Source of the DNA: Pantoea rwandensis
Lineage (GTDB): Bacteria; Pseudomonadota; Gammaproteobacteria; Enterobacterales; Enterobacteriaceae
NCBI RefSeq assembly: GCF_002095475.1
Contig: NZ_MLFR01000006.1
Location: forward strand, 1 to 64,000
Direction of reading: 5' to 3'
DNA length: 64,000 nucleotides
The translations under genes were made by a program, and so were the position numbers. The notes beneath the pieces were generated by a model, which worked only from the letters and a program-made list of their open reading frames with translations, was not told where the DNA came from and ran no database searches. Shown here one piece after another: positions 1 through 64,000 of the stretch (positions within the stretch are counted from its first letter, which is position 1; the number at the start of each line of letters is the position of its first letter).

Positions 1-29
1 TGAAGATTCAGGCGAGGTGTTAATTCAGA

Positions 30-114
<85 letters not shown>

Positions 115-149
115 ACTGGCCTGAATTAAAGTGCCTGAAAGCGGGGCGC

Positions 150-177
150 ATCATACCAAATGCGTTTGGACTGTAAA
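150..177 (-). promoter_or_regulatory. tRNA-Tyr promoter with GC-rich discriminator
   Basis: On the minus strand a TTTACA -35 box (172-177) is followed after 16 bases by a TATGAT -10 box (150-155) and then a GCGCCCC discriminator. This closely resembles the stringently controlled tyrT promoter of E. coli. Seen directly; stringent control is inferred from the family. Confidence 0.85.
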
Positions 178-260
178 GCGCTGAAAACAAAAATATGAAT
201 CGTTTGACCACTTTTCATCCGTGGCGCTGAAGAGTTGCACAATTCAGCGCCCGGTGAAGA

Positions 261-1109
261 CTAAAGAATGATGGTACGATTGCCATAAACGAACACGCGT
301 TGACCCAGCACTTTATACAGTGCGCGGCTAAGCACATTTTTCTCAACATCGCGGCCTGCACGCATCATTTCTTCTGCGGTATAGCTGTGATCAACGTTTA
401 TCACGTCCTGCATGATGATTGGACCTTCGTCCAAATTATCATTCACATAGTGTGCTGTTGCACCGATGATCTTCACTCCACGCTCATATGCCTGATGATA
501 AGGACGTGCGCCAATAAAGGCGGGCAGGAACGAATGGTGAATGTTGATGATCTGGTTCGGATAACGTTGAACAAAAGCGGGCGTCAACACGCGCATGTAT
601 TTTGCCAGCACGACATAATCGGGCTGGTAACGATCGATTTCGTCGCACATGCGATTGTCATGTTCTTCACGCGTCAGCCCTTCATGGCTCACCAGTGCAA
701 ACGGAATATCAAAGCGTTCGACCAGTGAACGCAGTGTTTCATGGTTACCGATGACGGCGGCGATCTCCATATCAAGACCACCGAAGGCGCTCTTCATCAA
801 TAAATCACCGAGGCAATGTGCCTCTTTGGTCACCAGAATGACCACTCGGCGGCGTCCGGCGCTCTGCAGTTCACGCACTGAACCCACTGGCAGTGCGCTA
901 TCAAGATCCGCCAGTAAGGTGTTGTCGTTGAAAATCCCTTCCAGCTCTGTGCGCATGAAAAAGCGCCCGGTACGGTGATCGACGAACTCATTGTTCTGCA
1001 CAATATTGAGTTCGTGCTTGTAGCAAATGTTGGTGATCTTGGCGATCAGGCCTTTTGCATCTGGGCAAATGGTCCGTAAAACTTTTCGTTGCGTGTTTGG
1101 CGCTTGCAT
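261..1109 (-). CDS. purU: Formyltetrahydrofolate deformylase PurU
   Basis: PurU hydrolyses 10-formyl-THF to THF and formate, balancing one-carbon pools and supplying formate for purine synthesis by PurT. The protein has 282 residues, close to the E. coli length. An N-terminal ACT domain (about 8-85, RTICPDAKGLIAKITN) is followed by a formyltransferase-like domain with the conserved NIHHSFLPAFIGA segment and the GATAHYV...DEGPII active-site region. The ATG at 1109 is chosen because homology starts at QRKVLRTICPD; the 16-residue upstream extension of the open frame is not conserved. It lies on the same strand as the tRNA-Tyr gene and ychJ, as in E. coli. Confidence 0.95.
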   Translation of the reverse strand: MQAPNTQRKVLRTICPDAKGLIAKITNICYKHELNIVQNNEFVDHRTGRFFMRTELEGIFNDNTLLADLDSALPVGSVRELQSAGRRRVVILVTKEAHCLGDLLMKSAFGGLDMEIAAVIGNHETLRSLVERFDIPFALVSHEGLTREEHDNRMCDEIDRYQPDYVVLAKYMRVLTPAFVQRYPNQIINIHHSFLPAFIGARPYHQAYERGVKIIGATAHYVNDNLDEGPIIMQDVINVDHSYTAEEMMRAGRDVEKNVLSRALYKVLGQRVFVYGNRTIIL

Positions 1110-1166
1110 CTCGATCAGAGTCCTGTCAAAGCGATGAATGGTAAAGCCGTTGTGCATCTGTCCAGA

Positions 1167-1622
1167 TTAACCACAACATTTTTTGTATTTTTTATCGGAG
1201 CCACAAGGACAGCGATCGTTACGCCCTAACTCTGGCGTTGTACCGTCGATATAGTACCAGCGTTGATCCTCACGAAGAAAGCGTGAACATTCATAGATGG
1301 CCGAAGCGCGGCCTTTTTCGAGATAGCGCGCAAAAAAAGTCACAAAGGCTTCATTCTCGTGGCTTCCATGATTACAACGGGTTACATTCAAGCCCAGCCA
1401 TTCAGAGTCGATAAAACTTTCAGATAATAACGTCTCAAAGTCGGCCACGCGCTTGCTGGAGTGCCAGGTTGCCGCTAAGTAAGCCGCATTTTTTTCAACG
1501 TAGGCGGTATAACGGGAACGCATTAATTGTTCAGCGCTGGCAGGTATCTCTTGGCCGCTCAGAAAGGGTTGGCAACATAAGCTATACTGCTTTCCGCTGC
1601 AGCAAGGGCACTTTTCGGACAC
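1167..1622 (-). CDS. ychJ: YchJ family SEC-C motif protein
   Basis: A 151-residue cytoplasmic protein with two SEC-C-type metal-binding motifs: N-terminal [13 protein letters not shown] (residues 5-17) and C-terminal [14 protein letters not shown]. The central part is the YchJ (UPF0225) domain with the conserved MRSRYTAYV segment. Length and order (purU-ychJ-rssA) match E. coli. The cysteine clusters imply zinc binding. The physiological role of the family is not established. Confidence 0.93.
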
Positions 1623-1718
1623 GTCATCTCCTGTGAGTGATTAAAGTTACTTAAAGTATGCGCTATGGTAGCCGACTGCTCGGTGTGATGCTACGTGCCA
1701 GACGAATCACGAGGTGCG

Positions 1719-2624
1719 ATGAGAAAGGTAAGAATTGGGCTGGCCCTGGGCTCAGGTGCCGCTAAAGGCTGGGCGCACATTGGTGTCATTAATGCGTTGG
1801 AACGTGCCGGTATTGAGATCGATGTTGTAGCAGGATGCTCTGTTGGGGCACTGGTGGGATCCGCCTACGTTAATGGCCGCCTCGGTCTGATGGAAAAGTG
1901 GGTGAGTGCTTTTCGCTACTGGGATGTTATCCGTTTGATGGATCTCTCATGGCAGCGCGGCGGGTTGTTGCGTGGTGATCGCGTGTTCAGCCACGTTCGG
2001 CAAATCATTCCCAACGAACTGATTGAAGGTTGCGATAAGCCATTCGGAGTGGTTGCCTCTAATTTAAGTACCGGACGCGAGTTGTGGTTAACGGAAGGCG
2101 ATCTCCACCAAGCGGTGCGCGCGTCATGCAGTATGCCAGGTTTATTACCCCCTGTTAGCTACAATGGTTATTGGCTAGTGGATGGGGCAGTCGTCAACCC
2201 GGTGCCAATTTCGCTTACGCGTGCACTGGGTGCAGACATTGTGATTGCGGTTGACCTCCAGCACGACGCGCATTTGATGCAGCAAGATCTACTTTCGGTC
2301 ACGCCACAAAGTGGCGAAGAGGCCGCCGCAGCCGAAGCACTGAGCTGGGGCAAAAAATTGCGTCAGCGGATTCTGGGGTTAACGCATCGTCGGGCTAATC
2401 AGACACCCGGCGCAATGGAGATCATGTCTACCTCCATCCAGATCCTTGAAAATCGTTTGAAACGTAATCGTATGGCAGGCGATCCACCGGATGTCCTGAT
2501 CCAACCATTTTGTCCGCAGATATCCACACTGGATTTTCACCGTGCAGAAGAAGCCATCGCGGCAGGTAAAGCCGCAGTTGAGAAAAAAATGGATGAACTA
2601 TTACCGCTGGTCCGTAGCAGATAA
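1719..2624 (+). CDS. rssA: Patatin-like phospholipase family protein RssA
   Basis: A 301-residue patatin-like protein. It has the oxyanion-hole motif GSGAAKGW near residues 9-16, the nucleophile elbow GCSVG (about residue 43) and the catalytic-Asp motif DGAVVNP (about 155). The family is predicted to have acyl-hydrolase activity, but the biological role of RssA is unclear. The ATG at 1719 has a GAGGTG ribosome-binding site and gives the E. coli start (MRKVRIG); an in-frame upstream start at 1695 is rejected. It precedes rssB by about 100 bp and is probably cotranscribed. Confidence 0.94.
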   Translation: MRKVRIGLALGSGAAKGWAHIGVINALERAGIEIDVVAGCSVGALVGSAYVNGRLGLMEKWVSAFRYWDVIRLMDLSWQRGGLLRGDRVFSHVRQIIPNELIEGCDKPFGVVASNLSTGRELWLTEGDLHQAVRASCSMPGLLPPVSYNGYWLVDGAVVNPVPISLTRALGADIVIAVDLQHDAHLMQQDLLSVTPQSGEEAAAAEALSWGKKLRQRILGLTHRRANQTPGAMEIMSTSIQILENRLKRNRMAGDPPDVLIQPFCPQISTLDFHRAEEAIAAGKAAVEKKMDELLPLVRSR

Positions 2625-2726
2625 TCAGGTTGTTCATTCACAAGCACGACGACTTCAGTCAATTCTGAAAGGCGTAACTGCGTTTTATGAACCACTATTG
2701 AAATATCTGGTACACAGGGGAAGAGA

Positions 2727-3743
2727 ATGGAAAAGCCACTAATCGGCAAAAAGATACTCATTGTCGAAGATGAGGTCGTTTTCCGTTCATTATTGGACAA
2801 CATGCTGGCGAATCTTGGCGCCAGTACGCTGGAAGCCGGTGATGGCCTTGATGGCTTGAACTTGCTGTCGGCGCAAGCCGTCGATCTGGTGATTTGCGAT
2901 CTGGAGATGCCACGCATGGGCGGTATCCAGTTTGTGGAGCGTATTCGCAGCCGTGGTAACACGGTACCGATCCTCATCATTTCCGCCACGCAAAATATGG
3001 CTGACATCGCACGTGTTCTAAGACTGGGAGTACAGGATGTTCTGCTCAAACCGCTGAAGAATCTCGAGCGGTTTCGTGAAGCCGTTTATGAATGCCTGTA
3101 TCCCTCGATGTTCACTTCCAAAGTAGAGGAAGATGAGCAGCTGTTTCAGGATTGGGACGCGCTGGTCAGCGATCCGTCAGCCGCCTCAAAATTACTGAAA
3201 CAGCTGCAACCCCCCGTTCAGCAAACCATCGCCAACTGCCGTATTAACTATCGCCAACTGACGATGGCAGAGCAGCCGGGACTGGTGTTGGATATCGCCG
3301 CGCTGTCAGACAATGATCTTGCCTTTTACTGCCTCGATGTGACGAGAGCGGGAGATAATGGCGTACTGGCTGCGCTGCTACTGCGCGCATTGTTCAATGG
3401 TCTGCTGCAAGAACAACTGTCTGGGCAGAAACAACGTCTGCCAGAGTTAAATGGCCTGTTACGCCAGGTCAACTTGCTTTTACGTCAGGCCAACCTGACG
3501 GGCCAGTTCCCGCTTTTGGTGGGGTACTACCATCGCCAGCTTAAAAATCTGATTCTGGTCTCTGCCGGACTCAACGCCACTTTGCACGTTAACACCCACC
3601 AAATACAACTCAGTAACGGGGTGCCGCTTGGTACTATGGGCAGCACTCACCTCAATCAAATCAGCCAACGTGCCGATGCCTGGCAGTGCCATGTTTGGGG
3701 CGCGGGCGGCAGACTCCGTTTGATGCTTTCGACTGAAGAATAA
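2727..3743 (+). CDS. rssB: Sigma-S adaptor/response regulator RssB
   Basis: RssB delivers RpoS to the ClpXP protease. The 338-residue protein has an N-terminal receiver domain (about 8-125) with the acidic pair E14/D15, phospho-acceptor D58 (CDLEMP) and the conserved Lys in VLLKPLKN. A degenerate PP2C-like output domain follows (about 160-338), with the conserved LVLDIAALS and GVLAALLLRALFNG stretches. A start with GGGAAGAG just upstream of the ATG is clear. Orthologous to E. coli RssB along its length. Confidence 0.95.
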   Translation: MEKPLIGKKILIVEDEVVFRSLLDNMLANLGASTLEAGDGLDGLNLLSAQAVDLVICDLEMPRMGGIQFVERIRSRGNTVPILIISATQNMADIARVLRLGVQDVLLKPLKNLERFREAVYECLYPSMFTSKVEEDEQLFQDWDALVSDPSAASKLLKQLQPPVQQTIANCRINYRQLTMAEQPGLVLDIAALSDNDLAFYCLDVTRAGDNGVLAALLLRALFNGLLQEQLSGQKQRLPELNGLLRQVNLLLRQANLTGQFPLLVGYYHRQLKNLILVSAGLNATLHVNTHQIQLSNGVPLGTMGSTHLNQISQRADAWQCHVWGAGGRLRLMLSTEE

Positions 3744-3936
3744 GCGGTCGGATTTATATTTTTCGCGGGTTGAAGACAGGGCCAAGGGTAAGCTTTACAC
3801 TTGGGTAATAGTCTTAAATTCCGCGGATTAACTCCATCCAGGATAAATCCGCCTGATACTAACTGATATACTCATTTCGTTTTTAAACCGACATATCAAG
3901 TATTAACTTGAACGGCCTATTAAGAGAGGTATTTAG

Positions 3937-4845
3937 ATGTCTGCCTATAAGTCTAAAGTAAAAAAAGCGGTAATCCCGGTTGCGGGTCTGGGTACGCGTA
4001 TGCTGCCTGCTACCAAAGCGATTCCTAAAGAGATGTTACCGCTGGTCGATAAGCCGCTGATCCAATATGTCGTGAATGAGTGCATTGCTGCGGGCATTAA
4101 TGAGATTGTACTGGTCACCCACTCATCTAAGAATGCTATCGAAAACCATTTTGATACCAGTTTTGAACTGGAATCTATGCTGGAAAAACGCGTTAAGCGT
4201 CAGTTGCTGGATGAAATTCAGTCAATCTGCCCACCGCATGTCACCATCATGCAGGTTCGCCAGGGTATCGCTAAAGGCCTGGGCCACGCAGTGATGTGTG
4301 CACACCCGCTGATCGGTGATGAGCCATTTGCCGTTATCCTGCCAGACGTCATCATTGATGAGTACGAATCTAATCCTACAAAAGACAACCTGGCAGAAAT
4401 GCTGACGCGTTATGAAGAAACGGGCCGCAGCCAGATCATGGTTGAACCTGTTGCTGACGTAACCGCATACGGTGTTGTGGATTGCCAGGGTGCCGATCTT
4501 GCACCGGGCCAGAGCGCACCCATGGTTGGCGTTGTAGAGAAGCCGAAAGCGGCTGAAGCACCTTCAAACCTGGCTGTAGTAGGACGTTATGTTCTTTCTC
4601 CTGATATCTGGCCACTGCTGGCAAAAACCCCTCCAGGTGCTGGCGGTGAAGTACAGTTGACGGATTCCATTGCCATGCTGATGGAAAAAGAGACCGTCGA
4701 AGCTTACCACTTGACGGGTATCAGCCATGACTGCGGTAACAAACTGGGTTATATGCAGGCTTTCGTTGAGTATGGCGTTCGTCATCCGGTGTTGGGTAAA
4801 GACTTTACTCAATGGCTCGAAGGCGCTGTAGGCAACAAAAAGTAA
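3937..4845 (+). CDS. galU: UTP-glucose-1-phosphate uridylyltransferase GalU
   Basis: GalU makes UDP-glucose from UTP and glucose-1-P, feeding LPS core, capsule, trehalose and galactose metabolism. The 302-residue nucleotidyltransferase has the N-terminal signature [21 protein letters not shown] (residues 13-33), the [14 protein letters not shown] segment and the sugar-binding VGVVEKP. A GAGAGG ribosome-binding site precedes the ATG. ugd starts 23 bp downstream and the epimerase gene follows, so the three probably form a UDP-sugar operon. Confidence 0.97.
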
Positions 4846-4868
4846 TTCATTAAACACAGGATAATTCA

Positions 4869-6209
4869 ATGAAAGTCACTGTATTTGGTATCGGCTATGT
4901 CGGTCTGGTTCAGGCTGCGGTGTTAGCCGAAGTCGGACATGACGTTCTCTGTATTGATGTCGATGAAAAGAAAGTCGAAAACCTGAAGAAAGGTCATATT
5001 CCGATTTTCGAACCTGGTTTGACGCCGCTGGTGATGTCTAACTACGAGTCGGGCCGCCTCAAATTCAGCACCAATGCAGAAGAAGGTGTGAACCATGGCG
5101 TGATGCAATTCATTGCTGTGGGTACGCCGCCGGATGAAGACGGTTCTGCCGATCTGAAATATGTGACTGCGGTTGCGCGCACAATTGCATCGCACATGGA
5201 TGGCCACAAAGTGGTTATCGACAAATCGACCGTTCCTGTAGGAACCGCCGACCGTGTGCGTGCGGTTATGCTCGAAACGCTGCAAAAACGTGATGCGAAC
5301 ATCCCGTTTGATGTGGTTTCTAACCCTGAATTCCTCAAGGAAGGGGCTGCAGTAAACGACTGTATGCGTCCTGAGCGTATTGTTGTGGGCACCGATAACG
5401 ATGATGTGGTTGAACTGTTGCGTGAGCTGTATGAGCCATTCAACCGCAATCACGATCGTATGATCCTGATGGATATCCGCAGTGCGGAGCTGACGAAGTA
5501 CGCAGCAAACTGCATGCTGGCAACCAAGATCAGCTTCATGAACGAGATCTCGAACCTGGCTGAACGTCTGGGAGCCGACGTTGAGAAAGTGCGTCAAGGG
5601 ATTGGATCGGATTCACGTATTGGTTACCACTTCATCTATCCGGGCTGTGGCTATGGCGGTTCGTGCTTCCCGAAAGACGTGCAGGCGTTAATTCGTACTG
5701 CGGAGTCTATCGGTTACACACCTCGTCTGTTACAGGCGGTAGAAGACGTAAACGACTCGCAAAAGAACAAATTGCCAAGCTTTATTAAGCGTCATTTCGG
5801 CGATGATTTACGCGGAAAAACGTTTGCACTATGGGGTCTGGCGTTCAAACCCAATACTGACGACATGCGTGAAGCCTCCAGCCGTGTGCTGATGGAAACG
5901 CTGTGGGAAGCCGGTGCGTCGATTCAGGCGTTTGACCCAGAGGCGATGGAAGAAGCCCAGCGCATCTACGGTCATCGCGATGATCTCAAGCTAACGGGCA
6001 CGAAAGAAGCAGCGCTGCAGGGTGCGGATGGTTTGGTCATTTGTACTGAATGGCAGAATTTCCGTGCACCAGATTTCGATGTCATCAAAACCGCGTTAAA
6101 ACAACCCGTGATTTTTGATGGTCGTAACCTGTATGATCCGGAGCGTATCAGCAAACGCGGCTTTACTTATTACGCAATCGGCCGCGGAGCATCAATTCAA
6201 ATTGTGTAA
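4869..6209 (+). CDS. ugd: UDP-glucose 6-dehydrogenase
   Basis: Oxidises UDP-glucose twice to UDP-glucuronate with NAD+. The 446-residue protein has an N-terminal Rossmann motif [10 protein letters not shown] (residues 7-16), the central dimerisation domain and the catalytic Cys266 in [10 protein letters not shown]-terminal UDP-binding domain contains [18 protein letters not shown]. At 446 residues it belongs to the longer Ugd class rather than the 388-residue enzyme of the E. coli colanic acid cluster. GalU upstream provides its substrate. The stop codon shares a base with the first possible start of the next gene. Confidence 0.95.
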
Positions 6210-6223
6210 TGAATGAGGGATGT

Positions 6224-7231
6224 ATGAAGTTTCTGGTTACTGGCGCGGCAGGTTTTATTGGATTTCACGTGAGTCAGCGTTTACTGACTGCCGGTCACCA
6301 GGTTGTCGGCATCGACAATCTGAATGACTATTACGATGTGAGTCTCAAACAAGCCCGCCTGGATCAGATTGCTCAACATCCCGAGTTTATATTTGTGAAA
6401 ATGGACCTGGCAGACCGCCAGGCCATTTCTTCTTTATTTTCCAGTCATGGTTTTGACCGCGTAATCCATTTAGGCGCGCAGGCGGGGGTTCGTTATTCCA
6501 TTGAAAACCCACACGCCTATGCCGATGCCAACCTGATCGGCCATCTCAATATTCTTGAAGGTTGTCGCCATCATAAAATCGGCCACTTATTGTACGCCTC
6601 ATCGAGTTCTGTATATGGGCTCAACCGCAAAATGCCATTTTCAACTGATGACTCAGTTGACCATCCTATTTCATTGTATGCGGCGACCAAGAAAGCCAAT
6701 GAGTTGATGTCGCATACATATTCACATCTGTATCAATTGCCCACTACGGGGTTACGCTTCTTTACTGTTTATGGCCCATGGGGCCGTCCCGATATGGCGT
6801 TGTTTAAGTTCACTCGGGCAATGCTGGCAGGTGAAGAAATTGATGTGTATAACCGCGGGCAGATGACGCGCGACTTTACCTATATTGATGATATTGCAGA
6901 ATCGATTGTGCGTTTGCAGAATGTGATTCCACAGGCAGATGAAAACTGGACGGTTGAAGACGGTTCGCCAGCAACCAGCTCTGCACCGTACCGTGTCTAC
7001 AATATTGGTAATAGCCAGCCAACAAGCCTAATGACTTATATTGAATCACTGGAAAAAGCGCTGGGCATTGAAGCAAAGAAAAATATGCTGCCAATGCAAC
7101 CTGGTGACGTGCCGGGCACCAGTGCCGATACACAGCCGCTGTTTGAGGCGATTAATTTCCGCCCGCAAACGGGGGTTGAAGAGGGCGTTCAGAGTTTTGT
7201 TGATTGGTATCGCCGTTTTTATCAGCAGTAA
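6224..7231 (+). CDS. uge: NAD-dependent epimerase, probable UDP-glucuronate 4-epimerase
   Basis: An extended short-chain dehydrogenase of 335 residues with the NAD motif TGAAGFIG (residues 6-13), catalytic Ser-Thr region ASSSSVYG, and YxxxK in YAATKKANE. It closely resembles Klebsiella Uge, which converts UDP-glucuronate to UDP-galacturonate. Location directly after ugd supports that substrate, although a UDP-glucose epimerase role cannot be excluded. ATG 6224 is preferred over ATG 6209 because GAGGG lies 5 bases before it and homology starts at MKFLVTG. Confidence 0.88.
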   Translation: MKFLVTGAAGFIGFHVSQRLLTAGHQVVGIDNLNDYYDVSLKQARLDQIAQHPEFIFVKMDLADRQAISSLFSSHGFDRVIHLGAQAGVRYSIENPHAYADANLIGHLNILEGCRHHKIGHLLYASSSSVYGLNRKMPFSTDDSVDHPISLYAATKKANELMSHTYSHLYQLPTTGLRFFTVYGPWGRPDMALFKFTRAMLAGEEIDVYNRGQMTRDFTYIDDIAESIVRLQNVIPQADENWTVEDGSPATSSAPYRVYNIGNSQPTSLMTYIESLEKALGIEAKKNMLPMQPGDVPGTSADTQPLFEAINFRPQTGVEEGVQSFVDWYRRFYQQ

Positions 7232-7240
7232 CATTCAATA

Positions 7241-7267
7241 AAAAAGGAAGCCAGAGGCTTCCTTTTT
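7241..7267. terminator. Bidirectional Rho-independent terminator (uge / hns)
   Basis: GGAAGCC and GGCTTCC are separated by AGA and flanked by A5 on the left and T5 on the right, so the hairpin can end transcripts from uge (plus) and from hns (minus, 60 bases past its stop). Confidence 0.88.
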
Positions 7268-7326
7268 CTTACCCGGTGTAAAGTGAAACCGCCAAGGGCA
7301 TTTCACAATTCGAAGCACTGGAGAGA

Positions 7327-7734
7327 TTACAGCAGGAAATCGTCCAGTTGTTTGCCTTGTTCTTCAATTGCTTTTTTAATCACAGCTGGCGTACGTCCCT
7401 GGCCTGTCCAGGTGCGGTTTTCGCCATTTTCATCAACGTAAGAATATTTTGCAGGACGTGCAGCACGCTTAGCTTTACCTGGTGCTTTGGTCTCTGAAAG
7501 TGCCTGCAGTAACTCATTAGGGTCAATACCATCTGCAATCAGCATTTCACGGTACTGTTCCAGTTTACGGCTACGCTCTGCGTTTTCAGCCTGCGCATGG
7601 GTATCTTCTTCACGACGTTCATTAACCACAACTTCGAGTTTTTCCAGCATCTCTTCCAGCGTTTCCAGAGTGCATTCTCGAGCTTGTGCGCGCAATGTAC
7701 GGATATTATTAAGAATTTTAAGTGCTTCGCTCAT
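7327..7734 (-). CDS. hns: Nucleoid-associated silencer H-NS
   Basis: A 135-residue DNA-bridging protein that silences AT-rich, often horizontally acquired DNA. The N-terminal coiled-coil oligomerisation region (about 1-65, [16 protein letters not shown]) is joined by a basic linker to the C-terminal DNA-binding domain, whose hook motif is TGQGRTP (about 110-116). The start at 7734 (MSEALKIL) follows AGGAC; a longer open frame reaching 7809 is not conserved. The AT-rich four-gene operon at 30296-32168 is a natural predicted target. The gene sits next to tdk and galU as in E. coli. Confidence 0.96.
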
Positions 7735-8152
7735 TGTCCTAATCTCAAAATATAATAAATGGGAGTTGTTCTGCCGACTTATAATAGTGTCGCCAAAAAA
7801 TAACTGCAATAGCCAGTTTAAAAAGCAAAACGTAAAGTAAAAGTCAGGAATGTCATTTTATAACGGTATGCATAATATATTTACCCTTTTTAGTTTTTTC
7901 ACAAGCCTTGATTTACTGCGGTTCAGGGCAGAGCAATGTGCTTATCCTTACAGTTTGGCGGTAATAAACTGGAATAAGTTGTGAGCATTAGATGTTCTTT
8001 GTCAAAACGTGCTGTTCTACGAGTGGTGACAAAATACTAAGTCAGTCATGCCGTTAATTTGAGCAAACGATAAAAATAATGCATCGCTACAGAATCGCCT
8101 GTTTATGGTAGACTGCGCCTCATCTGATTTGCGCTGCGATGAGAATTTGCAC
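7735..8152. other. hns-tdk divergent intergenic region
   Basis: About 420 bp, strongly AT-rich, with no credible gene. It must hold the divergent promoters of hns (minus) and tdk (plus). The sequence around 7860-7900 is rich in TATA-like steps that could be an autoregulatory H-NS region, by analogy with E. coli. I cannot assign exact -35/-10 boxes with confidence. Confidence 0.5.
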
Positions 8153-8773
8153 ATGGCTCAACTTTATTTTTACTACTCTGCAATGAATGCGGGTAAATCA
8201 ACAGCTTTGCTTCAGTCGTCTTATAACTATCAAGAACGCGGCATGCGCACCTTGGTGTATACCGCCGAGATTGACGATCGCTTTGGTGCAGGTAAAGTCA
8301 GCTCACGTATCGGACTTTCGTCTCCTGCCTTCTTATATAACGCCCAAACGAAACTTGACCAAGAAATAGCGCAAGAACATGCGAAGCAAGCGGTTCATTG
8401 TGTACTGGTCGATGAAAGCCAGTTCCTGACACGCGAACAAGTTAGGTCGTTGTCAGATGTGGTCGACAATATGGATATTCCCGTTTTATGTTATGGATTG
8501 CGCACCGATTTCCGCGGTGAGCTGTTTGTCGGCAGCCAATATTTGCTGGCGTGGGCTGATAAACTGGTTGAACTCAAAACCATTTGTCATTGTGGGCGTA
8601 AAGCCAGCATGGTGCTCCGTCTCGATGCCAATGGAAAACCCTTCAGTGAGGGTGAGCAAGTGGTGATTGGTGGTAACGAGCGCTATATTTCGGTGTGTCG
8701 TAAACACTATAAGCAAGCAATAGATGAAGGTTCGTTAAATGCCATCTATGGTTCGCAGTTACCGCATAGCTGA
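8153..8773 (+). CDS. tdk: Thymidine kinase
   Basis: Phosphorylates thymidine for the pyrimidine salvage pathway. The 206-residue protein has the P-loop MNAGKST (residues 9-15), the Walker-B-like VDESQFL, the lasso region and zinc-binding cysteines (CHCGRKA and the C-terminal CRKH). The start at 8153 ([10 protein letters not shown]) matches E. coli Tdk; the in-frame upstream codons from 8105 are rejected because they are not conserved. Convergent with adhE across a shared terminator. Confidence 0.95.
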
Positions 8774-8787
8774 TGATTTAGATGTAT

Positions 8788-8813
8788 AAAAAACCCGCCG
8801 TGGCGGGTTTTTT
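8788..8813. terminator. Bidirectional terminator between tdk and adhE
   Basis: AACCCGCC and GGCGGGTT arms separated by GT, with an A-run on the left and T-run on the right. Serves the convergent tdk and adhE genes. Confidence 0.88.
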
Positions 8814-8826
8814 ATATTAATGACAC

Positions 8827-11505
8827 TTACGCTTTTTTGGTTTTCTTATCCACTTTCACCGCTTTCTCCTCGGTAATTTCAGCGGGAGAATTATCGGACT
8901 CGGAGAATTCACGTCCGTAGAAAGTATCAAGCATAATTTGTTTCAATTCAGCAATCAGCGGATAACGTGGGTTAGCGCCGGTACACTGATCATCGAAGGC
9001 ATCGTCTGCCAGTTTATCCACTTTTGCCAGGAAGTCGGCTTCCTGTACGCCAGCTTCGCGAATTGAGGTTGGAATGCCCAGCTGAGTTTTCATCTCCTCC
9101 AGCCATGCCAGTAGTTTTTCGATTTTCTGTGCAGTGCGGTCGCCTTCGCTGCTGAGTCCTAAATGGTCAGCAATTTCCGCATAACGGCGGCGCGCTTGTG
9201 GACGATCATACTGGCTGAAAGCGGTCTGCTTGGTTGGGTTATCATTCGCGTTATAGCGGATGACGTTACAAATCAGCAGGGCATTTGCCAGACCATGTGG
9301 AATGTGGAATTCAGAACCCAATTTATGCGCCATTGAGTGGCACACGCCGAGGAAGGCGTTAGCAAAGGCAATGCCGGCGATGGTCGCAGCATTGTGCACA
9401 CGTTCACGCGCCACAGGATTTTTAGCACCATCGCGATAACTGGCAGGCAAATTCTCTTTCAGCAGTTTTAACGCCTGAAGGGCTTGTCCATCAGAATACT
9501 CATTGGCCAGAACAGACACGTAGGCTTCCAGAGAATGCGTGACGGCATCAAGACCGCCAAAGGCACAGAGCGAACGTGGCATATCCATCACCAGGTTAGC
9601 ATCGACAATCGCCATATCCGGGGTCAGGGCGTAATCTGCTAATGGATATTTCTGACCGGTGGCATCATCTGTCACCACGGCAAACGGTGTGACTTCAGAA
9701 CCGGTACCGGAGGTGGTGGTAATCGCTATCATGCGCGCTTTGACGCCCATTTTAGGGAATTTATAGATACGTTTACGGATATCCATAAAGCGCAGCGCCA
9801 GCTCTTCAAAATGCGTTTCAGGATGTTCATACATCACCCACATAATTTTAGCGGCATCCATCGGTGAGCCACCCCCCAGCGCGATAATCACATCGGGTTT
9901 GAAACTGTTCATCTGCTCCGCACCTTTACGCACGATGCTCAGCGTCGGGTCTGCCTCCACTTCAAAGAAGACTTCAGTTTCGATGCCGTGGGCTTTAAGA
10001 ACACGGGTGACCTGATCTGCATAACCATTGTTGAACAGGAAGCGGTCCGTCACGATGAAAGCACGCTTAGCGCCGTCGGTGGCAACCTCTTCAAGGGCAA
10101 TAGGCAGCGATCCGCGACGGAAGTAGATAGACTTCGGAAGTTTATGCCACAACATATTTTCAGCTCGCTTGGCCACGGTTTTCTTATTGATGAGGTGCTT
10201 AGGTCCCACGTTTTCAGAAATGGAGTTACCGCCCCATGAACCACAACCTAACGTCAGGGAAGGCGCCAGTTTAAAGTTATACAGGTCACCGATACCGCCT
10301 TGAGAAGCCGGTGTGTTGATCAGAATACGTGCCGTCTTCATCTTGTCGCCGAAATAGTGCACGCGTTCGTGTTGGTTATCCTGATCGGTGTAGAGGCAGG
10401 ATGTATGGCCAATACCGCCCATGGCGACTAACTTCTCAGCCTTATCTACCGCGTCGTGATAATCCTTAGCCCGGTACATCGCCAGAGTAGGAGATAGTTT
10501 CTCATGCGCAAAAGGCTCTGACTCATCCACCAGTTTCACTTCACCGATCAAAATTTTGGTGCTGGCTGGCACGCTGATGCCGGCTAACTCGGCGATTTTT
10601 GCGGCGGGCTGTCCAACGATAGCGGCATTCAGTGCACCATTCTTCAGAATGATGTCCTGAATGGCTTTCAACTCTTTACCTTGCAGCAAATAACCGCCAT
10701 GGCTGGCGAAACGCTCACGGACGGCATCGTAGATTGAATCGACTACAATCACCGACTGCTCAGAAGCACAAATCACGCCGTTATCGAAGGTCTTTGACAT
10801 CAGGATCGAGGCGACAGCGCGTTTAATATCTGCGGTTTCGTCGATCACGACCGGGGTATTACCGGCACCGACACCAATTGCGGGCTTACCTGAACTGTAA
10901 GCGGCTTTCACCATACCCGGTCCGCCGGTGGCAAGGATCAGGTTGATATCAGGGTGATGCATTAACTGGTTAGACAGCTCAACAGAGGGCACATCAATCC
11001 AGCCAATAATGTCTTTTGGCGCGCCAGCAGCAATAGCGGCCTGCAGCACGATATCGGCGGCTTTATTGGTCGCATCTTTAGCGCGTGGATGTGGAGAAAA
11101 AATAATGCCGTTTCGGGTTTTAAGGCTGATCAGTGCTTTGAATATGGCGGTTGAGGTGGGGTTGGTTGTCGGGACGATACCGCAAATCAGGCCAATAGGC
11201 TCTGCGATGGTAATTGTGCCGAAGGTGTCATCGGTGTCGAGCACACCGCAGGTTTTCTCATCTTTATAGGCGTTATAGATATACTCCGAAGCAAAGTGGT
11301 TTTTAATGACTTTATCTTCAACAATACCCATGCCGGATTCGGCAACGGCCATTTTAGCCAGTGGGATTCGCGCATCTGCAGCAGCCAATGCCGCAGCTCG
11401 GAAAATGGCATCAACTTGTTCCTGACTAAAGTTGGCGTATTCACGCTGTGCCTTTTTAACACGCTCAACCAGTGCATTAAGTTCGGCAACATTTGTAACG
11501 GCCAT
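8827..11505 (-). CDS. adhE: Bifunctional acetaldehyde-CoA/alcohol dehydrogenase AdhE
   Basis: The main fermentative ethanol enzyme: acetyl-CoA to acetaldehyde to ethanol, regenerating NAD+. The 892-residue protein has an N-terminal CoA-acylating aldehyde dehydrogenase domain (about 1-440; catalytic Cys in NGVICASEQS) and a C-terminal iron alcohol dehydrogenase domain (about 450-870; metal-ligand histidines in GVCHSMAHKLG and FHIPHGLANA). Length equals E. coli AdhE plus one residue; such proteins form spirosomes. An AGGAGAG ribosome-binding site precedes the ATG at 11505. The leader carries a long hairpin and an FNR site, listed separately. Confidence 0.97.
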   Translation of the reverse strand: MAVTNVAELNALVERVKKAQREYANFSQEQVDAIFRAAALAAADARIPLAKMAVAESGMGIVEDKVIKNHFASEYIYNAYKDEKTCGVLDTDDTFGTITIAEPIGLICGIVPTTNPTSTAIFKALISLKTRNGIIFSPHPRAKDATNKAADIVLQAAIAAGAPKDIIGWIDVPSVELSNQLMHHPDINLILATGGPGMVKAAYSSGKPAIGVGAGNTPVVIDETADIKRAVASILMSKTFDNGVICASEQSVIVVDSIYDAVRERFASHGGYLLQGKELKAIQDIILKNGALNAAIVGQPAAKIAELAGISVPASTKILIGEVKLVDESEPFAHEKLSPTLAMYRAKDYHDAVDKAEKLVAMGGIGHTSCLYTDQDNQHERVHYFGDKMKTARILINTPASQGGIGDLYNFKLAPSLTLGCGSWGGNSISENVGPKHLINKKTVAKRAENMLWHKLPKSIYFRRGSLPIALEEVATDGAKRAFIVTDRFLFNNGYADQVTRVLKAHGIETEVFFEVEADPTLSIVRKGAEQMNSFKPDVIIALGGGSPMDAAKIMWVMYEHPETHFEELALRFMDIRKRIYKFPKMGVKARMIAITTTSGTGSEVTPFAVVTDDATGQKYPLADYALTPDMAIVDANLVMDMPRSLCAFGGLDAVTHSLEAYVSVLANEYSDGQALQALKLLKENLPASYRDGAKNPVARERVHNAATIAGIAFANAFLGVCHSMAHKLGSEFHIPHGLANALLICNVIRYNANDNPTKQTAFSQYDRPQARRRYAEIADHLGLSSEGDRTAQKIEKLLAWLEEMKTQLGIPTSIREAGVQEADFLAKVDKLADDAFDDQCTGANPRYPLIAELKQIMLDTFYGREFSESDNSPAEITEEKAVKVDKKTKKA

Positions 11506-11531
11506 AGTGCTCTCCTGAAGGAAGTTAAACT

Positions 11532-11624
11532 CTTTTAGTAAGCAAGCCTGAGTTCGAAAGTATAGCCGCGCTATGCTTATACGTTGGTCAGGATGGTGAG
11601 TGACGCACCGTTGCTTACTAAAAG
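11532..11624 (-). promoter_or_regulatory. adhE leader long stem-loop
   Basis: CTTTTAGTAAGCAA at 11532-11545 and its exact reverse complement at 11611-11624 form a perfect 14-bp stem enclosing 65 bases, ending 26 bases before the adhE start codon. In E. coli an adhE leader structure hides the ribosome-binding site until RNase III cuts it; the same role here is an inference. Confidence 0.7.
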
Positions 11625-11702
11625 GGTTTTCAGGTCAAGAGCCTCGTCTCTCTGTCTCTGGTTTTGATGGGTAAAGATTACCCCCGATGAGGTAGGCTAA
11701 TT

Positions 11703-11716
11703 TTGATGCAGATCAA
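11703..11716. promoter_or_regulatory. Consensus FNR site upstream of adhE
   Basis: TTGATGCAGATCAA is a perfect TTGAT-N4-ATCAA FNR box, about 200 bp before the adhE start and 235 bp before ychE. Oxygen control of adhE is expected from its fermentative role; direction of effect (activation or repression) is not readable from sequence. Confidence 0.75.
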
Positions 11717-11951
11717 TCTGGAGCGAAGCTGACTCCATTCAGCAACCACTTTGGCAACTAAAGTAAGCAATTTTTCAGAGGGCGCAGAGGTAGGTGAGTG
11801 GGCTGGCGGTGGAGAGCGGATTTCTTCAGATGATTTCGCTAACTATCTGCGAAAATAGCAGCATAAATTTCTGCTTGCCCTACTGGTTTTTTTCTGGTTT
11901 TTGCACTACATTAAGCGCGATTTAACCCATTTGAATTTTCCGGAGCTGATT

Positions 11952-12599
11952 TTGAACCCTGTGCTACTTGATTTTTCCGGCTATATAAAATTTTTTGTCG
12001 GATTGTTTGCCTTAGTGAATCCGGTGGGAATTATCCCGGTCTTTATCAGCATGACCAGCTACCAAGCGGCCGTTGAGCGAAATAAAACCAATTTCACCGC
12101 GAATCTTGCGGTGGCAATCATTCTCTGGACCTCGCTGTTCCTGGGAGATGCGATACTCCATCTGTTCGGCATCTCCATTGATTCATTTCGGATTGCAGGT
12201 GGAATATTGGTGGTCACCATCGCCATGTCGATGATCAGCGGAAAGCTGGGCGAGGATAAGCAAAACAAGCAGGAAAAGTCTGAGACAGCCATCCGCGAGA
12301 GTATTGGTGTGGTGCCGTTAGCATTACCTCTTATGGCTGGGCCAGGCGCCATCAGCTCCACTATCGTATGGAGCACGCGTTATCACAGTTGGCCAAACCT
12401 GATTGGCTTCAGTGTGGCTATTGCCCTTTTCGCATTTTGTTGTTGGCTGCTGTTTCGTGCTGCACCTTTAATGGTGCGAGTATTAGGACAAACCGGCATT
12501 AACGTCATTACGCGTATCATGGGATTATTGTTGATGGCGTTAGGAATCGAATTTGTCGTCACGGGTATGAAAGCGATTTTCCCAGGACTTCTAAACTAG
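11952..12599 (+). CDS. ychE: MarC-family inner membrane protein YchE
   Basis: A 215-residue polytopic membrane protein of the MarC/UPF0056 family with about six hydrophobic segments. Signature regions are FFVGLFALVNPVGIIPVF (about 13-30), GGILVVTIAMSMISGKLG and LPLMAGPGAISS. I choose the TTG at 11952: it has GGAG 6 bases upstream and gives exactly the E. coli YchE length and N-terminal register, whereas the ATG at 11901 adds a 17-residue unconserved tail without a ribosome-binding site. Transport substrate unknown. Located between adhE and oppA as in E. coli. Confidence 0.9.
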   Translation: MNPVLLDFSGYIKFFVGLFALVNPVGIIPVFISMTSYQAAVERNKTNFTANLAVAIILWTSLFLGDAILHLFGISIDSFRIAGGILVVTIAMSMISGKLGEDKQNKQEKSETAIRESIGVVPLALPLMAGPGAISSTIVWSTRYHSWPNLIGFSVAIALFAFCCWLLFRAAPLMVRVLGQTGINVITRIMGLLLMALGIEFVVTGMKAIFPGLLN

Positions 12600-12636
12600 T
12601 CGTTCGGTTATTTCTCATTATTAAAATACTCTCGGT

Positions 12637-12676
12637 CCAAAAAGGTGCAAATTAAGAGTGGTTTGCACCTTTTTGG
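12637..12676 (+). terminator. Terminator after ychE
   Basis: CCAAAAAGGTGCAAA and TTTGCACCTTTTTGG form a perfect 15-bp stem with a 10-base loop; the U-run lies within the 3' arm. Located 38 bases past the ychE stop. Confidence 0.75.
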
Positions 12677-12764
12677 TGAAAGTATTCGCTTGGCTTAATA
12701 CGGGCCCTCCATCATCACTTTTGCTACTCGTGCATTATTATTTACCACTTCATTTACTAATATC

Positions 12765-12780
12765 TGTGATAATTATCACA
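12765..12780. promoter_or_regulatory. Perfect CRP site upstream of oppA
   Basis: TGTGATAATTATCACA matches TGTGA-N6-TCACA exactly, inside an 18-bp perfect palindrome (12764-12781). It lies about 400 bp before the first oppA. Catabolite control of peptide uptake is the likely meaning. Confidence 0.75.
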
Positions 12781-13174
12781 GTGTTTTTCACTATTTAAAT
12801 CACGTTATCTAGAATCTAACCAAAATTTTTATCGATACGAATAATCTATTATGCCGACATGACGTGATTATGCAGAATGATTGCAATTGTAGGCTATTTA
12901 TTCATTACTTTGCGCAAAATTACTTCTATATTTTAATTTAATTGTTATAAATCATTAAGATAGTCGATAATTTGATTTAAAAATTAACACTTTTACTAGG
13001 GTTATTTACGTGATAAAAGAGAATTAGCTAACATTTTTGTTGTTTGGCTTTGGCGTGCGGGCATCTGTTCTGATAATTTTCGGCACATCACAAATTTTTA
13101 ATCTGTTAGTCGCAAATGAGTACGCTTCTTGCTTATTGGCTATCAGGTTTTTTGTTTAAGGTTGATCTTTGTTG

Positions 13175-14809
13175 ATGAAAAGCATGGTAGCGAAAACGGC
13201 CGGACGGTATTTAGCGCTATGCCTGTCGAGTGTTGTAGTAGCACCCGGTCAGGCCGCGCAGGTTCCAACGGGCACACCTTTATCAGAAACTCAGCGCATA
13301 GTGATCAACAATGGCAGCGAAGTTGCCTCGTTGGATCCGCAGAAAACAGAAGGCGTGCCCGAATCCAATGTGATCCGTAATTTATTGGAAGGATTGGTAG
13401 AGACTGATAATGACGGGCAAATCGTGCCGGGTGTGGCGGCCACTTGGCACCAAGAGCAAGGGCGTGTTTGGACCTTTACGCTGCGGGATGATGCACGCTG
13501 GAGTAATGGCGAACCGGTCACCGCGCAAGATTTTGTCTACAGTTGGCAGCGCTTGGCAGATCCTAAAACTGCTTCTCCATATGCCAGCTATTTGCAAGCG
13601 GCTCATGTGGCCAATATTGACGCTATTCTTGCGGGCAAAGCACCTCCCACTGAACTGGGTGTTAAGGCACTCGACGCACATCACCTGCAAGTGACCCTCT
13701 CTGAATCCGTTCCCTATTTTATCGATATGCTGGCACATACCGCTATGAAGCCGGTTTATCGTTCTGCCGTTGAAAAATGGGGTGAGCAGTGGACGCAACC
13801 GCAGCACTATGTCGGCAACGGGGCCTATACGTTGGCAGATTGGGTGGTGAATGAAAAAATCGTGTTGAAGCGCAATCCCCAATACTGGGATAACGCGCAT
13901 ACCGTGATTGATGAGGGCGTTTTATTGCCCCTGACCTCTGAAAACAGTGACATTAATCGTTATCGCAGCGGCGGTTCGGACATGACGAATAGCGTTGTCC
14001 CCCCGGATTTGTTCAAGAAGTTGCAGCAGGATTTGGGTGATCAGGTCAAAGTCAGCCCATTGCTTTGCACCTTTTACTATGAAATTAACAATAAAAAGTC
14101 ACCGTTTGATGATGCACGTGTTCGCACTGCCCTCAAGCTCACACTTGATCGTGACATCATCGCCAACAAGATCATGGGACAGGGACAGATTCCTGCCTAC
14201 GGGCTTACGCCGCCTTTCACGCACGGTATCACTCCTGAAGCACCCGCTTGGTCGAAGCAAACCCAGGCTGAACGTAACGCCAGTGCGAAGCAGCTTTTGA
14301 CTGAGGCAGGCTTCACTGCGCAGCATCCGCTGCGGTTTACCCTGCTATATAACACCTCGGAACAAAATAAACGCCAGGCGATTGCCGCTGCGTCGATGTG
14401 GCAAAAGAATTTGGGTGCGGAAGTGACGTTACAAAATCAGGAGTGGAAAACACTGCTCGAAACGCGTCATCAAGCGCAGTACGACGTGGTGCGTGCCACT
14501 TGGTGTTCGGACTACAACGAGCCGTCTACCTTCCTCAATATGCTGTTAAGTGACGCTTCGATTAACACTGCGTTTTATCGCAGTGAGGCGTTCGACAACC
14601 TCATGGCGCAAACATTAACCGCTGCCGATAACACGCAGCGTGCCGCGCTTTATCAACAAGCAGAAGCGCAGCTGGATAAGGATTCAGCCATTGTACCGGT
14701 TTACTACCGCGTCAGTGTGCGACTGGTGAAACCATGGGTAGGAGGGTTCACCGGTAAAGACCCGCAGGATATGCTGGCATTGAAATACTATTACATAAAG
14801 AAACATTGA
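13175..14809 (+). CDS. oppA: Oligopeptide-binding periplasmic protein, OppA paralog 1
   Basis: A family-5 extracellular solute-binding protein (SBP_bac_5) of about 544 residues. It has a signal peptide (LALCLSSVVVAPGQAA) and the conserved family core NGSEVASLDPQKTEGVPESN, WTFTLRDDARWSNGEPV, VGNGAYTL and TWCSDYNEPSTFLNM. It is homologous end to end with the next gene but clearly diverged, so it is an old tandem duplicate with possibly different peptide preference. Start uncertain: TTG at 13169 has the better-spaced AAGG, ATG at 13175 is the first ATG. Confidence 0.88.
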   Translation: MKSMVAKTAGRYLALCLSSVVVAPGQAAQVPTGTPLSETQRIVINNGSEVASLDPQKTEGVPESNVIRNLLEGLVETDNDGQIVPGVAATWHQEQGRVWTFTLRDDARWSNGEPVTAQDFVYSWQRLADPKTASPYASYLQAAHVANIDAILAGKAPPTELGVKALDAHHLQVTLSESVPYFIDMLAHTAMKPVYRSAVEKWGEQWTQPQHYVGNGAYTLADWVVNEKIVLKRNPQYWDNAHTVIDEGVLLPLTSENSDINRYRSGGSDMTNSVVPPDLFKKLQQDLGDQVKVSPLLCTFYYEINNKKSPFDDARVRTALKLTLDRDIIANKIMGQGQIPAYGLTPPFTHGITPEAPAWSKQTQAERNASAKQLLTEAGFTAQHPLRFTLLYNTSEQNKRQAIAAASMWQKNLGAEVTLQNQEWKTLLETRHQAQYDVVRATWCSDYNEPSTFLNMLLSDASINTAFYRSEAFDNLMAQTLTAADNTQRAALYQQAEAQLDKDSAIVPVYYRVSVRLVKPWVGGFTGKDPQDMLALKYYYIKKH

Positions 14810-14968
14810 GAAATGCGCTGATCCGGCGCTAAAGTCGGACGGCACAAAACTGAAGTAAACCCTGAAGGGTGGTAGTGGTCTCTGTTCAGACAGGCAGAGA
14901 TCTCCCGGAAACGGGGTACGCTGGGCGGTCAATCGACCCGGTGACGATAATAAAACTGGAGCGAAATA

Positions 14969-16606
14969 ATGAACAACATCACGAAAAAAAGCCTGATTGC
15001 CGCGGGCGTTCTCGCAGCAATTGGCGCGCTGGCAGGGAATGCCGCGCTGGCAGCAGTACCAGCAGGCGTTGAATTGGCAGCAAAACAGGAACTGGTGCGT
15101 GGCAATGGCGATGAAGTGCAGTCGCTGGATCCGCACAAAATCGAAGGTGTTCCAGAAGACAACATCGCACGTGATCTGTATGAAGGTCTGATCATCAGCG
15201 ACAGTGAGGGCAAACCGGTCCCGGGCGTGGCGGAAAGCTGGGAAAACAAAGATTTTAAAGTCTGGACTTTCCACCTGCGTAAAAACGCCAAATGGTCGAA
15301 CGGCGAACCGGTCACTGCCCAAGATTTCGTGTATAGCTGGCAGCGTCTGGTGGACCCGAAAACGGCTTCACCGTATGCCAGTTATCCGCAGTATGGCCAC
15401 ATTCAGAACGTTGATGACATCATCGCCGGTAAAAAGCCTGTAACGGATTTAGGTGTGAAGGCCATTGATGACCACACGCTGGAAGTGACGTTGAGCGAGC
15501 CCGTGCCGTACTTCTACAAACTGCTGATTAACTCCGTGATGTCACCGGTATATAAGCCAGCCATCGATAAGTTTGGCGATCAGTGGACTCAGCCGCAAAA
15601 CTGGGTCGGCAACGGTGCCTTCAAACTGGAATCACACGTTATCAACGAACGTGTCACTATCGTGCGTAACCCAGAATACTGGGATAACGCGCACACCGTG
15701 CTGAACAAAGTCACCTTCCTGCCAATCAACTCTGAAGTCAGTGATGTGAACCGTTACTTCTCTGAAAACGGCAGTGATATCACTTACAACAACATGCCGA
15801 TTGAGCTGTTCAAAAAACTGCAGCGTGATAACGGTAAAGAGTTGATGGTGAAGCCATATCTCTGCACCTATTACTATGAAATCAACAACCAGAAGGCGCC
15901 ATTCACCGATCCTCGCGTGCGTACTGCACTGAAACTGGGTCTGGATCGCGACATCATGGTGAACAAAGTGCTGGCGCAGGGTCAGTTACCGGCGTACAGC
16001 TTCACCCCACCTGCGACCGACGGCATGGAATTGCTGCCGCCAGACTGGTTCAAGTGGGATCAAAACAAGCGTAACGAAGAAGCAAAAAAACTGCTGGCTG
16101 AAGCCGGTTACACCGCTGACAAGCCGCTGACCTTCAACCTGCTGTACAACACCTCTGATCTGCATAAGAAACTGGCTATCGCTGCTTCTTCGATCTGGAA
16201 GAAAAACATCGGCGTTAACATCAAGCTGGAAAACCAGGAGTGGAAAACCTTCCTCGACACCCGTCATCAGGGCAACTTCGATGTGTCCCGTGCGGCTTGG
16301 TGTGCAGACTATAACGAACCGACTTCGTTCCTGAACATCATGTTGTCAGACAGCAGCAGTAACACCTCACATTATAAGAGCGCAGATTTCGATAAAGTGA
16401 TTCATGACGCGGTGAAAGCGGTAGACGATAAAGCCCGTGTCGCGGACTACCAGAAAGCCGAGCAGATTCTGGATAAAGACAGCACCATCGTGCCGGTTTA
16501 TTACTACGTGAATGCGCGTTTAGTGAAACCGTACGTGGGCGGTTACACCGGCAATGACCCGCTGGATAAAACCCTCGATAAAAACCTGTATATCATTAAA
16601 CATTAA
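14969..16606 (+). CDS. oppA: Oligopeptide-binding periplasmic protein OppA (paralog 2)
   Basis: The canonical OppA: it captures peptides of 2-5 residues in the periplasm and hands them to OppBCDF. The 545-residue precursor has a signal peptide of about 28 residues (IGALAGNAALAA) and full SBP_bac_5 domain with LDPHKIEGVPEDN, VWTFHLRKNAKWSNGEP, WVGNGAFKL and AAWCADYNEPTSFLNI. A GGAG-containing ribosome-binding site precedes the ATG. It lies 159 bp behind the first paralog and 81 bp before oppB, separated from oppB by an intercistronic hairpin. Confidence 0.95.
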   Translation: MNNITKKSLIAAGVLAAIGALAGNAALAAVPAGVELAAKQELVRGNGDEVQSLDPHKIEGVPEDNIARDLYEGLIISDSEGKPVPGVAESWENKDFKVWTFHLRKNAKWSNGEPVTAQDFVYSWQRLVDPKTASPYASYPQYGHIQNVDDIIAGKKPVTDLGVKAIDDHTLEVTLSEPVPYFYKLLINSVMSPVYKPAIDKFGDQWTQPQNWVGNGAFKLESHVINERVTIVRNPEYWDNAHTVLNKVTFLPINSEVSDVNRYFSENGSDITYNNMPIELFKKLQRDNGKELMVKPYLCTYYYEINNQKAPFTDPRVRTALKLGLDRDIMVNKVLAQGQLPAYSFTPPATDGMELLPPDWFKWDQNKRNEEAKKLLAEAGYTADKPLTFNLLYNTSDLHKKLAIAASSIWKKNIGVNIKLENQEWKTFLDTRHQGNFDVSRAAWCADYNEPTSFLNIMLSDSSSNTSHYKSADFDKVIHDAVKAVDDKARVADYQKAEQILDKDSTIVPVYYYVNARLVKPYVGGYTGNDPLDKTLDKNLYIIKH

Positions 16607-16628
16607 TAGCACTCAGGCTATCGACAGT

Positions 16629-16653
16629 GGCGGTGCTGCGGCACCGCCTTTTT
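16629..16653 (+). terminator. Intercistronic terminator between oppA and oppB
   Basis: GGCGGTGC and GCACCGCC with a TGCG loop, followed by T5. Its position inside the operon suggests partial termination, giving much more binding protein than permease, as is usual for binding-protein-dependent transporters. Confidence 0.8.
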
Positions 16654-16687
16654 GACTTTGTGAAGCAACAGCCTGGTAGGTACGGCA

Positions 16688-17608
16688 ATGTTAAAATTCA
16701 TCTTGCGTCGGCTCTTGGAAGCGATCCCGACGCTCTTTATCTTGATCACCATCTCATTCTTTATGATGCGACTGGCACCCGGCAGTCCATTTACCGGCGA
16801 GCGTACGCTATCGCCTGAAGTGATGGCGAACATTGAAGCCAAATATCATCTTAACGATCCGATCGGCAAACAGTACGTCAGTTATCTGGTGCAACTGGCG
16901 CATGGCGATTTTGGCCCCTCGTTTAAATACAAAGATTACTCGGTAAACTATTTGGTCGGCCACGCCTTCCCAGTTTCAGCCAAGTTGGGTTTGGCCGCGT
17001 TTTTCCTGGCAGTGATTCTCGGTGTCACTGCGGGTGTGATCGCCGCGCTGAAGCAGAACAGCCTCTGGGATTATGCGGTGATGGGGGTCGCCATGACGGG
17101 CGTTGTGATACCCAGCTTTGTCGTCGCGCCGCTGCTAGTGTTGGTTTTCGCCATCACCTTGCGCTGGTTGCCGGGCGGCGGCTGGAACGGCGGACAGTGG
17201 AATTACATGCTGCTGCCGATGGTCGCGCTGTCACTGGCTTATATCGCCAGCATCGCGCGTATCACCCGTGGCTCGATGATTGAGGTGATGCACTCCAACT
17301 TTATCCGCACCGCGCGCGCCAAAGGCCTGCCGCTGCGCCGTATCGTTCTGCGTCATGCGCTGAAACCTGCGATGCTACCTGTGCTCTCGTACATGGGGCC
17401 TGCATTCGTCGGCATTATCACCGGTTCAATGGTGATTGAATCCATTTATGGCCTGCCAGGTATCGGCCAGCTGTTTGTTAACGGGGCACTCAACCGTGAC
17501 TACTCGCTGGTCATGAGCCTGACCATTTTGGTTGGCGTGCTGACCATTCTGTTTAACGCGATCGTTGATGTGCTGTATGCCGTGATCGATCCGAAAATCC
17601 GTTACTGA
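16688..17608 (+). CDS. oppB: Oligopeptide ABC transporter permease OppB
   Basis: Inner-membrane permease of 306 residues with six predicted membrane segments. It carries the EAA-loop region that docks the ATPases (RTARAKGLPLRRIVLRHAL, about 205-223). The N-terminal segment LLEAIPTLFILITISFFMMR matches the OppB/DppB family signature. Start ATG at 16688 follows a GGTA-type ribosome-binding site. First gene of the oppBCDF permease block. Confidence 0.95.
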   Translation: MLKFILRRLLEAIPTLFILITISFFMMRLAPGSPFTGERTLSPEVMANIEAKYHLNDPIGKQYVSYLVQLAHGDFGPSFKYKDYSVNYLVGHAFPVSAKLGLAAFFLAVILGVTAGVIAALKQNSLWDYAVMGVAMTGVVIPSFVVAPLLVLVFAITLRWLPGGGWNGGQWNYMLLPMVALSLAYIASIARITRGSMIEVMHSNFIRTARAKGLPLRRIVLRHALKPAMLPVLSYMGPAFVGIITGSMVIESIYGLPGIGQLFVNGALNRDYSLVMSLTILVGVLTILFNAIVDVLYAVIDPKIRY

Positions 17609-17623
17609 TGGTGGAGTTCGCCC

Positions 17624-18532
17624 ATGATGTTAAGTAAGAAAAATAGCGAAGCTCTGGATGCCTTCAGTGAGAAACTGGAAGTCGAAGGGCGCAGCCTGTG
17701 GCAGGATGCGCGTCGTCGCTTTATCCATAACCGTGCCGCATTTATCAGCCTGCTGGTGCTGTTGGTGATCACCCTGTTTGTGGTGTTAGCGCCGGTGTTA
17801 TCTCAGTTCAAATATGATGATACCGACTGGGCGATGATGTCAGCGGCGCCGGATACCGTTTCGGGCCATTGGTTTGGCACCGACTCTTCAGGCCGCGACC
17901 TGCTGGTGCGCGTTGCCATTGGTGGACGTATCTCGCTGATGGTTGGCATTGCATCCGCATTGATCGCCGTATTGGTGGGTACATTGTATGGCTCATTAGC
18001 GGGTTATCTCGGCGGCAAGATCGACTCAGTGATGATGCGTATTCTGGAAATCCTCAACTCCTTCCCGTTCATGTTCTTCGTGATCCTGCTGGTGACCTTC
18101 TTCGGTCGTAATATCCTGCTGATTTTCGTCGCGATCGGCATGGTGTCATGGCTGGATATGGCACGTATCGTGCGTGGTCAGACGCTGGGCTTAAAGCGTA
18201 AAGAGTTTATTGAAGCCGCGCAGGTGGGTGGGGTTACCACCTTTAATATTGTGCTGCGTCACATCGTGCCAAACGTGCTGGGCGTGGTGGTGGTTTACGC
18301 CTCGCTGCTGGTACCCAGCATGATTCTCTTTGAATCTTTTCTGAGTTTCCTCGGCCTGGGCACGCAAGAGCCGCTGAGCAGTTGGGGTGCGTTGCTGAGT
18401 GATGGCGCCAACTCCATGGAAGTGTCTCCGTGGTTGCTGATGTTCCCGGCAGGTTTCCTGGTGGTCACGCTGTTCTGTTTTAACTTTATCGGCGATGGCC
18501 TGCGTGATGCCCTCGACCCGAAAGATCGTTAA
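17624..18532 (+). CDS. oppC: Oligopeptide ABC transporter permease OppC
   Basis: Second permease, 302 residues, with an N-terminal cytoplasmic tail, the OppC_N segment (RRRFIHNRAAFISLLVLLVI) and the periplasmic motif FGTDSSGRDLLVRVAIGGR. The EAA loop is KRKEFIEAAQVGGV (about 190-203). It is colinear with E. coli OppC, including the two consecutive methionine codons at the start. GGAG lies before the ATG. 15 bp after oppB. Confidence 0.95.
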   Translation: MMLSKKNSEALDAFSEKLEVEGRSLWQDARRRFIHNRAAFISLLVLLVITLFVVLAPVLSQFKYDDTDWAMMSAAPDTVSGHWFGTDSSGRDLLVRVAIGGRISLMVGIASALIAVLVGTLYGSLAGYLGGKIDSVMMRILEILNSFPFMFFVILLVTFFGRNILLIFVAIGMVSWLDMARIVRGQTLGLKRKEFIEAAQVGGVTTFNIVLRHIVPNVLGVVVVYASLLVPSMILFESFLSFLGLGTQEPLSSWGALLSDGANSMEVSPWLLMFPAGFLVVTLFCFNFIGDGLRDALDPKDR

Positions 18533-18543
18533 GGAGTTTCCCG

Positions 18544-19563
18544 ATGACCATTCATGAATTTCAGCCAGCAATGGCTGCACGTGCGGGAAACAGTAACCTG
18601 CTGCTGGACGTCAAAGATTTGCGCGTCACATTTGGCACTCACGATGGTGATGTCACTGCGGTAAACGATCTCAACTTTTCGCTTCATGCCGGTGAAACGC
18701 TGGGTATTGTTGGCGAATCCGGATCGGGCAAGTCGCAAACGGCATTCGCGCTAATGGGCTTGTTGGCAAAAAATGGCCGCATTGGCGGTTCAGCGAAATT
18801 TAACGGCAATGAGATCCTCAATCTGCCGGAAAATAAGCTAAACAAACTGCGTGCCGAACAGATTGCGATGATTTTTCAGGATCCGATGACCTCGCTCAAT
18901 CCGTACATGCGGGTGGGCGAGCAGCTGATGGAAGTGTTCAAGCTGCATAAAGGCATGAACAGTGCGCAGGCTTTTGAAGAGTCAGTGCGGATGCTGGATG
19001 CGGTTAAGATGCCAGAAGCGCGCAAACGCATGAAAATGTATCCGCATGAGTTCTCAGGCGGCATGCGGCAGCGCGTGATGATTGCGATGGCGCTGCTGTG
19101 TCGTCCAAAATTGCTGATTGCCGATGAGCCAACCACCGCGCTGGATGTGACGGTGCAGGCGCAAATCATGACCTTGCTGAACGAGCTAAAACGCGAGTTC
19201 AACACGGCCATCATTATGATCACTCACGACCTCGGCGTCGTTGCCGGTATCTGTGACAAGGTGCTGGTGATGTACGCAGGGCGTACCATGGAGTACGGTC
19301 GCGCGCGTGATGTGTTCTATCAACCGGCACATCCGTATTCGATTGGCCTGCTCAGCGCGGTGCCGCGTCTGGATGCGGAAGAGGGCGAGTCGCTGACCAC
19401 GATTCCGGGTAATCCACCTAACCTGTTGCGCTTGCCTCAGGGCTGTCCGTTCCAGCCACGTTGTGCTTATGCGATGGACGTGTGCGCGAAATCACCGCCA
19501 TTGGAACCGTTTGCTGAAGGCCGCCTGCGTGCCTGCTTCAAGCCCGTGGAGGAATTGGTATGA
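18544..19563 (+). CDS. oppD: Oligopeptide ABC transporter ATPase OppD
   Basis: Cytoplasmic ATPase of 339 residues. Walker A GESGSGKSQ (about 57-65), signature SGGMRQR, Walker B LLIADEPTTALD and the switch His in MITHDLGV are all present. The C-terminal oligopeptide/dipeptide extension has the cysteine-containing GCPFQPRCAYAMDVC segment, which in homologs binds an Fe-S cluster. GGAG precedes the ATG. Its stop overlaps the oppF start by four bases (ATGA), indicating translational coupling and balanced subunits. Confidence 0.95.
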   Translation: MTIHEFQPAMAARAGNSNLLLDVKDLRVTFGTHDGDVTAVNDLNFSLHAGETLGIVGESGSGKSQTAFALMGLLAKNGRIGGSAKFNGNEILNLPENKLNKLRAEQIAMIFQDPMTSLNPYMRVGEQLMEVFKLHKGMNSAQAFEESVRMLDAVKMPEARKRMKMYPHEFSGGMRQRVMIAMALLCRPKLLIADEPTTALDVTVQAQIMTLLNELKREFNTAIIMITHDLGVVAGICDKVLVMYAGRTMEYGRARDVFYQPAHPYSIGLLSAVPRLDAEEGESLTTIPGNPPNLLRLPQGCPFQPRCAYAMDVCAKSPPLEPFAEGRLRACFKPVEELV

Positions 19564-20564
19564 GCACCGTGATTGAAGAGAAAAAAGTCTTACTGGAAAT
19601 CGCCGATCTCAAGGTGCATTTCGAGATTAAAGATGGCAAACAGTGGTTCTGGCAGCCCCCGAAAACCCTCAAAGCAGTCGACGGTGTCAGCCTGCGTCTC
19701 TACGAGGGCGAAACGCTTGGCGTGGTAGGAGAATCCGGCTGCGGTAAATCGACGCTGGCGCGTGCCATCATTGGGCTGGTCAAGGCCACCGAAGGCCGTG
19801 TGGCGTGGCTGGGGCGTGATCTGCTCGGTCAAAGCCAGCAAGAGTGGCGCCAGGCGCGCAGTGATATCCAGATGATCTTCCAGGATCCGCTGGCCTCGCT
19901 AAACCCGCGTATGACTATCGGCGATATCATTGCAGAACCGCTGCGCACCTACTATCCGAAGATGGCTAAGCAGGAAGTGAAGGATAAGGTAAAAAACATG
20001 ATGATGAAGGTTGGGCTGTTGCCAAACCTCATCAACCGTTATCCGCATGAGTTTTCAGGTGGTCAATGTCAGCGTATTGGTATCGCTCGTGCGCTGATCC
20101 TTGAGCCGAAGCTGATCATCTGCGATGAACCGGTATCGGCGTTGGATGTGTCGATTCAGGCGCAAGTGGTGAACCTGCTGCAGAAGTTACAGCGAGAGAT
20201 GGGACTGTCGCTGATCTTCATCGCGCACGATTTAGCGGTGGTGAAGCACATCTCTGACCGCGTACTGGTGATGTATCTCGGTCATGCGGTGGAACTGGGG
20301 ACTTACGACTCGGTGTACAACAATCCACAACATCCCTACACCCGTGCTTTGATGTCGGCGGTGCCGATTCCCGATCCGGATCTGGAGAAGAATAAGCAGA
20401 TTCAGTTGCTGGAAGGGGAATTACCGTCACCAATCAATCCGCCGTCGGGCTGTGTGTTCCGCACGCGCTGTCCGATTGCCGGACCGGAATGCGCCAAAAC
20501 GCGTCCATTACTGGAAGGCAGTTTCCGCCATGCGGTATCCTGCTTGAAAGTTGATCCGCTCTAA
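19560..20564 (+). CDS. oppF: Oligopeptide ABC transporter ATPase OppF
   Basis: Partner ATPase to OppD, 334 residues. Walker A GESGCGKST (about 58-66), signature SGGQCQRIGIARAL, Walker B LIICDEPVSALD, switch His in IAHDLAV, and a C-terminal CVFRTRCPIAGPEC cysteine cluster. The ATG sits within the oppD stop region. It ends the operon and is followed by a strong terminator. Confidence 0.95.
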   Translation: MSTVIEEKKVLLEIADLKVHFEIKDGKQWFWQPPKTLKAVDGVSLRLYEGETLGVVGESGCGKSTLARAIIGLVKATEGRVAWLGRDLLGQSQQEWRQARSDIQMIFQDPLASLNPRMTIGDIIAEPLRTYYPKMAKQEVKDKVKNMMMKVGLLPNLINRYPHEFSGGQCQRIGIARALILEPKLIICDEPVSALDVSIQAQVVNLLQKLQREMGLSLIFIAHDLAVVKHISDRVLVMYLGHAVELGTYDSVYNNPQHPYTRALMSAVPIPDPDLEKNKQIQLLEGELPSPINPPSGCVFRTRCPIAGPECAKTRPLLEGSFRHAVSCLKVDPL

Positions 20565-20576
20565 GCTGTAAATGAA

Positions 20577-20605
20577 AACGCCGGGCAATTGCCCGGCGTT
20601 GTTTT
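20577..20605. terminator. Terminator after oppF
   Basis: AACGCCGGGC and GCCCGGCGTT form a perfect 10-bp stem with an AATT loop, followed by GTTTTA. Only 12 bases after the oppF stop; yciU converges from the other side, so it may work for both. Confidence 0.88.
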
Positions 20606-20620
20606 ATGCGTTGCTGACGA

Positions 20621-20950
20621 CTATTCGCGCCACAGAATATGACACAGCTTGTGATCCTTCTCGCGGCACAGCAGGACGCGGGCAAAGATATCGGTAATCG
20701 GCTCGCCATCCGCTTCACCTAAACCAATCACCACTTCCGCGAAGAAGTCAGGGTTGAGATCACAATCAACATGCTCCTGCCAGTCATCAGCCGGATCAAA
20801 CAGCTCTGCGCCGCCGCGCTCTTCAAACTGCAAATTGAACAGAATGATGTCAGCGGGATCAAGGTTATCGCCAGCTAGCTCAAGAAAAATGTCGTAAGCC
20901 TGTTCCAGCGTTTCATCTTCGGTAAGGCGATTATTTAAATCCATAGTCAT
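20621..20950 (-). CDS. yciU: YciU/HI1450-family acidic protein
   Basis: A 109-residue, strongly acidic protein nearly identical along its length to E. coli YciU. Conserved segments are [20 protein letters not shown] and [12 protein letters not shown], ending in [15 protein letters not shown]. Members of the HI1450 family are proposed double-stranded-DNA mimics; that role is family knowledge, not visible here. It is transcribed toward oppF and lies 36 bp after clsA on the same strand, likely cotranscribed with it. Confidence 0.94.
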
Positions 20951-20986
20951 TCCTGCTTGCCTGAGGCGGTAATATTTTCGCTCGTT

Positions 20987-22447
20987 TTACAGTAAAGGAC
21001 TAAAGAAGTAAAACAGTCGTTCAACGATACGCTGCCACCACGCACGTTTAGCCCAGCGCGCGCCATCCAGTAAGCGTGAACGGGCAATATAGTCATCCTG
21101 TACGGTAGCTAAATCGCTGCCAAAGCCATCATCATCCACCACCAGCGTGATTTCAAAATTGAGCCACAGGCTGCGCATATCGAGGTTAACGGTGCCCACT
21201 AAGCTTAACTGGCCATCAACCAGTACGCTTTTAGTGTGTAGTAAACCATCTTCGAATTGATAGATTTTAACGCCCGCTTCCAGCAGCTCGGTAAAGAAGG
21301 CACGGCTGGCCCAACCTACCAACAGCGAATCATTGTGGCGGGGCACCACAATACTGACTTCAACGCCGCGCAAGGCCGCTGTGCAGATGGCGTGTAGCAA
21401 GTCATCGCTGGGGACAAAATAAGGTGTCGTCATGATCAGTTGCTCACGTGCAGAGTAAACAGCCGTGAGCAACGCTTGGTGAATCATATCTTCTGGGAAA
21501 CCGGGGCCAGATGCGATCACCTGGATGGTATGGCCGCTCTCTTGTTCAAACGGCATGATATTGCCGTCTGGTGCGGGGGGCAAAATGCGCTTGCCGGTTT
21601 CAATCTCCCAGTCGCAGGCGTAAACGATGCCCATGGTGGTGGCCACAGGGCCCTCCATGCGCGCCATGAGATCAATCCACTGCCCAACACCAGCATCTTG
21701 TTTAAAGAAGCGAGGGTCGACTAAGTTCATGCTGCCGGTGTAAGCGATGTAGTTATCGATCAGCACCACCTTACGATGCTGACGCAAGTCCATACGTCGC
21801 AGGAAAACACGCAGCAGGCTGACTTTGAGAGCCTCAACGACATCAATACCTGCATTGCGCATCATATTGGCCCATGGGCTGCGGAAAAACGCCACGCTGC
21901 CGGCTGAATCCAGCATCAGGCGACAATGTACGCCGCGACGTGAGGCTGCCATCAATGACTCCGCTACTTCATCCGCCAGGCCGCCCGGATGCCAGATATA
22001 AAACACCATCTCGATGTTGTGACGAGCCAATTGGATGTCACGAATCAACGCGTGCATCACGTCATCAGAGTTTGTGAGCAACTGTAGCTGATTGCCTTTT
22101 ACACCCGCAATCCCCTGACGATGGTGGCAGAGTTCAAATAATGAACGTGCAACGTCACTGTGCTCGGTCGCGAAGATGTGGCGGCACTGCTTGAGGTCAT
22201 TAAGCCATTTGGCGGTTGAGGGCCACATGGTGCGGGCTCGTTCCGCACGTCGCTTACCCAAGTGGAGCTCACCAAACGACAGATACGCGATAATACCCAC
22301 CAGTGGCAGAATATAGATGATCAACAACCAGGCCATTGCAGAGGTGACGGCACGGCGCTTCATCAGAATACGCAGTGTGACACCCGCAATCAGCAACCAG
22401 TAGCCGAACAACAGCAACCAACTGATCAGGGTATAAAATGTTGTCAT
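20987..22447 (-). CDS. clsA: Cardiolipin synthase A
   Basis: Makes cardiolipin from two phosphatidylglycerols at the inner membrane. The 486-residue protein has two N-terminal membrane segments (about 5-60) and two phospholipase-D domains with HKD motifs: [18 protein letters not shown] (about 224-241) and [18 protein letters not shown] (about 404-421). Length is identical to E. coli ClsA. Confidence 0.95.
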
Positions 22448-22548
22448 TAAGTGGACATCCTGTTCGCGCTTTGATGAGCAAAGTTTACGTGCTGATCAGC
22501 ACTAGTGAAACCTTTAATCGTGAATGAAGGTTTGATGAAGCTTTCGAT

Positions 22549-22576
22549 TTGGCATTTTCGAACAGATCTTTATAAT
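22549..22576 (+). promoter_or_regulatory. Promoter of yciY
   Basis: TTGGCA (22549-22554), 16-base spacer, TATAAT (22571-22576): a near-consensus sigma-70 promoter whose transcript would start about 28 bases before the yciY start codon. Confidence 0.75.
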
Positions 22577-22609
22577 GCCTGCCGAGTGTAGCCTGTCTGA
22601 GAGGATGTG

Positions 22610-22783
22610 ATGAGACGAAGCAGAAATGAAGTTGCGCGCTGGAGAATGTTACGTCAGGTACACCGTCGTCGCTCACGTTGGCTGGAAGGGCAGTCACGTC
22701 GTTATAAACGGATTCATACTATCCGTCATCAGGTGGCGCAACAGCATCGCCGTTCCATTCTGTTCATCACCCAAGATATTTGA
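22610..22783 (+). CDS. yciY: Small basic protein YciY
   Basis: A 57-residue arginine-rich protein beginning MRRSRNEVARWRMLRQ and containing RSRWLEGQSRR, which aligns with E. coli YciY throughout. A GAGGATG ribosome-binding site precedes the ATG and a near-consensus promoter lies just upstream. Function unknown; the high positive charge suggests nucleic-acid or membrane-surface contact, but this is speculation. Confidence 0.85.
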   Translation: MRRSRNEVARWRMLRQVHRRRSRWLEGQSRRYKRIHTIRHQVAQQHRRSILFITQDI

Positions 22784-22799
22784 AGGGCATACGCGGCCA

Positions 22800-22970
22800 C
22801 TAAGCGCCGCGTAATACCAAAGACACGTTCACAATCTGCAACGCTGCGGCCAGCACAACTAACATGACAATATGCTGCCGAGCGTGACGCCAGCCTTGCT
22901 GGCGCCAAACCCATACCGCTCTGCTAATCAGCACAAACACTGCCACCAGCAGTAAAACTGACTGCCACAT
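22800..22970 (-). CDS. Candidate small two-helix membrane protein downstream of yciI
   Basis: A 56-residue open frame starts three bases after the yciI stop and ends 17 bases before the convergent yciY stop, so it fills the gap exactly. It begins MWQSVLLLVAVFVLISRAV (first hydrophobic helix), has a basic loop rich in Trp, Arg and His, and a second hydrophobic stretch IVMLVVLAAALQIV. No separate ribosome-binding site is visible, so translation would be coupled to yciI. I do not recognise the family. Not an annotated E. coli neighbour that I can name. Confidence 0.55.
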   Translation of the reverse strand: MWQSVLLLVAVFVLISRAVWVWRQQGWRHARQHIVMLVVLAAALQIVNVSLVLRGA

Positions 22971-22973
22971 CGA

Positions 22974-23270
22974 TTAGAAAACGCGTTTGAACGGCTTAAC
23001 GGCCACTTTCTCATACACGCCAGCGGCGATGTACGGATCGTCATTGGCCCAAGATTGTGCTGTTTCCAGAGAAGAAAACTCAGCAATAATCACGGAACCG
23101 CTGAAGCCTGCTGGACCTGGGTCATTACTGTCTACCGCAGGCAACGGGCCAGCAGCGATCAGACGACCTTCATCCTGCAGCAACTGCAAGCGCGCGAGAT
23201 GCGCAGGGCGTACGGAATTGCGTTTATCCAGTGAATCTGCGGTATCTTCCGCATAAATGACGTAAAGCAC
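22974..23270 (-). CDS. yciI: YciI family protein
   Basis: A 98-residue cytoplasmic protein of the YciI/YCII family (ferredoxin-like alpha-beta fold). It contains the family's conserved His in RPAHLARLQ (residue 24) and Asp in [13 protein letters not shown]. Orthologous to E. coli YciI over its whole length. Enzymatic role in enterics is not established. It is divergent from tonB, and the small membrane ORF at 22800-22970 probably shares its transcript. Confidence 0.93.
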
Positions 23271-23416
23271 GATGGGGTACTCCCGTTAGACTTGCCGAAA
23301 TTGCGAGACACGTTAAGTGATCGTTAATCAGAGTGCAAATGAAAGATAATTACACTAGTTAATAGCGCAATTGGCGCTAAAAAAAGCCTTTCTGATAGCA
23401 GCTTGCACATCGCTTA

Positions 23417-23446
23417 TTGAAACTGATTGCTATTTGCATTTAAAAT
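23417..23446 (+). promoter_or_regulatory. Probable tonB promoter with Fur-like site
   Basis: TTGAAA (23417-23422), 18-base spacer, TAAAAT (23441-23446). The spacer holds TGATTGC-T-ATTTGCA (23424-23438), an imperfect 7-1-7 Fur-type repeat. Iron repression of tonB is well established in enterics; this exact site is inferred. Confidence 0.5.
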
Positions 23447-23460
23447 CTGCCCTTCACTCA

Positions 23461-24210
23461 ATGAATATGACTGATATGACGACGTTGACTACGCCTCTTC
23501 CTACACGTACACCCGTAGCTATGATTTTATCCGTGGTGCTTCACGGATCGCTGATTGCGGGCATTCTCTATGCATCGTTTCATCAGACCATTGAGGTTCC
23601 GAAAGCATCCCAGCCAATCAGCGTGACGATGGTGGCGCCGGAAGTCCAGCCAGAACCTGCTCCTGCGCAGGTCACGCCACCGCCTCCTGAGCCTGAGGCC
23701 GAACCTGAGCCAGAGGTCGCGCCTGAGCCGCCTAAGGCCGAGCCTGTGCCCATTCCGAAACCGGAACCTAAGCCGAAACCCAAGCCTAAGCCTAAACCCA
23801 AGGTTGAGAAGAAAGTTGAGCCGAAGCCGCGCCAGGAAGTGAAGCCACAGGAAAATCAGGTTAAGCAAGACGCACCTACTACGCAAACGCGTCCTACGAC
23901 TGCGCCGAAAAGCAATCCATCCCCGACGCAAACCATCTCCGATGGTCCGAAAGCCGTGAACGTCAGTAAGCCTGTTTATCCGGCGCGAGCGCAAGCATTG
24001 CGTATTGAAGGTAACGTCCGCGTTAAATTTGATGTGGATAGCGATGGCCGCGTTGATAACATTGAAATTCTTTCCGCTAACCCGCGTAACATGTTTGAGC
24101 GTGATGTGAAAAATGCGATGAGGAAGTGGCGTTATCAAGCGGGTCGCCCGGGTACGGGTTTGACGATGAACATCGTGTTCCGTTTCAATGGCGGCGCCAG
24201 CATAGAGTAA
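23461..24210 (+). CDS. tonB: Energy transducer TonB
   Basis: TonB couples the proton motive force via ExbBD to outer-membrane siderophore and B12 receptors. The protein (about 244-249 residues) has an N-terminal membrane anchor (VAMILSVVLHGSLIAGILY, with the His needed for ExbB contact), a periplasmic Pro-Glu then Pro-Lys repeat region (about 62-130), and a C-terminal domain with YPARAQALRIEGNVRVKFD and KNAMRKWRYQ. Start is uncertain among ATGs at 23461, 23467 and 23476; no strong ribosome-binding site precedes any of them. The longer frame from 23371 is rejected since it starts upstream of the promoter. Confidence 0.92.
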   Translation: MNMTDMTTLTTPLPTRTPVAMILSVVLHGSLIAGILYASFHQTIEVPKASQPISVTMVAPEVQPEPAPAQVTPPPPEPEAEPEPEVAPEPPKAEPVPIPKPEPKPKPKPKPKPKVEKKVEPKPRQEVKPQENQVKQDAPTTQTRPTTAPKSNPSPTQTISDGPKAVNVSKPVYPARAQALRIEGNVRVKFDVDSDGRVDNIEILSANPRNMFERDVKNAMRKWRYQAGRPGTGLTMNIVFRFNGGASIE

Positions 24211-24227
24211 TAAGCTCGTCATAATAG

Positions 24228-24253
24228 AAAAGCGGTCATTGACCGCTTTTTTT
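24228..24253. terminator. Bidirectional terminator between tonB and yciA
   Basis: AAAGCGGTC-ATT-GACCGCTTT with flanking A and T runs, between the convergent tonB and yciA stops. Confidence 0.85.
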
Positions 24254-24257
24254 ATCG

Positions 24258-24677
24258 CTACTCTTCGCTGAGATTGGCTCTTCCTGGGGGGAGTGGGCGA
24301 GATTGACCTGAGTGATCCACGGCGACATAGACGAATACGGCTTCCGTCGCACAATAGGTCTGTCCAATAGGTTCTGACGATACCTTTTTGATCCACACTT
24401 CTACATTGATGGTCATTGAACTGTTACCGGTGCGGATGCAACGCGCATAACAGCTCACCACATCACCGACGGCCACAGGCTTCAGGAATGACATACCATC
24501 CACGCGCACCGTGACGACACGACCTTCGGCAATCTCTTTGGCCATGATGGCGCCGCCCATGTCCATCTGCGACATTAACCAGCCGCCAAAGATATCACCA
24601 TTAGCATTGGTATCCGCTGGCATCGCCAGGGTACGCGACACCATCTCGCCTTGCGGCAATTTATGTTTTTCGTCCAT
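24258..24677 (-). CDS. yciA: Acyl-CoA thioester hydrolase YciA
   Basis: A 139-residue hot-dog-fold thioesterase that hydrolyses a broad range of acyl-CoAs. The family core is intact: RTLAMPADTNANGDIFGGWLM (catalytic Asp/Asn region, about 15-35), the RVVTVRVDGMSFLKPV strand and SEPIGQTYCATEAVFVYVAVD. The C-terminus is slightly longer than in E. coli. Downstream of yciB on the same strand with a modest hairpin between them. Confidence 0.94.
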   Translation of the reverse strand: MDEKHKLPQGEMVSRTLAMPADTNANGDIFGGWLMSQMDMGGAIMAKEIAEGRVVTVRVDGMSFLKPVAVGDVVSCYARCIRTGNSSMTINVEVWIKKVSSEPIGQTYCATEAVFVYVAVDHSGQSRPLPPGRANLSEE

Positions 24678-24729
24678 TGCTCAGTTCTTCTGCAGATGAA
24701 GAGAAGCCCGACTGTGTCGGGCGGGTTTC

Positions 24730-25269
24730 TTATTTTTGTTCTTGTTGTGGCATCTGTCGCCAGATGTACACGCCGCTTAAAAGCGTAAACAGTAGGGTCA
24801 GGCCGGTCAGACCGAACACTTTAAAGTTAACCCAAAACTCTTGTGATAACCAAAATGCAACATAGATATTTGCCAAGCCGCAGGTAAGGAAGAAGATCGC
24901 CCAAGCCACGTTCAGCCGACGCCACACGCCGCCTGGCAACTGCAGTTCTTTGCCCAGCATGGTCTGAATCAATGGTTGTTTCATGAACCACTGGCTATAG
25001 AGCAGCGCCAGCGCGAACAGGGAATAAATGACGGTCACTTTCCATTTAATGAATTCATCATTGTGGAACACCAGCGTCAATGTTCCGAATACCGCGACCA
25101 GCACGAAGGTAAAGATGGTCATCTTTTCCAGCTTGCGATACAGCACCCAGCTTACGACCAGTGCTAATCCCGTTGCGACAATCAGGGCACCTGACGCGAC
25201 AAAAATGTCGTACAGCTTGTAGAAGATAAAGAAAACTACCAGGGGAAGAAAATCGAGTAACTGCTTCAT
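24730..25269 (-). CDS. yciB: Intracellular septation protein A family, YciB
   Basis: A 179-residue inner-membrane protein with five predicted hydrophobic helices and the family opening [18 protein letters not shown]. YciB (IspA family) is linked to cell-envelope biogenesis and septation in enterics. Full-length ortholog. Sits between yciC and yciA on one strand, the same order as E. coli. Confidence 0.93.
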
Positions 25270-25328
25270 AGTGTTTCCAGTTAGGGCAGGATCGTTCAGT
25301 CAAGGCGCCCCGCAGAGCGCCTTAGCCG

Positions 25329-26063
25329 TCAACGTAACAGCATATACAGCCGATACAAATAAATAATCAGGATGGCAGAAACCAGATTGCCCAGCGCGTT
25401 CATCACAACGGAGGCGATATTCACCGGCAATACGGTGAGTGATGATACGAGGAACATCAACACGATTTTAGCCAAAAGCCACAGCACAATGGCCGGTGCG
25501 ATGACTTTCATGTTTTTCCACGCCAGTTTCATACTGGCACGCATGGCACCAATGACACCCATTTTCTCGCTCACCAGCATCACCGGCGCCAGTGACAACA
25601 GGATCGCAAGAATAACGCCGGGGACCATCAGAACCATAAAGCCAATTTGAACCAGCAAGGTGATCAGGAAGGTTTGCAGCAGCAGTTTCGGCAATAAAGG
25701 CGCAGAGGCACCAATCGCACGCAAGGCGCTTACGCGTTGGCCGTTAGAAACCAGTGGAATCAGACACAACATACCGCCCAACAACAGGGTGTTGCCAATC
25801 AGCGCAGCAAAGGTGCCAGCAGCGGAGGCGCGCAGCAAAATGCGTTGTTGATCGGGTGACATATTCTGGACCAGCTCAAACAGCGATGTTGCGCTGTCAT
25901 CGGCTTGGCTGAGCAACGATAACTGGTCTTCGCCTGGCGTTAATGCATGACCCACGATCACGGTAATGAACGACGTCAGCAATGCCATCAGCACAATAGT
26001 AACCAGCTGATGGCGCAGAAAATTTCCTGTGTCACGGTATAACGAGCTTGCCGTGATAGACAT
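25329..26063 (-). CDS. yciC: UPF0259 inner membrane protein YciC
   Basis: A 244-residue polytopic membrane protein with about six hydrophobic segments, including an amphipathic start ([19 protein letters not shown]) and the family stretch [21 protein letters not shown]. Function unknown. GGAG-type ribosome-binding site precedes the start. Divergent from ompW. Confidence 0.92.
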
Positions 26064-26371
26064 GTACTCTCCTTGATGGAACCGGGTTAATTAACCCGGC
26101 GATTGTACATGTTCTACGGGCATGCTGGCACCCGCAATACCATAACTTTCTGTCATCTGAGGTAAAGAAGGATTAAGCCGCGCAACTATGACGCCTGACA
26201 GGCTGCCGCAACGGGTTTTCATTTAGGCTGCGACACCAAAATTGATCTGAATCAATCCATTGTTTTTTAAGTGATTAATTTGAATTGATACAGATGATCT
26301 TTTACCGAAAAAGGGGTAGATCTTGTGCCGCAATCAACATTGAGACCCTACTTTTCTGCAAAGGAGTGATT
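26064..26371. other. yciC-ompW divergent regulatory region
   Basis: 308 bp without a gene. It contains TTAATTAACCCGG repeats near 26085-26100 next to yciC, the FNR box at 26242-26255, and the AAGGAG ribosome-binding site of ompW at 26361-26366. A frame that opens at 26285 into ompW has no ribosome-binding site and is rejected. Confidence 0.55.
26242..26255. promoter_or_regulatory. Consensus FNR site upstream of ompW
   Basis: TTGATCTGAATCAA is a perfect TTGAT-N4-ATCAA box, 117 bp before the ompW start. Oxygen regulation of ompW by FNR is known in enterics, which makes this site credible. Confidence 0.82.
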
Positions 26372-27004
26372 ATGAAACTGGCAAAATGCGCGCTGTTGAT
26401 GGCTCTGGCCATTCCTCAATGGGCACTGGCTCATGAAGCCGGGGATTTCTTTATGCGTGCGGGTAGTGCCACCGTTCGCCCGACCGAAGGCTCTGATAAT
26501 GTGCTGGGTATGGGTGGTTTTAACGTGAGCAACGATACGCAGCTAGGCTTAACCTTCACTTACATGGCCACCGACAATATCGGTGTTGAGCTATTAGCCG
26601 CTACGCCGTTCCGCCACAAGGTTGGATTGGGGCCAACGGGTAATCTGGCGACCGTGCGCCAACTGCCACCGACGTTAATGGCACAGTATTACTTTTTTGA
26701 GCACAATAGCCCGGTACGCCCTTATGTCGGTGTTGGGATCAACTACACCACATTCTACGATGCCAAATTTAATCAGACGGGCCAGGATGCAGGCTTAAGC
26801 GATTTAAGCGTCAAAGATTCTTGGGGTATTGCCGGTCAGGTGGGGATGGATTATCAAATTAATCGCGACTGGATGCTCAACGCTTCATTGTGGTACATGG
26901 ATATCGATACCGAAGTGAAATTCAAAGCAAACGGTGAACAACAGAACATTAATACGCGAATTGATCCCTGGGTGTTCTTCTTTGGTGTGGGCTACCGCTT
27001 CTGA
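26372..27004 (+). CDS. ompW: Outer membrane protein OmpW
   Basis: An eight-stranded beta-barrel for small hydrophobic or polar molecules; also a colicin S4 receptor in E. coli. The 210-residue precursor has a signal peptide ending AIPQWALA-HEAGDF. The N-terminal strand is GDFFMRAGSATVRPT, central PVRPYVGVGINYTTFYD, and the last strand ends in a C-terminal Phe (GVGYRF), the outer-membrane assembly signal. AAGGAG precedes ATG 26372. Confidence 0.95.
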   Translation: MKLAKCALLMALAIPQWALAHEAGDFFMRAGSATVRPTEGSDNVLGMGGFNVSNDTQLGLTFTYMATDNIGVELLAATPFRHKVGLGPTGNLATVRQLPPTLMAQYYFFEHNSPVRPYVGVGINYTTFYDAKFNQTGQDAGLSDLSVKDSWGIAGQVGMDYQINRDWMLNASLWYMDIDTEVKFKANGEQQNINTRIDPWVFFFGVGYRF

Positions 27005-27010
27005 TGGAGC

Positions 27011-27040
27011 CATAACGCGACGTCATCCCGTCGCGTTATG
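27011..27040 (+). terminator. Hairpin after ompW
   Basis: CATAACGCGACG and CGTCGCGTTATG form a perfect 12-bp stem with a TCATCC loop, 6 bases after the ompW stop. The U-run is missing, so it may stabilise the transcript end rather than terminate efficiently. Confidence 0.6.
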
Positions 27041-27058
27041 CAGTAAATTTACGGTCGG

Positions 27059-27376
27059 TTAAACAGGGAAGTGCCTTACCGCTATCAGTTGCTTCTCTTT
27101 GGGCTTTTTAGGCGGCTTTTTTGCCCCGCACAAGGGAATAAGAAGAGGGGGATTGACGGGGGCAACTTTGGCATGCGTTACCTCAGACAAACAATGAGGG
27201 CAGTAGTGAATGTTACTGTATTGCATTAATGAAACGGTTAATGCCTGCGCTGGCGTATAACAGCTTCCAATAAACGTACGAGAATCAGGTCGAGGCAAAT
27301 ACTGACAGCCTTCTTTATGGAGCAGCACAGTTCTCGAAGTATGTTGTGAAATATAATACTTTGTTGATTTATACAT
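27059..27376 (-). CDS. Hypothetical Cys/His-containing small protein
   Basis: A 105-residue open frame not found in the E. coli order. It contains HKEGCQYLP, GSCYTPAQA and HYCPHCLSE, a spacing of Cys and His that suggests a small zinc-binding fold, then a basic proline-rich tail (KKPPKKPKEK). The ATG at 27376 has GGA seven bases upstream; an earlier in-frame start at 27418 lacks one. Function unknown. It follows the next small gene (27448) on the same strand and starts 71 bp after its stop. Confidence 0.6.
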   Translation of the reverse strand: MYKSTKYYISQHTSRTVLLHKEGCQYLPRPDSRTFIGSCYTPAQALTVSLMQYSNIHYCPHCLSEVTHAKVAPVNPPLLIPLCGAKKPPKKPKEKQLIAVRHFPV

Positions 27377-27447
27377 GATATTTCCGTTAGCTGTGTGCGA
27401 GTCCTGAAGGAGACTCAAAGTTTAATGAATGATGCGGCTTACATAAC

Positions 27448-27807
27448 TTATAGTTTATCGTATTCAATATTATTTAAATCTGAGCATTTCACTATAGCCT
27501 GAAAATGAATCTGACTACCACGATCGTTGAGGGTGAAAGGGATAAGAAATTTCGTCCCCTCCCTTTTAATCTCATCCCCATGAAATAACAAGGAATTCAT
27601 AGTGATAAGCTGCTTTCCTGACATCTCAGGATGCAGACTCTCAATTAAATCTTGTTTTACTGACTTCAAAGCATCGTTGCTATGAACTTTAAGGCAAATT
27701 ATCGGATCTTGCTGGTTTCCCGTGGGTTGTGAAGCAACTTCATAACCGGATCCACACAGCAACATTCCCAATGTGCATAACAATCCAAGCTTAGCAGTAG
27801 CCTTCAT
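27448..27807 (-). CDS. Hypothetical exported protein
   Basis: A 119-residue protein with an N-terminal signal sequence (LGLLCTLGMLLCGSG); the Cys might be lipidated but the residues before it do not fit a standard lipobox. The mature part has two further cysteines (IICLKV and IVKCSD) that could form a disulphide. It ends in a beta-rich segment FLIPFTLNDRGSQIHFQAI. AAGGGA lies upstream of the ATG. Family not recognised; base composition is more AT-rich than the housekeeping neighbours. Confidence 0.6.
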   Translation of the reverse strand: MKATAKLGLLCTLGMLLCGSGYEVASQPTGNQQDPIICLKVHSNDALKSVKQDLIESLHPEMSGKQLITMNSLLFHGDEIKREGTKFLIPFTLNDRGSQIHFQAIVKCSDLNNIEYDKL

Positions 27808-28250
27808 TTTTGATAATTCCCTTTTTATTATAATTCTTAGCTAGTGTCCTGGATATTTATTGCACACACAATATTAATTTCGAGATTATGCTTAATGCTG
27901 ACTAATGGAATTATTTTTGTTATGGGTAATATTCTTAATTTTATTCAGCCGTTCAGTACCATTTCTGCCAAGTGTGAGGAATGCTAACAACATACCAAAT
28001 CAATAGTCTCGCGCATCTTAGTAAAACTCATTCAATTAACCTGATGAACAGGGAGGGAAATGCAAGAATGTGATGTCAGTAATAAGGATATTGCGTTTTG
28101 ACTTCAGTATTAAATGGCACTAATCAGGTGAATTTGACAGCTAATGTGGCAAAAATAAAATTTCAGGCGCACGACCCATGTGGCGGCGATCGGGCCCATT
28201 GTAAAAAAAATGGGCGGCCAAAGGCCACCCATGATGCTATCTGTAAACTG
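27808..28250. other. Intergenic region before the BON lipoprotein gene
   Basis: 443 bp, AT-rich, with only short out-of-context frames on the plus strand that overlap the BON gene terminator and coding sequence. Apart from that terminator (28203-28232) and the upstream region of the gene at 27448, I see nothing defined. Confidence 0.5.
28203..28232 (-). terminator. Terminator of the BON lipoprotein gene
   Basis: On the minus strand ATGGGTGGCC pairs with GGCCGCCCAT (one G-U) across a TTT loop and is followed by T8. It lies 19 bases past the gene stop. Confidence 0.85.
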
Positions 28251-28565
28251 TTACTTAATCTGCATGTTGTTGACTACAGATTTCACCCCTTCAACACTGC
28301 GGGTCACCGTTACGGCGCGATTCGCCATCTGCGGTGAGCTGACAAAGCCGCTTAGCTGCACTTTACCTTTGAAGGTTTCTACATTGATCTCGGTCGATTT
28401 CAGCGATTCATCGTGCAATAGCTGAGCCTTAACCTTGGTTGTTATCACCGTATCATCAAGGTAGCCCCCGGTGCCTTCCTGTGTAGCGGTTGGTGCACAG
28501 GCGCTGAGTGTCAGTGCCATAAATGCAGCCATCAAAAATCCTGCAACGACTTTGAAAAGATTCAT
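28251..28565 (-). CDS. BON-domain lipoprotein
   Basis: A 104-residue precursor with a lipoprotein signal (lipobox LSAC, lipidated Cys23) and one BON domain (about 36-104). Typical BON features are DDTVITTKVKAQLL, VETFKGKVQLSGFV and AVTVTRSVEGVKSVVNNM. BON proteins (OsmY, DolP) bind membranes in the periplasm; this short single-domain form is probably anchored in the outer membrane. Its first 42 codons and 141 bp of upstream DNA are duplicated about 4 kb away (32479-32744), marking the edge of an insert. Confidence 0.85.
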   Translation of the reverse strand: MNLFKVVAGFLMAAFMALTLSACAPTATQEGTGGYLDDTVITTKVKAQLLHDESLKSTEINVETFKGKVQLSGFVSSPQMANRAVTVTRSVEGVKSVVNNMQIK

Positions 28566-28706
28566 TGGTTATCTCCCTGTCTTAGATGGTGTTTCACCGC
28601 AACGAGACGGTGCATCTAATTGTGGTCTGGGGTTGGCGAATCAGCAAATCGCGGAGAGTGAAAAAGTTTGAATGGCGTAGGTTTTGCCACTCATTGGGTT
28701 AATACG
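28441..28706. repeat. Left copy of 266-bp direct repeat bounding the insert
   Basis: Aligns without gaps to 32479-32744 (constant offset 4038) with about ten mismatches, roughly 96 percent identity. This copy includes the start of the intact BON gene and its upstream region. The sequence outside both ends differs completely between the copies. Confidence 0.92.
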
Positions 28707-28930
28707 TGCCGTGAATGCAGGGTGGCAGCGTGGCTGGGCGAGAAGGGGGATAATGAATCAAAAATGGCTGGTGAACACTGATGATGCTGATTCTTTAATA
28801 CAGAATGTAGATCATTAAGGTGAGGCGGGTCTTAGATTAATCCACAAGCTTCCAGGGCTCTTACGCTGGAAAGTTGAAATGCCCTGCAGCTCTCTTGACG
28901 AACCACACTCATAGCTACAAGGCATAATGT

Positions 28931-29509
28931 TTAAGGCGTAATGTGTGAGGCTATGTTTTTAGCAACCTGAACCGCAACGTCATCCCATGCACTTTCGAGA
29001 ATACCCGTCTGGCTGGTGCCTCCAATGGTTGGATCCTTTTTATGCGAAGAAAATTGCTGGGTCCAGGTTTTACCATTTAGATTAAACGCTGCATTTAATG
29101 TCACTGTACCGACATCAATCGCAGGAGTGATGTTGAACATACCTGCTGAGTATTCAAAGCCTGAACGTGCTTCAAGCACTGTGATGGTCAAATTCTTGCC
29201 ACCCGCAGTGATGTCTGCATAAGTTGAAATGGCTTCTTCAATTCTCGAAGACAATGCAACACCTGTGGGCAGTCGTGTGCGAGAGCCCCCACCCACGAAA
29301 CCATCAGATCCGTGAATATCGATACGTTGAGGGAAATCAGCTGGATTCCAAACAATAGACAGTTTCGGTCTTTCACCCTGAACCTGAACAGACTTCATAT
29401 CCGTAATAGATGAGTAAGCAAGACGATTATTAAAAGGCAGGCTAATAGCGCAGCCAGATAGCCCAACAGCCACACATGCAACGATGGAGGCCTTGAGAAG
29501 CGTATTCAT
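28931..29509 (-). CDS. Orphan lipoprotein
   Basis: A 192-residue precursor with a textbook lipoprotein signal (MNTLLKASIVACVAVGLSGC, lipidated Cys20). The mature part is rich in beta-strand and polar residues: LSIVWNPADFPQRIDIHG, a Gly-rich GGGSRTRLPTG turn, and NLTITVLEARSGFEYS. The C-terminal region WTQQFSSHKKDPTIGGTSQTG leads to an amphipathic helix. I do not recognise the family. The gene is the first one inside the repeat-bounded insert; base composition is intermediate between the core genome and the AT-rich operon. Confidence 0.7.
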   Translation of the reverse strand: MNTLLKASIVACVAVGLSGCAISLPFNNRLAYSSITDMKSVQVQGERPKLSIVWNPADFPQRIDIHGSDGFVGGGSRTRLPTGVALSSRIEEAISTYADITAGGKNLTITVLEARSGFEYSAGMFNITPAIDVGTVTLNAAFNLNGKTWTQQFSSHKKDPTIGGTSQTGILESAWDDVAVQVAKNIASHITP

Positions 29510-29830
29510 AGGTAGTCCCTTTAGAGAAGTAAAGTGCGTAACTGATTACATTTTATAGTTATTACGCGAGCAGTTTACTCTCTTTGAACCAAATCAGTAC
29601 TACCAAAACTAGTAGTTGTTGATTGGCAAGGTCAGTGTGAGTACTTGGGGTGATTGGAATGTAAGATGAGCCATCACAGTCAACGTCCTAATGTTTTTCC
29701 TGTGGTGAGCAGTATTCAGACTATCAATTACATCAGTAAATGGAGTATTAATGTCAATCATTATTACAATGAATAAATGGGATCATAACATTCATGAATT
29801 CATGAGTGTGATTTTGAAAGTCCATAGAAA

Positions 29831-29956
29831 ATGATAGAAGGGCAATGGCTAGAATTGTCACGACCCGGTGAAGGATTTAATGTGTCAGTAATTGATGATA
29901 TCAAGTTTTTCGTTAAAGGAAAGAATGTATGGGAAGATGCAGTTGGGATTATTTAA
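29831..29956 (+). CDS. Short hypothetical ORF next to holin remnant
   Basis: A 41-residue frame beginning MIEGQWLELSRPGEGF and ending WEDAVGII, followed after one base by AAGGAG. It could be the tail of a larger lost gene upstream of the holin-like sequence. Not recognised; weak evidence of translation. Confidence 0.25.
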   Translation: MIEGQWLELSRPGEGFNVSVIDDIKFFVKGKNVWEDAVGII

Positions 29957-30270
29957 AAGGAGTAGGACATATTTGGATTAGGGACAATCATTGAACTGGT
30001 GAAGACCGCAATTGGGTACTTCACCAAGAAGCAGGAAAGCAAAAAGGAGTTAGATGCGAAGAACTAAGAACAACAGAATGAAATTACACTGAAAAGGCGC
30101 GCAAGGAGTTTGTCTAGCGTCAGGCACTTGGCTATGTACTCACATTCATAATTGCATGGAATTACATTGTGAACCCCATCCTTAGGGTTTGTTTCGGTGT
30201 AGTACTAACGTCAATTCCATTACAGAATGTTTGGAGAGTTTTAATTTGTTTTAATTTGTGGTGGTTGAGT
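29957..30270 (+). pseudogene. Degenerate phage-holin-like remnant
   Basis: AAGGAG (29957-29962) is followed, six bases on, by ATA where a start codon would be expected (29969). The frame reads FGLGTIIELVKTAIGYF then KKQESKKELDAKN and stops at TAA 30065. In a second frame a membrane segment RQALGYVLTFIIAWNYIV leads to NPILRVCF. A short helix, a charged linker, then an Arg/Trp/Pro-containing membrane segment resembles three-helix phage holins. Lost start, stop and frameshift indicate decay. Confidence 0.4.
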
Positions 30271-30295
30271 CATTATTAACTAATATATAGATACT

Positions 30296-31132
30296 TTAAT
30301 CAACCTTGTCTTTTTTCTCGATGATTTTTTCTTTTAAACATAAGCGACAAGGTTCAAAACAAAATTTTTCAAGGAATGACTTTTCGAAACTGAAGTCAGA
30401 TGGACCAAATTTTTTTATTCCATATTGATACAAAGCCTCCATTAATTTAGGTTTCAAATTCTTAAGCCAGTAAGTTAATTCTTCTGAATCATTTTTTAAT
30501 AGTCTCGCTGGCTTGTACCGTTTATTATAAACATCCCTATTATTATTCATGAGGTCAACTGCTTTTTTTGTTAACTCTATAGATTTAGCGTAAACTTCTT
30601 CAACTGAAAGTTCAGAAAATTCATAACGGCCACTATTCACATACTCTAATTTTCTTGGCGGGTTTGCTAAAAAAAACTGAGCAGTTAATTTGTCAATGAA
30701 CTTTGATTCATCTTCCCTAAGTAATTCCTTGTGTTCATTAGCGAATTTTTTTAGCCTAAGAATCTCGCCATCACCACGGAATTTAATCTCTGGTGGGATT
30801 TCAAAGTTTATATAATTATTTTTTAAAGACTCGCAATCTGAATTCTTATGGTATTTTGGCGTTGTGTTGGTATCAAACAATAAATTCATGTTTAAAGATT
30901 TTAATCGAGCTTTCTCGATGAAATCCTCTTTTGACTCATCGAACAGAATTCGCGTCTTCCATAATAACTTTATATCATCATCATTCAATAAGACTCTTAA
31001 TTTTTCATTGCTATAGTATTTCTGGCACAATTCGACTGTTACATCATTTGCTATAACATGAAATTGATAAGTAAGACTTTTAAAGCTACTTAATGTTATG
31101 TGATATTTTTGGGGGTGTATATTACTCATCAT
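30296..31132 (-). CDS. Unknown protein with putative metal-binding clusters (operon gene 4)
   Basis: The last and largest gene (278 residues) of the coupled operon. I do not recognise the family with certainty. Visible features: a segment KYHKNSDCESLKNNYINF followed by EIPPEI (about 93-116), a mixed-charge helical middle (SVEEVYAKSIELTKKAVDLM), a Trp-containing YWLKNLKPKLMEALYQYG, and a C-terminal CFEPCRLC cysteine cluster (C-X3-C-X2-C, about 263-270). The His/Cys pairs could bind zinc. No signal or membrane helix, so cytoplasmic. Very AT-rich. Start overlaps the previous stop by 11 bases; the second ATG (31129) is equally possible. Confidence 0.75.
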   Translation of the reverse strand: MMSNIHPQKYHITLSSFKSLTYQFHVIANDVTVELCQKYYSNEKLRVLLNDDDIKLLWKTRILFDESKEDFIEKARLKSLNMNLLFDTNTTPKYHKNSDCESLKNNYINFEIPPEIKFRGDGEILRLKKFANEHKELLREDESKFIDKLTAQFFLANPPRKLEYVNSGRYEFSELSVEEVYAKSIELTKKAVDLMNNNRDVYNKRYKPARLLKNDSEELTYWLKNLKPKLMEALYQYGIKKFGPSDFSFEKSFLEKFCFEPCRLCLKEKIIEKKDKVD

Positions 31133-31484
31133 TCCGCACCATTAATTTCAATTCTTTCAAGTATGGGTTCCCTTCCAAAAGATCAAACTCTATGATTTCC
31201 TTTTCTAACAAAATGCCTATGGCAGAACCTGAAAGATCAACGTTATTATGAGCTTCAATTGCTTTTTTAATCAATGGAATTGTTTCCTTAGATGATAATA
31301 ATATATTTGCTAGTAGTTCACTAATTTTAGCGTGGAACAAACTTGTTTTATTAGTGCCATAAATCTTGCACATTACATCGATCATTGAGTTTATTTTATT
31401 GCTAGGGCGATAGCTTATTATCGAGTAATGGTCTGTACTACTTTCAACTAAACGTTGGTTTATCACATCAGTAAGTTTTTTCAT
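31122..31484 (-). CDS. Unknown RHH-like protein (operon gene 3)
   Basis: A 120-residue protein starting MKKLTDVINQRL. The segment SYRPSNKINSMIDVMCKIYG then TNKTSLFHAKISELLANI (about 25-62) has the strand-helix-helix pattern of ribbon-helix-helix repressors, but the match is weaker than in gene 2. The C-terminal half (IPLIKKAIEAHNNVDLSGSA) is not recognised. ATG 31484 is chosen over a TTG at 31496: it has GAG seven bases upstream and begins one base after the previous stop. Function unknown. Confidence 0.7.
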   Translation of the reverse strand: MKKLTDVINQRLVESSTDHYSIISYRPSNKINSMIDVMCKIYGTNKTSLFHAKISELLANILLSSKETIPLIKKAIEAHNNVDLSGSAIGILLEKEIIEFDLLEGNPYLKELKLMVRNDE

Positions 31485-31485
31485 T

Positions 31486-31893
31486 TTAGTTCTCAATGGA
31501 TAGTAGTTTAATTAAAGCATCATGCTCATGCGAATGTTGGTCGTAAGGATTTGAATATCTGTCGTTTAAATCACTAATGCTTTTCTCTGTATCGATTTCG
31601 AAAAGCCAACTTTGTGCAGGCTGAAAATTATTTAACTCAGGATTGTTAATGTCAGCTAGCCTAGCAATTATATAGCGTGAGTCAAAGTTCTCAACTTCTT
31701 TATGAATGAAGTTATTAATTGCCTTTTCTATAATGGCATTAACCACTTGAGAGCGAGTCTCATCTAAAATTTTTGAAAGCTCATCAATTACATATAAATC
31801 AATTTTGTTTACTTTAATATTCATTTTTGGTTGGGGATGTTTGGTAACTGAAAGATTACCATCTTGAAAATGATTTTCATTAACTTTAATCAT
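31486..31893 (-). CDS. Ribbon-helix-helix-like regulator (operon gene 2)
   Basis: A 135-residue protein. Residues about 25-58 (KVNKIDLYVIDELSKILDE then TRSQVVNAIIEKAINNF) fit a ribbon-helix-helix DNA-binding domain, with the typical TRS turn before the second helix. The tail is acidic and unmatched, ending QHSHEHDALIKLL. The start overlaps the stop of gene 1 by four bases (ATGA). The best inference is an antitoxin or autorepressor acting on the palindrome and TCATAAA repeats in the operon promoter. Confidence 0.75.
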   Translation of the reverse strand: MIKVNENHFQDGNLSVTKHPQPKMNIKVNKIDLYVIDELSKILDETRSQVVNAIIEKAINNFIHKEVENFDSRYIIARLADINNPELNNFQPAQSWLFEIDTEKSISDLNDRYSNPYDQHSHEHDALIKLLSIEN

Positions 31894-32168
31894 TGTATTC
31901 TACCTTTTTTATTAAAGCTATCATTGAAGTAAGTAGTAATCAGTGTATTTTCAGATTCCACAAGAGTTACCCCACCTCTATTTTTGATTCTTTCAAGCTG
32001 CTTTTTAATTTCAGAAATTGAGATCATCATCATTTCAATGGTTTTTTTGTCAAGAATGATTTTGTCACCATCTTTACTTTCAGAACCAAAATGAAGAACC
32101 ATATCAATCATAGACTTATTAATACATCTTTCATTCATACGTTTATATGCATGCCGTGAAATATTCAT
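31890..32168 (-). CDS. DUF4258-like small protein (operon gene 1)
   Basis: A 92-residue protein opening SRHAYKRMNERCINKSMIDMV, the HAxxRMxER pattern typical of DUF4258-like proteins, then FGSESKDGDKIILDKK and a strand ending NTLITTYF. DUF4258-like proteins often occur in toxin-antitoxin-like and mobile loci and have been likened to small RNases, which is family context rather than proof. AAGGGAG lies six bases before the ATG, the best ribosome-binding site in the operon. First gene after the promoter at 32195-32223. Confidence 0.72.
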   Translation of the reverse strand: MNISRHAYKRMNERCINKSMIDMVLHFGSESKDGDKIILDKKTIEMMMISISEIKKQLERIKNRGGVTLVESENTLITTYFNDSFNKKGRIQ

Positions 32169-32194
32169 TGATGTCTCCCTTAAGTGTTGGACTA

Positions 32195-32223
32195 ATCATA
32201 AAGTCATAAATCGAACATTGCAA
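32195..32223 (-). promoter_or_regulatory. Promoter of the four-gene operon
   Basis: Minus strand TTGCAA (32218-32223), 17-base spacer, TATGAT (32195-32200): a good sigma-70 promoter placing the start of transcription about 20 bases before gene 1. Confidence 0.72.
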
Positions 32224-32242
32224 TAGTCATAAAATGACTATT
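32196..32242. promoter_or_regulatory. Operator-like palindrome and TCATAAA repeats
   Basis: AATAGTCAT-AAA-ATGACTATT is a perfect palindrome with 9-base arms at 32222-32242, abutting the -35 box. TCATAAA recurs at 32196-32202, 32204-32210 and 32227-32233, covering the -10 and spacer. This is the layout of an autoregulated ribbon-helix-helix operator. Confidence 0.65.
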
Positions 32243-32315
32243 TTAGTGAATATTGCTTAACCTATTGAATTTTAAGTTTTAATTTGTCGTAAGATTTAAA
32301 TGGTTTAACAGTTGA

Positions 32316-32459
<144 letters not shown>

Positions 32460-32478
32460 TGATTGTTAAACGTTACTG

Positions 32479-32603
32479 GTTATCACCGTATCATCAATGT
32501 ATCCCCCGGAGCCTTCCTATGCAGCAGTTGGTGCACAGGCGCTGAGTGTCAGTGCCATAAATGCAGCCATCAAAAATCCTGCAACGACTTTGAAAAGATT
32601 CAT
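32479..32603 (-). pseudogene. Truncated BON lipoprotein gene fragment
   Basis: Begins with the same start codon, signal peptide and LSAC lipobox as the intact gene at 28251-28565, but reads APTAA then TAG: a stop codon five residues past the lipidated Cys. The remaining homology ends at 32479 and no BON domain is left. It could at most encode a lipoprotein signal peptide. Confidence 0.85.
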
Positions 32604-32744
32604 TGGTTATCTCCCTGTCTTAGATGTTGTTTCACCGCAACGAGACGGTGCATCTAATTGTGGTCTGGGGTTGGCGAATCAGCAAATCGCGGAGTGTGAA
32701 AAAGTTTGAATGGCGTAAGTTTTGCCACTCATTCGGTTAATACG
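32479..32744. repeat. Right copy of 266-bp direct repeat bounding the insert
   Basis: Gap-free match to 28441-28706. It contains only the first part of the BON gene plus its upstream region, and runs up to the 3' side of the trp operon. Confidence 0.92.
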
Positions 32745-32758
32745 AGGAGGGGATGCAA

Positions 32759-32792
32759 GAAAGACCTTACTCGCCGAAACGAATAAGGTCTT
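32759..32792 (-). terminator. trp operon terminator
   Basis: AAGACCTTATTCG pairs with CGAGTAAGGTCTT on the minus strand (one G-U pair), seven bases after the trpA stop, followed by TCTTG. The stem is strong but the U-run is short. Confidence 0.7.
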
Positions 32793-32798
32793 GAAGAT

Positions 32799-33602
32799 TT
32801 AACGGGTGCCCGCTTTCAGATTGCTAACGAAGGCTTTCAGTTCCGCCAGCAGGGTTGCCGGTTCATGCTGATGGCGTTCGATGATTTTCACGATGGCCGA
32901 TCCGGAAATGGCACCTGCTGCGCCTGCGGCAATCGCTTCCTTAACCTGGCTGGCTTCTGAGATGCCAAAGCCCTGAAGGGGAGGGGCTGCGTTATATTCA
33001 CTCAGCTTTTCAATCAAATGATGCAGTGGCTGACTGGCGCGATTCTCCGCACCTGTCACACCTGCGCGTGACAGCAGATAAGTATAACCACGGCCGTGTG
33101 AGGCGATTTCACGCAGCAGATCATCATCAGCATTGGGTGGGCAGATGAAGATGGGTGCGACGTTGTGGCGCATCGCGGCCTGGCGGAATGGGGCGGACTC
33201 TTCGACTGGCACATCGGCAACCAACACCGAGTCCACGCCAACCGCCTCGCACTGAGCATAGAAATTATCAATGCCTTTGCTGAACACCAGGTTGGCATAC
33301 ATCAGTAACCCAATCGGCAGCTCAGGATACTTTTGGCGCACGGTGGCCAGGATTTCGAAACACTGTGCAACGGTTGTACCGGCGGCGAATGCGCGTAATG
33401 TTGCCCCCTGAATCGTCGGGCCATCAGCCAAGGGATCGGAGAACGGGATGCCAAGCTCTAAGGCATCGGCACCGCCCTCGACCAGCGTATCGATAATCTT
33501 CAGTGACAGCTCAGGTGAAGGATCGCCAAGGGTAACGAAAGGTACGAATGCCCCTTCTTTTTTGGCCGACAGACGTTGAAACAGCTGATTATAACGTTCC
33601 AT
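32799..33602 (-). CDS. trpA: Tryptophan synthase alpha subunit
   Basis: Cleaves indole-3-glycerol phosphate to indole, which tunnels to TrpB. The 267-residue TIM barrel has the catalytic Glu49 ([14 protein letters not shown]) and Asp60, the loop 6 region ending [11 protein letters not shown], and the phosphate-binding GFGIS. Start codon overlaps the trpB stop by one base (TGATG), typical of translational coupling and equimolar subunits. Last gene of the operon. Confidence 0.97.
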
Positions 33603-34795
33603 CAGATCTCTCCCTTAGCTTTCAAAATATCGTGAACGGTGAAGATGTCTTTATCGCCACGACCAGACAGGTTGACGACCAGTAACTGCTCTTTTTCTGG
33701 ATTCTCGCGGATCATTTTCAACGCGTGAGCCAAGGCGTGAGAGGATTCCAAGGCCGGAATGATCCCCTCTGCGCGGCACAGCTCTTTGAAAGCAGAGAGC
33801 GCTTCGTCATCGGTGATAGAAACATACTCTGCACGACCAATGCTGTTGAGATGGGCGTGCTGAGGACCGACTGATGGGAAATCGAGACCTGCAGAAATAG
33901 AGTAAGACTCCTCAATCTGCCCCTCTTCAGTCTGCATCATCGGTGCTTTCATACCGAAGTAGATGCCCACGCGGCCATGTTTCAGTGGCGCACCGTGTTC
34001 ACCGGTTTCGATCCCGTGACCGGCGGGTTCCACACCGATAAGGCCCACGCTGGTTTCATCGATAAAGTCGGCAAACATACCGATAGCGTTAGAACCGCCA
34101 CCGACACAAGCCAAAACTGCATCAGGCAGACGACCTTCACGTTCTAGAATTTGAGCTTTGGTCTCTTCACCAATCATGCGTTGGAATTCACGCACAATAG
34201 TCGGGAACGGATGGGGACCGGCTGCCGTGCCGAGCATGTAATGCGCGGTTTCATAGCTGCCAGACCAGTCGCGTAAAGCTTCGTTACAGGCATCTTTCAG
34301 CGTGGCGGAACCGCTGTGCACCGGGATCACTTCTGCGCCCATCAAACGCATGCGGAACACGTTCGGTGACTGACGTTCAACGTCTTTAGCGCCCATATAA
34401 ATACGGCACTTCATACCCAGCAATGCGCAGGCCAGAGCGGACGCAACACCGTGCTGACCCGCACCGGTTTCGGCAATGATTTCATTCTTGCCCATACGCT
34501 TAGCCAACAGCGCCTGACCCAAAACCTGGTTGGTTTTATGCGCGCCGCCGTGCAGCAGATCTTCGCGCTTCAAGTACAGGCGGGTGTTGGTGCCTTTGGT
34601 CAGGTTAGTGCACAAAGTCAGGGCGGTAGGACGCCCGGCATAGTTCTTCAGCAGGTCGGTAAACTCCGCCTGAAACTCTGGATCACGTTGTGCTTCGACA
34701 AACGCGTTTTCCAGTTGGCGCAGGGCCGGCATCAAAATTTGTGGCACATATTGACCGCCAAACTCGCCAAAATAGGGATTCAATAACGTGGTCAT
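33602..34795 (-). CDS. trpB: Tryptophan synthase beta subunit
   Basis: PLP enzyme that joins indole and serine. The 397-residue protein matches E. coli TrpB in length, with the PLP Lys in [12 protein letters not shown], the conserved Glu region [13 protein letters not shown], and the phosphate-binding GGGSNAIG. The start at 34795 ([16 protein letters not shown]) has AAGGAAG upstream; the open frame continues 68 codons further into trpC but that part is unconserved. Confidence 0.97.
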
Positions 34796-34841
34796 CTTTT
34801 CATCTTCCTTATTCGGCCCGCGCAGGGGCGGGCTCGCGAAA

Positions 34842-36209
34842 TTAATAAGCACGCAACGTGCGAAACACTGCTGCGACTTTACTGGCATCTTTAATGCCTG
34901 GCGCGGATTCAACACCGGAGTTGAAGTCGAGACCCGAGCAGCCAAGTTGTGCGGCTTCAACGCAATTATCTGCACTGAGCCCTCCTGCCAGCAGCACATT
35001 GCTCAGGTCTTCACCTTGCAGCAATGACCAGTCGAAACGCTGTCCGCTGCCACCTTGGCCATTATCAAACACGTAACGATCAACATGCGGCCAATCGCGT
35101 GCTGGAAGGTGGCTGCTGATGCTCAGCGCCTTCCAAATTTTCACCTCTTCAGGTAACGCGTTTCGCAGTTCTGCTACAAACGCGGGGTCTTCGTCACCGT
35201 GCAGCTGAACTGCGGTGAGGTTCAGTGATGTCGCTTTCGCTACAATGTCACTGATGGACGCGTTGCGGAATACACCTACGTATTTCAGAGGCGCAGCCAA
35301 CATCACGTTTTGAGCTTGTTCAGTGCTGACTTTGCGCGGCGAGCCTTCAGCAAAAATGATCCCGCCATAAATGGCGCCCGCTTCATACGCACTGCGCGCA
35401 TCTTCAGGGCGGGTCAGGCCACAGACTTTATTGTCGCCTAACAGTACGCGACGCACGCCAGCATTGAGGTCCGCTTCTTCCATTAACGCTGAGCCAATCA
35501 GGAAGCCATTCGCGAAGTGGTTTAACTCGCGTACTTGTGCATAGTTGTGAATGCCTGACTCACTGATTACCGTCACACCGTGGCCCAGACGTGGTGCCAA
35601 CTGGCGCGTGCGGTTCAGGTCAATCGAGAGATCGCGCAGATCGCGGTTATTAATCCCGACCACTTTCGCTTCCAACGCAATAGCCCGCTCCAGTTCTTCT
35701 TCATTACTGACTTCAGTCAGTACGCCCATCTTCAGGCTATGCGCAACGCCTGCGAGTTGACGGTACTGTTCATCATCCAGGACGGAAAGCATCAGCAGGA
35801 TGGCATCAGCCTGATAGTGACGCGCGAGATAAATCTGGTAAGGATCAATGATGAAGTCTTTGCACAACACCGGCTGAGTGATTGCAGCACTGACAATCGG
35901 CAGAAATTCAAAGTCGCCTTGAAAGTACTTTTCATCCGTTAACACGGAAACGGCGGAAGCGTAATGGCGATAGACACCTGCGATAGAAGCCGGATCGAAA
36001 TCTTCGCGAATCAGGCCCTTAGACGGTGACGCCTTCTTGCATTCAAGGATAAACACCGTGCGTGTGCCGCGCAGTGCATCGTAAAAGTGACGTCCAGCAG
36101 GTTGTAAACTGTTCTGGAAGGTGGACAGCGGCTGCTGTGCTTTACGTTCTTCAACCCAGACAGCTTTGTCCTGAACGATTTTCTCTAAAACGGTGCCCTT
36201 AATGCTCAT
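34842..36209 (-). CDS. trpC: Bifunctional indole-3-glycerol-phosphate synthase / PRA isomerase
   Basis: The fused TrpC-TrpF enzyme, 455 residues, catalysing two consecutive steps. The N-terminal IGPS barrel (about 1-255) has [20 protein letters not shown] and VISESGI. The C-terminal PRAI barrel (about 256-455) starts at [12 protein letters not shown] and has VQLHGDE and the catalytic Asp in GLDFNSGVE. The ATG at 36209 lies one base after the trpD stop, with GAGGATGAG as ribosome-binding region. Confidence 0.96.
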
Positions 36210-36210
36210 C

Positions 36211-37209
36211 TCATCCTCTCGCTGCCAGAGCCACAACGCGCTCGTACGCCTGACCGCTACGGATGGCGGTAATGGCACGCTGTGCGTTGTCGCGCAGATC
36301 TTCATTTCCAAATACTTTCAGCAACATTGCGACATTCACCGCAACGGCCTGCTCATGGGCGGGCTGGCCTTTACCCTGAAGTAATCGCGTTAGAATGTCA
36401 CGGTTTTCTTCCGGAGTGCCGCCTGCCAGCGCTTCTTTATCATGGAAGCTAAAACCAAAGTCTTCAGGCGTCAGTTGATAACTGGTGATCTCACCGTCAC
36501 GTAACTCTGCAACCTGTGTTGGGCTGTGCAGGGCAACTTCATCCATACCGCCACCGTGCACGACGGCCGCACGCTGATAGCCAAGTACTTTCAGGGTTTG
36601 GGCAATCGGCAGCACCAATTCTGCGCTGTAGACACCAATCACCGCCAGCGGAGGACGCGCAGGGTTAATTAATGGCCCCAGTACGTTGAACAGCGTGCGG
36701 GTTTTCAACTGTTGGCGCACCGGCATCGCGTGACGGAAGCCACTGTGATACTGCGGGGCAAACAGAAAGCAGACGTTAAGATCGTCCAACGCCTTCCGCG
36801 CTTTCTCTGCTGGCATGTCCAGATCAATGCCAAAGGCCGCGAGGAGATCGGATGAACCGGATTTGCTCGATACGCTGCGGTTGCCATGTTTTGCCACTTT
36901 CAACCCGCAGGTTGCTGCCACAAAGGCACTGGCTGTAGAGATATTAATGCTGTTGCTGCCGTCGCCGCCGGTGCCGACAATGTCCGCAAAGGTGTAGTCG
37001 GGGCGTGGGAAGGGCTTCGCATCTTCCAACAGTGCGGTGGCTGCCCCGGCAATCTCTTCCGGGCGTTCGCCGCGGACTTTCATGGCAATCAGCGCGGCAG
37101 CGAGTTGAGTCGGCTCAAGCTGGCCTTTGATGATGGCGCTGAACAGCTGGTGGCTTTCGGTCTGGCTCAGGGTTTCTGCCTGATACAGTTTTTCCAAAAT
37201 AGTTTGCAT
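36211..37209 (-). CDS. trpD: Anthranilate phosphoribosyltransferase
   Basis: Transfers phosphoribose from PRPP to anthranilate. A stand-alone 332-residue enzyme, not fused to the amidotransferase as in E. coli. Key motifs: PRPP-binding [14 protein letters not shown] (about 79-92), [15 protein letters not shown], and the PLINPARPP region. ATG 37209 is 6 bases from GGGAG, slightly better placed than the ATG at 37212 just before it. Behind trpG in the same operon. Confidence 0.95.
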
Positions 37210-37222
37210 CATAATCTCCCTA

Positions 37223-37804
37223 TTACTTCGCCAGCGCCCAGGCCAGCGTTTGCTCTAACAGACGCGCGCCCTGGGTGGTGAGAATGGATTCGGGGTGGAA
37301 CTGGAAGCCACACACACGGTCGGCATCGTGGCGCACGGCCATCACCATGCCGTTGTAGCTGGCGTTAACGGTCAAATCGGCAGGCGTATTACTGCCAACC
37401 AGCGAGTGGTAACGGGCCACGGGCAGCGGATTGCTCAACCCAGTAAACATCGCGTCACCATCGTGGTTAATAGAAGAGGCTTTGCCGTGCAGAATCTCAC
37501 CGGCCTGACCGACGTGACCGCCATAGGCTTCGACAATCGCCTGATGGCCGAGGCAGATGCCGATGATGGGCAGACGGCCGCGCAGCGCTTGCAGTAACGC
37601 AGGCATGCATCCCGCATCTTTCGGTGCGCCAGGTCCAGGCGACAGCATCAGTATGGGATTCTCCATCTGCTGCAGACGTTCAATCAGCAGTTCAGCAGGC
37701 ACGTTATTGCGGTAAATCACCACGTTGTGGCCAAAGGTACGCAGCTGATCAACCAGGTTGTAGGTAAAGGAGTCGATGTTATCGAGCAGCAGGATATCGG
37801 CCAT
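37223..37804 (-). CDS. trpG: Anthranilate synthase glutamine amidotransferase component
   Basis: Supplies ammonia from glutamine to TrpE. A free 193-residue class I amidotransferase with the nucleophile Cys in GICLGHQAI (about residue 84), the oxyanion GPGAP, and the catalytic His-Glu in FQFHPESI. The start overlaps the trpE stop by one base (TGATG), coupling the two subunits of one complex. An in-frame upstream start at 37822 is rejected since it lies within trpE. Confidence 0.95.
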
Positions 37805-39366
37805 CAGAAAATCTCCTTGCAATGATGGGCAGTGGCGATGGCACGCAATACCGCGCGCGCTTTATTGCGGCTTTCATCGGCTTCCGCTTGAGGTTGAGAA
37901 TCGAGAACCACGCCCGCTCCGGCTTGAACCGTGGCAACACCGTCTTCTACCCAGGCAGAACGAATAACGATGCAGGTGTCGAGATCGCCATGAGCGGTGA
38001 AGTAACCGACCGCACCGCCGTAGCTTCCGCGACGCGTGCCTTCTTTCTCAGCAATCAGCTGCATCGCGCGGACTTTAGGTGCGCCGCTCAACGTGCCCAT
38101 GTTCATACAAGCGCGATAGGCATGCAGGACATCAAGATCGTTGCGCAGCGTACCTACCACGCGTGATACCAAATGCATCACGAACGAGTAACGGTCCACT
38201 TTGGTCAGATCCGCCACGTAGCGGCTGCCAGGGACACAGATGCGCGCCAAATCATTACGGGCCAAATCCACCAGCATCAGATGCTCTGCCAGCTCTTTGT
38301 GATCGGTGCGCATTTCGAGTTCGATACGGCTGTCCAGGTCACGGTCCAGTGAGCCATCTGCATGACGTCCACGTGGACGCGTGCCGGCAATCGGGTAGAT
38401 CTCAATCTGGCGTGAAGTGGCGTCATACTTCAGTGAGCTTTCCGGTGAGGCACCAAACAGCGCGAAATCCTGGTCCTGCATGAAGAACATGTACGGGCTG
38501 GGATTGCTGTGCTTCAACGTGTCGTAAGCGGCCAGCGGTGAAGGGCAGGGCAAGGAGAAGCGGCGCGATGGCACCACCTGGAAGATTTCGCCAATGCGAA
38601 TCGCTTCCTGCATCTCACGTACCACACTGCAATACTCTTCATCGCTCTGATTGGTGCTGAGCGCCATGTGCTCAACGCGCTGTACCGGTAACGCCGGGGC
38701 AGGTTGCGTCATTTGGCCACGCAGTTGCTCTATGCGGCTTTGCAGGCGCTGGAATTCGCTGGTTGAGGGGCTAAACAGGCTCGCCTGCAGGCGGGCGCTG
38801 CGTGTCTGATGATCGATCACCAGTAACGTCTCGGCCAGGTAGAAGCAGTAATCTGGGCAGCTCTGTTCGTTACGTAATGATGGAAGGTCTTCAAAACCGG
38901 CCACCAGATCGTAAGCGAACAATCCCCCGAGGAACATGGCTTCACGCTCTTCGGCTGGGCTGTTGACCAGTTGAGGAATCAGGCGTAGCGCATCGAATAC
39001 CGACAAGGCTTTCAGGCGCGAGTCTTCATCATGTAAACCCTGCGGCTGCGGGAAATGCAGTTCGCGGCCATCTGGACGAGCCTGAATGCGAACTTCTTGC
39101 GGCAGGGCCTCGTCCAGCAGCGGCAGAATCGCGCGGCCATTTTCGGAGAGGGCCTGCAGCGTGACGACATTGCCCAGCGCGCTGATGCGCAAGGCGCTAT
39201 CCACAATCAGCAAACTCTTGAGGTTCTGTTTGCTGTCGATATCGGCAGATTCAAGCAGCAACGTTGCTGGACGTGCGCCGCAAATTTGATGAAACACTGC
39301 GGCCGGATCTTCGCGGTAGGGCGCGGTACCGGTAATCAACTTCAATGTAGGTTTCGCATTAGACAT
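37804..39366 (-). CDS. trpE: Anthranilate synthase component I
   Basis: Commits chorismate to tryptophan. The 520-residue protein equals E. coli TrpE in length. The N-terminal feedback-inhibition motif LLLESADI (about 36-43) is intact, implying normal tryptophan inhibition. The C-terminal chorismate-binding domain has [33 protein letters not shown] and [14 protein letters not shown]. First structural gene behind the trp leader. Confidence 0.97.
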
Positions 39367-39390
39367 TATTGTGTTCTCTAAATTTCGCTC

Positions 39391-39417
39391 AAAAAAAAGC
39401 CCGCTCGGTGGCGGGCT
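39391..39417 (-). terminator. trp attenuator terminator
   Basis: On the minus strand AGCCCGC-CACCGA-GCGGGCT followed by T8, located between trpL and trpE: the classic attenuator (3:4) hairpin. Confidence 0.92.
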
Positions 39418-39435
39418 CAGGTATCTGCACAGCGG

Positions 39436-39519
39436 TTACGCAAATTGTGCACGACGACGTCGCCCGTTAAAGGGATTATCGCGCCACCAACCTTTTGCAT
39501 GCGTAACGAAAACAGCCAT
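39436..39519 (-). CDS. trpL: trp operon leader peptide
   Basis: A 27-residue frame, MAVFVTHAKGWWRDNPFNG then RRRRAQFA, with the tandem Trp codons (residues 11-12) at which ribosomes stall when tryptophan is short. It lies between the trp promoter and the attenuator hairpin. About twice the length of the E. coli leader (14 residues) and with an arginine run after the Trp pair. Confidence 0.9.
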   Translation of the reverse strand: MAVFVTHAKGWWRDNPFNGRRRRAQFA

Positions 39520-39553
39520 GATTGAATACCCTATGCGTGTGAACTTGTGTACT

Positions 39554-39582
39554 AGTTAACTGGTTCGGGTGAAAAATGTCAA
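39554..39582 (-). promoter_or_regulatory. trp operon promoter with TrpR operator
   Basis: Minus strand TTGACA (39577-39582), 17-base spacer, TTAACT (39554-39559), the same boxes as the E. coli trp promoter. The operator core ACTAGTTAACT (39551-39561) overlaps the -10 box, so TrpR with bound tryptophan would block RNA polymerase. Confidence 0.9.
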
Positions 39583-39649
39583 TACCCTTTTTCAGTCTGG
39601 GGCAAAATCGTTATCATGCCAGCCGGTTTATGCAGTTGCTGGAGTTACC

Positions 39650-40534
39650 TTGTCGGATATCGCCCGTTTTCCCCTCTATGATTTACACAGCCATACGCAA
39701 GCATCGGATGGTTTACTGACACCTACTGCGCTGGTGCAGCGTGCCGTTGAGATGAGAGTCGGTGTGCTTGCCATTACCGACCACGACACCGTTGCGGGTG
39801 TGGCTGAAGCGCAACAGGCGGTGTTGCAACAGGATTTGCCGATTCATATTCTGGCGGGACTCGAAGCTTCCACGCTGTGGGAAAATCACGAAATTCACAT
39901 TGTGGGGTTGAATGTGGATTGCCAGCATCCGGTCTTGGTCGAATTTCTTGCGCAGCAGCATCAATGCCGGGCGGATCGCGCGCTGTTGATTGCGGAGCGG
40001 CTGGAACGTGCACGCATACCGGACGCGTTAGCGGGCGCACAGCGCCTGGCTCAGGGCGGTGTCATAACGCGCGGCCATTTTGCCCGTTATCTGGTCGAGA
40101 TAGGCAAAGCGGATAACATGGCGCAGGTCTTTAAGAACTACCTTGCGCGAGGGAAAACCGGCTACGTGCCGCCGCAATGGTGTACAATTAAACAAGCTAT
40201 TGATGCCATTCATCATTCTGGTGGTGTCGCCGTACTCGCACATCCCGGCCGCTATGGCTTGTCAGCAAAGTGGCTTAAGCGATTGATTGCCCATTTTGCA
40301 GAAGTCGGGGGGGACGCCATGGAAGTGGCGCAGTGTCAGCAAGCACCTAATGAACGGTCACAGCTGGCGACTTATGCTCGCGGTAATAAACTGGCGGCAT
40401 CGCAGGGATCAGATTTTCACCAACCCTGTCCGTGGATAGAACTGGGGCGCAAATTGTGGCTTCCGGGCGGCGTGGAACCCATTTGGGAACGTTTCCCCGA
40501 GTTAGCACCGGCCTCGGCTATTGAAGACAGGTGA
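39650..40534 (+). CDS. rnm: PHP-domain 5'-3' exoribonuclease TrpH/RNase AM
   Basis: The E. coli ortholog (YciV, RNase AM) trims 5' ends of rRNA precursors and degrades 3',5'-bisphosphonucleotides. The 294-residue PHP protein has the metal-binding motifs DLHSHTQASDG (about 12-22), ITDHDT, the Glu in LAGLEAST, AHPGRYGLS and SDFHQP. I choose the TTG at 39650: GGAG lies 5 bases upstream and the register matches E. coli. A GTG frame from 39569 would put the start in the trp promoter. Divergent from the trp operon. Confidence 0.9.
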   Translation: MSDIARFPLYDLHSHTQASDGLLTPTALVQRAVEMRVGVLAITDHDTVAGVAEAQQAVLQQDLPIHILAGLEASTLWENHEIHIVGLNVDCQHPVLVEFLAQQHQCRADRALLIAERLERARIPDALAGAQRLAQGGVITRGHFARYLVEIGKADNMAQVFKNYLARGKTGYVPPQWCTIKQAIDAIHHSGGVAVLAHPGRYGLSAKWLKRLIAHFAEVGGDAMEVAQCQQAPNERSQLATYARGNKLAASQGSDFHQPCPWIELGRKLWLPGGVEPIWERFPELAPASAIEDR

Positions 40535-40546
40535 TATGAGGTTTTT

Positions 40547-41167
40547 ATGAGTCAATGTTTTCACATTCATCCCGATAATCCACAGCCGCGTCTGGTGAAT
40601 CAGGCGGTAGATTACCTTAATAAAGGTGGCGTCATCGTCTACCCAACCGACTCCGGCTACGCGCTGGGCTGCCGTTTGGAGGAGAAGAATGCCATGGAAC
40701 GCATCTGTCGGATTCGTCAACTGGATGGCAATCACAACTTCACGCTGATGTGTCGTGATCTGTCTGAACTGTCAACCTATTCGCAGGTTGATAACACGGC
40801 GTTTCGTATCCTGAAGAATAATACCCCAGGCAGCTATACCTTCATTCTGAAGGCGACCAAAGAAGTCCCGCGTCGTTTAATGAATGATAAACGTAAAACT
40901 ATCGGCTTACGCGTACCCTCAAATCCAGTGGCGCTGGCCCTGTTGGAACGTCTGAATGAACCGATGATGTCAACTTCGCTGATGCTACCAGGCAATGACT
41001 TCACCGAATCGGATCCAGAAGAGATTCAGCACAGCATTGGTAAGCTGGTGGATCTTATCCTTGATGGCGGCACTCTGGGCCAGCAGCCAACAACCGTGAT
41101 TGATCTCACCAGCGATACACCCGTTGTGGTGCGCGAAGGGGTCGGCGACACGCGCCCGTTCCTCTAA
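40547..41167 (+). CDS. yciO: YciO/YrdC/Sua5 family protein
   Basis: A 206-residue protein of the YrdC/Sua5 fold, the same length as E. coli YciO. Features: YPTDSGYALGCRLEEKNA (the KRxSxN-type pocket region is altered to RIRQLDGNHNF), and CGPGTYT-equivalent PGSYTFILKATKEVP. YrdC and Sua5 make threonylcarbamoyl-AMP for tRNA t6A, but YciO has diverged and its role is uncertain. 12 bp after rnm, likely one operon. Its stop directly abuts that of the convergent protease gene. Confidence 0.93.
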   Translation: MSQCFHIHPDNPQPRLVNQAVDYLNKGGVIVYPTDSGYALGCRLEEKNAMERICRIRQLDGNHNFTLMCRDLSELSTYSQVDNTAFRILKNNTPGSYTFILKATKEVPRRLMNDKRKTIGLRVPSNPVALALLERLNEPMMSTSLMLPGNDFTESDPEEIQHSIGKLVDLILDGGTLGQQPTTVIDLTSDTPVVVREGVGDTRPFL

Positions 41168-41824
41168 TCACACGTGGCCGGGCGGCGTTAGCGTTGTCGG
41201 GCCAATATTCTGTTCCAGCCAATGCTTGAAATCACCATAGGGAATATACAGTGAGACATCTTTAAGGATGACTTGCTTGCTGCGTATATTGGAGATTTCA
41301 TGGCTGTAGCCGACGATCACACCGCCAATTGTCTGGTCGGCATTATATACCGCGCCGCCTGACATTCCTTGCACAACGCCGGCATTTGATGCCATCGCCA
41401 TACACGGTCTTTTATTCCATTTATTGGTGATGGCAGTGCGTGCTAAATTTACGCCGCTTGATTCAACCGGCATGGCTGAAATAAAGCTGTAACCGTACAT
41501 CTTAATCGGTTCACCAACTTTACTGGTGCGGAATTTTGCCAGAGTTTCAGGGCTATTCTTGTGATAGATAATGGCGACATCACAATAGGGATGATAAGCC
41601 TTAACACGTTGAACAGCGGTCGTTGCCACGTGTGCAGCTGTCAGACTATATTCAGGTGTTAAAGGGATGGTGGTGCCGAGGATACCCAAACCCAGCACTG
41701 TCGGGATGCCTGTCACGCTCATATCAACGTGTTCAAGCGCCGTACGACTGTACTCAGTGTGGCCCACGGAACAACCGCTCAGTGCCAGCGCAGCAAGCGC
41801 AGGCCAAAGCAGGGTGGTTCTCAT
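41168..41824 (-). CDS. Trypsin-like serine protease lipoprotein
   Basis: A 218-residue precursor with lipobox LSGC (Cys18) and a chymotrypsin-like fold. A plausible catalytic triad is visible: His65 in LTAAHV, Asp82 in YCDVAII and Ser155 in GMSGGAV. The oxyanion Gly and following GGVIVGYSHE fit the family. Cys81 and Cys141 could form a disulphide. Expected to be membrane-anchored and to act in the periplasm or at the surface. Not part of the E. coli order; substrate unknown. The stop adjoins the yciO stop with no gap. Confidence 0.8.
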   Translation of the reverse strand: MRTTLLWPALAALALSGCSVGHTEYSRTALEHVDMSVTGIPTVLGLGILGTTIPLTPEYSLTAAHVATTAVQRVKAYHPYCDVAIIYHKNSPETLAKFRTSKVGEPIKMYGYSFISAMPVESSGVNLARTAITNKWNKRPCMAMASNAGVVQGMSGGAVYNADQTIGGVIVGYSHEISNIRSKQVILKDVSLYIPYGDFKHWLEQNIGPTTLTPPGHV

Positions 41825-42203
41825 GATGAGTTGCCTTAATTTTCAGCATGCCAGTAAAATCCCTGGTGAAGACTTTCGACATGCAAATTAAATTCATTCC
41901 ATGAATGAATTAACGCGTCATTTCCCGTGCGCGCCGGATTATATTATCAACGAAATAACGCAGTGATCGTTAATGGCTTGTTAGATAATCAAGTGTAAAT
42001 AGTAAAGATTTCGCTTTATAAATACGATGCACCGGATTTCAGGGTTAAATTTTACACATATTTTTTTCAGAACAATTCATCAAATTTAATCTGAATCAAA
42101 TAATGTGAAAATACAGACTTAATCCAACCTGCAGTGCCAATTAACTAGTAATTTATTATTACTGGAGTGATGACCCTAATTTATCTCATGTATCTGGAGT
42201 TTT

Positions 42204-42296
42204 ATGCTGTTTTTAAATTTGGCTTTAGATTTTATGTTTGGGATTATCCTTAAGCACGGTGAGCAATGCTACCAAAGCAGTCTTGAGATGGGCTAA
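42204..42296 (+). CDS. Candidate 30-residue hydrophobic peptide
   Basis: ATG at 42204 has GGAG five bases upstream; the frame reads MLFLNLALDFMFGIILK then HGEQCYQSSLEMG and stops. The N-terminal half could be a membrane helix. No homolog recognised and no promoter assigned; may be chance in AT-rich DNA. Confidence 0.25.
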   Translation: MLFLNLALDFMFGIILKHGEQCYQSSLEMG

Positions 42297-42512
42297 TGTA
42301 TCATTGGGCTAAAGTGGGATGAACAAGCAGGCTTATCATGCTGAAGGTAAATAACAAAAATTCAAGGGGTTGGCTTCATCGGTATCTTAGGTCCGCTGGG
42401 CAATCAATCAGATACGCAAATATATTCATCAGTGGCACGGATCGTGTGACGTAGCCTTTGGCCTTTATTATCGGCAGCAAAGGAAAAGGTGTTAACGAAA
42501 CTTGCGTTAGTG

Positions 42513-42518
42513 TAAAAT
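42513..42518 (+). promoter_or_regulatory. Probable rluB promoter -10 box
   Basis: TAAAAT at 42513 with TG directly before it; a weak TTAACG at 42492-42497 lies 15 bases upstream. It would give a leader of about 120 bases before rluB. Confidence 0.45.
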
Positions 42519-42643
42519 CGCGGGCCGCATGAGATTGCCGAAGTCAGGCAAAGCGGTAACAGATTCTGATATGGGAGTTGGTAATCCCTGTATCTTACCT
42601 CTTCTTACCACGACGCCTGGGAAGGCGACAACGAGGCTGCTCC

Positions 42644-43546
42644 ATGAGCGAGAAACTACAGAAAGTATTAGCGCGCGCCGGTCACGGTTCGCGCCGCGAA
42701 CTCGAAACAATGATTTCAGCCGGACGCGTCAGCGTCGATGGCAAATTGGCGACGCTGGGCGATCGCATCGAGAGTGATAAATCTCTTAAAATCCGTATTG
42801 ATGGCCACTTGGTTTCAATTGCTGAGTCCGCGACTGAAGTGTGCCGCGTGCTGGCGTATTACAAACCAGAAGGTGAACTCTGTACCCGCAATGATCCTGA
42901 GGGTCGCCCAACCGTGTTTGATCGCTTGCCACGTCTGCGTGGTTCGCGTTGGATTGCCGTCGGCCGCCTGGACGTTAACACCTGCGGTTTGATGCTATTC
43001 ACGACTGACGGAGAGTTGGCCAATCGCTTGATGCATCCAAGCCGTGAAGTTGAGCGTGAATATGCAGTACGTGTGTTTGGTGAAGTCGATGACGACAAAA
43101 TTCGCCAGTTAAGCAAAGGCGTGCAGTTGGAAGATGGCCCTGCATCGTTCAAAACCATTAAGTTTGCTGGCGGTGAAGGCATCAACCAGTGGTACAACGT
43201 TACTCTGACTGAAGGCCGTAACCGTGAAGTTCGCCGCCTGTGGGAAGCGGTGGGTGTGCAGGTAAGCCGTCTGATGCGTGTGCGTTACGGTGACATTCAG
43301 TTACCCAAAGGCTTGCCGCGTGGTGGCTGGATGGAAATGGAGTTACCCGCAGTGAACTACCTGCGTACGCTGGTGGACATGCCAGAAGAAACGGTGACTA
43401 AAGTCGCGGTAGAGAAAGATCGCCGTCGTACTAAGGCCAACCAGATTCGTCGTGCGGTGAAACGCCACAGTAATGTGAGTGGAAGCCCGCGCCGTGGTGG
43501 TGCAAGTAGCAGCCGCAATGGTACCAGTAAAAAACGTGGTGCCTGA
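42644..43546 (+). CDS. rluB: 23S rRNA pseudouridine(2605) synthase RluB
   Basis: A 300-residue RsuA/RluB-family enzyme. An N-terminal S4 RNA-binding domain (about 3-62, [19 protein letters not shown]) precedes the catalytic domain with the Asp in [17 protein letters not shown] and the [15 protein letters not shown] segment. The basic, Ser/Gly-rich tail (about 255-300) is typical of RluB. ATG 42644 follows GAGG and gives the E. coli start (MSEKLQK). Confidence 0.95.
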
Positions 43547-43554
43547 TGTTGTGT

Positions 43555-43584
43555 TGACGCCGCAGTATGCGGCGTCATTGTTTT
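43555..43584 (+). terminator. Terminator after rluB
   Basis: TGACGCCGC-AGTAT-GCGGCGTCA followed by TTGTTTT. Overlaps the convergent btuR stop codon by two bases. Confidence 0.88.
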
Positions 43585-44170
43585 ACCAGTCTATTCCCTG
43601 CTGTGCCTGAATCCCCGCGTCAAACGCATGCTTTACTGGCCGCATTTCCGTCACGGTATCCGCCATATCCAGCAAGATGCGATGACAGCCCCTACCTGTA
43701 ATGATCACACTTTGATGGGCGGGACGTTGCGAGAGTGCATCCACTAACTCATCCAGGCCCAGATAATCCATGCTGACCATGTAGGTGATCTCGTCGAGAA
43801 TCACCAAGTCTAGCCGCGTATCAGCCAGCATACGCCGCGCTTCTTGCCATACCTTTTGGCAGGCGAACGTATCAGTTTCACGGTTTTGTGTGTCCCAAGT
43901 AAAGCCCGTGGCCATGACCTGAAACTCGACGCCATGCTGTTCAAGCAGATTGCGTTCACCGTTAGGCCATTCCCCTTTAATGAATTGCACGGCTGCAACC
44001 GTTTTACCATGCCCACAGGCACGCAAAGCGGTTCCAAAGGCGGCAGTGGTTTTGCCTTTTCCATTGCCCGTGAACACCATTAATATCCCACGTGATTCTG
44101 TCGCGGCGGCAATACGCGCATCCACCTGCTCTTTTAAACGCTGCTGGCGTTGCTGATGACGGTCACTCAT
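43583..44170 (-). CDS. btuR: Cob(I)yrinic acid a,c-diamide adenosyltransferase BtuR
   Basis: Adenosylates corrinoids (CobA/CobO/BtuR family) for cobalamin assembly and salvage. The 195-residue P-loop protein has Walker A TGNGKGKTTAAFG (about 34-46), Walker-B-like LVILDEI and ITGRGCHRILLDMAD. The start overlaps the yciK stop by four bases (ATGA), so the two genes are coupled, the same arrangement as in E. coli. Confidence 0.95.
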   Translation of the reverse strand: MSDRHQQRQQRLKEQVDARIAAATESRGILMVFTGNGKGKTTAAFGTALRACGHGKTVAAVQFIKGEWPNGERNLLEQHGVEFQVMATGFTWDTQNRETDTFACQKVWQEARRMLADTRLDLVILDEITYMVSMDYLGLDELVDALSQRPAHQSVIITGRGCHRILLDMADTVTEMRPVKHAFDAGIQAQQGIDW

Positions 44171-44931
44171 GCGCTGGCGGGTCCTGGTTTACGCCCGGGT
44201 TGTGCATCAAAACTGATGCCCGTTTTACGTCGGCTATCGTCGCCCATTAAATAGAGGTAGAGCGGCATCAAATCGGCCGGGGTCTTTAGTAAATTGGCAT
44301 TCTCATCAGGGAACGCACTGGCACGCATTTTCGTGCGTGTGCCGCCAGGGTTGATGCAGTTAACCCGTAGAGGGCGATTTTTATACTCATCGGCCAGCAC
44401 TTGCATCATGCCTTCGGTGGCGAATTTCGATACCGCATAAGCGCCCCAGCCTGAACGTCCCGTTCGTCCTACGCTCGATGTGGTAAACACCAGTGAACCC
44501 GCATCTGACTTCAGCAACAGCGGCAGCAGGGCTTGCGTCAGATAAAAGGTCGCATCGAGGTTAATTTGCATCACCTCGCGCCAGACGGCGGGATCAAGTT
44601 CGGCCAGCGGCACGATTTCGCCAAGGATACCGGCATTGTGCAGCACACCATCAAGACGTGGCACCAGGGCTGCGATTTGTTCAGCTAACTGCTCGCAGCT
44701 TTCTGGCGTAGCTTGGGATAGATCAAGCAACAAATAAGAGGCCGGTTGCTTATTGAGCTGATTAATCGCCTGTTCGGTTTGTTGCAGCGTTTCGGCGTTG
44801 CGCCCAAGCAAGATAACGCGAGCGCCGTAGCGCGCGTAGGTCAGTGCAGCTTCACGGCCAATGCCGTCTGAAGCGCCGGTGACGAGAATGATGCGATTTT
44901 CCAGTAGATCGCTTTTCGGTTGATAATGCAC
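44167..44931 (-). CDS. yciK: Short-chain dehydrogenase/reductase YciK
   Basis: A 254-residue classical SDR. The cofactor motif TGASDGIG is at about 19-26, the NAG segment is HNAGILGEI, and the catalytic residues are in TTSSVGRTGRSGWGAYAVSK (Ser, YxxxK). The PGGTRTKM loop follows. The physiological substrate is not known. Coupled upstream of btuR. Confidence 0.93.
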   Translation of the reverse strand: MHYQPKSDLLENRIILVTGASDGIGREAALTYARYGARVILLGRNAETLQQTEQAINQLNKQPASYLLLDLSQATPESCEQLAEQIAALVPRLDGVLHNAGILGEIVPLAELDPAVWREVMQINLDATFYLTQALLPLLLKSDAGSLVFTTSSVGRTGRSGWGAYAVSKFATEGMMQVLADEYKNRPLRVNCINPGGTRTKMRASAFPDENANLLKTPADLMPLYLYLMGDDSRRKTGISFDAQPGRKPGPASA

Positions 44932-45105
44932 AGCGATGTCCTATGGCAGGTCAAAGGGTTTTTGGTTTTATGCCTCAATTCGTCGCAAGGTGCAATCGCT
45001 CTACCTCGCAATCTGTGCCGCCTGCGGGCATTTCAGGCGACGCAAGCGCGTAAAGCGGGTAAACTCAGCCTTTGATTGTAATTCACTGTTTAATAAGGCG
45101 GCAGA

Positions 45106-46152
45106 ATGGATTTACTCTCCAGTTATGGATTATTCCTGGCCAAGGCCGTCACAGTCGTCGTGGCGGTTGCAGCTATTGTTCTGATTGTGCTCAATGCCGC
45201 AATGCGTAAACGTCATAGCGGCGGTCAGCTGCGCTTAACCCATCTCGACGAAGAGTACCGCGAGATGAAGGAAGATCTGCAGCTGGCTAAGATGAAGCCG
45301 CAGGCGCAAAAAGTATGGCTCAAGCAGCATAAAAAAGAAGAGAAGCAAAAGGCTAAAACAGAGAAGCGCAACGCTAAGACAGGTGTGAGCGAAGCAGCCA
45401 AGCCAACGCTTTATGTATTGGAATTCAAAGGCAGTATGGATGCGAGTGAAGTCAGCTCGTTGCGTGAAGAGATTTCAGCCGTGTTGGCGGTCGCCGTTCC
45501 AGGTGATGAAGTGTTGCTGCGATTGGAAAGCCCTGGCGGCGTAGTCCATGGTTATGGCCTGGCGGCCTCTCAATTACAACGCTTGCGTGATGCAGGTCTG
45601 CAATTGACGGCGGTGGTTGATAAAGTCGCCGCAAGTGGCGGTTATATGATGGCCTGTGTGGCTGATCGTATTGTCGCTGCACCGTTCTCTATTATTGGTT
45701 CGATTGGCGTCGTTGCCCAGATTCCTAACTTTAACCGCCTGCTCAAGCGAAATGATATTGATGTGGAACTGCACACGGCCGGTCAGTACAAACGCACGTT
45801 GACGCTGTTTGGTGAGAACACCGACGAAGGGCGTGAGAAATTCCAGGAAGATCTCAACGAAACGCATCAACTGTTCAAAGATTTTGTCCAGCAGATGCGC
45901 CCGACGCTCGAACTGGATAAGGTCGCAACGGGCGAACATTGGTATGGTCGTCAGGCGCTGGACTTGGGTCTGATTGATGAGATCGGCACCAGTGATGCAC
46001 TGATTATCAAACAGATGGATCGCTTCACCGTTCTCGGTGTGCATTTCGCACGTAAGAAGAAAATGATGGATCGCTTTACCAATAGCGCCAGCCTGGCAGC
46101 AGAGCGGTTAATTCTGAAAATATGGCAGCGCGGTGATAAGCCGTTACTGTAA
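45106..46152 (+). CDS. sohB: Inner-membrane peptidase SohB
   Basis: A 348-residue S49-family signal-peptide-peptidase-like protease. An N-terminal membrane segment (AKAVTVVVAVAAIVLIVLNA, about 9-28) is followed by a charged coiled-coil-like linker (about 45-95) and the ClpP-like domain. The Ser-Lys dyad is visible as Ser in VAASGGYMMACVAD and Lys in GQYKRTLT. Length matches E. coli SohB. Followed by a strong terminator. Confidence 0.95.
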   Translation: MDLLSSYGLFLAKAVTVVVAVAAIVLIVLNAAMRKRHSGGQLRLTHLDEEYREMKEDLQLAKMKPQAQKVWLKQHKKEEKQKAKTEKRNAKTGVSEAAKPTLYVLEFKGSMDASEVSSLREEISAVLAVAVPGDEVLLRLESPGGVVHGYGLAASQLQRLRDAGLQLTAVVDKVAASGGYMMACVADRIVAAPFSIIGSIGVVAQIPNFNRLLKRNDIDVELHTAGQYKRTLTLFGENTDEGREKFQEDLNETHQLFKDFVQQMRPTLELDKVATGEHWYGRQALDLGLIDEIGTSDALIIKQMDRFTVLGVHFARKKKMMDRFTNSASLAAERLILKIWQRGDKPLL

Positions 46153-46155
46153 GCG

Positions 46156-46180
46156 AGCCCGGCTGATGCCGGGCTTTTTT
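46156..46180. terminator. Terminator after sohB
   Basis: AGCCCGGC-TGAT-GCCGGGCT followed by T5. Touches the stop codon of the convergent yciN. Confidence 0.88.
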
Positions 46181-46427
46181 ATGCCAGATGATATTGCGCA
46201 GAAAGCTCGACGGCGAGGTGTTTAAAAACGTTAAATACCGCCGTTGTTTTCGCGGTCGGTAAGCCGTCCTCATCGAGAAAATAGGGACCGCGAAACACCA
46301 GCACGCCGCCTTGCTGAATCACGTCATGCGCTTCCATGCCAGCCAAATAATCATTGTGCTGTTTGATCATCTGATTGGCTATTTCCAGTAACGCTTGGCG
46401 TGAAATGGATTCCGTTTCTGCTGACAT
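46179..46427 (-). CDS. yciN: YciN family protein
   Basis: An 82-residue protein matching E. coli YciN throughout, with conserved [20 protein letters not shown] and [15 protein letters not shown]. The family is small and enterobacterial; function unknown. AGAGGTG lies upstream of the ATG. Divergent from topA. Confidence 0.93.
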
Positions 46428-46797
46428 TTTTCACCTCTTTTTTGACAGCGATTATTCTCCTTCTATATTACTTGCCAGTTAACGTGTTCAGCAAATCTCC
46501 ATCGGCCAGCAAAACTGGCGCAAAATTAACCTGAATGCTAATTAAGTTGCGTAACGGATTTTATCAGGTAGAGTGTGGGCGATTCAGCTTTCAGGGAGAT
46601 CACACCCGGATGTGTGATGGTGTCAGATGGAAAACTCGCTCCTAATCATAAAGTTGCATAAGTCGATGCAATCTGACCTGAGATTATCCCCGCTGCCTTG
46701 AAAAGCGAAAAGCTGGCAGCAATATTGAACCCGTTGGGTTTTGGGGCATCCAATCCTCTCCCGTTTATCAGGACGTTTCAATTAGGTAAAGGTACAT
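46428..46797. other. yciN-topA divergent regulatory region
   Basis: 370 bp with no gene. It must hold the yciN promoter and the topA promoters. A possible topA box pair is TTGCGT (about 46547) and TAGAGT (about 46569). A perfect 7-bp hairpin ATCACAC-CCGGAT-GTGTGAT lies at 46599-46618 in the leader. E. coli topA has several supercoiling-sensitive promoters here; I cannot assign them individually. Confidence 0.5.
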
Positions 46798-49395
46798 ATG
46801 GGTAAAGCACTCGTAATCGTTGAGTCCCCGGCAAAGGCGAAAACAATCAATAAATACCTCGGTAATGACTACGTGGTGAAATCCAGCGTCGGTCATATCC
46901 GTGATTTGCCGACCAGCGGTTCAACTGCCCGTAAAAGTGCCGATGGGGAAAAAGCGAAAACAGGCAAAAAGGTCAAGAAAGATGAGAAGGCCGCGCTGGT
47001 CAGCCGTATGGGTGTCGACCCTTGGCATGGCTGGGAAGCGGACTATCAAATTCTGCCTGGCAAAGAGAAAGTCGTTGCTGAGCTAAAAAACCTCGCTGCT
47101 GATGCTGACCACATCTATCTCGCAACCGACCTTGACCGCGAAGGGGAAGCCATTGCGTGGCACCTGCGGGAAGTGATCGGTGGCGATGACAAACGTTTCA
47201 GCCGCGTAGTGTTTAACGAAATCACCAAAAATGCGATTCGTCAGGCGTTTGAAAAGCCGGGCGAACTGAATATTGAGCGCGTCAATGCGCAACAGGCACG
47301 CCGGTTCATGGACCGTGTTGTGGGCTACATGGTATCCCCGCTGCTGTGGAAGAAGATTGCCCGTGGCCTGTCTGCCGGTCGTGTGCAGTCGGTAGCTGTG
47401 CGTCTGGTGGTTGAGCGCGAGCACGAAATCAAAGCTTTTGTGCCGGAAGAGTATTGGGAAATCAATGCCGACTTCACCACGCCAAAAGGTGATGATCTGG
47501 CGATGCAGGTGTCGCATCAAGGCGACAAAGCATTCCGTCCGGTTAACCGCGAACAAACGCACGCTGCCGTCGCTGTTTTGCAGAAAGCACGTTTCGACGT
47601 GTTGGATCGTGAGGACAAACCGACCAGCAGTAAACCTTCTGCACCTTTTATTACCTCCACGCTGCAACAGGCTGCGAGCACGCGCCTTGGCTTTGGCGTG
47701 AAAAAAACCATGATGATGGCGCAGCGTCTTTACGAAGCGGGTCACATTACTTACATGCGTACTGACTCTACTAACCTGAGCCAGGATGCCGTGGCCATGG
47801 CGCGGGGTTATGTTGAGAAGAGTTTCGGCAAGAAATACTTACCGGAATCGCCGATCACTTACGCCAGTAAAGAGAATTCACAGGAAGCGCACGAAGCGAT
47901 CCGTCCTTCAGATGTCAACATTGCTGCTGAACAGCTGAAAGACATGGAAGCGGATGCGCAGAAACTGTATCAGCTTATCTGGCGCCAGTTTGTTGCCTGC
48001 CAGATGGTGCCTGCACAGTATGATTCCACCACGCTGACCGTGGGCGCGGCGGACTTTAAACTGAAAGCGAAAGGGCGCACGCTGCGTTTTGACGGCTGGA
48101 CCAAAGTGATGCCGGCGCTGCGTAAGAATGATGATGATTTAACCCTGCCGCCTGTGAATGTGGGCGACACCTTGGACCTCAAAGAGTTGATGCCGAGCCA
48201 GCACTTTACTAAACCGCCTGCGCGCTTTAGTGAAGCGTCTTTGGTACGCGAGCTGGAGAAACGCGGCATTGGGCGTCCTTCGACCTACGCATCGATTATC
48301 TCCACCATCCAGGATCGCGGTTACGTGCGAGTTGAAAACCGTCGTTTCTACGCTGAGAAGATGGGCGAGATTGTTACCGATCGTCTGGAACAGAACTTCC
48401 GTGAGCTGATGAACTATGACTTCACCGCGCGTATGGAAGATCGCCTGGACCAGGTAGCGAACAATGAGGCGCAGTGGAAAGCCGTGCTGGACTCTTTCTT
48501 CAGTGATTTCAGCCAGCAGTTAGGTCAGGCTGAGAAAGAGCCGGAAGAGGGGGGGATGCAGCCGAATCAGATGGTGTTGACCACCATCGACTGCCCAACC
48601 TGCAGCCGTAAAATGGGGATTCGTACCGCGAGTACCGGCGTATTCCTCGGTTGTTCGGGTTATGCCTTGCCACCCAAAGAACGTTGTAAGCAAACCATCA
48701 ATTTGATTCCAGAAAATGAAGTGCTGAACATTCTGGAAGGCGATGATGCGGAAACCAACGCCTTACGTGCGCGCCGTCGCTGCCAGAAATGTGGCACCGC
48801 GATGGACAGCTACCTGATCGATAATCAACGTAAGCTGCATGTCTGTGGTAACAACCCAGAGTGTGATGGTTACGAAATTGAGCAGGGTGAATTCCGTATC
48901 AAGGGTTACGACGGCCCTATCGTAGAGTGTGAGAAGTGTGGTTCTGAGATGCACCTGAAAATGGGGCGTTTCGGTAAGTACATGGCTTGTACCAACGATG
49001 ATTGTAAAAACACCCGTAAAATTCTACGCAATGGTGATGTTGCACCGCCGAAAGAAGATCCGGTTCCACTGCCCGAACTGGCATGTGAGAAATCAGACGC
49101 TTACTTCGTGCTGCGTGATGGGGCTGCGGGCGTGTTCCTGGCGGCAAATACTTTCCCGAAATCGCGTGAAACCCGTGCGCCTTTAGTGGAAGAGTTGCAA
49201 CGTTTCGCCGACCGTTTACCGGAAAAGCTGAAGTATCTTGCGGAAGCCCCGGCTGCCGATCCAGAAGGGAACAAAACCCTGATTCGCTTTAGCCGTAAAA
49301 CCAAACAGCAGTATGTCTCCTCTGAAAAAGAGGGTAAGGCGACGGGCTGGTCGATGTTCTACATTGATGGTAAGTGGCAGGAAGCGAAAAAATAA
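46798..49395 (+). CDS. topA: DNA topoisomerase I
   Basis: Relaxes negative supercoils, counteracting gyrase. The 865-residue protein has the same length as E. coli TopA. Toprim domain (about 1-150; [11 protein letters not shown] and [14 protein letters not shown]), active-site Tyr319 in [10 protein letters not shown], and a C-terminal region with three tetracysteine zinc ribbons ([30 protein letters not shown]) and two further zinc-less ribbon domains. An AGGTAAAGGT ribosome-binding region precedes the ATG. Confidence 0.98.
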
Positions 49396-49404
49396 TCTCC
49401 CCTC

Positions 49405-49432
49405 AAGGCCAGCATCAGCTGGCCTTTGCTTT
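49405..49432 (+). terminator. Terminator after topA
   Basis: AAGGCCAGC-ATCA-GCTGGCCTT followed by TGCTTT; 10 bases past the stop. Confidence 0.82.
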
Positions 49433-49503
49433 ATCCTTATAGCTAATCGTTCTACATTCTTCCTTTAACTGATATAGTGGTTATAGATTTTTCGTTTCGC
49501 TGA

Positions 49504-50562
<1,059 letters not shown>

Positions 50563-50822
50563 TTTCCTAAGTCATTATTTTGCCAAGGTGTCCAGTGGGC
50601 ACCTTGCAGATCCCCTCCCACTTAGCGCCACAAGTATCTTAAAAAAATTCATTATTTTTGTGTAAATGAAACATGGGTCACATGTTTTTCCATTGTTAGT
50701 TCTTAAATGCGAATCAGTACACAATTTTTACTTTGTCACTTTGCGGGTCGCCAGGATTATTCCCATACTCCAGTTAAGAGTTGATGAGGAAGGGCTTTTT
50801 CGCTGGCCTTGAGAATTAAACT

Positions 50823-50847
50823 CAAATTTAGATTGGCCCTAAATTTG
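50823..50847. promoter_or_regulatory. Palindrome upstream of ymiA (site 1)
   Basis: CAAATTTAG-N7-CTAAATTTG, perfect 9-base arms. Shares the CCTAAA half-site with the palindrome at 50989-51006. Could be an operator; regulator unknown. Confidence 0.4.
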
Positions 50848-50988
50848 TTTTAACCCAAATTTACAATGTAACTATTTAATTAATAGTTTGATTGGTTATT
50901 AAATTTATCTCATCAGTTTTTTGGGTTTTGATAAATAGCGTTAATCGTTGTGCTCAATAAAAATAACTGGATTTTCGGCCTTAACAAG

Positions 50989-51006
50989 TTTAGGATTCGT
51001 CCTAAA
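50989..51006. promoter_or_regulatory. Palindrome upstream of ymiA (site 2)
   Basis: TTTAGGA-TTCG-TCCTAAA, perfect 7-base arms, 50 bases before the ymiA start. May be an operator or an RNA hairpin in the ymiA leader. Confidence 0.4.
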
Positions 51007-51055
51007 TCTTAATCGTTATCAACAATCGTTTTATTGAGAGTGATTATCAAAAACT

Positions 51056-51214
51056 ATGAATACAAGACTGACTGTGCAACAAGATTTCCGTACTAAAAGT
51101 ACCAAGGTTGAACGCTCAGGTAACGTGCGTCGCAAGGCTTGGTTGACTGTCTTCGCTGCTTCAGCACTGTTCTGGGTAGTGGTGGCGTTAATGATTTGGC
51201 GTATGTGGGGTTAA
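51056..51214 (+). CDS. ymiA: Small membrane protein YmiA
   Basis: A 52-residue protein with a polar N-terminus and one C-terminal membrane helix. The segment RRKAWLTVFAASALFWVVVA then LMIWRMWG matches E. coli YmiA, a 46-residue small protein in the same place between cysB and acnA. Topology is probably N-in with a short C-terminal tail. Function unknown. The next small ORF starts four bases after its stop. Confidence 0.85.
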   Translation: MNTRLTVQQDFRTKSTKVERSGNVRRKAWLTVFAASALFWVVVALMIWRMWG

Positions 51215-51217
51215 GCC

Positions 51218-51397
51218 ATGTGGGCAAATTCACTCAGTCGTAAGTCTACCGTTTCTGCGCGTCAGCCGAACACGCCAGCGTGCAAAGCAAAAGAAGTCAA
51301 GAGCGCTGAACAACCTGTGGCGATTCCATCGTCTTGGGAACTGAGTGAGAACCAGCGCAACTTTATCGAATCTTTTATGGATCCGAAGTCTAAATAA
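51218..51397 (+). CDS. Small protein at the yciX position
   Basis: A 59-residue frame, beginning MWANSLSRKSTVSARQP and ending with a helix SENQRNFIESFMDPKSK. It starts 3 bases after the ymiA stop and therefore is probably cotranscribed and coupled. No signal or membrane segment. Its position corresponds to E. coli yciX, but I cannot confirm homology by eye, so no symbol is given. Confidence 0.65.
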   Translation: MWANSLSRKSTVSARQPNTPACKAKEVKSAEQPVAIPSSWELSENQRNFIESFMDPKSK

Positions 51398-51567
51398 CGC
51401 AGTCTGCGTTCTGCTTTATATCGTTATTCGTCCCTCATTTTACCGGATTATCCGGTGGGCATTTTAAAAGCCCGTCCTTTAACACTCAGCATTAAAAAAA
51501 CGGTGTCATCAGTACAAAGCTGAAGACGGTGGACTTTTTTTGCCGGAATCCGGGAGGGAGTGATTTA

Positions 51568-51651
51568 ATGAACACGACAACTATTTCATGGTTTAGCATT
51601 TATGCCTTTTCATTTGCATTTTGGGCAGCAGCCGTGTGGGCAATGATGTAA
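51568..51651 (+). CDS. Tiny single-helix membrane protein upstream of acnA
   Basis: A 27-residue frame, MNTTTISWFSIYAFSFAF then WAAAVWAMM: nearly all one membrane helix. A purine-rich GGGAGGGAG ribosome-binding site lies just upstream and a strong terminator follows at 51683. It occupies the place of E. coli ymiC, a small membrane protein near acnA; orthology is likely by position but not proven. The aromatic-Ala-Trp pattern is similar to the ymiA helix. Confidence 0.65.
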   Translation: MNTTTISWFSIYAFSFAFWAAAVWAMM

Positions 51652-51682
51652 TCCAATAACTCAAATTGTGCCAGAATTTATT

Positions 51683-51713
51683 AATGCCCTGACAAACGTC
51701 AGGGCATTTTTCT
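51683..51713 (+). terminator. Terminator between the small-protein genes and acnA
   Basis: AATGCCCTGAC-AAAC-GTCAGGGCATT followed by TTTC. It separates the ymiA cluster from acnA, so acnA needs its own promoter in 51714-51830 or read-through. Confidence 0.88.
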
Positions 51714-51830
51714 TTGTGCGTATATGTGTCATTTCGTGTTGTTATCAAATCGTTAACGGCAATGTGGTCTATCTTTAAGCTAAACCTTGTGGTTATTGAG
51801 GTTTATGAGAGGCCCATAAAAGGAGGAGCT

Positions 51831-54512
51831 ATGTCGTTAACGCTACGCGAGCAAAGTCAGGATACGCTGGACGTTCGGGCAAAAAAATATCATTACTACA
51901 GCCTGCCTAAAGCCGCCCAGCAACTGGGCAATATTGACCGCTTACCTAAATCCATGAAGGTTCTGCTGGAAAATCTGTTGCGCTGGCAGGATGGTGATTC
52001 CGTTACCGCCGATGATATCCAGTCGCTGGTTAGCTGGCAGAAAGATGCGCATGCTGACAGAGAAATCGCTTATCGCCCCGCACGCGTACTGATGCAGGAT
52101 TTCACCGGTGTGCCCGCCGTCGTGGATCTGGCCGCCATGCGCGAAGCCGTAAAACGTTTGGGGGGGGATGTAGCCAAAGTAAATCCCTTATCACCGGTTG
52201 ATCTGGTTATTGACCACTCAGTCACCGTCGATCATTTTGGTGATGATGACGCGTTCGAAGAGAACGTGCGCTTAGAGATGGAACGCAACCACGAACGCTA
52301 TGTCTTCCTGCGCTGGGGACAGAAAGCATTCAACCGATTCCGCGTAGTACCACCCGGGACGGGGATCTGTCATCAGGTCAATCTGGAGTATCTGGGCAAG
52401 TCAGTCTGGCATGAGACGCTGGATGGCAAAGAAGTGGCTTATCCCGACACGCTGGTGGGTACCGACTCGCATACCACCATGATAAATGCCTTGGGCGTTC
52501 TGGGCTGGGGAGTGGGGGGGATTGAGGCAGAGGCTGCAATGCTGGGGCAACCTGTCTCAATGCTGATTCCCGATGTAGTCGGCTTCAAACTAACGGGTAA
52601 ACTCCGCCCAGGTATCACCGCCACCGACTTGGTATTAACCGTGACGCAAATGCTGCGTAAACACGGGGTTGTGGGGAAGTTTGTCGAATTCTATGGTGAT
52701 GGACTCGCCGACCTACCCTTGGCTGACCGCGCGACTATCGCCAATATGGCACCAGAATATGGTGCAACTTGCGGTTTCTTCCCCATCGACGAAGTGACGT
52801 TAAGTTATATGACGCTGACCGGACGTGATGCCGAGCAGGTTGAATTAGTCGAAGCCTATGCGAAACAACAAGGCATGTGGCGTAATCCCGGCGATGAGCC
52901 GATATTTACCAGCTCGCTGGCATTGGATATGGCCGAGGTCGAATCGAGCCTTGCCGGTCCGAAACGCCCGCAGGATCGTGTGTCTCTTGGGGATGTCCCT
53001 GCCGCGTTTGATGCCAGTAATGAACTCGAAGTGAATCATGCGCAGAAGACTCACCGCACAGTGAGTTATCGCGACAGTGAAACGGGTGACACTTATCAGC
53101 TGGATGATGGCGCCGTTGTTATCTCGGCCATCACATCCTGCACCAATACTTCCAATCCCAGCGTGCTTATGGCCGCCGGTTTGTTAGCTAAAAACGCGGT
53201 AGAGCGCGGCTTAATGCGCAAACCTTGGGTAAAAGCCTCGCTGGCTCCAGGGTCTAAGGTAGTGTCTGATTACCTCGCCGTTGCACAACTGACACCTTAC
53301 CTCGATGAGCTGGGTTTCAATCTGGTGGGCTATGGTTGTACGACCTGTATCGGCAACTCGGGTCCGCTGCCGGATGAAATCGAAAGTGCGATTAAAGAGG
53401 GCGACTTGACGGTAGGAGCCGTGTTATCAGGCAACCGAAACTTTGAAGGGCGTATTCACCCGCTGATTAAAACTAACTGGCTGGCATCACCGCCTCTGGT
53501 TGTGGCGTATGCGTTGGCCGGGAATATGAAGTTGAACCTGCAAAATGATCCGCTCGGCCAGGATAAGCAAGGCAAGGATGTATTCCTGAAAGATATCTGG
53601 CCATCGCCTGAAGAGATCGCTGCTGCGGTGCAGAAGGTCACCAGCGACATGTTCCATAAAGAGTATGCTGAAGTGTTTGATGGCACGCCGGAGTGGCAGC
53701 AGATAAAAGTGAGCGAAGCCGCAACCTATGATTGGGATGAAGGCTCGACTTATATTCGTTTGTCCCCGTTCTTTGACGACATGGGAAAAACACCAGAACC
53801 GGTACAGGATATCAAGGGCGCGCGTATCCTGGCGATGCTGGGTGATTCTGTCACGACCGACCATATCTCCCCAGCGGGTAGCATCAAAGCGGAAAGCCCT
53901 GCTGGACGTTATCTGTTGGCGCATGGTGTGGAACGCACTGATTTCAACTCCTATGGCTCACGTCGTGGCAACCACGAAGTGATGATGCGAGGCACCTTCG
54001 CAAACATTCGTATCCGTAATGAAATGGTGCCAGGCGTTGAAGGAGGGTATACCAAGCACTTCCCAAGTAATGAGCAGCTGGCTATCTACGATGCGGCGAT
54101 GAAATATCAGGAAGAGGGTGTACCGCTGGCGGTGATCGCGGGGAAAGAATATGGTTCAGGTTCAAGTCGAGACTGGGCAGCGAAAGGCCCGCGCTTACAA
54201 GGTGTTAGGGTAGTTATTTCCGAATCATTCGAGCGAATTCACCGTTCCAATCTCATCGGTATGGGGATTCTGCCGCTGGAGTTTCCCGCTGGCGTGACGC
54301 GGAAAACACTGGGCTTAACGGGCGAAGAGTCTATCGATGTAGCCGACCTTGCACTGTTGAAGCCTGGCTGCACGGTAAGTGTGACGCTGACCCGTACCGA
54401 CGGTAGCAAAGAACAGTTGGATACACGCTGTCGTATCGATACCGGCAACGAGCTAACGTACTACCAGAATGACGGCATCTTACACTATGTGATTCGTAAC
54501 ATGCTGAACTAA
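51831..54512 (+). CDS. acnA: Aconitate hydratase A
   Basis: Stress-resistant aconitase of the TCA cycle, 893 residues, close to E. coli AcnA (891). The [4Fe-4S] ligands are visible as Cys in TSCTNTSNP and two Cys in [10 protein letters not shown]. Other hallmarks are [20 protein letters not shown] and the C-terminal swivel domain with [13 protein letters not shown]. Such enzymes can bind RNA when the cluster is lost. AGGAGGAG precedes ATG 51831; the 39-codon extension upstream is unconserved and overlaps the terminator. Confidence 0.97.
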
Positions 54513-54518
54513 GGAGAG

Positions 54519-54543
54519 AGCCGGGATGCTTCCCGGCTTTTTA
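54519..54543. terminator. Terminator between acnA and ribA
   Basis: AGCCGGGA-TGCT-TCCCGGCT followed by T5, between convergent genes. Confidence 0.86.
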
Positions 54544-54552
54544 CATTCTGCT

Positions 54553-55146
54553 TCAGGCTTTAGGCAGCAGGTGACCCATTTTTTCCGCTTTGGTATCGAG
54601 ATAATGCGCATTTTTCGGGTTGCGGCCAACCACTAACGGAACGCGCTCAACGATATTGATCCCGGCTTCAGACAGAATCTCAACTTTGCGCGGATTGTTC
54701 GTGAGTAATCGGACTTCATTCACGCCCAGTAATTTAAACATGTCTGCACAGAGTGTGAAGTCACGCTCATCCGCGGCAAAGCCTAACTGATGATTGGCTT
54801 CCACGGTATCGTACCCCTTATCCTGCAACGCATAAGCTCGGATTTTATTCAGCAATCCAATGTTACGGCCTTCCTGACGGTGGTAAAGCAATACACCGCG
54901 TCCTTCCTCAGCGATAGCCGTCAACGCGGCTTCCAGCTGGAAACCGCAATCGCAGCGCAGGCTGAACAACGCATCGCCAGTGAGACATTCGGAGTGAACG
55001 CGCGCCAGGACTGGATTGTGATCGCTAACATCACCGTATACCAGCGCAACATGATCCTGGCCGGTTGCCAGTTCTTCAAAACCAACCATCAGGAAATCTC
55101 CCCATGGCGTGGGCAGTTTGGCTTCTGCTACCCGTTTAAGCTGCAT
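54553..55146 (-). CDS. ribA: GTP cyclohydrolase II
   Basis: First step of riboflavin synthesis from GTP. 197 residues with the zinc ligands Cys54, Cys65 and Cys67 ([19 protein letters not shown]), the catalytic [10 protein letters not shown] region, and RLLTNNPRK. The start at 55146 ([12 protein letters not shown]) matches E. coli RibA; 26 further upstream codons are open but unconserved. Divergent from pgpB. Confidence 0.96.
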
Positions 55147-55376
55147 GTGACTCTCCAGAACCTTCAGAGGATGCGTTATCATCATGATAACGCACGGGCC
55201 CGATTGGCCCGACAAAACTGCCAATATTGTGCCACAACCTGAACCCGGGCCGCTAATCAGTCCGAGTGATTGTAGTGATAAAGCACAATTATCTAAGCTG
55301 CAATAAGTAGGTTATTCTTTTTTCAGCTAAAGTTATGCAAACTATGCTTTTTTAAGGCGGATCTAAAAGGAACAGG

Positions 55377-56141
55377 ATGGTCAAAATCGCTCAACGCACG
55401 ACCCTAGGGATGTTGCTGCTTCTCATCATGCCGGTAGGTGTCTGGATATCCGGCTGGCAATGGCAACCCGATCAGAGCGGCGCGTTTTTGCGTGTCTTGT
55501 TTTGGATGACCGAAACCGTGACCAGCCCATGGGGCACGCTGACCAGCATTATTCTCAGCGCGTGGGTTCTTTGGTGCCTGCGCTTCCGCTTCAAACCCGC
55601 CTTACTGCTGATTATTTTTATGAACGGTGCCATTCTTGCCGGTCAATACACCAAATCATTTATCAAAGAACAGGTGCAGGAACCGCGCCCGTATGTGGTG
55701 TGGTTGGAGAAGCGTCACGGCATCAGTGAAACGCAGTTTTATCAACTCAATCGTCAAGGCCGTAGCGAAATGGTCTCAACCTTGCTGGTTAACGACACGC
55801 AGCTGCCGACATGGCTGAAACGACATTGGGCTTTTGAAACGGGGTTTGCCTTTCCATCCGGGCACACATTATTTGCCGCCAGTTGGTCACTGTTAGTGAT
55901 CGGTCTACTGTGGCCACGCCGCCGCATTATCACCGTGCTGGTCCTGTTTGCCTGGGCCACCATGGTCATGGGGAGTAGATTGCTACTGGGGATGCATTGG
56001 CCACGCGACCTGGTGGCGGCCACGCTGATATCATGGGTATTGGTGACCTGCGCGACTTGGCTGGCTCAACGCTTTTGTGGCCCGCTTACGGTGCCTCGTG
56101 ATGAGCAACAAGAGATTGCGCAACGTGATGATGCATTGTAA
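55377..56141 (+). CDS. pgpB: Phosphatidylglycerophosphatase B
   Basis: PAP2-family membrane phosphatase acting on phosphatidylglycerophosphate and undecaprenyl pyrophosphate. 254 residues, equal to E. coli, with several membrane helices. The three acid-phosphatase motifs are present: KEQVQEPRPY, PSGHTLFAASW and SRLLLGMHWPRDLVAA. AAAAGGAACAGG precedes the ATG. Confidence 0.95.
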   Translation: MVKIAQRTTLGMLLLLIMPVGVWISGWQWQPDQSGAFLRVLFWMTETVTSPWGTLTSIILSAWVLWCLRFRFKPALLLIIFMNGAILAGQYTKSFIKEQVQEPRPYVVWLEKRHGISETQFYQLNRQGRSEMVSTLLVNDTQLPTWLKRHWAFETGFAFPSGHTLFAASWSLLVIGLLWPRRRIITVLVLFAWATMVMGSRLLLGMHWPRDLVAATLISWVLVTCATWLAQRFCGPLTVPRDEQQEIAQRDDAL

Positions 56142-56268
56142 TTCTGGCCTGCGCCCCCATATGATTGATTGCCCTTACAGAAAATGCGCTATGTGATGTG
56201 CTGATAAGCAGCATCGGCGGCACTTTTTTGGCATACTTCTAACGGATAACCTCTCGACAGGACGCATT

Positions 56269-56574
56269 GTGAAATATTTGCTGATTTTTCTCGTGATTTT
56301 GGTCATTTTTATCATCTCCGTTACGCTCGGAGCGCATAACGACCAAGTCGTCACCTTTAATTATCTGCTGGCGCAGGGCGAATTCCGTATCTCAACCTTG
56401 CTGGCTAGCCTGTTTGCTGCTGGATTCCTGCTCGGATGGGCAATTTGCGGTCTCTTCTGGTTACGAATCCGTGTTTCTCTAGCCCATGCGCAGCGCAAGC
56501 TGAAACGTATGCAGGCGCAGAATGAACAATCCACGGCCGTGACAACGTCTTCTTCTGCTGGTCGTCGGGATTAA
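56269..56574 (+). CDS. lapA: LPS assembly protein LapA
   Basis: A 101-residue inner-membrane protein with two helices (residues 1-20 and about 42-65) and a basic cytoplasmic coiled tail (SLAHAQRKLKRMQAQNEQ). With LapB it acts in the control of LpxC and LPS production. GTG start at 56269 with AGGA upstream. lapB begins six bases after its stop codon, so the two are one operon. Confidence 0.93.
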   Translation: MKYLLIFLVILVIFIISVTLGAHNDQVVTFNYLLAQGEFRISTLLASLFAAGFLLGWAICGLFWLRIRVSLAHAQRKLKRMQAQNEQSTAVTTSSSAGRRD

Positions 56575-56580
56575 GTTTCG

Positions 56581-57750
56581 ATGCTTGAATTGCTGTTTTT
56601 GCTTCTTCCTGTTGCTGCGGCGTATGGCTGGTACATGGGACGCCGCAGTGCTCATCAGGATAAGCAACAGGAAGCCAATCGCTTGTCACGTGAATACGTT
56701 GCTGGCGTTAACTTCTTGCTCTCAAATCAACAGGATAAAGCGGTTGATCTCTTCCTCGATATGCTGAAAGAGGATAGCGGCACAGTTGAGGCTCACCTGA
56801 CGCTAGGCAACCTGTTTCGCTCACGCGGTGAAGTAGATCGGGCCATACGTATTCACCAATCGTTGATGGAGAGCGCATCACTCAGTTATGAGCAGCGTTT
56901 GTTGGCGATCCAGCAATTGGGCCGCGATTACATGGCTGCTGGTCTTTATGACCGCGCCGAAGACATGTTCAGCCAGCTCATTGATGAAACCGACTTTCGT
57001 GTCGGCGCGTTGCAACAGCTATTGTTAATCCACCAGGCTACCAGCGACTGGCAGAAAGCCATTGAAGTTGCAGAAAGATTGGTGAAGCTTGGTAAAGATA
57101 AACAGAAAGGTGAAATTGCCCATTTTTACTGTGAACTCGCCTTACAGGCGATGAGCAGTGATGATCTTGATCGTGCGATGAATCTGCTGAAGAAAGGTGA
57201 ATCAGCTGACCATCAGAGTGCGCGCGTCTCCATTATGATGGGGCGCATCTTTATGGAGCAGGGTGAATATGCCAAAGCGGTCGATCAGCTCGAGCGCGTG
57301 CTGGACCGTGACAAAGAGCTGGTCAGTGAAACCTTGCCGATGCTGGAAACCTGCTATCAGCGGCTGAATAAACCAGAGGACTGGGCGCATTTTCTGCAGC
57401 GCTGTGTCGAAGAGAACACCGGTGCGGCGGCAGAGCTGTATGCGGCTGACATTCTGGAGCAGCAGCAGGGACCCGAAGCGGCGCAGCTCTATATTAATCG
57501 TCAGCTTCAGCGCCATCCCACCATGCGTGTCTTCCATCGCTTGATGGACTTCCACCTGCATGAAGCTGAAGATGGCCGTGCGAAAGAGAGCTTGATGGTA
57601 CTACGCGATATGGTCGGTGAGCAGATCCGCACCAAGCCTCGTTATCGCTGCCAAAAATGCGGTTTTACTGCGCATGCCTTGTACTGGCATTGTCCTTCAT
57701 GCCGGGCATGGTCTTCTGTTAAACCTATTCGTGGACTCGACGGCCAGTGA
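56581..57750 (+). CDS. lapB: LPS assembly/LpxC-turnover protein LapB
   Basis: LapB recruits FtsH to degrade LpxC and so sets the LPS to phospholipid balance. The 389-residue protein has an N-terminal membrane helix (about 1-20), a series of TPR repeats (about 35-330), and a C-terminal rubredoxin-like zinc domain with RCQKCGFTAH and WHCPSCRAW (about 350-380). Full-length ortholog of E. coli YciM/LapB. Confidence 0.95.
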   Translation: MLELLFLLLPVAAAYGWYMGRRSAHQDKQQEANRLSREYVAGVNFLLSNQQDKAVDLFLDMLKEDSGTVEAHLTLGNLFRSRGEVDRAIRIHQSLMESASLSYEQRLLAIQQLGRDYMAAGLYDRAEDMFSQLIDETDFRVGALQQLLLIHQATSDWQKAIEVAERLVKLGKDKQKGEIAHFYCELALQAMSSDDLDRAMNLLKKGESADHQSARVSIMMGRIFMEQGEYAKAVDQLERVLDRDKELVSETLPMLETCYQRLNKPEDWAHFLQRCVEENTGAAAELYAADILEQQQGPEAAQLYINRQLQRHPTMRVFHRLMDFHLHEAEDGRAKESLMVLRDMVGEQIRTKPRYRCQKCGFTAHALYWHCPSCRAWSSVKPIRGLDGQ

Positions 57751-57767
57751 TGGCCGCTTTTATTTTT
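57741..57767 (+). terminator. Terminator overlapping the lapB stop
   Basis: CGGCCA-GTGA-TGGCCG followed by CTTTTATTTTTT; the loop contains the lapB stop codon. Separates lapAB from pyrF. Confidence 0.78.
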
Positions 57768-57950
57768 TAACTCACATGATAGTTACAACATACAACAAGG
57801 TTTGAACTTAAATATCACCTCAGCGATTGTGCAGTCATCAGTCAATCAACGCCTAATCGTCGTAGTGTGATTGTCCTGCCCGGTATGCGCGGGTAGAATG
57901 CTTGCCGTTTGTCCATCGCGCCTGCGGGTGCCTGCCTCTGAGGAAACGTT

Positions 57951-58658
57951 ATGCCTGTTACCACTTCACCTATTCTGGTGGCACTCGACTATCATGATCT
58001 CGACAGCGCGCTGCACTTTGTTGACCGAATTGACCCTAGCCAATGCCGCCTGAAAGTGGGTAAAGAGATGTTCACACTCTTTGGCCCCTCCTTGGTGAAA
58101 ACCCTGCAAGCACGTGGGTTTGACGTCTTCCTGGACCTGAAGTTTCATGACATCCCTAACACCACCGCTCATGCTGTTGCGGCAGCAGCCGATCTCGGCG
58201 TGTGGATGGTGAATGTGCACGCCAGCGGTGGGGCACGCATGATGAATGCGGCACGTGAAGCCTTAGTGCCGTTTGGCAAAGATGCGCCATTGTTAATTGC
58301 TGTCACCGTGCTAACCAGTATGGATGAAGACGATCTTAAAGGACTGGGTATCACACTTTCACCGGCACAGCAGGCGGAGCGTTTGGCACGCTTAACTCGA
58401 GATTGTGGCCTGCATGGCGTAGTGTGTTCAGCACAGGAAGCAGCTCATTTCAAACAGGCCATCGGTCAAGACTTCGCTTTAGTGACGCCGGGCATTCGTC
58501 CTGCGGGCAGTGATGCTGGCGATCAGCGCCGTATCATGACGCCACAGCAGGCAAAACAAGCCGGTGTCGACTATATGGTGATTGGCCGTCCCATCACTCA
58601 ATCTGCCGATCCGGCAGCGACATTAAGCACTATCCTGCAAAGCTTACAGGAGGCCTAA
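57951..58658 (+). CDS. pyrF: Orotidine-5'-phosphate decarboxylase
   Basis: Last step of UMP synthesis. The 235-residue barrel has the catalytic Asp-Lys-Asp array in [12 protein letters not shown] (Asp62, Lys64, Asp67) and the phosphate-binding [23 protein letters not shown] is typical. GAGGAAA precedes the ATG. The TAA stop shares its final A with the yciH start (TAATG), giving coupling. Confidence 0.96.
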
Positions 58659-58981
58659 TGGCTCAGGATAATCGACTGGTTTACTCCACTGATAGTGGCC
58701 GTATCACGCACGAAGAGGAAAAAGCGACACGTCCGAAAGGTGATGGCATCGTGCGTATCCAGCGGCAGACCAGCGGCCGTAAAGGCAAGGGCGTCTGTCT
58801 GATCACGGGCATTGACCTTGATGATGAAGCGTTAATCAAGCTGGCTGCAGAACTGAAGAAAAAATGTGGCTGTGGCGGTGCATTAAAGGATGGCGTCATC
58901 GAGATCCAGGGCGACAAACGTGATTTGTTGAAAACGTTACTCGAAGCGAAAGGTATGAAGGTCAAGCTGGCGGGTGGTTAA
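58658..58981 (+). CDS. yciH: SUI1/eIF1-like protein YciH
   Basis: A 107-residue protein with a SUI1 (eIF1) domain covering about 28-105: GIVRIQRQTSGRKGKGVCLI, then KKCGCGGALKDGVIEIQGD. Bacterial YciH has been linked to translation-initiation fidelity and stress translation. Coupled to pyrF, same arrangement as in E. coli. Confidence 0.95.
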   Translation: MAQDNRLVYSTDSGRITHEEEKATRPKGDGIVRIQRQTSGRKGKGVCLITGIDLDDEALIKLAAELKKKCGCGGALKDGVIEIQGDKRDLLKTLLEAKGMKVKLAGG

Positions 58982-58988
58982 ATTAGAG

Positions 58989-59011
58989 CGGGCCACACCC
59001 TGTGCGGCCCG
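58989..59011 (+). terminator. Weak hairpin after yciH
   Basis: CGGGCCACAC-CCT-GTGCGGCCCG with one internal mismatch and no U-run; a possible terminator for pyrF-yciH. Confidence 0.45.
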
Positions 59012-59053
59012 TGATAAGTAGATGCGCTGCGTAGCCTGAATCAATATTGTTAT

Positions 59054-59269
59054 TTAGTGGACTTGATGGCCGATAATACCGCCCACGGCTGCACCACCCA
59101 CGGTGCCCAAAGCACTACCATTGGTCAGTACAGACCCACCAATAGCACCGGCACCCGCACCGATAGCGGTATTACGGTCTCGTTTTGACCAGTTAGAGCA
59201 GCCGCTCAGCGCGATAACCAGAGTGGTCGCCAGTACAGCCACGGTCAGACGTTTCATTGTTATTGTCAT
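59054..59269 (-). CDS. osmB: Osmotically inducible lipoprotein OsmB
   Basis: A 71-residue precursor with lipobox LSGC and a glycine-zipper mature part (IGAGAGAIGGSVL and VGGAAVGGIIGHQV) as in E. coli OsmB. The conserved SNWSKRDRNTAIG follows the lipidated Cys. The ATG at 59269 has AAGGAG 6 bases upstream; a GTG in the same frame further up is rejected. The upstream sigma-S-like -10 box fits its osmotic and stationary-phase control. Confidence 0.93.
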   Translation of the reverse strand: MTITMKRLTVAVLATTLVIALSGCSNWSKRDRNTAIGAGAGAIGGSVLTNGSALGTVGGAAVGGIIGHQVH

Positions 59270-59308
59270 TACTTTCTCCTTGATTGTATGCACAGAGGCA
59301 ACCCTCTA

Positions 59309-59315
59309 AGTATAG
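59309..59315 (-). promoter_or_regulatory. osmB sigma-S-type -10 element
   Basis: Minus strand CTATACT, followed by TAG, is the extended -10 motif favoured by sigma-S; transcription would start about 30 bases before the osmB ATG. RssB, encoded earlier in the window, controls the level of that sigma factor. Confidence 0.65.
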
Positions 59316-59572
59316 ATGTTGCGCAACGAAGTACGTCATCCTGAGAAATTAAACGGTCCTTATTCTTGCCTACGTCATATGGCGTTCCGGCCCGCATCCG
59401 GCTTGAGACAAGCCTAAACAACGCGCACAGTTCCAAAAAGAGAAAACTCCGAATTCACGCCACACTTTTGGTGCCTCAGCGACTTTCCGCCTCTTTTACA
59501 GCGATTCACTCCATAACGTTTTTTCTCAGCGATCAGCACAATTCTGGTATGACTGTTTTTAGGAGAAGAATC

Positions 59573-60271
59573 ATGCTGGAGTTGCTGAAACAGCAGGTGC
59601 TGGAAGCTAATCTCGATTTACCTCGTTATAACCTCGTGACGTTTACGTGGGGCAATGTGAGCGCAGTTGATCGCGAGCGGGGCTTAGTGGTGATCAAGCC
59701 ATCGGGTGTGAAATATGAAAATATGAAACGCGACGATATGGTGGTAGTGGAACTGGAGAGCGGGAAGGTGGTGGAGGGAAGTTTGCGACCTTCTTCGGAT
59801 ACCGCCACACATCGCGCTCTCTATCTCGCTTGGCCTGAGATCGGCGGCATTGTCCATACTCATTCACGTCATGCCACCATTTGGGCACAAGCAGGGCGAG
59901 ACATTATCGCCCTCGGCACCACGCATGCGGATGACTTTTACGGCACGATCCCCTGCACACGTGCGATGAAGCGTGAGGAGATTCAGCAGGATTATGAATG
60001 GAACACGGGGCAAGTCATCATCGAGGCCTTTGCTCAACGGCGTATCCAGCCCACTGCGGTTCCGGCTGCTCTCATCCATTCCCATGGCCCGTTCTCATGG
60101 GGTAAAGATGCGGAAGCCGCAGTTCACAGTGCAGTTGTATTGGAAGAAGTGGCTTATATGGCGCTGCATACTGAGCAACTGCGTGATGAACTCCCCCCGA
60201 TATCGCAGAACCTACTTGATTTACACTATCTGCGCAAACATGGAAAGAACGCCTGGTACGGGCAAAACTAA
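59573..60271 (+). CDS. araD: L-ribulose-5-phosphate 4-epimerase
   Basis: Interconverts L-ribulose-5-P and D-xylulose-5-P. The 232-residue class II aldolase-fold protein keeps the AraD active-site residues in the E. coli numbering: His95 and His97 (VHTHSRH), Asp120 (HADDFYG), His171 (HSHGPF) and Tyr229 (WYGQN). AraD is favoured over UlaF/SgbE by overall similarity, but no araBA genes are adjacent. AGGAGAAG lies before ATG 59573; the long frame from 59366 is rejected. Absent from this place in E. coli. Confidence 0.88.
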
Positions 60272-60288
60272 CACTTCTAGCTTGTCTT

Positions 60289-60316
60289 AGGCGCCTGTGG
60301 GCGCCTTTATTTTTTC
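60289..60316 (+). terminator. Terminator after araD
   Basis: AGGCGCC-TGTG-GGCGCCT followed by TTATTTTTT; 18 bases past the stop. Confidence 0.85.
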
Positions 60317-60373
60317 TACATTAAAACTGGTATGGCGAGGTGCATCATAAAAGCAAAATGATCGACCGATAAA

Positions 60374-60392
60374 AATAAAACAACGTTTCATA
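60374..60392. promoter_or_regulatory. KdgR box upstream of kdgT
   Basis: AATAAAACAACGTTTCATA matches 18 of 19 positions of the KdgR consensus AATRAAAYRNYRTTTYATT known from pectinolytic enterobacteria. It lies 110 bp before kdgT. KDG-induced relief of KdgR repression of kdgT is the expected behaviour. Confidence 0.8.
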
Positions 60393-60501
60393 AATAGTGC
60401 TGCGATCACTTTTTCCCCGACAGTCAGTGGTTATCTTGCTTGCCATGCCATCCGGCACATTGCAATGCACCTCCTTCTGGCTCAGTTAAGGTGACACTAT
60501 T

Positions 60502-61485
60502 ATGCATATCAAACGTGCAATCGATAAAATCCCTGGCGGCATGATGCTGATTCCGCTGTTTCTGGGGGCGCTTTGCCATACTTTTTCACCTGGCGCAGGT
60601 AAATACTTCGGCTCTTTTACCAATGGATTAATGACAGGCACCGTCCCCATTTTAGCGGTGTGGTTCTTCTGTATGGGCGCTTCAATTAAGCTCAGTGCTA
60701 CGGGAACGGTATTACGCAAGTCGGGCACCCTGGTGCTGACGAAAATTGCGGTCGCGTGGATTATCGCGGCAGTTGCCTCGCGCGTGATGCCTGAAAATGG
60801 CGTGGAAGTCGGTATGTTTGCCGGATTATCGACGCTGGCATTAGTGGCAGCGATGGATATGACGAATGGCGGATTATATGCCTCCATCATGCAGCAATAT
60901 GGCTCGAAAGAAGAGGCGGGGGCTTTTGTACTGATGTCACTGGAGTCTGGCCCGCTGATGACCATGGTGATCCTCGGAACGGCGGGAATTGCCTCCTTCG
61001 AACCGCATGTTTTTGTCGGGGCGGTATTACCGTTTATTATCGGCTTCGCACTCGGCAACCTCGACCCTGAGTTACGCGAGTTTTTTGGCAAAGCGGTACA
61101 CACCTTGATTCCCTTCTTTGCCTTCGCGTTAGGTAACACCATCGACCTCGCGGTGATTGCTCAGACTGGGCTGCTAGGGATTCTATTGGGTGTGGCGGTG
61201 ATCATCATCACTGGCATTCCGCTGATCGTGGCAGACCGTCTGATTGGGGGCGGAGATGGCACGGCTGGGATTGCTGCGTCAAGCACCGCAGGTGCGGCGG
61301 TGGCGACCCCCGTATTGATTGCGGAAATGCTGCCGCAGTTTAAACCGGTCGCCCCTGCTGCCACTGCACTGGTGGCAACATCGGTTATTGTGACTTCTGT
61401 ATTGGTACCTATTATCACCGCAATCTATTCACGACGCGTTAAGCGTTCTCATGTTGCCGTAGGTCAACGCGCCGCAATAAAGTAA
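60502..61485 (+). CDS. kdgT: 2-keto-3-deoxygluconate permease
   Basis: Proton-coupled importer of 2-keto-3-deoxygluconate, a breakdown product of pectin and glucuronate. The 327-residue protein has about ten membrane segments and KdgT family sequence: [39 protein letters not shown], and the repeat-like [19 protein letters not shown] precedes the ATG. The KdgR box upstream supports the assignment independently. Not next to kdgK or other kdg genes here. Confidence 0.92.
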
Positions 61486-61499
61486 GCTTACTAATCTTT

Positions 61500-61519
61500 C
61501 CCCGGCCCTATGGTCGGGG
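61500..61519 (+). terminator. Hairpin after kdgT
   Basis: CCCCGGCC-CTAT-GGTCGGGG (one G-U pair), 15 bases past the kdgT stop, no clear U-run. Confidence 0.5.
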
Positions 61520-61625
61520 ATATCTCTGGATTTTACTTTATAAATCAATCTCTCATTTGGTCTGGCCTCACTCTGGATTACGCTGATGTTGCGTTTAACG
61601 CATCACATAACTAGAGGATGAAACT

Positions 61626-62492
61626 ATGACAGTCATTAACCAACCAACTTGCAGATTGTTCACCGAAGTCGGACAAACCACCCAGCTTGCGGCCTACTAT
61701 GAAGAGGGGCGACACACCATGTGGATGATGCTGCGTGCGCAACCGCGCCCGAGTTTCAACCACGAATTAATCGAGGAGATCATGAACCTGAGCTATGCCG
61801 CACAGCGCTCTGGCCTACCGATTGATTTTTGGGTAACGGGCTCGTTAGTACCGCAGATGTTCAATGCGGGTGGTGACCTGCGCTTCTTTGTGGAGTGCAT
61901 TCGCAACAACCGTCGTGAAGCGCTGCGTGCTTATGCACGTGCTTGTGTGGACTGCATCCATTCCGCGGCGCGTGGCTTCGATACGGGAGCCGTCACGCTG
62001 GCCATGATCGAAGGCAGTGCGCTGGGAGGCGGATTTGAAGCGGCGCTGGCGCACCATTTCATTCTGGCACAGAACAGCGCTCGCATGGGCTTCCCAGAGA
62101 TAGCCTTTAACCTGTTCCCCGGTATGGGAGGATACTCGCTGGTGGCGCGCCGCTCAGGCATGAAGTTAGCTGAAGAGCTGATTTGCGAAGGGGAGTCGCA
62201 CAGTGCTGAGTGGTATGAGACGCGCGGCTTGGTCGACAAAGTCTTCCAGCCGGGTGACGCTTATCGTACCACGCGCACCTTTATCGATACCCTGCGTCCA
62301 AAGTTGAATGGCGTACGTGCCATGCTGAAGGCACGTCAGCGCGTGCTACAGCTTTCACGAGCAGAGCTGATGGATATTACAGAAGATTGGGTGGATTACG
62401 CCTTTACACTGGAGCCTAAAGACATTGCATACATGGAACGACTGGTACAGCTGCAGAACCGTCACAGCGCATCCCTGCGCAAAGCCGGATAA
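61626..62492 (+). CDS. rpfF: RpfF-type DSF synthase (crotonase fold)
   Basis: RpfF enzymes have thioesterase and dehydratase activity on acyl-ACP and make cis-2-unsaturated fatty-acid signals (DSF/BDSF). The 288-residue protein aligns with Xanthomonas RpfF throughout. The two catalytic Glu are Glu138 (LGGGFEAA) and Glu158 (GFPEIAFNLFPGMGGYS). The C-terminal ITEDWVDYAFTLEPKD and MERLVQLQNRH also match. AGAGGATG lies before the ATG. It converges with the PAS-GGDEF-EAL gene to its right, the partner found next to rpfF in Burkholderia and Cronobacter. Confidence 0.88.
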   Translation: MTVINQPTCRLFTEVGQTTQLAAYYEEGRHTMWMMLRAQPRPSFNHELIEEIMNLSYAAQRSGLPIDFWVTGSLVPQMFNAGGDLRFFVECIRNNRREALRAYARACVDCIHSAARGFDTGAVTLAMIEGSALGGGFEAALAHHFILAQNSARMGFPEIAFNLFPGMGGYSLVARRSGMKLAEELICEGESHSAEWYETRGLVDKVFQPGDAYRTTRTFIDTLRPKLNGVRAMLKARQRVLQLSRAELMDITEDWVDYAFTLEPKDIAYMERLVQLQNRHSASLRKAG

Positions 62493-62504
62493 TCGAGACC
62501 AGCG

Positions 62505-64000
62505 TTAAACGCGGGCAGGATGCTTAGCCAGCCAATGCCCGAGCTGTTCTGCGGGCATTGGTTTTGCATAATAATAACCCTGACGCCCATCGACACCGTT
62601 TGTCAGTACGAATTTTTCTTCGGCTTTAGTTTCAATACCTTCAGCAATCACCTGTAGCTCAAGAGCTTTAGCCACCGCAACAATGGCGCGCACCAGAGAC
62701 TGCGCAACCGGTTGTTTATTGATATTACGCACAAAACTTTGATCCAGCTTAATGGCATCAATGGGCACACGAGCGAGTTGGGAAAGCGAAGAGTAACCCG
62801 TTCCAAAATCGTCGAGATGTACCTGAGCGCCCAACTCCTGAAACTGCTTCATCAACGTCAATGCGCCTGCTTCGTTCTCAATTAAGCAGCTTTCGGTGAG
62901 TTCGATATCAATCGGACATTCCGTTAAACCCGCTTCGCTCAGCGCCTGCTTCAGGTCGCTGTAAATACTCTGGTCAATGAGCTGTTTCGCCGAAACATTT
63001 ACCGCCACGCGCAGATAGATGCCTTCGCTGCGCCATTTGATAATTTGTTGCAGTACATTCAACATCACCCAGCGTCCGAGAGGCACAATCAGCCCAGACT
63101 CTTCAGCGTAGGAGATAAAGTCACCTGGCGGGACCAGCCCGCGTTCGGGGGAGTTCCAGCGTACCAAGGCTTCAGCGCTGCGCACTTCGCCATCACCATC
63201 CAGTTTAGGTTGGTAGTAGACCACCAGCTGTTCCAGTTCCAGTGCTTTACGCAGGTTAGTATCAAGCCAGAGATACTCGAAAACGCGTTGGTTCATCTCA
63301 TTGGCAAACACGCAGAATTTGCCGCGCCCATTCTCCTTGGCGTGGTACATCGCGGTATCGGCATTGCGAATCAAGCTTTCTCGATCTTCGCCATGCAATG
63401 GGGCGAGGGCGATACCGATTGAGCAACCGCTGTAAACTTCGATCAGGCCGATTCTGAACGGCTGGCGCAAACGCTCCAGAATACGAGAAGCCATGGCTTC
63501 CAGTGCGGCTTGGCTGGTGTGCTCCGCCAGCACCACGAATTCGTCACCGCCCAAACGAGCCAGCGTTTGATCTTTGCCCAGACAGCTAAGTATCGCCAAC
63601 GACACGGCCTGTAACAGCTGGTCGCCGAACATATGGCCGTAGGCGTCATTGACCTTCTTGAAATTGTCTAAATCGAGATAAACGACACCGGTTTGACTAC
63701 CATTTGCCAGTTCCAGTGCCAGACTAATCTGCTGGTGGATGGCGTTGCGGTTAGGTAAACCGGTGACGGTATCGGTATTGGCCAGGACTCTCAGACGTTC
63801 CTGAGCGCGTCGTTCCTCGGTAATATCCGTTCCTGAACAGATGAGGAAAATTTCATTTTTCCCACTACCACTGTGAACAAACTTATTACGAAACAGAAAC
63901 AGTCGCTGGCCTTTTCTGGTTTTGATCCAGCGCTCCACTTCGTACGAATTACCGTCACGAAAGAACCCGGCAATGTTGCGCCGTGAAGCTTGCGCTTCTT
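62505..64000 (-). CDS. rpfR: PAS-GGDEF-EAL c-di-GMP phosphodiesterase, RpfR/PdeR type (5' end outside window)
   Basis: Runs off the right edge; the frame stays open to base 64000. The visible 498 codons hold the end of a PAS domain (FLFRNKFVHSGSGKNEIFL), a GGDEF domain with intact GGDEF (LARLGGDEFVVLAEH), and an EAL domain with intact EAL (RSAEALVRWNSPERG), DDFGTGYSS and VIAEGIET. E. coli PdeR (YciR) is the closest homolog; RpfR is its counterpart when paired with rpfF, where the PAS binds BDSF and stimulates c-di-GMP hydrolysis. The GTG at 63938 is not a start: the upstream codons EVERWIK are conserved. Confidence 0.9.
   Translation of the reverse strand, partial: EAQASRRNIAGFFRDGNSYEVERWIKTRKGQRLFLFRNKFVHSGSGKNEIFLICSGTDITEERRAQERLRVLANTDTVTGLPNRNAIHQQISLALELANGSQTGVVYLDLDNFKKVNDAYGHMFGDQLLQAVSLAILSCLGKDQTLARLGGDEFVVLAEHTSQAALEAMASRILERLRQPFRIGLIEVYSGCSIGIALAPLHGEDRESLIRNADTAMYHAKENGRGKFCVFANEMNQRVFEYLWLDTNLRKALELEQLVVYYQPKLDGDGEVRSAEALVRWNSPERGLVPPGDFISYAEESGLIVPLGRWVMLNVLQQIIKWRSEGIYLRVAVNVSAKQLIDQSIYSDLKQALSEAGLTECPIDIELTESCLIENEAGALTLMKQFQELGAQVHLDDFGTGYSSLSQLARVPIDAIKLDQSFVRNINKQPVAQSLVRAIVAVAKALELQVIAEGIETKAEEKFVLTNGVDGRQGYYYAKPMPAEQLGHWLAKHPARV

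What the first reader, a model, noticed from the sequence alone, without database searches (positions are those of the whole stretch)
30296..32168. Four-gene AT-rich coupled operon of unknown function: candidate new TA/defence-type system
Four genes on the minus strand overlap or nearly touch (ATGA overlap, 1-base gap, 11-base overlap) behind a single good promoter. The products are a DUF4258-like protein, a ribbon-helix-helix-like protein, a second weaker RHH-like protein, and a 278-residue protein with YHKNSDCESL and C-X3-C-X2-C clusters. Two RHH-like proteins with a DUF4258-like protein and a putative metal-binding protein is not an arrangement I recognise. Small RNase-like plus RHH partners suggests a multi-part toxin-antitoxin or phage-defence module, but that is inference.
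Basis: partly seen in the sequence, partly recalled or inferred. Interest (0 to 1): 0.85.

Follow-up and report, generated by a model that had tools for sequence, protein, structure and literature searches.

The report
Four-gene mobile toxin-antitoxin-like cassette
Four small genes sit side by side in the same order on the chromosomes of four related bacteria and, neatly enclosed by recombination sites, on three Acinetobacter plasmids; together they likely act as a toxin-antitoxin system that would carry an extra, predicted metal-binding partner of an undescribed family.

Summary
In detail: four coupled minus-strand genes (A 31890-32168, B 31486-31893, C 31122-31484, D 30296-31132; 31% GC in a 50% GC window). 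A passes the DUF4258 cut-off; D matches no family in four libraries. The order A-B-C-D recurs in three other genomes at two other chromosomal sites and on three Acinetobacter plasmids, where two oppositely oriented Xer (pdif) sites enclose just these genes. B and D occur in the same 4 of 197 genomes, the window's own included. Two relatives lack the insertion below trpA. An AGTCA/TGACT operator-like array keeps its spacing between window and Acinetobacter but is absent in two cassettes. D relatives also occur without A-B-C, and one A-B-C-like operon has another fourth gene. Best reading: a type II toxin-antitoxin-like module with a DUF4258 toxin, two ribbon-helix-helix-like partners and an exchangeable zinc-site component. 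Toxicity, neutralisation, zinc binding and phage defence are untested; neither the RHH folds nor a RelE-type fold of A could be confirmed.

The parts
31890..32168 (-). gene A, 92 aa, DUF4258 protein; predicted RelE/ParE-superfamily-type toxin; H6, R10, M11, R14, G28, G66, T78 conserved
   Evidence: Pfam PF14076 E 1.6e-6, 28.8 bits over cut-off 25; invariant in 8 rows; in 24 rows M11, R14, G28, G66, T78 invariant, H6 and R10 at 90% or more; AF2 mean pLDDT 91
31486..31893 (-). gene B, 135 aa; RHH-like strand-helix-helix pattern at residues ~20-64, predicted antitoxin/repressor
   Evidence: present in 7 cassettes; no RHH profile above cut-off, RHH_1 12.8 bits vs 20.5 in the L033 relative
31122..31484 (-). 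gene C, 120 aa; second RHH-like pattern, predicted partner of B
   Evidence: present in 7 cassettes; fold not confirmed
30296..31132 (-). gene D, 278 aa; undescribed family with invariant H-X4-C and C-X2-C (candidate zinc site)
   Evidence: no family match; AF2 mean pLDDT 63, no convincing PDB fold match
32195..32223 (-). promoter-like TTGCAA-17-TATGAT of the operon
32190..32242 (-). operator-like array: palindrome AATAGTCAT-TTT-ATGACTATT (32222-32242) plus GACT/AGTC words at -71, -60, -37, -25 from the A start codon
   Evidence: same GACT-N19-GACT-N8-AGTC spacing upstream of A on the Acinetobacter plasmids
28720..32468 (.). inserted DNA (approximate limits) that carries the operon and one predicted lipoprotein gene; absent at this site from the two relatives examined
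   Evidence: (G049, G018)
28431..28719 (.). left copy of a 289-nt direct repeat (start of the BON-domain lipoprotein gene)
   Evidence: BON PF04972
32469..32757 (.). right copy of the repeat (truncated BON lipoprotein gene), 93% identical

Best explanation
The four genes are one conserved unit that likely works as a type II toxin-antitoxin-like module: A is the predicted RNase-like toxin, B and C would bind and silence it and repress the promoter, and D would be an added zinc-site partner that ties release of the toxin to a trigger. Shown here: the unit is kept in order in 7 cassettes, is framed as a single Xer (dif) module on three plasmids, is an insertion that two relatives of the window lack, and has a promoter array of GACT/AGTC half-sites whose spacing is shared by the window and the Acinetobacter plasmids. 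Inferred from family knowledge: A acts like other RelE-superfamily toxins (the conserved H-x3-R-M-x2-R helix and the late T are its probable active side); B and/or C bind the array as RHH dimers, alone or with A. Inferred and weakest: D. Its invariant residues look structural (metal ligands, Asn, aromatics) with no obvious catalytic set, it occurs beside unrelated genes (RelB/RelE, S1 domains, a 489-aa gene that looks nuclease-like by eye), and an A-B-C-like operon exists with another fourth gene; I therefore take D as an exchangeable sensor or adaptor rather than the toxin.
For: Operon conserved: G074, G034, G006; three Acinetobacter plasmids. In one search profiles of A, B, C and D all matched in 7 of 29 sources (three of the 29 are second fetches of the same place); C matched in no other, B in one other at E 4e-4; the B and C profiles were built from six of those seven, so the absence elsewhere is the informative part. 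Co-occurrence: D (alignment A4, which already held a G034-type row) in 4 of 197 and B (window protein alone) in 4 of 197 genomes, the same four, own genome included; A in 7 of 197 including these four. Unit borders: pdif sites 3856-3879(+)/5952-5975(-) in L033, 1063-1086(+)/3167-3190(-) in L034, 33823-33846(+)/35927-35950(-) in L061, with 0/1, 0/3 and 1/0 mismatches; 0.01-0.10 sites expected per source. Most r3-T5 plasmids of Acinetobacter carry a dif module with TA genes (PMC13141974, passages). A: PF14076 above cut-off; DUF4258 is listed among BECR-fold type II toxin families and called undescribed (PMC11980606, passages). Operator: GACT/AGTC 4 in the window (0 of 1000 shuffles), 3 in G074 (16 of 1000), 4-5 on the plasmids (0 of 1000); GACT-N19-GACT-N8-AGTC in the window and three plasmids, reached by 0, 0, 0 and 1 of 20000 shuffles, once in the 64 kb window. 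D lies 20 bases behind a RelB (PF04221) and ParE-type toxin (PF05016) pair in Pseudomonas.
Against: No toxicity or neutralisation data. Foldseek and VIA-align gave no RelE-type match of weight for the confident A model (one RelE-family chain, 3oei_N, at E 5.7), and PF14076 scores fall below cut-off in the Acinetobacter and G006 copies (18.8 and 13.9 bits). H6 and R10 of A are not fully invariant in the wider 24-row set. RHH folds of B and C rest on pattern only. The G034/G006 cassettes have no GACT/AGTC word upstream. A relatives also occur outside such cassettes, beside genes that by eye are a vWA/PP2C/kinase set or a methylase-like protein, so DUF4258 need not mean TA. D is the only annotated gene on a 2.6 kb plasmid, which fits a D with an activity of its own. 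PMC11980606 lists DUF4258 with antitoxin first, here A comes first (PMC10790755 reports partners strictly downstream in E. coli, passages).
Confidence: 0.55

Rival explanations
1. D is the effector (toxin or anti-phage protein) and A-B-C form its control and neutralising part.
For: D is the largest product and last in the operon; its family occurs as the only annotated gene on a small plasmid, fused to S1 RNA-binding domains, and behind other genes, which suggests an activity of its own.
Against: Invariant residues of D are H94, C99, F152, N165, F258, C261, C264 besides M1 and T12, which read as a metal site and core rather than a catalytic set; D follows a complete RelB/RelE-type pair in Pseudomonas; an A-B-C-like operon has another fourth gene.
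Confidence: 0.22
2. The operon is an anti-phage system in which D senses a phage product and releases A, as loss of the chaperone does in HigBAC-type systems. (Compatible with the best explanation; its odds overlap with it.)
For: Third-component logic (HigBAC, PMC11980606 passages); AT-rich acquired islet; plasmid copies near HaeII R-M and viperin genes.
Against: No convincing PADLOC match for the four proteins; no defence gene noticed by eye beside the chromosomal copies, neighbours not scanned; no match of A or D in phage records. Only three plasmid neighbourhoods seen.
Confidence: 0.3
3. The operon is a plasmid/islet stabilisation or purely regulatory cassette with an inactive DUF4258 protein.
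For: A scores weakly against PF14076 in some members; no RelE fold match; carriage in dif modules.
Against: R14 and T78 are invariant in 24 rows and H6 and R10 kept in 90% or more, in 8 of 8 rows, not expected of a decayed enzyme.
Confidence: 0.15
4. Chance neighbours: four unrelated small genes in an AT-rich insertion.
For: None beyond the lack of known families for three of the four.
Against: Same order in 7 cassettes, co-occurrence in the same 4 of 197 genomes, module borders on plasmids.
Confidence: 0.01

Closest known systems
BrnTA (type II TA; BrnT PF04365 with RHH antitoxin BrnA)
   Same: toxin gene first, RHH-type antitoxin second, autorepressed operon; plasmid records whose matches to the ends of the Acinetobacter cassette span annotated brnT/brnA genes, which suggests sister dif modules
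   Different: A is DUF4258 and has no BrnT match; the RHH-like part is near the N-terminus of B, while BrnA's is C-terminal (PMC11980606 passages); two extra genes C and D
HigBAC and other toxin-antitoxin-chaperone (TAC) modules
   Same: RelE-superfamily-type toxin, antitoxin and an added third component in one operon
   Different: D shows no SecB or any other Pfam match at E<=1; four genes, two RHH-like proteins
DUF4258 (PF14076) toxins of the RelE/ParE superfamily
   Same: A belongs by score; family listed as uncharacterised TA toxins
   Different: the partner named in the passages read is MqsA (fusions), not two RHH-like proteins plus D
Acinetobacter dif modules carrying TA pairs (higBA, abkBA; PMC13141974 passages)
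   Same: three plasmid copies of this cassette are framed by two pdif sites in opposite orientation
   Different: four genes instead of a pair; the window has no dif-like site

Membership tests
DUF4258 (PF14076) | whole-protein score over Pfam's gathering score, profile covered end to end | tested here: met
   gene A 28.8 bits vs 25, profile 1-70 of 71; below cut-off in two cassette relatives tested
DUF4258 (PF14076) | BECR (RelE-type) fold | tested here: inconclusive
Ribbon-helix-helix (Pfam RHH_1 and kin) for B and C | score over a curated RHH cut-off | tested here: not met
   no RHH model over cut-off for B or C of the window, G074, G006 or L033; RHH_1 12.8 bits vs 20.5 for L033 B
Ribbon-helix-helix (Pfam RHH_1 and kin) for B and C | dimeric strand-helix-helix fold | tested here: inconclusive
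   pattern visible by eye; PDB profile searches found no RHH chain; no structure predicted for B or C
BrnTA | BrnT toxin (PF04365) | tested here: not met
   no match for A at E<=1
BrnTA | toxin gene first, antitoxin second | tested here: met
   A precedes B with a 4-base overlap, if A is the toxin
TAC (HigBAC type) | SecB-like chaperone as third component | tested here: not met
   no Pfam family for D at E<=1
Type II toxin-antitoxin system | toxin stops growth, antitoxin protein binds and neutralises it | not testable with these tools
   needs expression assays
Type II toxin-antitoxin system | promoter with operator for the antitoxin | tested here: inconclusive
   array with shared spacing in the window and three plasmids, related half-sites in G074, absent in G034/G006; binding not tested
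Acinetobacter dif module | two oppositely oriented pdif sites around the genes | tested here: met
   L033, L034, L061, 3 of 3 plasmids
Acinetobacter dif module | same, for the window copy | tested here: not met
   no dif-like site in the window at up to 3 mismatches
Known anti-phage defence systems (PADLOC) | match to a PADLOC model | tested here: not met
   only HamA at E 0.01, 13.5 bits, for C; none at E<=1 for A, B, D

The most novel reading that the evidence does not exclude
A new class of modular toxin-antitoxin system: a DUF4258 RNase held by a pair of RHH proteins acting as a heteromer on a conserved operator, with an exchangeable fourth slot; here the slot is filled by a new zinc-dependent sensor family (D) that plugs into several unrelated toxins (RelE, DUF4258, S1-fused proteins) and tells them when to fire.
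Probability: 0.3. Interest if true: 0.8.

Novelty: new variant of a known kind. Interest (0 to 1): 0.62.

Why it matters
DUF4258 is listed with about 6000 members among RelE-superfamily toxins and as undescribed (PMC11980606 passages); this cassette gives it a defined genetic unit whose borders are set by dif sites, and a predicted operator. D matches no family in Pfam, NCBIfam or PADLOC and turns up beside different genes, once behind a RelB/RelE-type pair, so it could be a general third component that links toxins to triggers. Both points become testable with one plasmid and four genes.

Tried and rejected
Near DNA relatives: no blastn match of the cassette in E. coli genomes or plasmids. 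D in phage records and viral contigs, A in phage records and viral contigs: nothing. Genome-contig scans gave no locus with single D and one Flavobacterium locus with the alignment. D in 369 genomes drawn from the class and 378 from the phylum: only the window's own genome in each, so the family is rare in such draws; in the genus 3 of 61. PDB profile searches: D none; A, B, C only unrelated chains at E 0.023 or worse; trimmed B and C likewise, 0.52 or worse. Fold searches: D model (pLDDT 63) and A model (pLDDT 91) gave no convincing match; a missing match is no proof of a new fold. B and C as paralogues: hhalign E 0.079, not supported; B against an annotated RHH protein of L034: E 0.18. The lipoprotein at 28931-29509, which I first took for DUF4410 from recall, has no Pfam match above cut-off. 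A resemblance of D's YH-X4-C ... GF-x-PC-x2-C to the Ada-type zinc module is recalled by me and supported by no call. Literature: DUF4258 in 8 papers, 6 with toxin-antitoxin; no paper holds the plasmid names or protein accessions tried; of 94 papers the 15 listed do not fit by title and start of abstract; one search gave one paper, not opened; of 61 papers the 8 listed were seen as a listing only. Five papers were seen as passages, none read whole. I make no wider claim that the cassette is unpublished.

Full report
What is there. On the minus strand, directly below trpA (PF00290), four ORFs run A (92 aa), B (135), C (120), D (278), coupled by a 4-base overlap, a 1-base gap and an 11-base overlap. 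Their GC is 30.9% in a window of 49.9%. A passes the cut-off of DUF4258; B, C and D match no family above a curated cut-off in Pfam or NCBIfam and nothing of weight in PADLOC or PHROGs.

The insertion. Two genomes of the same genus, G049 and G018, run from trpA into the BON-domain lipoprotein gene; the window carries about 3.7 kb extra (28720-32468) between two 93% identical copies of a 289-nt piece of that gene, both of which match the same stretch of G049 and of G018. The insertion holds the operon and one predicted lipoprotein gene without a Pfam family. The two copies differ by about as much as window and G049 do (91-95% identity), so I infer that one copy came in with the imported DNA. 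No dif-like site was found in the window.

The cassette elsewhere. Among 197 genomes (the window's own included) D was found in 4 (3 with the window protein alone) and B in 4, the same four: G000, G074, G034 and G006. A was found in 7 of 197, these four included. C was not searched genome-wide; in the fetched loci it stands between B and D in each cassette. The order A-B-C-D is kept in G074, G034 and G006; G034 and G006 share one site by their neighbours, G074 has another, the window a third. D identity to the window is 57% for G074 and 15-21% for the G006/G034 type, depending on the alignment. Protein names point to Musicola paradisiaca for the G074 copy and Pantoea sp. App145 for the G034 type; no call names the window's species. 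Equal contig lengths suggest three further metagenomic contigs with both A and D (P0035/P0002 3659, P0025/P0012 2339, P0030/P0013 5942).

Acinetobacter plasmids. A tblastn search with an A relative (P0036) found three Acinetobacter plasmids, and each carries A-B-C-D of 91, 145, 112-113 and 273 aa. D there keeps H-X4-C, N-S and C-X2-C. Each set lies between two oppositely oriented pdif sites with no other annotated gene inside, 3 of 3; one of the six sites (L034, 3167-3190) has 3 mismatches, the others 0 or 1 (0.01 to 0.10 sites expected per source). Further sites on these plasmids belong to neighbouring modules. Most r3-T5 plasmids of this genus carry a dif module with TA genes (PMC13141974, passages). 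D of the other two plasmids is 95% and 90% identical to that of L035, so I count this as one acquisition seen three times rather than three independent ones.

Control of the operon. Upstream of A the window has a 9-bp perfect palindrome (reached by 11 of 500 shuffles) and four GACT/AGTC words in 110 bases (0 of 1000 shuffles); G074 has three (16 of 1000), the plasmids four or five (0 of 1000); G034 and G006 have none. AGTCA/TGACT was the most shared 5-mer that is not A/T only among window, G074 and L033. The spacing GACT-N19-GACT-N8-AGTC is the same in the window and on the plasmids (0, 0, 0 and 1 of 20000 shuffles) and occurs once in the window. The spacing was chosen after seeing it in the data, so the shuffle counts overstate the surprise; that window and Acinetobacter share it is what counts. 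For A and C the Acinetobacter copies are also closer to the window than G006 is (49 vs 32% and 33 vs 24%), for B they are not (25 vs 31%).

Gene A. AF2 gives a confident model (pLDDT 91), two short helices, a long helix and a strand pair; no solved structure matches well. H6, R10, M11, R14, G28, G66 and T78 are invariant over 8 rows, two of them from outside such cassettes; in the 24-row set H6 and R10 are kept in 90% or more. DUF4258 is listed among BECR-fold TA toxin families without description (PMC11980606, passages).

Gene D. Relatives were found in further settings: 20 bases behind a RelB and ParE-type pair on Pseudomonas plasmid pA6H2, as the only annotated gene of a 2.6 kb Enterobacter plasmid and on a Raoultella relative, at the end of an S1-domain protein in Hymenobacter, in Dyadobacter and Parabacteroides plasmid records, and in Flavobacterium, in two frames, overlapping a 489-aa gene of no Pfam family. 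Over 14 rows the invariant residues are M1, T12, H94, C99, F152, N165, F258, C261, C264 (numbering of P0001, which starts one residue after the 278-aa ORF). I read H94, C99, C261 and C264 as one zinc site; this is inference.

An A-B-C-like operon without D. In G751 an A relative is followed, each with a 4-base overlap, by a 154-aa protein that resembles B over the RHH-like part (hhalign E 4.5e-5, probability 69%; B profile E 4e-4), a 120-aa protein that weakly resembles C (E 0.0052, probability 7%; not found by the C profile at E<=0.1), and then an 85-aa gene; the D profile finds nothing there. With one example this is a lead: A-B-C is the core and the fourth place is exchangeable.

Where A occurs without the cassette. 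In 315 genomes drawn from the order 13 had an A-type gene; of the loci read, some lie beside genes that by eye are a vWA/PP2C/kinase set (L031) or a methylase-like 556-575 aa protein (L030, L078) (no family scan made of those neighbours). DUF4258 alone therefore does not make a TA system.

Verdict. A real, conserved, horizontally spread four-gene unit, most likely a TA-type module with an unusual composition.

Noticed in passing
28431-28719 and 32469-32757: The insertion below trpA is flanked by 93% identical copies of the start of a BON-domain lipoprotein gene; the right copy is truncated. Suggests integration by recombination with imported homologous DNA.
   Followed up: partly
27059-27418 (-): 119-aa ORF with an H-x4-C ... 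C-x2-C pattern (LHKEGC ... CPHC) and no Pfam match, near the insertion; ligand spacing similar to D, no relation shown.
   Followed up: partly
L061 31370-31720: A second DUF4258-type gene (A profile E 3e-18; PF14076 18.3 bits, below cut-off) beside an LRAT-family and a viperin-family gene on Acinetobacter plasmid pTT1-3-2, in the stretch next to the cassette.
   Followed up: partly
L030 6041-8036; L078 2222-4175: DUF4258-type gene directly before a 556-575 aa protein that by eye is methylase-like, in two genomes of one family, once beside a gene that by eye is DUF262-like; a possible separate DUF4258 arrangement.
   Followed up: no
L008 8247-10616: Flavobacterium: D-type gene in two frames overlapping by 4 bases the end of a 489-aa gene that by eye has a nuclease-like E-F-K stretch; no Pfam match for the latter.
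   Followed up: partly
L077 2784-4124: A-B-C-like operon with 4-base overlaps and a different fourth gene (85 aa) in G751.
   Followed up: partly
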